Origin: Thermofilum sp. | GTDB lineage: Archaea; Thermoproteota; Thermoprotei; Thermofilales; Thermofilaceae | Length of the DNA: 34,834 nt | Assembly: GCA_023269735.1 (NCBI GenBank) | Contig: JAGDWA010000038.1 | Span: forward strand, 1-34,834 | Direction of reading: 5' to 3' | Shown here: piece after piece, positions 1 to 34,834 of the stretch | Position numbering within the stretch: the stretch's first letter is position 1 | How the letters are laid out: every line of letters starts with the position of its first letter | The notes under the pieces: model-generated | The model's database searches: none | Seen by the model: the letters and a program-made list of their open reading frames with translations, nothing else | What the model was told of the DNA's origin: nothing | Translations under genes and position numbers: made by a program

Positions 1-881
1 CCCTTCTGGCAGAAGACCACGTTCGCCCCCGCCGCCTTGATCTTCTCGACCATGTTCCTGAGGATCGTGGCCTCCTGCTCCAGGAACTGCCTCAGCTGGT
101 CGGGGCTCGTGACGTTGATCTTGGCCGTCCACTCGGGCTTCTCCACCTCGAGGGGCGCATCGATGAGCGCGATCCTGGCCTTCTCGACGCGCTTCGGCAT
201 CGCCGGGTGGACGACCTCCTTGTCAAGGACGATGCCCTTGATGAGCTGAGTCTCCGTCAGCGACTCACCCTTCTTCTTCTCCACCTTGATGTTGTCGAGG
301 GAGAGGTCGTACTTGTCGTCCTTCTTCTCTACCACCTGGAGCGCGGCGTCCACCACCAGGTCGGAGAGGAAGTCGCGGTACTCCGCCACGATCTTGCTGC
401 TCAACGCGGTGGAAGCGATGTTCTTCAGCACCTGCCTGTCGAGCGGGTTGACGGGCTCTGCTATCTCGTCGATAACCTTGACGGCGTACTCCATCGCCTT
501 CTCGAAGCCCTCCACTATGATCGCCGGGTGCACCTCCTCATCGAGCAGCTCACTGGCTCTCAAGAGCAACTGGCCCGCCAGGACGACGACCGAGGTGGTG
601 CCGTCGCCCACCTCGTCGTCCTGGGCCTTGGCAACCTCAACCAGCATCTTCGCGGCGGGGTGCTGCACCTCCATCTCCTTGAGTATGGCGGCGCCGTCCC
701 CCGTGATCGTGGCGTTGCCGAAGGAGTCGATCAGCAGCTTGTCCATCCCCCTGGGGCCCAGCGACGTCGCGAGGGCCTCAGCTATTACCCGCGCCGCATA
801 GATGTTCGACCTGCGTGCGTCCCTGCCGGTCGTACGCTGCGAGCCCTCCTTAAGTATCAGCACCGGTATCGCCTGCGCCAT
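1..881 (-). CDS. thsA: Thermosome (group II chaperonin) subunit, N-terminal part; runs off the window edge
   Basis: Reverse complement from ATG at 881 reads MAQAIPVLILKEGSQRTTGRDARRSNIYAARVIAEALATSLGPRGMDKLLIDSFGNATITGDGAAILKEMEVQHPAAKMLVE, a typical thermosome N-terminus. Absent from the ORF track because it is open at the edge. Confidence 0.95.
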   Translation of the reverse strand, partial: MAQAIPVLILKEGSQRTTGRDARRSNIYAARVIAEALATSLGPRGMDKLLIDSFGNATITGDGAAILKEMEVQHPAAKMLVEVAKAQDDEVGDGTTSVVVLAGQLLLRASELLDEEVHPAIIVEGFEKAMEYAVKVIDEIAEPVNPLDRQVLKNIASTALSSKIVAEYRDFLSDLVVDAALQVVEKKDDKYDLSLDNIKVEKKKGESLTETQLIKGIVLDKEVVHPAMPKRVEKARIALIDAPLEVEKPEWTAKINVTSPDQLRQFLEQEATILRNMVEKIKAAGANVVFCQK

Positions 882-936
882 AGCCCTCCGGCGCTCCCGC
901 TTTTGCGCTTCTATAAAAAGCTTTCTTGGGTCAGTG

Positions 937-1428
937 CTACGTGACCTCTAAGGCCGGCCTCGCCATTAAGTACGCGTCCTCCCCGTCCGAGTAGTACCCC
1001 CTTATAACCTTTATAATCTCGAAACCTAGCTTTTTGTACAAGTTTATGGCAGGATAGTTCGATACTCGTACTTCCAGGTAGTACTCATCGACCCTGTAGT
1101 AGCTTCTGAGGGCCCTCATAGCGCTGAGCATCAGGCTTGTCCCGACGCCCCGCCTCCTCATCTCGGGGACCACGGCGATCGAGATTATGTGGCCCTGCCG
1201 CCCGACGCCGGATCCCGTGTACAGCCTCCCCGTCTCAACGCGGCACATTATGTAGCCGATGATCCTGTCACCCGACTGGGCCACCAGGAAGGCCTTGGGA
1301 AAGCTCTCGTAGTGCAGCTTGAAGAAGAAGGGCGGGTAGTTCTCGGGCAGGTTCTCGCGGTTTATCTTGATGACCGCGTCGAGGTAGGCCGGTGTGAACT
1401 CCCTGATGATGTAGCCGCTCATGATCAC
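937..1428 (-). CDS. rimI: GNAT family N-acetyltransferase, RimI-like
   Basis: 163 aa; acetyl-CoA binding motif region ISIAVVPEMRRRGVGTSLMLSAMRAL and C-terminal YLEVRVSNYPAINLYKKLGFE. Confidence 0.9.
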   Translation of the reverse strand: MIMSGYIIREFTPAYLDAVIKINRENLPENYPPFFFKLHYESFPKAFLVAQSGDRIIGYIMCRVETGRLYTGSGVGRQGHIISIAVVPEMRRRGVGTSLMLSAMRALRSYYRVDEYYLEVRVSNYPAINLYKKLGFEIIKVIRGYYSDGEDAYLMARPALEVT

Positions 1429-1435
1429 CCGACCC

Positions 1436-2008
1436 TCACTCGATTATTAGGGCCCCGATCTCCTTCAGCTTATTGTACAGCTTCTCTATGGCTTCCTTCA
1501 CCTCCTCCTCCTTGCGCGCACCTGTGCACACGACCTTGCCGCTCGAGAATATGAGGAGCACGACCTTGGGGTCGTCCATCCTGTAGATCAGACCAGGGAA
1601 CTGCTCGGGCTCGTACATGCTGTTCTCGAGCAGGTACGCCGCTTTCTCCAGGTCGACGAGCGCCTTCAAGTTGGCGCTGGCGACTATGTTCTGGATCTCG
1701 ATGATCGGCTCCCCCTTGACCTCTATATCGTAGTTCCTGAGCAGCGAGATGATCGCGTTGACGGCCTTGCGCACCTCCTTCTCAGATTTGGCCCCGGTGC
1801 AGACCATCTTCCCGCTCGAGAAGATCAGGGTGGCCGTCTTCGGCCTGTTGATCCTCAGCACGAGGCCCGGGAACTGCTCGGGCGAGTACTCCGCGTCGGG
1901 CACCCTCTCGGCGATCTTCTCGAGGTTCAGCCTCTGGTTGAGGGTTACGGAGGCCACGACGTTCTCGATCCTGTACGTGGGCTTCGACTCCCTAGCCTTT
2001 TCACCCAC
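1436..2008 (-). CDS. tbp: TATA-box binding protein (TBP)
   Basis: 190 aa with two direct-repeat TBP halves (IENVVASVTLNQRLNLEKIAERVPDAEYSPEQFPGLVLRI ... IQNIVASANLKALVDLEKAAYLLENSMYEPEQFPGLIYRM). Confidence 0.97.
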   Translation of the reverse strand: MGEKARESKPTYRIENVVASVTLNQRLNLEKIAERVPDAEYSPEQFPGLVLRINRPKTATLIFSSGKMVCTGAKSEKEVRKAVNAIISLLRNYDIEVKGEPIIEIQNIVASANLKALVDLEKAAYLLENSMYEPEQFPGLIYRMDDPKVVLLIFSSGKVVCTGARKEEEVKEAIEKLYNKLKEIGALIIE

Positions 2009-2060
2009 GCTCTGAAGGCTTTAAATAGCCCTTATATTCCTATCGCATCGACTGTACCGC

Positions 2061-2546
2061 TCACGCGGGGGCTGGGGGACGCGGGGACCCCCGGAGCACC
2101 ATGACCAGCTTCTCGAGAAGCAGCTTCGGGATGCCGACGTAGGGCACTACGAGCTCCACGCGCCCCACAGCCCTCCCCGCGGGGAACGGGGAGTACTGGT
2201 CCTTCAGGCAGCCGGGGTAACAGTAGTCGCCCCTCGTTACGTAGAGCAGGCCGGCGCCCGACTCCTCGATTCTCACCAGCCGGTGCACTATCAGCTGCCC
2301 GCCCGCCGCGAACACAATTACGTCCCCCACCTTGGGCTTGCCGACGCCGCTGACGAGGATCAGGTCCCCCACGTGCAGTGTCGGCTCCATGCTGTAGCTG
2401 GCCACGACCGCCAGAGGTACGCTCGTCGAGAGGGCGCGCGGCGCAACCAGTAGGACTAGCACTACGACCGCCGCCACTACGACGACTGCCTCGAGGGCCT
2501 CCCGCTGCAAGCTCCCCTCCCCCTTCGAGCCTCCCACCGCCGTCAC
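2061..2546 (-). CDS. Signal peptidase I (archaeal/ER type)
   Basis: N-terminal TM, then SYSMEPTLHVGDLILVSGV and GDVIVFAAGGQLIVHRLVRI motifs. GTG start at 2546 overlaps the upstream stop as GTGA, so I prefer it over the longer ORF start at 2660. Confidence 0.88.
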   Translation of the reverse strand: MTAVGGSKGEGSLQREALEAVVVVAAVVVLVLLVAPRALSTSVPLAVVASYSMEPTLHVGDLILVSGVGKPKVGDVIVFAAGGQLIVHRLVRIEESGAGLLYVTRGDYCYPGCLKDQYSPFPAGRAVGRVELVVPYVGIPKLLLEKLVMVLRGSPRPPAPA

Positions 2547-3496
2547 CTCGCCCCCAGCTGCGCTACGAGGTCGTTGAGCGCACTCCTCGCCTCCTCGGCC
2601 GAGTGGAGAGGGTAGAAGACGGCGGCGGCCAGAGCCCTGTCGATCGCTGAGTCGTGCCACAGCCTGCCCATGAAGAGCCTCTTGCCCTTCCTAGTCAGAG
2701 CGAACGTCTCTCCCTCCACCACGACTGCACCGCCCGGCTCCTCCCTGTACTTCAGCTTCGGCAGCTGCTGCTTGATGTGCTTGCTCGCGTCCCTTACCAC
2801 TTCCCCCTCGAACCACCCCCTGAGGCCCTTTTTGTACCTACCCATCGTGAGGCCGACCAGCCCGCTGTAGCCGATCAGCAGGTACCTCTCCATCTCGCTA
2901 TCGGCGAAGAGGCAGTAGGTCGCTGTCGCGGCGAACTTGGCGGAGACCAGCTGAAGGTGCTGGGGGAGGCGGAGGCTCACCACCAGTAGCGACCACAGCG
3001 CCCTTTCCTCGGGCGATTGGAAGTGGCACTTAGCACTCTCTACCATACTGCGGAAGAGCTCCTCCTCGCCCGCCCTCTTGGGCGTGAAGGTGAGGGCCAC
3101 AGCCCGCTCGCTCCTCTCGCAGTACCAGAGCGCCGCGTACAGCGGCATGCCGCTGACTCTGAAAGCCCATAGCAAGCCCTTGTGCCCGAGCACCGAGACT
3201 TCGTCCTTGCTCACGTGCTTCAGCTCAGCTTTCGCGCCCTCCTTCCTCTCGAGCTCCTTCAGCCTGCTCTCCCAGCTGCTCCTGTACAGGGCGAGCAGCT
3301 CCTCCACGCTCTTCGCCTTCTCCAGCGGCATCCTCTCCAGCGAAACCTCGAGCCTGACCGTGTAACCTGCGTCAGCGAGGCGGAAGACCTCAGTCGACCT
3401 CGACCTCCCCTGAGCTACTATGTCCCATTCCCTCGGGACGCAGACCTCGAAGTGCCACCAACCCACCCTCTTCATCTCCGCGCGAGGGCACTGCAC
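2543..3496 (-). CDS. Conserved hypothetical protein
   Basis: 317-aa ORF, coding-like composition, overlaps the signal peptidase start by GTGA. Start may be GTG 3496 or ATG 3475. Confidence 0.75.
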   Translation of the reverse strand: MQCPRAEMKRVGWWHFEVCVPREWDIVAQGRSRSTEVFRLADAGYTVRLEVSLERMPLEKAKSVEELLALYRSSWESRLKELERKEGAKAELKHVSKDEVSVLGHKGLLWAFRVSGMPLYAALWYCERSERAVALTFTPKRAGEEELFRSMVESAKCHFQSPEERALWSLLVVSLRLPQHLQLVSAKFAATATYCLFADSEMERYLLIGYSGLVGLTMGRYKKGLRGWFEGEVVRDASKHIKQQLPKLKYREEPGGAVVVEGETFALTRKGKRLFMGRLWHDSAIDRALAAAVFYPLHSAEEARSALNDLVAQLGAR

Positions 3497-3572
3497 GGGA
3501 CCCGAGGCGCGCTGCCGGTAAAAAGCTCTGCTGCGCTCGCAAGCTTTTTAAAACTCGGAGGGAGGAGCGGCC

Positions 3573-3728
3573 GTGCCCATAAGGGACCCCTTCAAGCTGG
3601 AGCTCGCGCTCAACAGCACGTTCAGAGTGAAAATCTGTAGGAAGTGCGGAGCGAAGAACGCGTGGACGGCTGAACGCTGCAGGAGGTGCAAGAGCAGGAA
3701 CCTCAGGCCCAAGAGGTACAAGAAGTAG
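3573..3728 (+). CDS. rpl40e: 50S ribosomal protein L40e
   Basis: Translated by eye from GTG: MPIRDPFKLELALNSTFRVKICRKCGAKNAWTAERCRRCKSRNLRPKRYKK*. CxxC...CxxC zinc ribbon typical of L40e. Too short for the ORF track. TATA CTTTTTAAA about 25 nt upstream. Confidence 0.93.
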   Translation: MPIRDPFKLELALNSTFRVKICRKCGAKNAWTAERCRRCKSRNLRPKRYKK

Positions 3729-3737
3729 CTGGCCTAC

Positions 3738-4319
3738 TCACCTGATATTCTCTCTAGCGTAAACGTAGATCCCGTCGAGCACTCCGGGCCCCCCCTCGCG
3801 GCCGTGCGGGCTGAGCCTCCTGCGCCCCCTCAGCTTCGTCGCCTCGCGGATGTTGGCCGCCGTCTGGGCCACGGCCTCCTTGTCGGCGCCCTCTATCACC
3901 ACGTCGTCCCTCTCCACGCGCACCTTGACTCCCGGCTCGATGCGCGCAGTTATCTTGCCGCGGCCGCCCAGGAAGTTCTCGATCACCACCACTTGGCTCC
4001 GCTCATCGACCTTCACGCTCATCGGGAAGTGCGCGAAGACGATCTTCATCCTGTAGCGGAAGCCCCTCGTGACCCCGATCATCATGTTCTCAATCTTTGA
4101 CGCTATCGTGTTGACGATCGAGTAGGTCTTCTTGTCGGCGTTGAACGCCTCGACAACCAACTCGCTACCCTGCAGCCTTAGCTCCACCCTCTTCGCGTGC
4201 GAGAAGTCCTTCTCCACGCTGCCCAGGGGGCCCTCAACCCTCACCCTCTTCCCGTCTACGGTCACCCTGACGCCCGGCGGCACCGCCACGCTCCTGCTCA
4301 CGTAGATCTCGCGCGCCAT
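3738..4319 (-). CDS. rpl6: 50S ribosomal protein L6 (uL6)
   Basis: MAREIYVSRSVAVPPGVRVTVDGKRVRVEGPLGSVEKDFSHAKRVEL...; ATG at 4319. The track start at 4667 reads through aIF1 antisense and is not used. Confidence 0.95.
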   Translation of the reverse strand: MAREIYVSRSVAVPPGVRVTVDGKRVRVEGPLGSVEKDFSHAKRVELRLQGSELVVEAFNADKKTYSIVNTIASKIENMMIGVTRGFRYRMKIVFAHFPMSVKVDERSQVVVIENFLGGRGKITARIEPGVKVRVERDDVVIEGADKEAVAQTAANIREATKLRGRRRLSPHGREGGPGVLDGIYVYARENIR

Positions 4320-4389
4320 GGCGCCCCTCAGCCCGGCCCCCCGGGCAAAGCTTTTTAAGGTTTGTAAGCGCCTCACCCCGCGCCAAGTA

Positions 4390-4680
4390 ATGAGCGATAT
4401 ACTTGAGGAGCTCCTCAAAGGCGTTGCCAAGGAGGGGGAGCTGATAAAGATAAGGCTGGAGCGGAGGCGTGGGGGCAGCAAGGTCGTGACGATCATCGAG
4501 GGGATCGACGAGAAGATGTTCAGCCACAGGGAGATCGTCTCCAAGCTCAAGGCCAAGCTGGCGTGCGGCGGCACTGCCAAGGACGGGCGCATCGAGCTGC
4601 AGGGAGACCACAGGCACAAGGTGAGGGAGCTGCTGGTGGAGATGGGCTTCCCCCACTCGAACATCATAGTGGAGGAGTGA
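4390..4680 (+). CDS. Translation initiation factor aIF1 (SUI1 family)
   Basis: MSDILEELLKGVAKEGELIKIRLERRRGGSKVVTIIEGID...LKAKLACGGTAKDGRIELQGDHRHKVRELLVEMGF; SUI1 signature. Confidence 0.95.
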   Translation: MSDILEELLKGVAKEGELIKIRLERRRGGSKVVTIIEGIDEKMFSHREIVSKLKAKLACGGTAKDGRIELQGDHRHKVRELLVEMGFPHSNIIVEE

Positions 4681-4707
4681 ACGTACGGGCTCGCCTGTAA
4701 CCGCGCT

Positions 4708-5247
4708 TCAGCTTTTTCTGTCCCTCGCCACCTCCATCCTGTACAGCTGAGCCACGCGCTCTACGCCCCTCACCTCCTCGATCACCCTAGCGACCGAGCT
4801 GGGCACGCAGTCCCTCCACTCTCTGCCCTCCGCCATCGCGATCCTGATGCGGGTCCCCTCCAGCCTCTCCCGCTCAAAGAAGGGGATCGGGTGCACCTCG
4901 TAGCCCTCCTCCTCGAAGAGGAGGCGCGTCAAGGCATCGTTGGTGTAGACCCTGGTGAAGCGGGGGCAGTAGGAGGTAACGAGGCGGACCCACAGGCTGT
5001 GCACCCCGTCGGTGTCCGGCACGCCGCTCACGAGCACCCTCCCCCAGATGCTGTGCTCCCTCAGCGCTGCCGCTATCATCTCGATGCGCTCGCCCAGGGT
5101 GAAGGGGTTCCTGAAGCTGTGGGAGTACTGAGCGCTCCCCACCGCCACGACGACCTCCTCCTCCCTCTCCAGGATCCACTTCAGCGCGTAGAGGTGCCCG
5201 TAGTGGAACGGCTGAAAGCGACCTATGAAGAGGCCGCGCTCAACCAA
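4708..5247 (-). CDS. nadM: Nicotinamide-nucleotide adenylyltransferase (archaeal NadM)
   Basis: MVERGLFIGRFQPFHYGHLYALKWILE (GRFQPFHxGH) and EGTRIRIAMAEG. Confidence 0.95.
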   Translation of the reverse strand: MVERGLFIGRFQPFHYGHLYALKWILEREEEVVVAVGSAQYSHSFRNPFTLGERIEMIAAALREHSIWGRVLVSGVPDTDGVHSLWVRLVTSYCPRFTRVYTNDALTRLLFEEEGYEVHPIPFFERERLEGTRIRIAMAEGREWRDCVPSSVARVIEEVRGVERVAQLYRMEVARDRKS

Positions 5248-8200
5248 TCTTGCCCACCTCCTCGTAGAGCATCCTGAGGACGCTGAGGTAGTCGGCTTCG
5301 CCGCGCTCCACGCTGTCCATGAGGCTCTCGACCCTCCGGGTGCGCTCGACTGACACCATGTCGCCGTAGTTCTCCTTCAGGTAATTGAAGACCTTGACCC
5401 CCAGCTCCGTCGGCACCAGCCTGTGCCTCTTCGTCTCGATCACGTACTTCCTCTCGAGCAGCGTCGAGATGATCCTAGCATAGGTGGAGGGCCTGCCAAT
5501 CCCCTCCTCCTTCATCCTGGCCACTAGGTCGGCCTGGGTGTAGAGCCTCACAGTGGGCCTCCTCCTGTGCCTCACTTCGACGACCTTGTAGACGCCCCCC
5601 TCTACCCTGCTGAGGGTGAAGGGCTGGTAGACCGCAGTGAAGCCGGGGCTCACCACCCCAACATACGCAGTCAGCTCCCTGCCCAGAGGCCCCACGGTCA
5701 CCCTCACTCGCTGCACCCTGACCACCGCCTCCGGCATCTGGCTGGCGATGAACCGCCTGAAGATTAGGTCGTACAGCCTGTAGTGGCGAGAGGTGAGGGG
5801 GCGCGCCAGCTGGAGCACGCCCTGGTTGACGAGGGCCCTGAGCGTGTCGACGTCGTACGGCTTAGTCGGCCTAATGCACTCGTGGGCGCCAGGCTGCCCC
5901 CATGTCCGCCCCACGAACGCCCCCTCCCCGAACCTCTCCGTGATGTAGGTCCTGGCGATGCTGACGCCCAGCGCTGACACGTGCGTGCTGTCGGTGCGGT
6001 GGTACGTGATGAGGCCCAGCTCGAAGAGATCCTGGGCCAGCCGCATGACCTCATCCGCCGACGCGCCGAGCGCGAGCACCGCGTCCTTGAGCATCGTGTC
6101 GGTCGAGTACGGCGGCGGGGGGGCCAGCCTCTGGTCCTCGACCCCCACCTCCTCCACGCGAGCTAGCGCCCCCCTCAGCTCCTTGGCGAGCTTGCGCGCC
6201 TCAGCGCCCGCCGCATCGCTCTCCAGCGTGAACGTAGCGCCGTTCTCGAGCGTAACCCTGAACACCGTCTTGAGGCTGCTCTCGGCCCTGAGGTACTGCT
6301 CTATCACCCAGCCAAGGACGGGCGTCTGAACCCTACCGGCGGAGAGCCAGTGCATCCCGAACTGCTCCCACAGCTTCCTGCTGAGGGCGAAGCCGAGCCA
6401 GCGATCCTCCACCCGCCTGATTATCTGGGCTTCGACCCTCCTCGCGTCCACGTCCCTCGGCGACCTGAGCGAATCCTCGAAGGCCCTCTTGGTGATCTCG
6501 TGGAACTCCACCCGCTTGATAGCTCGTGCGTAGGGCGCCAGCAGGCTGTAGAGGTCCCAGGCGATCTTCTCGCCCTCCGTGTCCGGGTCCGTGGCGAGGA
6601 GGACGAGGTCGACCTCGCCGGAGACCTCCTGGAGGGCCCTCACCACCTCGGCCTGGTCGACGATGTTCCTGGACCCGCACCGCGGGCAGGCGCCGTCCTT
6701 AGCCTCCGTGAACTGCTCGCCGCAGTCCCTGCACCGCTTGATGGTCGCGTAAACGGGGGTGAAACCGCCGTCCAGCAGAACCCCGTAAAAACCTTCGTCG
6801 GTGACGAGGTCCAGCACGTGCCCCTTGCTCGCGGTAACCAGCAGCTGCAGGCCCCCTACGCTGGCCTCGTACACCGGCATGCCCAGCACTAAGCGCCGCG
6901 AGGGCCTGCCGAAGAAGGAGGCTATCGTCCTGGCCTTCGTGGGCGACTCCACGATCACCAGCGCCGTCTTGACGAGCTCCGCCACCTGCCTCTGAGCCCT
7001 GCCGGACCTGAGCTCCTCGATCAACCTCCTATCCCTGTCTATCTCCTCGGTCAGGGCCTTCAGGTCCAGCTGCGTGAAGACGGCCCACCTCGCGTCCTCC
7101 ACGTACCACTTGACCTGTTTCATGAGGGCCTCGAGGAGGGCTCTGTCGTTGGTCACCACGACGGAGAGGCCCTTCGAGATCCCCCCAGCATAGAGGCGAG
7201 AGGTTCTGCCGGACGCCTGCAGGTACGTTGGCGCGTCGGGCAGCACAACGTAGAGCCTGCCGTCGACGGCCCTGATCGACACCAGCGAGAGAGCCTGCAT
7301 CCTCTCGAGCAGCTCCCTCCTCGAGAGCAACTCCTTGAGCAGGCCTCTGAGCTCCGACAGGCGGTCGTAGAGGAAGCCCAAGAACCCCTCCGGCCTCTTG
7401 CCCTCGCTGAGAGCGTCAGCCAGGGCCCTGTAAGCGGACTGGTCCAGCTTCGCCAGGTAGCGCCTGAGGGTGGCGGTGACCCTATCCAGCGAGGAGGCCT
7501 CGGGGCCGGTGGTTACGCTGCGGACGATCTGTGCCAGCTGAAGCAGCCTCAGGGGGCTCGCTTCGTCTACGTCTGCCGAGAGCCGGAAGTGCGGCACGTT
7601 GACAAAGACCGCGTACCTTATGACGTGGGGCAAGTCGAGGCCCCGCACTAGCAGCCCGTAGTAGGTCGCGTAGCCCACGAGGACGTCAAGCTCGCCCCTC
7701 TCGAACGCCTCAAGAACCCTCTTGTTCCTCGAAGTGATCAGCTCGGCCCTGACCCCCCTCTCCTCCAGCAGCTGCAGCAGCCTCTCGACCCTGTCCTCAG
7801 GGGTTCCGGGCTGGACGAAAAGCAGCCCCCCTCTGCCCAGCCGGGCGGCGACGTCGGCTGCCACGGCCTCCAGGTCGTCGGAGTCCACGAGGAGGTAGGA
7901 GTCGACGACGTTCCTTAGGAGCTCGGCCCTCGATCCGATCTCGAAGTTGAGCAGCTCCCTGAAGAGCCTCACTCTGAGGCCTCGGGGCCTGCCCGTGGCT
8001 GTCGACACGACCAGCACGCCGTGCCTCACCTCAGCCAGCTTGCTCCTGAGGCTCTCCCGCGCCCTCCTGACCCCCTCAGGGTCCTCACCGGCCTTCCCCG
8101 ACGCGATCAGCTTCAGCAGCCTCAGCGCCTCGTTGACGAGCTCCTCGCTGAAGCCCAGCAGCGCTAGGAGCTTGTCGATGTTCCTCGAGGACTTTATCAC

Positions 8201-8863
8201 CGCGTCGACGTCGTCGACGAACACGAAGTCGAAGGTCCTCCCCCTCAGCTGCTCGAAGTTCCTGGCGAGGAACTGCGACGTTGTGACCAGGATGTCGTAG
8301 TCACCTTGCTCCAGCCTCCTGAGGAGCTCCTCCCTGGCCTTATTGGAGGGCGCCACGTAGGCTAGGACCCTCACGTCGATGCCCAACCTCGAGAGGAACT
8401 CTTGGAGCCTCGCGTTGACCTGCCTCACGAGCACGCTCGTCGGGAGGACGATGTAGCTCCTCCGGCCCCTCGCCGCCAGGAACAGCGCCATCACCATCCC
8501 GAAGACGCTTTTGCCGACGCCCGTCGGAGCCAGTATTGTGAAGGAGTAGCCCTTCAGGACGCGGCGCGCCCACATCCTCTGCGCGCTCCAGGGCTTGCTG
8601 CCCACCGCCCTCTCGAAGAAGCTCTCGAACTCGTGCAACTCCTCCTCCTCCCTAAGGAGGCGCTGGTAACCCCCGCACCTCTCGCTCTCGGACAGCAGCC
8701 TGCAGACCTCCCTCAGGAACTCGAGCCTCTGCGCTCGCTTCTCTAGCAGCTTGGCCGGCACCTCAGGGAGGCACGCCTCGCAGGGCAGCGAGCTGGCTAG
8801 CCGCTCGTCGCTGATCGCCCCCCCGCAGTTAGGGCACTGCCCCCTGATTAGCATCCTAGCCAT
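5240..8863 (-). CDS. rgy: Reverse gyrase (helicase-like plus topoisomerase IA domains)
   Basis: N-terminal Zn finger CPNCGG..CEAC; Walker A APTGVGKS; VFVDDVDAV; TOPRIM LVIVESPTKARTIASFFG; second Zn finger CRDCGEQF...CPRCGS; topo IA active site LGLITYHRTDSTHVS. Start could extend to GTG 8914. Confidence 0.98.
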   Translation of the reverse strand: MARMLIRGQCPNCGGAISDERLASSLPCEACLPEVPAKLLEKRAQRLEFLREVCRLLSESERCGGYQRLLREEEELHEFESFFERAVGSKPWSAQRMWARRVLKGYSFTILAPTGVGKSVFGMVMALFLAARGRRSYIVLPTSVLVRQVNARLQEFLSRLGIDVRVLAYVAPSNKAREELLRRLEQGDYDILVTTSQFLARNFEQLRGRTFDFVFVDDVDAVIKSSRNIDKLLALLGFSEELVNEALRLLKLIASGKAGEDPEGVRRARESLRSKLAEVRHGVLVVSTATGRPRGLRVRLFRELLNFEIGSRAELLRNVVDSYLLVDSDDLEAVAADVAARLGRGGLLFVQPGTPEDRVERLLQLLEERGVRAELITSRNKRVLEAFERGELDVLVGYATYYGLLVRGLDLPHVIRYAVFVNVPHFRLSADVDEASPLRLLQLAQIVRSVTTGPEASSLDRVTATLRRYLAKLDQSAYRALADALSEGKRPEGFLGFLYDRLSELRGLLKELLSRRELLERMQALSLVSIRAVDGRLYVVLPDAPTYLQASGRTSRLYAGGISKGLSVVVTNDRALLEALMKQVKWYVEDARWAVFTQLDLKALTEEIDRDRRLIEELRSGRAQRQVAELVKTALVIVESPTKARTIASFFGRPSRRLVLGMPVYEASVGGLQLLVTASKGHVLDLVTDEGFYGVLLDGGFTPVYATIKRCRDCGEQFTEAKDGACPRCGSRNIVDQAEVVRALQEVSGEVDLVLLATDPDTEGEKIAWDLYSLLAPYARAIKRVEFHEITKRAFEDSLRSPRDVDARRVEAQIIRRVEDRWLGFALSRKLWEQFGMHWLSAGRVQTPVLGWVIEQYLRAESSLKTVFRVTLENGATFTLESDAAGAEARKLAKELRGALARVEEVGVEDQRLAPPPPYSTDTMLKDAVLALGASADEVMRLAQDLFELGLITYHRTDSTHVSALGVSIARTYITERFGEGAFVGRTWGQPGAHECIRPTKPYDVDTLRALVNQGVLQLARPLTSRHYRLYDLIFRRFIASQMPEAVVRVQRVRVTVGPLGRELTAYVGVVSPGFTAVYQPFTLSRVEGGVYKVVEVRHRRRPTVRLYTQADLVARMKEEGIGRPSTYARIISTLLERKYVIETKRHRLVPTELGVKVFNYLKENYGDMVSVERTRRVESLMDSVERGEADYLSVLRMLYEEVGKIG

Positions 8864-8954
8864 CCCGCTTTCGCCGGGCGGCCCCTGGCTCGGAGATAAA
8901 AGAGTTGCGACCACTGAACCAGAGGAAGGCGAAATGCTAATTATTCTAGTTGAG

Positions 8955-9884
8955 CTATGATAGGCCAGCCAGCTTCATCAGCCTGTTCCAGTTCTCCTCC
9001 ACGTCCCGCTTTAGTTGCTCTAGTATGTGCTTGTTCTCCGGCCTAAGCAGGTGGGCGAACCTCCCCTGTAGCTTCAGGAAGTCCTCCAGAGGCCTCGGGT
9101 TCCTGACCACCACGTTAATCCTGTACGTGCCATCCTCGTACTCGTAGAGCGGCCAGTACCTAGTCTGGACGGCCAACCTCGACACCTCGATCGACTTGGC
9201 CGTATCGAACCGCCACCCTGTGGGGCATGGGCAGAAGTAGTGGAGGACCGTTGGCCCCTCCACTGAGGCCGCCTTGACGATCTTGTTGTACATGTCGACG
9301 GGGTACGCGGGGTTCATGGTTGCCGCGTACCTCACGCCGTGCGAAATCGCGATGCCCATTAGATCCTTCTTCCTCTCTATCTTGCCGGGCACCACCGAGC
9401 CAGCGGGTGTGGTGGTGGTGGCTGCGCCCCGCGGCGTGGCGCCGCTCCTCTGGATCCCCGTGTTCATGTAGGCTTCATTGTCGTAGCATATGAAGATCAT
9501 GTCGTGCCCACGCTCGAGGGCTCCGCTCAGGGCCTGGAGCCCGATGTCGAAGGTGCCACCGTCGCCGGCGAGCGCGATGATCTTAGGCCTCTTAACCCCC
9601 CTCTTCTTCTCGAGGGCCTTGAATGCCGCCTCGATGCCGGCCGCGGTTGCGGCAACATTCTCGAAAGCGTTGTGCACCCAGGGGACCTTCCAGCTCGTGT
9701 AGGGGTATATCGTCGTCGCCACCTCGAGGCAGCCAGTGGCGTTGACGATCACCTTCGGACCCGGGATGGCCTTCAGGACCATCCTCACCAGCTGCGGGAT
9801 CCCGCAGCCCGCGCAGAGCCTGTGGCCCGGCGTGAAGAGCTCCTCCCTCGGTATCTCCTTCAGGGTCTTAATCGGAGTGGCCAT
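8955..9884 (-). CDS. porB: Pyruvate:ferredoxin (2-oxoacid) oxidoreductase beta subunit
   Basis: GHRLCAGCGIPQLVRMVLKAI; TPP motif AGDGGTFDIGLQALSGALERGHDMIFICYDNEAYMNTG. Confidence 0.96.
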   Translation of the reverse strand: MATPIKTLKEIPREELFTPGHRLCAGCGIPQLVRMVLKAIPGPKVIVNATGCLEVATTIYPYTSWKVPWVHNAFENVAATAAGIEAAFKALEKKRGVKRPKIIALAGDGGTFDIGLQALSGALERGHDMIFICYDNEAYMNTGIQRSGATPRGAATTTTPAGSVVPGKIERKKDLMGIAISHGVRYAATMNPAYPVDMYNKIVKAASVEGPTVLHYFCPCPTGWRFDTAKSIEVSRLAVQTRYWPLYEYEDGTYRINVVVRNPRPLEDFLKLQGRFAHLLRPENKHILEQLKRDVEENWNRLMKLAGLS

Positions 9885-9890
9885 GCGAGC

Positions 9891-11093
9891 TCACCTCACG
9901 CCCAGCCAGATCTCCCTCTCTTTAACCTCTCCCGTCCTCGCGGCCTCGCGAGCCACCTCGAACGCCTCCTCCACGTGCTGGGGCATCAGATCCCTCCCGC
10001 CCAGCCCGTAGATAGCGTTGATGAGCAGGGGCCTCTCGCGCTCGTGGTAGAGCGCGGTGGCCACGTCCATGAAGAGCTGCGCACCGGGGCTCCCGAAGCT
10101 GTAGCTCCTATCCATCACGACGACCGCCTTGAGCCCCCTGAGCGCCTTCGCCAGGTCCCCCGCTGGGAACGGCCTGTACAGCGTCAGGCTGACCACGCCC
10201 ACCTTCTGGCCCTTGGCCCTCAACCTCCTCGCGACGTAGCGGGCGGTCCCAGCCGACGAACCCAGAACCACCACCGCCACCTCAGCGTCCTCCATGAGGT
10301 AGGTTTTGACCGGCGAGTACCTCCTGCCACTGATCTCCTCATACTTCCCGAAGGTCTCCAGTATCACTGGATAGACACGCTTGAACGCTTCGGCTTGCAC
10401 CTTCTTGAACTCCATGTAGTAATCGAAGAGGGCCAGCGGGCCGTAGGTCATCGGCCTCTCGGGGTCTATCGGGTAGACCGGCTCCTTGGGGGGGATGAAG
10501 CCCTTCACAGCGTCGTCGCTCAGGACGTAGAGCGCTTCGAGGCCGTGGCTCAGTATGAAGCCGTCTAGGTTCACAATGGATGGGAAGAGCACGCGCTTAT
10601 CCTCCGAGACCCTAAACGCCATGAGCGTCAGGTCGTAGGCCTCCTGAACGTTCTCGGCGAAGAACTGGATCCAACCGGTGTCGCGGCACGCGTAGGCGTC
10701 GTCGTGGCTGCAGTGGATGTTGATGGGGGCCGACAGGGCCCTGTTGGCGAGCGCCATGACTATCGTGGTCCTCAGCGCCGAGGCTATCCAGAGTATCTCC
10801 CACATCAGCGCCAGTCCCTGGGACGCGGTGGCCGTGAACACCCTGGCGCCCGCAAGCGCGGCCCCGACGCAGGCGGAGAGAGCGGAGTGCTCGCTCTCGG
10901 CAGGTATGTAGACTGCGTTCAGCTCGCCGTTGTTGACGTACTCGGCCAGTCTCTCCACTATGATCGTCTGGGGCGTGATCGGGTACGCAGCGATCACGTC
11001 GACGTCGGCCTGCTTAACCGCGTACGCAACCGCCTCGTTGCCCGTCATCCCCACCCGCTGCTGCCTAGCGTAGGCCGTCTGCGCCACCCTCAT
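9891..11093 (-). CDS. porA: Pyruvate:ferredoxin oxidoreductase alpha subunit
   Basis: MTGNEAVAYAVKQADVDVIAAYPITPQTIIVERLAEY...; ATG at 11093 overlaps the porD stop (ATGA). Confidence 0.96.
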   Translation of the reverse strand: MRVAQTAYARQQRVGMTGNEAVAYAVKQADVDVIAAYPITPQTIIVERLAEYVNNGELNAVYIPAESEHSALSACVGAALAGARVFTATASQGLALMWEILWIASALRTTIVMALANRALSAPINIHCSHDDAYACRDTGWIQFFAENVQEAYDLTLMAFRVSEDKRVLFPSIVNLDGFILSHGLEALYVLSDDAVKGFIPPKEPVYPIDPERPMTYGPLALFDYYMEFKKVQAEAFKRVYPVILETFGKYEEISGRRYSPVKTYLMEDAEVAVVVLGSSAGTARYVARRLRAKGQKVGVVSLTLYRPFPAGDLAKALRGLKAVVVMDRSYSFGSPGAQLFMDVATALYHERERPLLINAIYGLGGRDLMPQHVEEAFEVAREAARTGEVKEREIWLGVR

Positions 11094-11413
11094 CACCCCT
11101 CCTCGACCATCGAGATGGCCTTCACGGGGCACTCGTTGGCGCAGATCCCGCAGCCCTTGCAGTAGTCGTAGTCGACCTCCACGCCGTCGTCCTCCCCCCT
11201 GATGATCGCTGGTTCGGGGCAGTAGACCCAGCAGAGCAGGCACTTGATGCACTTGCCGCGGTCGATGACCGGCCTCAGCGCCCGCCAGCTGCCGGTCTTG
11301 TAGCGGAGGGCGCTCCCAGCCTCGGTTATTACCGGGGCCGCCGGCAGCTCCCTCCAGCTCAGCGGTCTAACTGACACGCGATACCCCCTCGAAGCACCTC
11401 TTAATAGCTTCAA
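11093..11413 (-). CDS. porD: Pyruvate:ferredoxin oxidoreductase delta subunit (2[4Fe-4S] ferredoxin)
   Basis: CIKCLLCWVYCPEPAI and CKGCGICANECPVKAI. Confidence 0.95.
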   Translation of the reverse strand: MKLLRGASRGYRVSVRPLSWRELPAAPVITEAGSALRYKTGSWRALRPVIDRGKCIKCLLCWVYCPEPAIIRGEDDGVEVDYDYCKGCGICANECPVKAISMVEEG

Positions 11414-11930
11414 CGTTCCTCTCAGCGAGGTCGGGAACCTTGAACCTCTCCCTCACCGCCTCCAGCACGTTATCCAGCTTCACGATGCCCGCGGCCTTGA
11501 CGAACGCACCGAGCATGGGCGTGTTGTAAAGGGGTCGCCCGAACACCTCCAGCGCGACGCTGTAGGCGTCGACAGCCCACACGGACAGCCCCAGGCTCCT
11601 CGAGCGCTCGAGGAGCCTGTCATCGACCTTCCTTGCGTTAAGGATGAGGAGCCCGCCCTCCTTCACGCCCTCCAGTATGTAGCCGACCTCGGACTGCAGC
11701 GCCGGGTCGATGACCACGACGGCGTCGGGGTTGTAGATCCCGAAGTGCTGCTCGAGGGGCTCGTCGGAGATCCTAGTGAAGGCCCTCACCGGGGCGCCGC
11801 GCCTCTCCGGGCCGAACTCCGGCGCGTGGTACGCGTACTTCCCCTCTAGGATGGCGGCGCGCGCGAGCAGGTCGCTCGCCGTGACAACGCCCTGCCCGCC
11901 ACGTCCGTGCCACCTGACCTCGTATAGCAT
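11367..11930 (-). CDS. porG: Pyruvate:ferredoxin oxidoreductase gamma subunit
   Basis: MLYEVRWHGRGGQGVVTASDLLARAAILEGKYAYHAPEFGPERRGAPV; ATG at 11930 with TATA CTTAAAAAG about 26 nt upstream. Confidence 0.95.
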   Translation of the reverse strand: MLYEVRWHGRGGQGVVTASDLLARAAILEGKYAYHAPEFGPERRGAPVRAFTRISDEPLEQHFGIYNPDAVVVIDPALQSEVGYILEGVKEGGLLILNARKVDDRLLERSRSLGLSVWAVDAYSVALEVFGRPLYNTPMLGAFVKAAGIVKLDNVLEAVRERFKVPDLAERNVEAIKRCFEGVSRVS

Positions 11931-12018
11931 CGACGTCCTTCTCACCCTTCGACTTTTTAAGCGTTGCTGCAAGCACGCAGCTTTTTTATTGAGGGGTCGA
12001 GGGGAGCTCCCGGTCGAG

Positions 12019-12456
12019 ATGAGCGAGCAGGCGGTGCAGGAGGTGAGCAACATCATAGCTCAGGTTCACCGCGAGGTTGAGAAGGCGTTTAGGGAGCTCT
12101 GGGCTCGACTCTCCGGCGAGGGCTTGGCCCCCCTGGCTTGGGAGCCGCCGGCTGACGCCATAGAGGGGAAGGATGAGGTGATCATCCTGGTTGACGTGCC
12201 CGGCTTCACGAAGGACGAGATTAAGGTCAAGGTGACGGAGAGCTCGGTCGAGATCTCGGCTCAGAAGGGCGCTCCCGCACTCCCTGGGGGGAGGTACATC
12301 CTCCGGCAGCGAACCTGGGCGTCGCTCTACAAGAGGATCGACCTCCCCGTCAAGGTGCGCCCCGAGCTCGCCAAGGCGCGGCTCGAGAACGGGGTCCTAG
12401 AGGTCAGGGTCCCGAAGAGCGAGCTGGCGAGGGAGGTCCAGGTAACGGTGGAGTAG
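12019..12456 (+). CDS. hsp20: Hsp20/alpha-crystallin family small heat-shock protein
   Basis: 145 aa; VIILVDVPGFTKDEIKVKVTESSVEISAQ ... ARLENGVLEVRVPK. Confidence 0.92.
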   Translation: MSEQAVQEVSNIIAQVHREVEKAFRELWARLSGEGLAPLAWEPPADAIEGKDEVIILVDVPGFTKDEIKVKVTESSVEISAQKGAPALPGGRYILRQRTWASLYKRIDLPVKVRPELAKARLENGVLEVRVPKSELAREVQVTVE

Positions 12457-12468
12457 ACTCGACCGGCT

Positions 12469-12945
12469 GTGCCCAGGTACAGGAAGGTCGCAGTGGGCGG
12501 GACGTTCTCTTTCTTCCACGCAGGCCACCGCCACCTCATCAGGCGGGCGCTGGAGCTGGGCGAGGAGGCCGTGATAGGAGTGGTCAGCGACGAGTACGCC
12601 GCAAGGCGGCGCAAGAAGCACCCGGTGGAACCCTTCGAGGTAAGGGCGCTTAGGGTGCTGAGGTACAGCCTGAGGAAAGCAAGACCGGGGCAGAAGGTTA
12701 CGCTGGTGCCGCTCGACGACGTGGCGGGGCCTGCGGGTTACGACCCGGAGGTCGACGCGCTAGTCGCGACAGAGGAGACGTTCGTCAACGCCCTCGCGGT
12801 CAACGGGGAGCGTGCTCAGCGAGGGCTCGCACCCCTCGCGATAGAGGTTGTCGAGCCCGTGCTGGGACCTGGGGGCGAGCCCCTATCCAGCACTAGGCTG
12901 TGGCACGAGCTGGCAAGCGAAGGATGCGCCGAGCGAGACCCTTGA
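12469..12945 (+). CDS. coaD: Phosphopantetheine adenylyltransferase (archaeal type)
   Basis: KVAVGGTFSFFHAGHRHLIRRALELGEEAVIGVVSDEYA; TFxxxHxGH nucleotidyltransferase motif. Confidence 0.9.
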   Translation: MPRYRKVAVGGTFSFFHAGHRHLIRRALELGEEAVIGVVSDEYAARRRKKHPVEPFEVRALRVLRYSLRKARPGQKVTLVPLDDVAGPAGYDPEVDALVATEETFVNALAVNGERAQRGLAPLAIEVVEPVLGPGGEPLSSTRLWHELASEGCAERDP

Positions 12946-13117
12946 GGAGGAAGTACCAAGCAGCTGCCCAAGCAGCGAAGAGCGCCGAGCCGACCACGCT
13001 GCGCAGGACGCTGGCGCCCACGGCACGCAGCACGACAGCTTCTATGAGCACCAGGACGCCGAGGGAGGATGCCCAGACCGCCGCCACCAGCAGGCCCAGC
13101 ACCGCCACGGACCTCAT
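12893..13117 (-). CDS. Small membrane protein of unknown function
   Basis: 74 aa, two predicted hydrophobic segments. Lies 4 nt after the glycosyltransferase gene on the same strand and overlaps the coaD 3' end antisense. Confidence 0.55.
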   Translation of the reverse strand: MRSVAVLGLLVAAVWASSLGVLVLIEAVVLRAVGASVLRSVVGSALFAAWAAAWYFLLKGLARRILRLPARATA

Positions 13118-13121
13118 AGCG

Positions 13122-14129
13122 TCACCTGGGTATCATCAGCGAGGAGAGGGCGGCTAGCAAGCTGCTCAGCCCGCTCAGCGCCACCAGCCTCTTGACAACC
13201 TGCTGCTCCCCTAGCGGCCCATCGATTGAGAGGATTAAGCGCACCAGCGACACGGGGGCTTCGGGGTCCGTTGACGCTGCGAGCTTGTAGTCGGGCATGA
13301 TGACCGTGGGCCTCCCCCTCATCTCCCTGTGCTCCTTGAAGCCACCCGAGGATACCACGAGCACGCCGTTGATCACGTGCGGGACGAGAGCTACCGCCGC
13401 CACGTACTCCAGCTGCAGCAGGGCGGCGGCCGCCCCGATGTAGGCACCCACGAAGAGGCTCCCCGAGTCGCCGTTGAGGATGCGCGCCGGGTACCAGTTG
13501 TAGGGGAGGTAGCCGACAAGCGCGCCCACGAGCGGCATTAGGAGGAGAAGGCCCTCCTCCCTACCTAGCGCTACGGAGGCGAAGGCCATCGCGAGCGCCG
13601 AGAGCAGGGAGGTCGCTGGCATTACTCCGTTGAACACGTCGAGCATGTTGACGAGGTTGGCGGGCCCAGCAGCGACCAGCGGCAGCAGGGCCCAGTAGAT
13701 CACGGTGATCCTGAGGCGGCCCAGCACGGGCACCAACGGGCGCCCCAGCTGAACGTGATCGGGCGCGAATAGGTGGGCGAGGAGCAGGGGCACGACGGTC
13801 AGGATCGTGAGCAGGGTCTTCAGCCTGCCCCCCAGGACCTTAAAGTCGTCGATGAGCCCCACGATGAGCGCGAGCGACGAAGAGGACGCGAGCACAGCGA
13901 CCTTGACGGCGCCCTGGGGCCTGAGCGCGGCCAGCAGGGCCAGCGGGAGCATGCAGGCTGCGAAGATCGCGACGCCCCCAGAGTAGGGCAGCTGCGGCTG
14001 CCCCCTCTTGTGCACGTCAGGGCGAGTGTGGCCTAGCCTCCTCATGAGGGCGGCCACGAGCGGCGTCAGCAGGAGCGAGGCTAAGGCGGCGAGGGCTGCG
14101 AGCAGACCTGCGAGCAGCATGTCACCCAC
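13122..14129 (-). CDS. GlcNAc-1-phosphate transferase family (MraY/GPT-like; N-glycosylation lipid carrier)
   Basis: Polytopic; TRPDVHKRGQPQLPYSGGVAIF, LIDDFKVLGGRLKTL, NMLDVFNGV, NGDSGSLFVGAYIGA motifs. Confidence 0.9.
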   Translation of the reverse strand: MGDMLLAGLLAALAALASLLLTPLVAALMRRLGHTRPDVHKRGQPQLPYSGGVAIFAACMLPLALLAALRPQGAVKVAVLASSSSLALIVGLIDDFKVLGGRLKTLLTILTVVPLLLAHLFAPDHVQLGRPLVPVLGRLRITVIYWALLPLVAAGPANLVNMLDVFNGVMPATSLLSALAMAFASVALGREEGLLLLMPLVGALVGYLPYNWYPARILNGDSGSLFVGAYIGAAAALLQLEYVAAVALVPHVINGVLVVSSGGFKEHREMRGRPTVIMPDYKLAASTDPEAPVSLVRLILSIDGPLGEQQVVKRLVALSGLSSLLAALSSLMIPR

Positions 14130-15096
14130 CCAGGAGGGCGGCAGCGATTAGGGGGAAGACCAGCGTGGCGTCCGCCGGCACGGTAACGTGTTTAGAGGTG
14201 GGCTTGATCTTGCCCCAGCTGATCGCCTCCCTGGTGCGCGCGCCGCTCAGGCTGCCGTCGAACTCAACGGCCGTGGTGATGTACACCGCGTAGTCGAGGC
14301 CCCCCTTGAACTGCGCCCACCATATCACGTGGTGCTTGCTGATGCCACCCCCTAGAACGATCGCGCCTAACCTCTCCGACTCCATGACCAGCTCGGCGAT
14401 CCTGTGCATGTCGCCCACCACGTCGAGCTCCAGCGAGTATCCCCTGCTCCGGCCGACCTCCCTGAAGGTGAAGAGGGCTGTTCCGAATGCCGAGTCGACC
14501 AGGCCTGGGCAGAAGACCGGTACGCCCCTCTCAGCTGCCGCTGCGAGGATCGAGTTGGCATCCTTCAGCCTGACCCCAACCTCCCGCGCGAGCTCGCTCG
14601 GCGTCCAGCGGTCCTTGACCTTAACCAGCTCCTCCAGCATCCTGTGCGTGAACTCCTCGATCACAGGCCCGTAGCTCTCCTTCGGCACGAGTATGTTGCC
14701 AAGCCTGTGGATCTCAAGGCGCTGTAGCATCTCGTCGTCGAGCTCGAGCTCGCCGCGGTAGTAGGGGGCCATGGACCTGGCGATGTCGTGGTCGAACGTC
14801 CCGCCCGTGGTGACGATGGCGTCGACCAGCCCCTCCCTCACGAGTGCTGCGATAGCCCCCCTGAGGCCCGTCGCGACGAGGTTGGCGGTGAAGGCGAGGA
14901 AAACTGTGCAACGCTCGTCGCTCACCATCTCCCTCGCCACCTCCGCCGCCCTCGCCACGTAGCGCGAGCTGAAGCCACCCATCCTGGCGTAGAGCTCGCA
15001 GAGCTTCCTCGCGAGCGGCGACAGCCCCCTCAAGTCATCCACGCTAACGTCGGTGACCTTCTCGACGAGCAAGGCCTCCCGGCTCAAGCCCATCAC
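14122..15096 (-). CDS. dys: Deoxyhypusine synthase
   Basis: TANLVATGLRGAIAALVREGLVDAIVTTGGTFDHDIARSMAPYYRGE...VLGGGISKHHVIWWAQFKGGLDYAVYITTA. Confidence 0.96.
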   Translation of the reverse strand: MMGLSREALLVEKVTDVSVDDLRGLSPLARKLCELYARMGGFSSRYVARAAEVAREMVSDERCTVFLAFTANLVATGLRGAIAALVREGLVDAIVTTGGTFDHDIARSMAPYYRGELELDDEMLQRLEIHRLGNILVPKESYGPVIEEFTHRMLEELVKVKDRWTPSELAREVGVRLKDANSILAAAAERGVPVFCPGLVDSAFGTALFTFREVGRSRGYSLELDVVGDMHRIAELVMESERLGAIVLGGGISKHHVIWWAQFKGGLDYAVYITTAVEFDGSLSGARTREAISWGKIKPTSKHVTVPADATLVFPLIAAALLGG

Positions 15097-15102
15097 GCTT
15101 CG

Positions 15103-15576
15103 CTACTCCTTCACGTAGAGGTATAGCTTGTGCGACCTGCCCCCGTCCTGGAAGTTCTCGACCAGCTTCGGCTTCCACCCTACGATCTCGAAGTCATGCG
15201 AGACTATCCTAGCTCCCGGCTTCGCCTCCTTCTCGAGCTTGGGCCTCAGGCGCTCGTTGACGGAGGTGAGCAGGTACATGAAGATCACGTCGGCTGGGGG
15301 TATCCTCAGCTCGAAGAAGTTCCCGTTGATTACGAGAACCCTGTCCCTCACCCCCTCCCTGATCGCGTTGTGGGCAGCCTTGCTAGCCAGGTCGCTCCTG
15401 ATTTCGATTCCAACGGCCCTAGCCCCGAACTCCTTCGCCGCCACCACCAGAACCCTCCCATCACCGCAGCCCAGGTCCACTAGGAGCTCCCCCGGCTTCA
15501 GGTTCGCGAGCTTCAGCATTTCCCTGATCACTTCAACTGGCGTCGGCACGAAGGGGACCGAGACGTAGTAGCTCAC
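15103..15576 (-). CDS. SAM-dependent methyltransferase, aKMT-like (putative protein-lysine methyltransferase)
   Basis: PFVPTPVEVIREMLKLANLKPGELLVDLGCGDGRVLVVAAKEFGARAVGIEI...; resembles archaeal aKMT. Confidence 0.82.
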   Translation of the reverse strand: MSYYVSVPFVPTPVEVIREMLKLANLKPGELLVDLGCGDGRVLVVAAKEFGARAVGIEIRSDLASKAAHNAIREGVRDRVLVINGNFFELRIPPADVIFMYLLTSVNERLRPKLEKEAKPGARIVSHDFEIVGWKPKLVENFQDGGRSHKLYLYVKE

Positions 15577-15625
15577 GTGGGGCCGCGGAGCGGCTGAGAC
15601 ATAAGCCTTCCGCCCCCCATGAATG

Positions 15626-15723
15626 TGGAGCCGGGGCCGGGATTCGAACCCGGGTGAAGTAGCGGGTCACCACCAGGCGACACCACTGCAGCCCGCCGCC
15701 TTAGGCCACTCGGCCACCCCGGC
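15626..15723 (-). tRNA. tRNA-Cys(GCA) with 18-nt intron at canonical 37/38; CCA encoded
   Basis: Folded by eye: GCCGGGG-TG-GCCGAGTGGCCTAAGGC-G-GCGGG-CTGCAG[TGGTGTCGCCTGGTGGTG]A-CCCGC-...-CCGGG-TTCGAAT-CCCGG-CCCCGGC-T-CCA. U73 and GCA fit Cys. Confidence 0.93.
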
Positions 15724-15745
15724 CCTGCTCTCCGAGGGAGGCAGG

Positions 15746-15754
15746 CTATTTAAG
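15746..15754. promoter_or_regulatory. Shared TATA element CTATTTAAG between tRNA-Cys and rnp4
   Basis: About 26-27 nt from the tRNA-Cys 5' end (15723) and from the rnp4 start (15776). Confidence 0.75.
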
Positions 15755-15775
15755 CTGTTCGCGTGGGTATCGCGC

Positions 15776-16108
15776 GTGGATAAGCGCTCGGTGAGGAGCA
15801 TAGCCCGCGAGAGGATAGCCATACTGCTCCAGCTGGCCGATCGAGAGGTCAGGAGGGACGAGCGGTTAGCGCAGCGGTACGTGGAGCTGGCCTTCAGAAT
15901 CGCTGCGAAGGCCCGCGTCAGGATCCCGCGCAGGGTGCGGAGGAGGTTCTGCAGGAAGTGCTTCACACCGCTGATCCCGGGGCTCACAGCCAGGGTGCGC
16001 GTGAAGAGGGGCTGCGGCGGTACGCGCGTCGTGGTCACCTGCCTGAGGTGCGGCTACGTGAGGAGGTACCCCGTGCTTAAGAAACGTGGCGGGCCCGCCG
16101 GGACTTGA
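15776..16108 (+). CDS. rnp4: Ribonuclease P protein component 4 (Rpp21/Rnp4)
   Basis: 110 aa: MDKRSVRSIARERIAILLQLADREVRRDERLAQRYVELAFRIAAKARVRIPRRVRRRFCRKCFTPLIPGLTARVRVKRGCGGTRVVVTCLRCGYVRRYPVLKK.... CxxC...CxxC zinc motif. GTG start 26 nt after a TATA box; the track start at 15623 runs through a tRNA. Confidence 0.93.
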   Translation: MDKRSVRSIARERIAILLQLADREVRRDERLAQRYVELAFRIAAKARVRIPRRVRRRFCRKCFTPLIPGLTARVRVKRGCGGTRVVVTCLRCGYVRRYPVLKKRGGPAGT

Positions 16109-16183
16109 ACCCGGGTTCTCCGGCTCCGCAGGCTTGCGCGCGCCACCGGCGCTCGGCGCCTTTCCATGCTAGGCCACGGGCCC
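16087..16183 (-). tRNA. tRNA-Arg(GCG) with non-canonical 20-nt intron at 29/30 (16134..16153); CCA encoded
   Basis: GGGCCCG-TG-GCCTAGCATGGAAAGGC-G-CCG[AGCGCCGGTGGCGCGCGCAA]GC-CTGCGGA-GCCGG-AGAAC-CCGGG-TTCAAGT-CCCGG-CGGGCCC-G-CCA. Removing the intron gives a perfect CCGGC/GCCGG anticodon stem. Confidence 0.92.
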
Positions 16184-16228
16184 CAGGCAGCAGGAGGGGC
16201 TCGCTTAAAAACTGTTTCACCCAGCGGG

Positions 16229-16951
<723 letters not shown>

Positions 16952-16988
16952 TTAAGCCTTAAAAGGGCTGAATAGGCCGTTGTAGAGG

Positions 16989-18098
16989 ATGTGGCGGCTG
17001 CTGGCGCTGCGCCCAGACGCCTTGGCGGTGTGGGAGGACGAGGAGGTGAGGAGGAGGCTGACGCACTACTACGCGGTGATGACTGACAAGAGGGCGGCGA
17101 GGTACAGAGTGGCGAAGAGGGTTCCGGTGGAGCTGGAGAGGGGTGCGGGCCTGGAGGAGATGTGGAGGGTTCACGACGAGAAGGTGAGGGAGGCCAGGGA
17201 GACTTACGAGAGCGTGGAAGGCGATCCGGAGAAGGTCTCTAGGATGCCTCTCCCGGACTACAGCCTAGTAGACCTCAAGGCGGACATCGCGTGGAGGATC
17301 ATCGAGTCGTGCAGGCTCTGCGAGTGGAGGTGCGGCGTGAACAGAGTCAAGGGCGAGAGGGGAGTGTGCGGGCTCACGGCTGAAGTGAGGGTCGCGTCGG
17401 CCTTCCTCCACATGGGTGAGGAGGCCCCCCTCGTTCCCTCGGGCACGATCTTCTTCACGGGCTGCAGCTTCAAGTGCGTCTTCTGCCAGAACTGGGACAT
17501 CTCCACCGACCCCCTGAACGGCGTGCCGGTGGGGCCCCGCGAGCTCGCCGCGATCGCGGTGAAGCTGCGCAAGGAGGGGGCTCGGAACATAAACTACGTC
17601 GGCGGCAACCCAGACCAGCAGCTCCATGTCGTGCTGTCCTCGCTGAAGCACATGGACGTCAACGTCCCCCTGCTGTGGAACACGAACATGTACATGAGCG
17701 TGGAGGCCTTGAAGCTGCTCCTGGACATCGTGGACATCTGGCTACCCGACTTCAAGTACGGGAACGACGAGTGCGCGCTGAGGCTGTCGAAGGTCCCACG
17801 CTACTTCGAGGTGGTCTCTCGGAACCACAAGCTGGCGCACGACAGCGGCGACATGATCATCAGGCACCTCGTGCTGCCGGGCCACGTGGAGTGCTGCACT
17901 AAGCCCGCCCTCGAGTGGATCAGCAAGAACTGTCCCCGGGCGCTGGTGAACATCATGGACCAGTACAGGCCGGAGCACCTCGTCGCCCTCTACCCGGAGA
18001 AGTACAGGGAGATCGCGCGCAGGCCGAGCAGGGATGAGCTGGAGGAGGCTTACCGCTACGCTGACGAGCTGGGTCTCTTGTGGAGGCCGGTAAGCTGA
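16989..18098 (+). CDS. Radical SAM protein, PflX/COG1313-like activating-enzyme family
   Basis: CRLCEWRCGVNRVKGERGVCGL and FFTGCSFKCVFCQNWDIS (CxxxCxxC), 369 aa. Confidence 0.88.
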   Translation: MWRLLALRPDALAVWEDEEVRRRLTHYYAVMTDKRAARYRVAKRVPVELERGAGLEEMWRVHDEKVREARETYESVEGDPEKVSRMPLPDYSLVDLKADIAWRIIESCRLCEWRCGVNRVKGERGVCGLTAEVRVASAFLHMGEEAPLVPSGTIFFTGCSFKCVFCQNWDISTDPLNGVPVGPRELAAIAVKLRKEGARNINYVGGNPDQQLHVVLSSLKHMDVNVPLLWNTNMYMSVEALKLLLDIVDIWLPDFKYGNDECALRLSKVPRYFEVVSRNHKLAHDSGDMIIRHLVLPGHVECCTKPALEWISKNCPRALVNIMDQYRPEHLVALYPEKYREIARRPSRDELEEAYRYADELGLLWRPVS

Positions 18099-18102
18099 CG
18101 CG

Positions 18103-19128
18103 ATGGGGGCCGGCAGCTGCCGCTTTGAGCTCGAGGAGGAGCGCATCGTGCGCTGGGCCAGGGGCGCCGGCTACAGGAGGATCCTCCTGCAGGCTCCCGA
18201 CGGGGTGAAGCCCTGCCTCGGCAGGCTGGCCAGGGCCTTGGAGGGCGAGGGCCTCGAGGTCGTAGTGTCGGGCAGCCACGCGTGGGGGGGCTGCGATGTG
18301 GCGCTGCGGGAGGCGGAGGCCCTGGGCTGCGACGCGCTGGTGCACATCGGCCACCACGGCCCCGTCCGTTTCAACCCGCCCAGCAACGTCCTCTTCATCC
18401 CGGGGAGGGCTGATCTGCCCCTGGACGAGGCCGCTGAGGTAGCCGCCCGGAAGCTAAGCAGCGAGGGCCTCAGGAGGGTCGGCGTCGTATCGAGCGTCCA
18501 GCACCTGCACCTCCTGCACCGCGTGCTATCGACGCTCGCCGACTACGGTATCGAGGGGGTGACAGCCAGGAGCCCTGACCCGCAGATGCCAGAGGGCCTG
18601 GTCATAGGGTGTGACGCCAGGGCCGCGCAGAGGCTGGCCGGGTCGGTCGACGCGTTCCTCGTGGTTAGCGGCGGCAGGTTCCACGCGCTTGGCGTCGCGC
18701 TGGCGACCGGCGCCGCCACCTTCGCCCTAGACCCCTACACCAGCGCCGTGACCGACGTTGGCGCTGAGGTGAAGCGCGTGGTCGCCCGCCGCCTAGCGCA
18801 CCTCTCCTCGGTGTTCGACGCGAGGGACGCGCTGATCGTGGCGTCGACGAAACCGGGGCAGTGGGCGGGCTGGGCCAAGCTGAGCGAGCTCCGCCGCCTC
18901 CTGGGCGAGAGGGGGGTGAGGTCGACGGTCGTGGTGCTCGATGAGGTGACGCGCGAGGCCCTCGAGGACCTGGGGCCCGCGGACGTTTACGTGAACACCG
19001 CCTGCCCCAGGCTCTCCACCGACGACTACCACCTCTTCCCGGCCCCCGTCGTCAACGCGCGGGAGCTGCTCCTGGTCCTGCGAGGCGGCCTCGAAGCCTA
19101 CGAGCCAGCCTCCTCTATCGAGCCGTGA
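18103..19128 (+). CDS. dph2: Diphthamide biosynthesis protein Dph2
   Basis: RRILLQAPDGVKPCLGRLARALEGEGLEVVVSGSHAWGGCDVALREAEALGCDALVHIGHHGPV; YVNTACPRLSTDDY. Confidence 0.93.
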   Translation: MGAGSCRFELEEERIVRWARGAGYRRILLQAPDGVKPCLGRLARALEGEGLEVVVSGSHAWGGCDVALREAEALGCDALVHIGHHGPVRFNPPSNVLFIPGRADLPLDEAAEVAARKLSSEGLRRVGVVSSVQHLHLLHRVLSTLADYGIEGVTARSPDPQMPEGLVIGCDARAAQRLAGSVDAFLVVSGGRFHALGVALATGAATFALDPYTSAVTDVGAEVKRVVARRLAHLSSVFDARDALIVASTKPGQWAGWAKLSELRRLLGERGVRSTVVVLDEVTREALEDLGPADVYVNTACPRLSTDDYHLFPAPVVNARELLLVLRGGLEAYEPASSIEP

Positions 19129-19972
19129 GGAGCTTATCGTAGGTCCGCTTCAGCAGCAGAGCGTCCTCCTCGAGGTTCGGGCTCTCGCAGATCAGCACCC
19201 CCTTGACGCCGAAGTCTCTGAGAGCCTCCATGAGCTCCTCGTACCTGAAGTCGGACTCGGCGAGGTTCAGGTGGCGTATCTCGCCCCTCTCGCCATACTC
19301 GATGCCTGAGACGTGTATGTGCATGTTGTCGAGCGCCTCCCTGCCGAGCCTCTCCTCCACCAGGGAGAGGACGGAGCTGAACTCCTCGTAGCTGTTGTAG
19401 AGGCCGGCGCTCCTGGCGTGGAGGTGGGCGAAGTCGATCACGGGGAGCACCATTTCCAGCTCCTCCGAGAGCCTGATCACCTCCTCGAGGGTCCCGAACT
19501 CCGTGGGGGCCCCCGAGGTCTCGGGCCGCAGCCAGATCTCGACCCCCTCGTCCCGCAGCCTCCTGACGATCGCCCCCACGGCCTCCTTCACCACCCGGTA
19601 CACCTCCTCGCTCTCGCGGCCCATGTAGTAGGCGGCGTGGAAGCAGACGCTCCAGGCCCCCGCGGCTCTGCCCACCACCGCCGACTGGTAGATGCGCTGC
19701 GCGCTCGCCTCGGCCTTGCTCTTCTCCGGCGAAGCCAGGTTGATGTAGTAGGGCGCGTGCACCGTGAGCGCGATGTCCAGGCCCCTGGCGACGGCCTCGA
19801 CGTCCCTCGCCGAGGCCTCCGTCAGGCTGATCCTCCTCACGAACTCGATCTCCATCGCGTCCAGCCCCAGCGCCTTAACTTCCAGCACGCCGTGCTTCGT
19901 GCTCCTGACCTTGGCGCTGTTGGGTATCCCCGCCGGGCCGAACCTCAGCCTGTCGGGCCTCCACAGCGCCAC
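19115..19972 (-). CDS. nfo: Endonuclease IV / xylose-isomerase-like TIM-barrel protein
   Basis: LTVHAPYYINLASPEKSKAEASAQRI, LRPETSGAPTEFGTLEEVI, VIDFAHLHARSAGLYNS, HIHVSGIEYGERGEIRHL. Confidence 0.82.
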   Translation of the reverse strand: MALWRPDRLRFGPAGIPNSAKVRSTKHGVLEVKALGLDAMEIEFVRRISLTEASARDVEAVARGLDIALTVHAPYYINLASPEKSKAEASAQRIYQSAVVGRAAGAWSVCFHAAYYMGRESEEVYRVVKEAVGAIVRRLRDEGVEIWLRPETSGAPTEFGTLEEVIRLSEELEMVLPVIDFAHLHARSAGLYNSYEEFSSVLSLVEERLGREALDNMHIHVSGIEYGERGEIRHLNLAESDFRYEELMEALRDFGVKGVLICESPNLEEDALLLKRTYDKLLTAR

Positions 19973-20020
19973 ACGGACCTCTTGGGCCCCCCCACATTTA
20001 CCTACCGTCGGTCGCCAGCG

Positions 20021-21055
20021 TCAGTCCCACCTGGCGATCGGCTTGCGGACGTAGTGGCCCACGATCGGGATCTCCTCGCCGCAGCGCGGGCACTTGCCGC
20101 CCTCGGCCAGCGCGTACTTCACCACGCGCGGCCCGTACCGCTTGATCAGCATCGCACCGCACTCGGGGCAGTAGGTGTTCTCGTACGGGTGGCCGGGCAC
20201 GTTGCCGATGTAGGGGAACCTCACCCCCATCCTTCTCGCCTGCTGATAGCACCACTCGAGCTTCTCGACCCTCGTGGGGGGCTCGCTGTACATGTAGGCT
20301 GGGTAGTAGCGGGTGAAGTGCAGGGGCGTGTCGGGCCCCAGCTCCTTCAGGTGGCGCTCTATGACGCTGAGGATCGTCTCCTCGCCGTCCGTAGCTCCGG
20401 TCACGACCAGGTAAACGATCTCCACGTGGATCCCCATCTTCTTCGCCTCTCTCGCGTTGCGCCAGACTACGTCTGCGCTCGCCCGGTTGTACCTCCTGTA
20501 CTCCTCCTCGCCGCCCTTCACGTCTATCTTGAGCCCGTCCAGGCCGCTCTCCCTCAGCATCCTCAGCGCCTCCAGGCTCATGTAGCCGTTGCTCACGTAG
20601 GTGCAGTAGAGCCCGCGCTCCTTCGCCAGCCTGAAGACGTCGAGGCTGTACTCGAAGAGCAGCGTGGGCTCGTTGAACGAGACGCAGACCCCCTCGTCGC
20701 GGCGCGCCGCGAGCTCCACCACCTTCTCTGGAGGGACGTATGCGGCCCTGGCGGGGTCGGGCTCCACTTTGGAGAGGTGCCAGTTCTGGCACCAGGGGCA
20801 CAGGAAGTTGCAGCTCCAGCTGCTGAACGTCAGCGAGGTGGAGCCGGGCCAGAAGTGGAAGAAGGGCTTGATCTCGATGGGTCGCGACTCGATGGCGGAG
20901 AGGTTGCCGTAGGTCAGCGTGTAGAGGCTGCCCCCTACGTTCACCCGCGTGCCGCAGAGCCCGCGGCCCCCCTCTTCCACCACGCAGCGCCTCTCGCACA
21001 AGAGGCAGCGGACCTTGGTCCCCCTGAGCTTCTCGTAGAGCAGCGCCTCTCGCAC
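20021..21055 (-). CDS. AmmeMemoRadiSam-type radical SAM protein (PflA/COG1180-like)
   Basis: CLLCERRCVVEEGGRGLCGTRVN; STSLTFSSWSCNFLCPWCQNWHLSK; C-terminal zinc-ribbon-like CPECGAML...CPRCGEEIPIVG. Confidence 0.88.
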   Translation of the reverse strand: MREALLYEKLRGTKVRCLLCERRCVVEEGGRGLCGTRVNVGGSLYTLTYGNLSAIESRPIEIKPFFHFWPGSTSLTFSSWSCNFLCPWCQNWHLSKVEPDPARAAYVPPEKVVELAARRDEGVCVSFNEPTLLFEYSLDVFRLAKERGLYCTYVSNGYMSLEALRMLRESGLDGLKIDVKGGEEEYRRYNRASADVVWRNAREAKKMGIHVEIVYLVVTGATDGEETILSVIERHLKELGPDTPLHFTRYYPAYMYSEPPTRVEKLEWCYQQARRMGVRFPYIGNVPGHPYENTYCPECGAMLIKRYGPRVVKYALAEGGKCPRCGEEIPIVGHYVRKPIARWD

Positions 21056-21077
21056 ACTCTCACCTTCGTCAAATAGG

Positions 21078-21085
21078 TTTAATTT
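21078..21085. promoter_or_regulatory. Shared TATA-like element TTTAATTT between divergent genes
   Basis: Centre 21081.5, the midpoint of starts 21055 (-) and 21108 (+). Confidence 0.7.
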
Positions 21086-21107
21086 GTAGCTCAGGCCCGA
21101 GGATGGG

Positions 21108-21941
21108 ATGCCGTGGGTTGGAGTCGCTGAGGAGGTGGGCGAGGACAGGGTCAGGGAAGCCCTAGCGAGCCTGGGACTGGAGGTAACCCGGGTGCAGGGG
21201 CTGCTCGAGCTGGAGACCTCGAGGGGGTGGCTGAAGTTCAGGGTTTACGAGGTGAGGGGGAGCGTCGAGGGCGTCGCTCAGGTGCTGGCGGAGAACCTCG
21301 GCGCGGCGGCCTTCGAGAGCGGCCCCCACTTGGTGCTCGGCGAGGTGAGCGCGAGGCTGTGGGACGAGGGCGCGAGGGTGGTGTTCCCGGACGGCTACAG
21401 CGAGGTGATCCCGCTCTTCACCTACGACGGTTTCCTGGACGTCCGGATGCCGACGCGGAGGGTGAGTGGCGCCAGCGCCACGATGGTGATCGGGGGCAGG
21501 ACGTACGAGCTCCCCCTGAGGTACAGCGACCTGGTGGAGATCTACGCGATGGGCGAGAAGGCCGTCGAGAAGGTGGAGAAGGCGGCCTCGGTCTACGGGC
21601 TGGAGAAGGTGATCTCTAGGGAGGCGCTGGAGGAGCTAAGGCGCCGCAGGGGGGAGGTGCTCGTGGAGGTCGACTACGAGTCTGGGCTCGTGATGATCCG
21701 CGAGGGTGCTCGGTTGCGCGTGGTCTCTCTGGCGAAGTACTTCGTGGAGCTGGCCCGCAGGAGCGATCACGAGAGGCTGAAGGAGCTCTGGGAGAAGGCC
21801 CCTGAGGCGTCTAAGGAGCAGCTGAGGAGGGCTCTGGAGGAGGAGTACGCCGCCGCCAAGCTCGTGGGGGACGACAAGCGGGTCAAGGCTGTGAGGGAGG
21901 CAGCCGAGAAGCTGGGACTACCCCTGCGGGAGCCTCACTGA
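21108..21941 (+). CDS. Hypothetical protein, helical charged C-terminus
   Basis: 277 aa ORF with ATG placed 26 nt after TATA TTTAATTT. No family recognised by eye. Confidence 0.75.
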   Translation: MPWVGVAEEVGEDRVREALASLGLEVTRVQGLLELETSRGWLKFRVYEVRGSVEGVAQVLAENLGAAAFESGPHLVLGEVSARLWDEGARVVFPDGYSEVIPLFTYDGFLDVRMPTRRVSGASATMVIGGRTYELPLRYSDLVEIYAMGEKAVEKVEKAASVYGLEKVISREALEELRRRRGEVLVEVDYESGLVMIREGARLRVVSLAKYFVELARRSDHERLKELWEKAPEASKEQLRRALEEEYAAAKLVGDDKRVKAVREAAEKLGLPLREPH

Positions 21942-22014
21942 GTGGCCTCCGAACTTGAGACCGGCCCGCGCACCGGCTGGAGGAGGCCGGCCCCATTAAC
22001 ACTACGAGGGGCTC

Positions 22015-23709
22015 TCACTGAGCGCCGGCCCGAGCCTCGGTCTCACCGAGCACCAGGCTCTTCAGGGCCGCGGGCTCGCTGACCCTGTAGAGCGTGAGCC
22101 CGCGAACCTTCGAAACGGCCTCGACGCTCTTCGGGTACCTCCACCCCTCGATGTGGAAGACGACCACCTTGTGGCCCAACGCCGCTAGCTTCTCGAGGAA
22201 GCCGAGAGCGTCGCGGAGGTTCTGCCAGCCGCAGTCCGTCACTAGGGTCACCACCGCCCGCTCGCCCGGCTCGAGCTCGTCGAGCAGGGCCTTGATCTCG
22301 GCCAGCGGGAGGATCGTCAGCTCCCCCTGGGAGACCGCCAGGATCAAGTCCTTCACGAGGTCCGGCGCGTCCCACCCAGCCACCAGGTACCTCGTCGAGA
22401 AGTTCACCACCGCCGCCCGGCCGCCCTGGCGCCTGGCGCTCAGGTAGGCCGCGAAGGCCGCGATGGCCGCCTCATCGATGGCCCCCTGCATGCTCCTGCT
22501 CGTATCGAGGACCACGAGGACTGAGGGGGCGCGCTCCTGAACGAGCACCTCGCCGGAGGGGGAGGGTAGGTTGACGTCCCTCAGCGTGGTCTCCTCCGGG
22601 ATGAGGGGCCCCTCCTCCAGGCTCGCCTCGAGGTCGAGGTCCTCGATGTCGTCCTCCACGCTCCACGTGTCCGTGTAGGCGTAGATGGCCCAAGTCCCGC
22701 CCCTGCGCCTACCGCCGTAGGAGATCAGGAACTCCTCGGCCCTCGCCCTGTACCACAGGGCCCTCCACACCAGGCTGTCCAGGTCGCCGGCCTTGGAGAG
22801 CGGCTTGGAGAGGCTGGACGGCAGCTCCGGCTCCTCACCCGATCCCCTCTCCGGAGTGCGGGAAACCTCGACCTCCTCCACGCCCCTCCCGGCCCCCCTA
22901 GGAGGCCTCGATTTCACCCCCTCCACAACCTTCTTGAGCTCCTCCTCGATCCGCTTCGTGTCTACCCTCCCCCTGATCCAGTGCCTGTACAGCTCTCTGG
23001 CCTCCTCCTTTCCCAGCCCGCCCATCACCCTCCTCGCCTCCGCCAGGAAGTCCCTTTCCAGGTCCTCTGAGAGCGGCACGCCCTCGCCGGCCGACGTGGG
23101 CAGCCCCTTGATCCTCTCGATGTCCCGCAGCCTCTTCAGGATGGCCGCTATCGCCCTGACCTTCGTAACCCATGACCTGGGGCTCAGCGTGATCTCGGCT
23201 ACGAGCGAGCCGTAGAAGCGGACGTCCCTGTTGATCCTATGGCTGGGCAGGAGGTCCTTGTATACGTGCTTGTAGGCCGAGTACCTCAGGGCCTCGACCC
23301 CCCTCGGCCTCCTCGAGAACTCGTCGACCAGGTGCAGCGGGGGCTGCCTGAACTTCAGCGGCAGGTAGAAGAGGTCCACCTGCAGGTCAGCGAAGAGCCG
23401 CACGGCGTTGTGCGAGTAGATCCAGCTCCTCGTCTCCTCGTAGGCCGCCCGCGCCAGCGTCTGGACCGTCCTGAGGTTGTACGGGCAGTAGTGGAGGTGG
23501 GCCAGGTCGTGCCTGAAGTACCAGAGGAGCAGCGGCCCCCCCTCCGGGTCTTCGAGGAGCCTCCCTGGAACCGTGACGCGGAACGCCCCCTCCCTCACCA
23601 GCACCGACGGCCTGTCGCCGGCCACCCTCACTTCGACGAGGGAGGGGGCGACGTACATCTCGCTGCGGGCCCTCTCGAAGAGTTCCAGAACCTCGTCAAC
23701 GCCCAGCAT
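22015..23709 (-). CDS. VWA domain protein with N-terminal zincin-like HDLAH motif
   Basis: MIDAS: VLVVLDTSRSM ... ELTILP ... LVTDCGWQ. N-terminal WYFRHDLAHLHYCPYNLRTVQTLARAAYEETRSW..HNAVRLFADLQVDLFYLP. Confidence 0.85.
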   Translation of the reverse strand: MLGVDEVLELFERARSEMYVAPSLVEVRVAGDRPSVLVREGAFRVTVPGRLLEDPEGGPLLLWYFRHDLAHLHYCPYNLRTVQTLARAAYEETRSWIYSHNAVRLFADLQVDLFYLPLKFRQPPLHLVDEFSRRPRGVEALRYSAYKHVYKDLLPSHRINRDVRFYGSLVAEITLSPRSWVTKVRAIAAILKRLRDIERIKGLPTSAGEGVPLSEDLERDFLAEARRVMGGLGKEEARELYRHWIRGRVDTKRIEEELKKVVEGVKSRPPRGAGRGVEEVEVSRTPERGSGEEPELPSSLSKPLSKAGDLDSLVWRALWYRARAEEFLISYGGRRRGGTWAIYAYTDTWSVEDDIEDLDLEASLEEGPLIPEETTLRDVNLPSPSGEVLVQERAPSVLVVLDTSRSMQGAIDEAAIAAFAAYLSARRQGGRAAVVNFSTRYLVAGWDAPDLVKDLILAVSQGELTILPLAEIKALLDELEPGERAVVTLVTDCGWQNLRDALGFLEKLAALGHKVVVFHIEGWRYPKSVEAVSKVRGLTLYRVSEPAALKSLVLGETEARAGAQ

Positions 23710-24907
23710 CCAGCATCAGCCTGGCGCTGAGCGTCTCCTCAGGCTTGAGCAGGCCGGCGGAGACCCAGCCCTGCTCAAGCTTGACGACCTCCTCGGCGAA
23801 CACGGGGTCCTCCACGGCTATCTCCCCCGCCAGCTTGTAGAGCTCCCTGCTGAACGATTTGCGCAGGCTGCTGAGGATCGCCCACTGCTTCCGGGCGCGC
23901 CTCTCTTCGTTGAGCTCCCTCTGCTTGCTGAGGATCTTGCGGAGCTCGCTGAGGGGGTTGTCCTGCTTCACGAGCTCGATCCTGTGGACCAGCACGTAGG
24001 GGGCGAGGCTGTAGACGTCGTCCTCGGTCACCTTGCCCTCCAGCCAGGCTTTGGCCTTCAGGAGGCTGTAAAGCACCAGCGTGGCGCGCTCGCTGGGGCC
24101 GTCGCGGATCGAGCTGCACACGCCGTGGACGAAGTGGCAGCCCTCGCAGAGGGCGGGGGGCTTCACGCGGCTCGAATCCCTACCCCTCACGCACACCTGC
24201 AGGTCCCTGATCAGCACGTTCACCGTGGCCACGAGGTCGGTGTCCAGCTCCACCTCCCTGACCTCGCGCCGCGCCTCCTGCAGCGTGTCGAAGTCGATCA
24301 CCTGCGGCATGGAGTCCACCAGCGAGCCGTAGCTCTCCACGAGCTTCTGAAGCCTGAACTTGTCGCTCAGCGGCAGCGAGGTGAGGTGCACGCACACGTC
24401 GAACCTGTCGTAGAAGGGCGGCGGGTGGATGAAGGTCGTGGGGTCCGCCGGGTTCTCGTTCGCGAAGAGCACGAAGTCGCCCAGGACGTAGCGCTGGCCG
24501 TAAGCCCACACCTCGCCAAACTGGAGCAGGTGGTAGATGTTCGAAGCGGTGTAGGGGTTCAGCCTGTTCGCCTCGTCGATGCCCTTCCCCTTGGCTTTCA
24601 CGAAGGCCGACCAGATGACGCGCTCCACCCCCTCCTTCTCTAGAGACGGTATGTGCAGCCTGGCGACCACCTCCCCCCGCTTGACCTCCGAGGCGCCGGA
24701 CAGCACGACGAAGTCGTCGCCGAAGATGCCCTTGAGTAACAGCAGCATCAGAGTGGACTTCCCCCGGCCCCGGGGGGCCCTGATCAGCGCTGTGGCCCTC
24801 TCGTGGAGCAGGTTGAGGGTGAGCACTCGCACGGCCTCATCGTTGCCCACGAACCTGCCCTTCACCTCCTCCTCGAGCTTCCTGATCCCAGCCCTCAGAT
24901 CCCCCAC
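23696..24907 (-). CDS. MoxR/RavA-like AAA+ ATPase
   Basis: Walker A RAPRGRGKST; GIDEANRLNPYTASNIYHLLQFGEVWAYGQRYVLGDFVLFANENPADPTTFIHPPPFYDRFDV (Walker B / sensor 1 / arginine-finger region). Overlaps the VWA gene by 14 nt. Confidence 0.88.
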   Translation of the reverse strand: MGDLRAGIRKLEEEVKGRFVGNDEAVRVLTLNLLHERATALIRAPRGRGKSTLMLLLLKGIFGDDFVVLSGASEVKRGEVVARLHIPSLEKEGVERVIWSAFVKAKGKGIDEANRLNPYTASNIYHLLQFGEVWAYGQRYVLGDFVLFANENPADPTTFIHPPPFYDRFDVCVHLTSLPLSDKFRLQKLVESYGSLVDSMPQVIDFDTLQEARREVREVELDTDLVATVNVLIRDLQVCVRGRDSSRVKPPALCEGCHFVHGVCSSIRDGPSERATLVLYSLLKAKAWLEGKVTEDDVYSLAPYVLVHRIELVKQDNPLSELRKILSKQRELNEERRARKQWAILSSLRKSFSRELYKLAGEIAVEDPVFAEEVVKLEQGWVSAGLLKPEETLSARLMLDAGR

Positions 24908-24922
24908 GCGCTGGCGAGCGGG

Positions 24923-24942
24923 GCAAGCTTAGTAAAGCTTGC
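24923..24942. repeat. Perfect inverted repeat GCAAGCTT-AGTA-AAGCTTGC surrounding the putative AAA+ gene TATA
   Basis: 8-bp arms; centre 24932.5 is 25.5 nt upstream of GTG 24907. Confidence 0.75.
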
Positions 24943-24948
24943 TTCCGG

Positions 24949-25278
24949 CTAGCGGGCGATCAGCACGAGTATCAGCGAGGTCACAGCTGCAACTAGAGCC
25001 GCCTGCAGAGCCAGGTTGCGCCGCCGCAGCCGCCTGACCTCGCCCTCCAGCTCCTCGATGCGGTACCGCAGCTCCCTGATGAACCCCTTCTCGACCACCA
25101 CGTGCTCGCCAGGCTCGGCCCTCAGCAGGAAGGCGTCGATGAAGTCGGTGGGTAGCTGGTGGTGCCGCGTGGGCTGCTCCTCTTCGATGAACGTGGCCGC
25201 TCCTATCCTCCTAGCCCGAACTTTGCTGGACTCCCTCCTCAGGAACTCCTCGAAGGGGTCCAGCGGCGGGGAGCCCAC
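24949..25278 (-). CDS. Predicted tail-anchored coiled-coil membrane protein
   Basis: 109 aa; coiled-coil-like RELRYRIEELEGEVRRLRRRNLALQ then C-terminal TM AALVAAVTSLILVLIAR. GTG start 25 nt from a TATA box. Confidence 0.72.
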   Translation of the reverse strand: MGSPPLDPFEEFLRRESSKVRARRIGAATFIEEEQPTRHHQLPTDFIDAFLLRAEPGEHVVVEKGFIRELRYRIEELEGEVRRLRRRNLALQAALVAAVTSLILVLIAR

Positions 25279-25299
25279 AGACCCATTGGACGGGGAACT

Positions 25300-25307
25300 C
25301 TTATAAG
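25300..25307. promoter_or_regulatory. Palindromic TATA box CTTATAAG between divergent genes
   Basis: Centre 25303.5; starts at 25278 (-) and 25329 (+) are both 25.5 nt away. Flanks GAAnn...nnTTC are also symmetric. Confidence 0.8.
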
Positions 25308-25328
25308 GATTCGACAGCAGCGCAGCGA

Positions 25329-25823
25329 GTGTGGGTGCGCGTAGCCTCGCTGGCGCTGCCGTGCTACGTCGCTAACGCTGCGCCGGTCGTTGTCGCCAAG
25401 CTCATGCCGCGGAGGCACCCCATCGACTTCGGCCTCAAGTTCCTCGACGGGCGAAGGATCTTCGGCGACAGCAAGAGCATCGAGGGCTTCGCTGCTGGCG
25501 TCGCCGCCGGGTCCGCGGCAAGCCTCCCCCTACACGCGCTCGGCCTGCTGAGCGTGGGGGAGGGCGTCGCCCTGGCGTGTGGGGCCATGCTGGGCGACCT
25601 CTTGGGGTCGTTCGTCAAGAGGAGGCTGGGGCTGGGGCCCGGTGCACCAGCCCCCCTGCTGGACCAGCTCCTCTTCCTGATCACCGCCCTCGCCCTCTAC
25701 CAGGCGCTCTTCGGGCTCCTAGAGGTCCCCACAGCCATCGTCCTCTGCCTGATCACGCCCCCCCTCCACTTAGCGACGAACTTCGTGGCCTACAGGCTGG
25801 GGCTGAAGGACAGGCCCTGGTGA
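25329..25823 (+). CDS. carS: CDP-archaeol synthase (CarS)
   Basis: LPCYVANAAPVVVAKLMPRRHPIDFGLKFLDGRRIFGDSKSIEGFAAGVAAG...LGDLLGSFVKRRLG...LLDQLLFLI...THFL-like PPLHLATNFVAYRLGLKDRPW. Confidence 0.95.
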   Translation: MWVRVASLALPCYVANAAPVVVAKLMPRRHPIDFGLKFLDGRRIFGDSKSIEGFAAGVAAGSAASLPLHALGLLSVGEGVALACGAMLGDLLGSFVKRRLGLGPGAPAPLLDQLLFLITALALYQALFGLLEVPTAIVLCLITPPLHLATNFVAYRLGLKDRPW

Positions 25824-25919
25824 CGCGCTCTGCCGCAGGGCTGAAGGGCCTGCCACCTCGCGGTTGAGTTCGGGAAGACACGATAGGGATATATCCTCCT
25901 TCGCGCAGCTCGCCTTACG

Positions 25920-26255
25920 ATGTCGGAGGGCCTGCAGGTCTTCAGGACCACCTTCACCCCGACCATCAGGGGGGCGATAAGCAAGGTGAGGAGGTGGTTC
26001 TACGCCTCGTTCTACTCAAAGGCGAAGGGCGAGGCCCGCGAGCGGTCGAAGGAGAACTGGGTGAAGCTCGTGCGAACGCTAATCGAGAGGACCAACGAGC
26101 AGGGGATCTCCGACAAGGCGGGGCGCCTCACGCTCCACTACTACATCAAGGATGGGGTGTTCGTGCCAGTGAAGGTCGAGGTGGAATACTACGAGGTGAA
26201 GCCGCTGGGCAAGCTGGAGGTCACGCTCTCCGAGGGCGAAGCAGCTTCGCGCTGA
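25920..26255 (+). CDS. Conserved hypothetical protein
   Basis: 111 aa; palindromic TATA GGATATATCC centred about 28 nt upstream of the ATG. Confidence 0.72.
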   Translation: MSEGLQVFRTTFTPTIRGAISKVRRWFYASFYSKAKGEARERSKENWVKLVRTLIERTNEQGISDKAGRLTLHYYIKDGVFVPVKVEVEYYEVKPLGKLEVTLSEGEAASR

Positions 26256-26436
26256 CCGCGTGGAGGAGCGCCAGCACGTAGAGCGCCACCAGGGCCATCA
26301 CGGTGTAGGTAGTGTACGTCCACCTGCTGCCGGGGCACGCACCGGCCTCGTAGCAAGCCACCTGGTACGCGCTGAATGCTATCACGGCGAGCGCCGCCAG
26401 CGTGAGCGCCCCGACGATCAGCTTGCCCCTCTGCAC
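26221..26436 (-). CDS. Small membrane protein with two TM segments
   Basis: GKLIVGALTLAALAVIAFSAYQVACYEAGACPGSRWTYTTYTVMALVALYVLALLHAVSAKLL. Start inferred as GTG 26436 from TATA spacing; GTG 26457 is the alternative. The track start (26631) runs antisense through the next gene. Confidence 0.6.
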   Translation of the reverse strand: MQRGKLIVGALTLAALAVIAFSAYQVACYEAGACPGSRWTYTTYTVMALVALYVLALLHAVSAKLLRPRRA

Positions 26437-26485
26437 GCCCGAGGGGCCCGCTAACACTTTATTTCCGTTTCGCCACGGGAGCAGC

Positions 26486-27292
26486 GTGTACAGGCCCCGC
26501 GAAGCTACGGCCGGTGAAGCGCTCAAGAGAGCTTTCGTAGTGGGGGTCAACCCCTTCGCGGCGTTTGGGGACATCGTAGCTAGGCCCGACAGCCTCGGGC
26601 CCGTGCTGTGCCTCCTCCTCTTCACCATCACTTACACGGCGTGCGACGCGCTTGTGCTCTCGAAGGTCTACCTCTACACCGCCTCAGGCCCCCTCGTGAG
26701 GCCCCAGGCCTACTGGGTCGGGGACTCGCTGAGGGTGGTTGAGGTCAACTACACCTCGCTCAAGAGGGTGGGGCCCCCCGGCGAGGAGCACTTCGCTCTC
26801 CTCAACATGCTGGCCCTCGGCGCCGGCGTGAGCGCCTGGCTGGCCTGGACGGTGGGCATCTGGGTCGCGATGAAGGTGGTGGGCGGCCCTCCGGCACCCT
26901 CTGCGCTCATGGGGGGTTACGTCCTGAGCTTCAGGTTCTACGAGTACCTAGCCAGGCTGGTCACCCTCCTGTGGTTCCTGAGCAGGGTGCCTAAGATCGA
27001 AGTCATCGTGGCACCGCAAAGCGCTACGAGGCCCCCCGAGCTCACCCTCAAGCTGCTAAGCCTTACCTCCCTTGCTCTCGCAAGCGTCGCGGGGCTTAGG
27101 ACGGCGCTCTGGGCGCTCACGGCCTTCTTCACCGTCTGGGGCGTCGTGGTCGCGACGGCGGCCCTGAAGCGAGGCTACGAGCCGATGCATAAGGCCGTGG
27201 CTGGTGGGTTGATAGCCTACCTCCTTTCCCTGCTCGTGCAGAGCCTCTCTCAGTACTTGCTGATCCTCACCTTGCAGCCGCCTCGAGGTTAA
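26486..27292 (+). CDS. Polytopic membrane protein, Yip1-like
   Basis: GEALKRAFVVGVNPFAAFGDIVARPDSLGPVLCLLLFTITY... several TM segments. GTG 26486 in frame, 25 nt after a TATA. Confidence 0.7.
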   Translation: MYRPREATAGEALKRAFVVGVNPFAAFGDIVARPDSLGPVLCLLLFTITYTACDALVLSKVYLYTASGPLVRPQAYWVGDSLRVVEVNYTSLKRVGPPGEEHFALLNMLALGAGVSAWLAWTVGIWVAMKVVGGPPAPSALMGGYVLSFRFYEYLARLVTLLWFLSRVPKIEVIVAPQSATRPPELTLKLLSLTSLALASVAGLRTALWALTAFFTVWGVVVATAALKRGYEPMHKAVAGGLIAYLLSLLVQSLSQYLLILTLQPPRG

Positions 27293-27332
27293 CTTTTTTT
27301 AATCTCCCTCCCGCAATGATGCGCGATAGGGG

Positions 27333-27803
27333 ATGTCTGGGGAGAGAAGGCGCGTGACGCTTGACGCTATCGATAAGGGCCTGCTGAGGATCCTGCAGGA
27401 GAACGCCAAGACCCCCTACTCCAAGATCTCGAAGGAGCTCGGGATAAGCGAGGCTACCGTCCACCTGCGCATCCGGAAGCTCGTGAAGCAGGGGGTCATC
27501 AAGAGGTTCCAGGCGATCGTGGACCCCGAGAAGGTCGGGAAGGACGTTGTCGCCATAATCGCGCTCACCGCCGACCCCAGGAGGTACGAGGGTGTCCTGG
27601 AGAAGCTGAAGTCGATGCAAGACGTGTACGACATCTACGACGTCACTGGGGAGTACTACACGATACTGAAGGTCCGCGTAGGCAGCAAGGACGAGCTAAC
27701 GAGGGTCCTCGACGAGATCGGCAAGATAGAGGGCGTGGAGTCCACGCGCACGATGTTCGTGCTCCGCGTTATTAAGGAGGAGACTAGGATAAGGATCGAC
27801 TAG
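27333..27803 (+). CDS. Lrp/AsnC family transcriptional regulator
   Basis: LDAIDKGLLRILQENAKTPYSKISKELGISEATVHLRIRKLVKQGVIKRFQAIVDPEKVG; C-terminal RAM domain. Confidence 0.95.
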   Translation: MSGERRRVTLDAIDKGLLRILQENAKTPYSKISKELGISEATVHLRIRKLVKQGVIKRFQAIVDPEKVGKDVVAIIALTADPRRYEGVLEKLKSMQDVYDIYDVTGEYYTILKVRVGSKDELTRVLDEIGKIEGVESTRTMFVLRVIKEETRIRID

Positions 27804-27807
27804 CTGG

Positions 27808-29610
27808 ATGCTGATAGAGGCCCTCTGGCCCTACCCGGCGTGGCGCGCCGGCCAGTACGAGATAGCGAGGCGGGTCTACGCAAGCTCGATGGAGGGGAGG
27901 CACCTACTGGTGTCGTACCCCACGGGGGCCGGGAAGACGGCCGCCGTCCTCACCGGCGCCCTCGCAGCTAGCCTCGAGGGCGGCTTCAAGATCCTCTACA
28001 TCGTCAGGACGAAGTCCCAGTTCCAGGCGCCCAGGCGCGAGCTCCGCCTGCTGGCTGAGCGCGTGAAGCTGAGTGCGGTGTTCCTGCAGAACAAGAGGGA
28101 CCTGTGCTTAATCAGGGGCGCCAAGCTGCTGCCGTACGACGAGTTCCTCAACTTCTGCAGCGAGCTAACGAGGAGCGGTCTGTGCCCCTACTACCAGAAC
28201 GCCAGGCTCGTCGAGCCCCCCGAGGGTCTACTTGACCACTCCGCCCTCATCTCGTTGGCCAGCGAGCACCGGGCGTGCCCGTACGAGGTCGCCCGGAAGA
28301 GCCTGAGGGGAGCGCGCGTGATCGTGGCCGCTTACAACTACGTCTTCGACCCGCAGATTCGCAAGGTCTTCCTGGACGACCTAGGGGTCGGCCTGGGCGA
28401 TGCGCTCCTCGTAGTCGACGAGGCCCACAACCTGCCCCACTCCGTAGCTGGCATCCTAAGCAAGGAGATCAGCGAGCGGGCTTTGAGAGCGGCCCGGAGG
28501 GAGGTGGCGCGCACAATCAAGAGGCCCGACCTCGAGAGGGACCTCTACGCGCTCGCGGCGCTGCTGCGGAAGCTCCGCGGCCTGGTCGCTGAGGGGTCCG
28601 AGCGCGAGGTCAGCGTGGACGACCTGAGGGAGTCCCTGCCCAACGTCGCCGAGCTCTCGAAGCTCGTGCCCCTGGTGGAGAGGAGCCTGGGGCGCGCCAG
28701 CCTGCTGCGCAGGCTGGTGGCCTTCCTCCAGGTGCTGGAGCTGGGGAGGCCAGAGTACGCGGTCGCGGTCAGAGTTGAGGGGGGCGAGGTTAAACTCACA
28801 GCCCACTGCATCTCGCCCTCGAAGGCTACAGCACCCCTCTTCGCTGAGGTTCGCAGCGCGGTGCTGGCCAGCGGGACAATGCCGCCTAAGCGCTACCTAG
28901 CGAGCCTATTGGGGCTTGAGGAGCGTCGCGTGGACGAGGTCAGGCTGCCGTCTCCCTGGGCCGCCAACATCGGGGTGGTCGTGGTGAAGGGCGTCACCTC
29001 GCGGTACGTGGAGAGGGGGGAGGCGACGTACGAGGCCATGTCGAGGTTCATCAACGGCCTCTACGAGAGGCTCCCCTCGGGCGTCTGCCTGATCATAGCC
29101 CCCTCCTACGACATGGCGAAGGCCCTCAGGCCGTACCTGAGGGTCAAGCCGCTGGTCGTTGAGCGGGAGGACACCCGGCTGGACGAGGTCGAGGAGGCAG
29201 CACAGCGCTACAGCAAGCTTGCCGTGCTGGGCGTCGCCTGGGGCAAGCTGGTGGAGGGCATCGAGCTGAAGAGGGGCGGGAGGAGCCTGGTGAGGCTCAT
29301 CATCGTGGCGGGCCTGCCCGTCCCCGAGCCCAACGTCCTCAACAGGAGGCTGGTCGAAGTGCTGCGCCACAGGCTCGGGAGCAGCGAGGAGGCATGGAGG
29401 CTGGTCTACATGGTCCCAGCCGCCGTCAAAGTCGCGCAGGCCATAGGGAGGAGCGTTAGGTCCGAAGGCGACAAGTCCGCCGTTGCGATACTCGACGAGA
29501 GGGCCCTGGAACCCGAAGTGAGGCAGCAGTTGGACGAGCTGGGGTACGCTGTAAGGGCCGCCGAGAGCCTGGAGGAGGTGCTGGGCGCCCTCGAGGGGTT
29601 CATGCTCTAG
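27808..29610 (+). CDS. xpd: XPD/Rad3-family Fe-S DNA helicase
   Basis: Walker A SYPTGAGKTAAV; Fe-S cysteines DLCLIRG..NFCSELTRSGLCPYYQ..RACPYEVARK; DEAHNLP; AQAIGRSVRSEGDKSAVAILDER. Confidence 0.95.
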   Translation: MLIEALWPYPAWRAGQYEIARRVYASSMEGRHLLVSYPTGAGKTAAVLTGALAASLEGGFKILYIVRTKSQFQAPRRELRLLAERVKLSAVFLQNKRDLCLIRGAKLLPYDEFLNFCSELTRSGLCPYYQNARLVEPPEGLLDHSALISLASEHRACPYEVARKSLRGARVIVAAYNYVFDPQIRKVFLDDLGVGLGDALLVVDEAHNLPHSVAGILSKEISERALRAARREVARTIKRPDLERDLYALAALLRKLRGLVAEGSEREVSVDDLRESLPNVAELSKLVPLVERSLGRASLLRRLVAFLQVLELGRPEYAVAVRVEGGEVKLTAHCISPSKATAPLFAEVRSAVLASGTMPPKRYLASLLGLEERRVDEVRLPSPWAANIGVVVVKGVTSRYVERGEATYEAMSRFINGLYERLPSGVCLIIAPSYDMAKALRPYLRVKPLVVEREDTRLDEVEEAAQRYSKLAVLGVAWGKLVEGIELKRGGRSLVRLIIVAGLPVPEPNVLNRRLVEVLRHRLGSSEEAWRLVYMVPAAVKVAQAIGRSVRSEGDKSAVAILDERALEPEVRQQLDELGYAVRAAESLEEVLGALEGFML

Positions 29611-29714
29611 CTTGAGCCTTAGCCCTGATAACGGTACAGGGAATGTGCGTGCATATCCACGCTGCTCTGCATTCGTATGCGCTAATGTAGTTTATGAAGA
29701 GTTGCGGGAACAAA

Positions 29715-29726
29715 AACCTTATATAC
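29715..29726 (+). promoter_or_regulatory. BRE/TATA promoter (AAACCTTATATA) of the winged-helix gene
   Basis: A-rich BRE followed by TTATATA, about 30-35 nt before the start codon. Confidence 0.65.
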
Positions 29727-29755
29727 TACTCTCTCCCTCAAGTCTATGAGGGTGG

Positions 29756-30028
29756 ATGCCTAGGCCTAGGAGCCCCCAGGTGATCGAGAGGGCCATCAAA
29801 ATATACAAGGTGCTCGAGGAGCTGGGAGGGAAGGTAACGACTCCCGAGCTGCTAAAGGTGGTGATGGAGCGCGGGATCGCCAACAGCTACTCCCTCCTGC
29901 ACCACACGCTGATGGTGCTCGAGAACACCGGCTTCATAAGGCACGAGCGCGTCAAGGGCCGCGCCGAGTGGTACATAGTCAAGAGGGCCACGGAGGACGA
30001 AATAAGGCAGGCCCTCAGCCCTCGCTGA
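29756..30028 (+). CDS. Small winged-helix DNA-binding protein
   Basis: 90 aa; AIKIYKVLEELGGKVTTPELLKVVMERGIANSYSLLHHTLMVLENTGFIRHERVKGRAEWYIVKR. Strong promoter AAAAACCTTATATA upstream. Confidence 0.78.
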   Translation: MPRPRSPQVIERAIKIYKVLEELGGKVTTPELLKVVMERGIANSYSLLHHTLMVLENTGFIRHERVKGRAEWYIVKRATEDEIRQALSPR

Positions 30029-30060
30029 AGCCGAGCGACATTCCCCCACTCCTTTTTCCT

Positions 30061-30684
30061 TTACGGAACTTCGATGTTTGCGTGCCTCCTCATCATCTGC
30101 TCCTCGGTCACGTTTAGCGCCTGCATCAGCGCCACGACCAGGCCGTCGAAGAACACCATCGCAGCGTCCTCGAAGAGCGTGCCGAGGGGCGCTAGGGGCT
30201 CGTATATACCGAGGACCTGCCTGGCGAAGTAATCGACCTCCTTGGAGACCTTCGTCCTCCCTGGTATCCTGACCACGTGGTCGCTGATCTTAGCCAGTGG
30301 GGATTCCGGGAACGACGTCACTGCGATCACTCGCGCCCCCATCCTCTTAGCCGCCTCGGCGACGCTGACGACGATCTGCGTGGTGCCCGAGCCCGAGACC
30401 GCTATGATGATGTCGCCCTCCGTTACGGCTGGGGTGATGGTCTCGCCGAGGACGTACACGTTGAAGCCCAGGTGCATCAGGCGCATAGCGAAGGCCTTGG
30501 CCACTAGGCCCGAGCGGCCGGCACCGACGACCATCACCTTCTTGCCCCCCCTCTTCGCCTCGAGGAGGATGTCCAGCATGCCCTGGATCTGCTGCCTGTC
30601 TATGCTCCTGGCGACCAGCAGGATCTGCTCTGCGATCTCGAGCATCGTGTTGATCAGCGCGTCAACGTGGCTGCCCTTGCTCAC
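30061..30684 (-). CDS. hxlB: 6-phospho-3-hexuloisomerase (SIS domain)
   Basis: VVGAGRSGLVAKAFAMRLMHLGFNVYVLGETITPAVTEGDIIIAVSGSGTTQIVVSVAEAAKRMGARVIAVTSFPESPLAKISDHVVRIPGRTK. Confidence 0.92.
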   Translation of the reverse strand: MSKGSHVDALINTMLEIAEQILLVARSIDRQQIQGMLDILLEAKRGGKKVMVVGAGRSGLVAKAFAMRLMHLGFNVYVLGETITPAVTEGDIIIAVSGSGTTQIVVSVAEAAKRMGARVIAVTSFPESPLAKISDHVVRIPGRTKVSKEVDYFARQVLGIYEPLAPLGTLFEDAAMVFFDGLVVALMQALNVTEEQMMRRHANIEVP

Positions 30685-30716
30685 ACCCCCACAACTGCGT
30701 ATCTAAAATTTTGCGT

Positions 30717-31991
30717 TCAGGCGAGGGGGGGCGGCCCCCTCTCCCTCTCGGCGCCGCTCTCGGACAGCCGTAGCCTGCCGACGATGAGAAGCCTCGCTCC
30801 CTCGACCTCGAAGGGGGTCCGGATCTTGATGACCCTCCTCCTCGGGTCCACCTCCTCGAGCACGCCCACTCCAACGTGCTCCAGGCTCGCGTTCACAAGG
30901 CCGACGAGGTAGCCCTTCAGCGCGCTCAAGCACGTTACCATGACGTCCCTGTTCACGAGCTTTGAGAGCTGCTCCTTCAGCTCCAGCAGTCGCTTGTACT
31001 CCTCGCCGCAGAGAGCGCTCACGACCACTGCGCTTCCGCACGTCTCGGCGAAGACGCTGAAGCCCAACAGAGCTGAAAGGGTCGCGCTAAGCCCCTCGTC
31101 GGGCTGCCCGTTGAACGTGTAGGACGCCCAGAGCTTGACCCTGTCAAGGCTCACGCTCTTCACCGACGACTTGGCCAGCAGGTCCAAGTACGAGAGCTCT
31201 CTCCGCATCTTCCTCAGCTCGCGCACCTTGCCGCGAGCCGCCGGTGGCGTGGGCGCCCGCACGACGTTGACGCGCGTCCCCTCGAAGATCCTGGCGATGG
31301 GGTCGGCGGCGCCGGAGCCCCTCATCACCACGAGAGTTGTGGGCTCGATGGACTCGACCAGCCTGCACTTGTAGGCGAGGGCCCGCTTATCGGCCACCCA
31401 GCCGTCGGTGTTGACGACCACCAGATCCCTCCCCTCGGCCCTCTTCAGCAGCTTGGACACCCCCAGTATCACGGCGTCCTCGTGGCCCATCGGCGAGTTC
31501 GCCCCGACGAAGTAGAAGGCGGCGGGGTCCAGCTCGCCCAGCCAGGAGATCGGGTGCTCGGGGAACGCTAAAGCGATCGTGCCGGGCCAGCCCACGTCGT
31601 TCTGACCGACGTCGGCGTCGATCAGGGCGACGCTGAGCCCCTTCGACAGCGCGACGTTGATGAGGTACGTGGAAAACGTTGTTTTCCCGCTGTCCGTTTC
31701 GCCTACCACCACTACTCTGCCCCTCGTAGCTATCGACTCCGCTATCGCCCTCCACTCGTCGATCACCTCCTCCTCCGGCTTCGCCTCGCTGACGCTCCCC
31801 ACGCCTTCGAGCGTGCACCCCCCCTCGACCTTAAGGCAGACGGTGATCCCCCTCGGCACGACGAGTTCGCACCCGCTGCTGTAGACGCGGCCCAGGGCGT
31901 AGAACGATCCCTCGACGACCTTGAGCCTGGCGGGCCCCTCGACCCTGTACAACCCCTTCCCCAGCTGCCGCCTTGCGGGGATCATCGCCAT
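30717..31991 (-). CDS. Clp1/Grc3-like polynucleotide 5'-kinase
   Basis: VVVVGETDSGKTTFSTYLINVALSKGLSVALIDADVGQNDVGWPGTIALAF; typical Clp1 P-loop and DxDxGQ motif. Confidence 0.92.
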   Translation of the reverse strand: MAMIPARRQLGKGLYRVEGPARLKVVEGSFYALGRVYSSGCELVVPRGITVCLKVEGGCTLEGVGSVSEAKPEEEVIDEWRAIAESIATRGRVVVVGETDSGKTTFSTYLINVALSKGLSVALIDADVGQNDVGWPGTIALAFPEHPISWLGELDPAAFYFVGANSPMGHEDAVILGVSKLLKRAEGRDLVVVNTDGWVADKRALAYKCRLVESIEPTTLVVMRGSGAADPIARIFEGTRVNVVRAPTPPAARGKVRELRKMRRELSYLDLLAKSSVKSVSLDRVKLWASYTFNGQPDEGLSATLSALLGFSVFAETCGSAVVVSALCGEEYKRLLELKEQLSKLVNRDVMVTCLSALKGYLVGLVNASLEHVGVGVLEEVDPRRRVIKIRTPFEVEGARLLIVGRLRLSESGAERERGPPPLA

Positions 31992-32051
31992 GCAGCTCTG
32001 GAGCCCGCGACGGCAGCCAAGATTTAAAACCCTGCGCGAGAAGGCATCCGG

Positions 32052-32148
32052 GCCCCGGTAGCTCAGCCTGGTGAGAGCGCCGCTCTAGCGCGCCCGCGCG
32101 GCGAAGGTAAGGCGGAGGACCCGGGTTCGAAGCCCGGCCGGGGCTCCA
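32052..32148 (+). tRNA. tRNA-Thr(GGT) with non-canonical 19-nt intron inferred at 33/34 (32087..32105); CCA encoded
   Basis: GCCCCGG-TA-GCTCAGCCTGGTGAGAGC-G-CCGCT-CT[AGCGCGCCCGCGCGGCGAA]GGTAA-GGCGG-AGGAC-CCGGG-TTCGAAG-CCCGG-CCGGGGC-T-CCA. This was the only single-intron placement I found that keeps U33. U73 fits Thr. Confidence 0.85.
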
Positions 32149-32426
32149 CGGTCCCGCCCCCCTCTGCCAGCTGATCCGGCCGCACCCCAAGGTTTCCACC
32201 GCTTCACTTCCTCAAACTCGTTTGCTTTTCATTATCATGAGAAAACTCCAAAGTGGTGAAAAATTAAACTATTTTGCACGACAATTTTAACGAATTGGTT
32301 GATAAACAAGCTAGAGCCGGACCCCGCTGGCGGGGCCGCTTAACGAGGTGTAAATCTTCTAAACTTGACTTCATGCGCGGAGTATGTGTCAAACTTTTTA
32401 CCCTAGAACTTAACGGGCATACGATC

Positions 32427-32523
<97 letters not shown>

Positions 32524-32542
32524 CGGGCAGCGGGCGCGTCGC

Positions 32543-32550
32543 TATATATA
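32543..32550. promoter_or_regulatory. Shared TATA element TATATATA between tRNA-Arg(TCT) and argS
   Basis: Centre 32546.5; 23.5 nt to the tRNA 5' end and 24.5 nt to the GTG at 32571. Confidence 0.7.
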
Positions 32551-32582
32551 AGCTTTAATACTGTTGCGGGGTGTGGTGCGCG

Positions 32583-34490
32583 ATGATATACAGCGCCCAC
32601 TCGCTGCTCGTTAGCGAGATCGCGCAGGCTGCCAAGGAGGTGGTGGGCGCTTTCTCGGGTGGGGAGCAGCCCGTCCAGGTGGAGAGGGCCCCGCCCGGCA
32701 GGGGCGACCTGACGATAAACGCCTACAAGCTGGCGCGAGATGAGGGGCAGGCACTGAAGCTCGCAGAGAGGCTCGCAGAGAGGCTTTCGAGGGGCGTGCC
32801 TTACGTCAGTCGGGTGAGAGCAGAAGGGGGCTTCGTGAACGTGGATGTCGACCCCTCGTCCTACGGCCTCCTCGTCTGGCAGGTCGTGTCGTCGCTGGGC
32901 GCCAACTACGGCTTCAACCCGCACCCCAGCCCGATGAGGGTGCTCGTGGAGCACACGAGCGCCAACCCCGTCCACCCGCTGCACATCGGCCACCTTAGGA
33001 ATTGCGTGGTGGGCGATGCCCTCGCCAGGGTCCTGAGGGCGAGGGGCCACAAGGTGGAGGTTCACTTCTACGTCGACGACGTGGGCCTCCAGGTCGCGTA
33101 CGCCGCCTACGGGTACGAGAAGGCCGGGCACTTGAGGAGGGGTATGAAGCCGGACCACTTCGTAGGTCTACTCTACGCCATCTCGTGCGCCGTCATCACG
33201 ATACGCGAGCTCGAGGCCAGGAGGAGCAGGGCGGAGCCCGATGAGCGGGCAAGGATCGACAGCGAGCTGGCGGACTGGCTCTGGACGGCGAAGACGCTCA
33301 TGGAGAGGGACGAGGAGCTCTTCACGGCGATCTCTGAGGCGGCGAAGAGGGAGGACGCCGTAGCCCGCGTCAACCAGATAAACAGGGCGTACGAAGCCGG
33401 CGAGGAGTGGGCCGTCAAGCTCGTCAGGGGGGTCACGTCCCTGTGCATAGAGGGCTTCAAGCAGACGCTGGGCAGGCTGGGCATATCCTACGACAGTTGG
33501 GACTGGGAGAGCGAGGTGACGACGTGGAACGGGCTGGTTTACGACGTGGTGAGGAGGCTGAGGGCGACGGCCCTCGTGGAGGAGAAGAAGGGCGCGCTGG
33601 TCTTCCACGCGGAGCTGCTGGCCGAGGACTCCGATGTGCGGCGCAGGCTGAATCTGCCGCCCACGTTCACTGTCTCGCCGCTGACCCTCGTCCGCTCCGA
33701 CGGGACGACCCTCTACGCGACGCGAGACATCGCGTACACCATCTGGAAGTTCCAGCGGGGCGTCGACAGGGTTATCAACGTCGTTGGCGCCGAGCAGAGC
33801 CTGGAGCAGGCGCACGTGAGGCTCGCCCTATACGCACTGGGCTACGTGAAGGAGGCCGAGAACACTGTTCACTTCGCCTACGAGGCGGTGAGCCTGCCGG
33901 GGGTTAAGATGTCGGGCAGGAGGGGCCAGTACATCACCGTAGACGAGCTGGTGGAGGAGGCCGTCAAGAGGGCGGCGGGCGAGCTCGTCAAGCGGGGCCT
34001 GGAGCCGAGCGCCGACCCGAGCATCGCCGAGCGCGTGGGGATCGGGGCGATAAAGTTCGCTATGCTCAGTGTGGCCCCCTCCAAGCCCCTCACCTTCACG
34101 TGGGACAGGGTCCTCGACTTCGAGCGCAACAGCGGCCCCTTCGTCCAGTACGCCTACGTGAGGGCCAGGTCCGTCCTCGCGAAGGCCGGCAGCCTGAGGC
34201 CGAGGGTTTCCCCGGGCGCCTTCGGCGAGGAGGAGCGCAGGCTCCTCTTCCTAGTCGGCCTCCTCCCAGAGGTGGTGGCCAGGGCGGCTGACGAGTTAAG
34301 GATCGAGCTGCTACCCCAGTATCTGAACGAGCTTGCGACGGCTTTCAACAAGTACTACGACGAGTTCCCGATCCTCAAGGCTGAGCCCAGGGAGAAGGCT
34401 GAGGCTAGGCTTGCGCTCACCCTAATGGTCGCGATAACGCTTGAGAACGGCATGCGGCTGCTGGGCATAGAGCCTCCCCACAGGATGTGA
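32583..34490 (+). CDS. argS: Arginyl-tRNA synthetase
   Basis: VEHTSANPVHPLHIGHLRNCVVGDALARVLRARGHKVEVHFYVDDVGLQ (HIGH); VKMSGRRGQYITVDEL (KMSK variant). Start ATG 32583, or GTG 32571 if leaderless. Confidence 0.97.
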   Translation: MIYSAHSLLVSEIAQAAKEVVGAFSGGEQPVQVERAPPGRGDLTINAYKLARDEGQALKLAERLAERLSRGVPYVSRVRAEGGFVNVDVDPSSYGLLVWQVVSSLGANYGFNPHPSPMRVLVEHTSANPVHPLHIGHLRNCVVGDALARVLRARGHKVEVHFYVDDVGLQVAYAAYGYEKAGHLRRGMKPDHFVGLLYAISCAVITIRELEARRSRAEPDERARIDSELADWLWTAKTLMERDEELFTAISEAAKREDAVARVNQINRAYEAGEEWAVKLVRGVTSLCIEGFKQTLGRLGISYDSWDWESEVTTWNGLVYDVVRRLRATALVEEKKGALVFHAELLAEDSDVRRRLNLPPTFTVSPLTLVRSDGTTLYATRDIAYTIWKFQRGVDRVINVVGAEQSLEQAHVRLALYALGYVKEAENTVHFAYEAVSLPGVKMSGRRGQYITVDELVEEAVKRAAGELVKRGLEPSADPSIAERVGIGAIKFAMLSVAPSKPLTFTWDRVLDFERNSGPFVQYAYVRARSVLAKAGSLRPRVSPGAFGEEERRLLFLVGLLPEVVARAADELRIELLPQYLNELATAFNKYYDEFPILKAEPREKAEARLALTLMVAITLENGMRLLGIEPPHRM

Positions 34491-34636
34491 CCCCAGCGGC
34501 GACCAAGCGCAGGGGCGGTGGGGGCGCCGCTACGCGCCTCGTGAGGCGCCGCGCGCCTAAGTCGATGGTCAGGGCACGTCGTCATAGACCGGACGGAGGC
34601 AAAACTTATAGCGGGGGGCTCCCCTTCGAGGGCTGG

Positions 34637-34726
34637 GCCGGGGTCGCCTAGCCTGGTCCAGGGCGACGGGTTGCTAACCCGTTGGCCGAGGAGGCCGCCC
34701 GGGTTCAAATCCCGGCCCCGGCGCCA
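34637..34726 (+). tRNA. tRNA-Ser(GCT), intronless, long variable arm; CCA encoded
   Basis: GCCGGGG-TC-GCCTAGCCTGGTCCAGGGC-G-ACGGG-TTGCTAA-CCCGT-TGGCCGAGGAGGCCG-CCGGG-like T stem-TTCAAAT-CCCGG-CCCCGGC-G-CCA. AAAACTTATA promoter upstream. Confidence 0.94.
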
Positions 34727-34834
34727 CTCTCGGCTTGTCGCGTTTCTCCTCTGGCCATCACGGGTCAGCGTCGGTAGGCGCGCCGCACAGCCGCGATTGG
34801 CCAGGCGAGAGAAGCGTTATAATACTCCAGGCAG

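Follow-up and report, generated by a model that had tools for sequence, protein, structure and literature searches.

A conserved gene trio of Thermoproteota encoding a MoxR-clade ATPase, a VWA protein and a predicted tail-anchored coiled-coil protein

Three adjacent genes on a contig of Thermofilum sp. were found to form a conserved trio that, at a probability we put at roughly 60%, encodes a membrane-tethered MoxR/VWA remodelling machine of chaperone-like character, comparable to NorQD or RavA-ViaA. The trio is a variant of the known MoxR/VWA kind and, as judged from its sequences, is set apart by three features, namely a Cys motif in the lid of the AAA+ ATPase, a zincin-like N-domain in the VWA protein, and a constant tail-anchored subunit. 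Within the window, by which we mean the whole 34,834-nt stretch of DNA analysed, the genes are arranged as follows.

Positions 24949-25278, minus strand: tail-anchored coiled-coil gene (109 aa, GTG start)
Positions 23696-24907, minus strand: MoxR-clade AAA+ ATPase gene (403 aa, GTG start)
Positions 22015-23709, minus strand: VWA protein gene (564 aa, ATG start)

The initial annotation had placed these three genes on one strand with a 41-nt gap between the coiled-coil and AAA genes and a 14-nt overlap between the AAA and VWA genes, and its coordinates proved exact to the base. Orthologues with open frames for each of the three proteins were detected in 13 of the 61 genomes of the primary set (60 relatives plus the genome of the window), the 13 genomes being identical for all three proteins, and the genes are thus real. 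The closest named loci belong to Thermofilaceae/Thermofilales MAGs. Among the other products of the window is a reverse gyrase-type protein.

Wider searches, which covered 398 Thermoproteota genomes, detected the AAA family in 38 genomes plus one distant sister; counting an extra search around one group, it occurs in 13 family-level groups, and the trio spans several classes within Thermoproteota. The AAA and VWA genes were found together in 37 of the 398 genomes (Fisher p about 1e-47), with the VWA gene present in 37 of the 38 AAA genomes and the exception having its AAA gene cut off by a contig end; the other mismatches were due to fragments of the VWA gene (two cases) and to a weak match of generic VWA type (one case). 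The coiled-coil gene, which had been grouped with the AAA/VWA pair on the basis of the window, indeed travels with it in other genomes, lying immediately upstream of the AAA gene in all 35 loci with room for it (11 family-level groups, Thermoproteota); loci L109, L115 and L117 were left out of this count because the contig ends before the coiled-coil position. At single-contig loci, the genes invariably ran coiled coil, AAA, VWA on one strand, spaced by about -70 to +51 nt, whereas the flanking genes of the ~39 neighbourhoods examined varied by family and were mostly housekeeping or metabolic, indicating that the trio is a stand-alone module.

The AAA tree groups by family with essentially one copy per genome, and its match to the family groups suggests that the trio was passed down vertically, with losses. 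Genus g7 of the same family (seven genomes, mostly 95-99% complete) lacks the trio, so that not all of the family depends on it. Pairwise distances within the three protein families were strongly correlated (0.91 for AAA-VWA, 0.85 for AAA-coiled coil, and 0.85 for VWA-coiled coil, against a best value of 0.21 in 2000 permutations), shared ancestry contributing to these values. By mean column identity, the AAA protein (66%) is much better conserved than the VWA protein (45%) or the coiled-coil protein (31%). In genome G022, the VWA gene resides on a contig separate from the mid-contig coiled-coil-AAA pair, and all three genes are retained. The correlated distances and the retention in G022 support a joint machine, in which the third subunit not only co-occurs with the MoxR/VWA pair but also diverges in step with it.

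The coiled-coil protein begins with an F-x-x-F-L-like motif, followed by an acidic/aromatic middle segment, a coiled coil at about residues 64-90, and a predicted C-terminal membrane helix at about 91-107 that leaves a 2-residue tail. Each of the 33 sequences analysed (33/33) possessed one hydrophobic segment located 1-12 residues from the C-terminus with net positive charge before it, a pattern characteristic of cytosolic tail-anchored proteins, and the C-terminal anchor put forward in the initial annotation was accordingly predicted throughout. Outside near relatives, the orthologues were ~15-32% identical to the window protein, with poor conservation apart from the short N-terminal F..FL-like motif, and two lineages have a 94-95 aa version that clustering had split off. 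Retention of the anchor in every sequence despite such low identity supports a membrane-tethered model, and the coiled-coil protein may well tether the complex to the membrane.

The assignment of the ATPase to the MoxR group was borne out by its domains and by profile and fold matches. The window protein, which is 56-85% identical to the other members, scored above the cut-off for Pfam AAA_lid_2, AAA_5 was found in 34/34 members, the PDB profile match was the MoxR-like 2r44, and the Foldseek matches included 2r44 (best fold match), RavA and BchI. Walker A and B, sensor 1, the Arg finger and sensor 2 are intact, with D111, E112, N152, R168 and R274 present in 36/36 sequences. Two further regions of the protein deserve attention.

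Positions 24116-24193, minus strand: Cys motif of the AAA lid, residues 239-264 (C239-x14-C254-x2-C257-H258-F259-x4-C264)
Positions 24611-24697, minus strand: putative helix-2-insert region of the AAA+ protein, residues 71-99

Every position of the lid motif was invariant in 36/36 family members, and the CxxC was not found in the ordinary MoxR paralogues checked from related genomes. The motif is probably a Zn or Fe-S site; its layout of three clustered Cys residues and one distal Cys presumably resembles that of some Fe-S sites. The literature search found no report of an archaeal MoxR protein with a metal cluster. Residues 71-99, which sit at the position expected for the helix-2 insert, are together with the P-loop the most conserved stretch of the protein (mean top-residue fraction 0.91, 19/29 columns invariant); the structural model is of low confidence there (pLDDT about 34-48), as it is in the Cys loop.

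The VWA protein consists of a zincin-like N-domain, a helical middle, a linker and a VWA domain, and its AlphaFold model was confident (pLDDT 83). Its main elements are listed below.

Positions 23305-23709, minus strand: zincin-like N-domain, residues 1-135 (R66-H67-D68-L-A-H71-L-H73-Y-C75-P-Y and D108)
Positions 22582-22677, minus strand: acidic segment, residues 345-376 (Y-x3-W-x-V-E-D-D-I-E-x-L-D-x-E...EGPLIPEETT)
Positions 22492-22506, minus strand: MIDAS DxSxS motif (D402-T-S404-R-S406), invariant in 34/34 sequences

With this intact MIDAS, to which the likewise invariant MIDAS-type residues T465 and D492 (34/34) can be added, fold matches that included the VWA domains of NorD (top structural match), ArnB and Midasin, and a profile closest to the ArnB VWA domain (E 2.8e-4), the VWA label also stood. 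The acidic segment 345-376, which directly precedes the VWA domain and aligns with a homologous stretch of a pilus-linked sister described below, shows the highest conservation in the protein (mean 0.75, 11/32 columns invariant). In NorD, a finger that projects from the VWA domain enters the ring pore (PMC9976466, PMC13036017), and by analogy segment 345-376 is a candidate counterpart of this finger, with which, as extrapolated from NorQD (PMC13036017), residues 71-99 of the AAA+ protein are predicted to make contact. The fact that the contact stretches predicted from NorQD are among the most conserved of both proteins supports the machine model.

The remodelling mechanism that we propose was modelled on NorQD (PMC13036017, PMC9976466). 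The AAA+ protein would form an ATP-driven hexameric ring, and the VWA protein would insert its conserved segment 345-376 as a plug while gripping a client or partner via the MIDAS metal and the zincin-like metal-binding N-domain. The coiled-coil protein would tie the complex to the membrane on the cytosolic side, probably via its short N-terminal motif, and an ATP-driven twist of the VWA protein would remodel or mature a membrane or surface-layer client.

Among the known systems, RavA-ViaA resembles the trio in pairing a MoxR-clade AAA+ protein with a VWA partner near membrane complexes, and RavA was among the top AAA matches, although the similarity to the trio protein is at the fold level only. 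RavA-ViaA is not known to have a third subunit or a zincin domain. NorQ-NorD, which serves iron insertion into cNOR, likewise combines a MoxR AAA+ ring and a VWA protein that bears an N-terminal domain and an intact MIDAS, and NorD, the VWA domain of which gave the top structural match, also has a disordered linker. Compared with the published descriptions of NorQD (PMC13036017, PMC9976466), the zincin-like N-domain, the lid Cys motif and the tail-anchored subunit are found in the trio only, and no member of the heme-copper oxidase superfamily, to which cNOR belongs, was detected in the 13 trio genomes.

As the initial annotation had remarked, the client is not evident: none was shared across the ~39 neighbourhoods, where flanking genes that differ by family led us to reject a neighbourhood-based client, and none emerged from the phyletic patterns of the enzymes tested, comparisons which are confounded by phylogeny and to which MAG incompleteness adds noise. 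Heme-copper oxidase (PF00115) was detected in 0/13 trio genomes versus 18/48 others, a difference confounded by phylogeny, and a cNOR client of the NorQ-NorD type is unsupported on this zero count. The CoxD-CoxE reading is likewise unsupported, with CoxL/Mo-hydroxylase, MoCoBD (PF20256) in 0/13 trio genomes. These zero counts speak against heme-copper oxidases and MoCoBD enzymes as the general client. Cobalto-/Mg-chelatases share AAA+ (I) and VWA (D) subunits with the trio, and BchI was among the AAA structural matches; this reading is also unsupported, the CobN/BchH subunit being found in 3/13 trio genomes versus 8/48 others, so that the H subunit (CobN) was not found in 10/13 trio genomes. 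RuBisCO, examined with CbbQ-CbbO in mind, occurred in 12/13 trio genomes, but 13/16 genomes of the same order that lack the trio had it as well, so that it does not discriminate at this level (p 0.25 within the order); it was not found in the trio neighbourhoods.

These patterns bear on a more specific form of the remodelling-machine explanation, according to which the trio would equip a membrane-bound enzyme with its metal or Fe-S cofactor, the lid Cys motif serving as sensor or carrier; since no heme-copper oxidase was detected in the trio genomes, the enzyme served would be one of anaerobic metabolism. The metal-binding motifs in both the AAA and VWA proteins, the precedent of NorQD (PMC13036017) and the oxidase counts are consistent with such a maturase. 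However, the lineages share no co-located metalloenzyme, the oxidase difference is open to the phylogenetic confounding noted above, and neither the CoxL-type enzymes nor CobN follow the trio, leading us to consider this more specific form possible but rather unlikely.

The N-domain of the VWA protein raises the question of proteolysis. In the AlphaFold model, it is laid out as a helix, three strands and a helix, as in small zincins. Selecase MJ1213 (E 0.016) was its best match among PDB profiles, and single members weakly matched Peptidase_Mx, M48 and SprT. The Foldseek matches of the full VWA protein were dominated by the VWA domain; the profile matches of the N-domain lend weak but convergent backing to the earlier description of this protein as zincin-like. 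Selecase MJ1213, an archaeal mini-metallopeptidase (PDB 4QHF-4QHJ), has the helix-strand-strand-strand-HExxH helix layout in common with the N-domain, which differs in having Asp for the catalytic Glu (in the window) and an extra H73/C75 motif and in being fused to a VWA domain. The putative ligands are nearly invariant among the VWA proteins (H67 34/34, H71 33/34, H73 34/34, C75 33/34, D108 31/34), whereas position 68, which corresponds to the catalytic Glu of HExxH, carries Glu in 16/34 and one of eight other residues elsewhere. Only two changes between Glu and not-Glu were needed on the tree, indicating a lineage-wise change rather than noise.

One could accordingly envisage a membrane-tethered, ATP-dependent metalloprotease for quality control, in which the AAA protein unfolds membrane proteins or presents them to the zincin-like domain; HExxH and the third acidic ligand are intact in those 16/34 proteins, selecase as the weak match is itself a peptidase, and a distant sister pair (G244) bears a canonical HELGH. 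Nevertheless, the Glu varies while the His/Cys/Asp ligands stay, so that a catalytic role cannot be common to all members, and a protease as the general explanation appears unlikely. From these sequence patterns, metal binding is more likely than proteolysis to be the function common to all N-domains. In the lineage of the window, because the catalytic Glu is gone, the site most likely binds metal in a recognition or structural role without cutting protein, and peptidase activity is possible in the lineages that retain the Glu.

Distant relatives of the trio provided a further lead to the client. Two AAA sisters, L119 (genome G244) and L140 (G077), keep a C-x(n)-C-x2-C-x5/6-C layout, and searches with either returned only the trio AAA family in the genomes tested. 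The G077 pair adjoins type IV pilus genes (T2SSE and two T2SSF), which points to membrane or surface complexes. Archaeal VWA and MoxR/GvpN pairs have been described at pilus loci (arCOG00441/arCOG02900; PMC4858521), as have AAA/VWA pairs at pilus and secretion loci (arCOG00435/arCOG02742; PMC5898192); these are AAA/VWA pairs as well, and the trio is set apart from them by position, not being at pilus loci. The trio could regulate type IV pili, the archaellum or another adhesion structure in trans, and the ArnB-like VWA profile, the G077 sister and the reported pairs (PMC4858521) all fit such a role. We nonetheless regard it as decidedly doubtful, because no recurrent pilus genes were seen in the ~39 trio neighbourhoods and the pilus-linked sister is very divergent (about 25% identity). 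Surface structures are therefore suggested as a lead for the client, by a pilus link that concerns one distant-sister locus and not the trio itself.

MoxR-vWA ternary conflict systems, whose components include VMAP, iSTAND, FtsH and beta-propeller proteins (PMC7159879), share with the trio the layout of MoxR, VWA and a third conserved protein, and a weak, below-cut-off bpMoxR score was obtained for 22/34 members; an anti-virus role of this type is nevertheless highly improbable, given that the trio has a small coiled-coil protein with a tail anchor as its third component, PADLOC returned no match, neither a variable effector, hypervariability nor any recurrent VMAP, iSTAND, FtsH or beta-propeller component was seen in the neighbourhoods, the strongly conserved and essentially single-copy family follows family groups in an apparently vertical manner, and viral contigs held no relatives while plasmids and phages held only generic MoxR proteins, and we rejected the defence-system reading.

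None of the Pfam, NCBIfam or PADLOC models corresponds to the trio, only the generic AAA lid scoring above cut-off, and the literature search found no paper describing it, in line with the initial impression of a poorly described system. Tentatively, the trio may represent an undescribed archaeal MoxR/VWA class, in which the lid of the AAA ring would itself bear a metal cluster, conserved and possibly of Fe-S type, the zincin-derived domain of the VWA co-chaperone would have retained its metal ligands but become non-catalytic in some lineages, and a dedicated tail-anchored subunit would recruit the complex to the membrane to mature a conserved membrane client.

MoxR/VWA pairs are widespread, and few have a known client. 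Returning to the membrane-tethered remodelling machine, the trio offers a strongly conserved, stand-alone MoxR/VWA example with a built-in predicted membrane anchor and two metal-site motifs, in lineages that are mostly uncultivated archaea, judging by the MAG-type genomes that carry it. This makes it well suited to asking how MoxR/VWA rings find their way to membranes, whether gating of an AAA+ ring by a metal or redox cluster is possible, and by what route a protease domain becomes a binding module.

Two genes for radical SAM proteins lie beside the trio in the window, close to a diphthamide-synthesis gene, and this adjacency was observed in close relatives only. The window also carries three tRNA genes of unusual length, which are probably intron-containing archaeal tRNAs; the anticodon calls were unresolved for two of them.

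15626-15723, long tRNA gene
16087-16183, long tRNA gene
16989-18098, radical SAM protein
20021-21055, radical SAM protein
32429-32523, long tRNA gene

Two AAA/VWA pairs were distant sisters of the trio family. At the first (L140 of genome G077; 7637-8779, 5895-7622 and 70-3148), a type IV pilus cluster comprising a T2SSE ATPase and two T2SSF proteins adjoined a divergent Cys-lid MoxR and VWA pair, whose VWA N-domain appears to be devoid of the His ligands. The second (L119 of G244; 2-1345 and 1342-2904) encoded a VWA protein having the canonical HELGH metallopeptidase motif.

The AAA gene of G380 (L118, 9677-10915) was broken by one in-frame TGA, which may reflect a sequencing error, a pseudogene or recoding. 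In family f8, the VWA gene was followed by two further genes (L030, 996-3141; likewise L026), at least one of which resembled a long coiled-coil protein, and these are possibly lineage-specific additions to the trio module.
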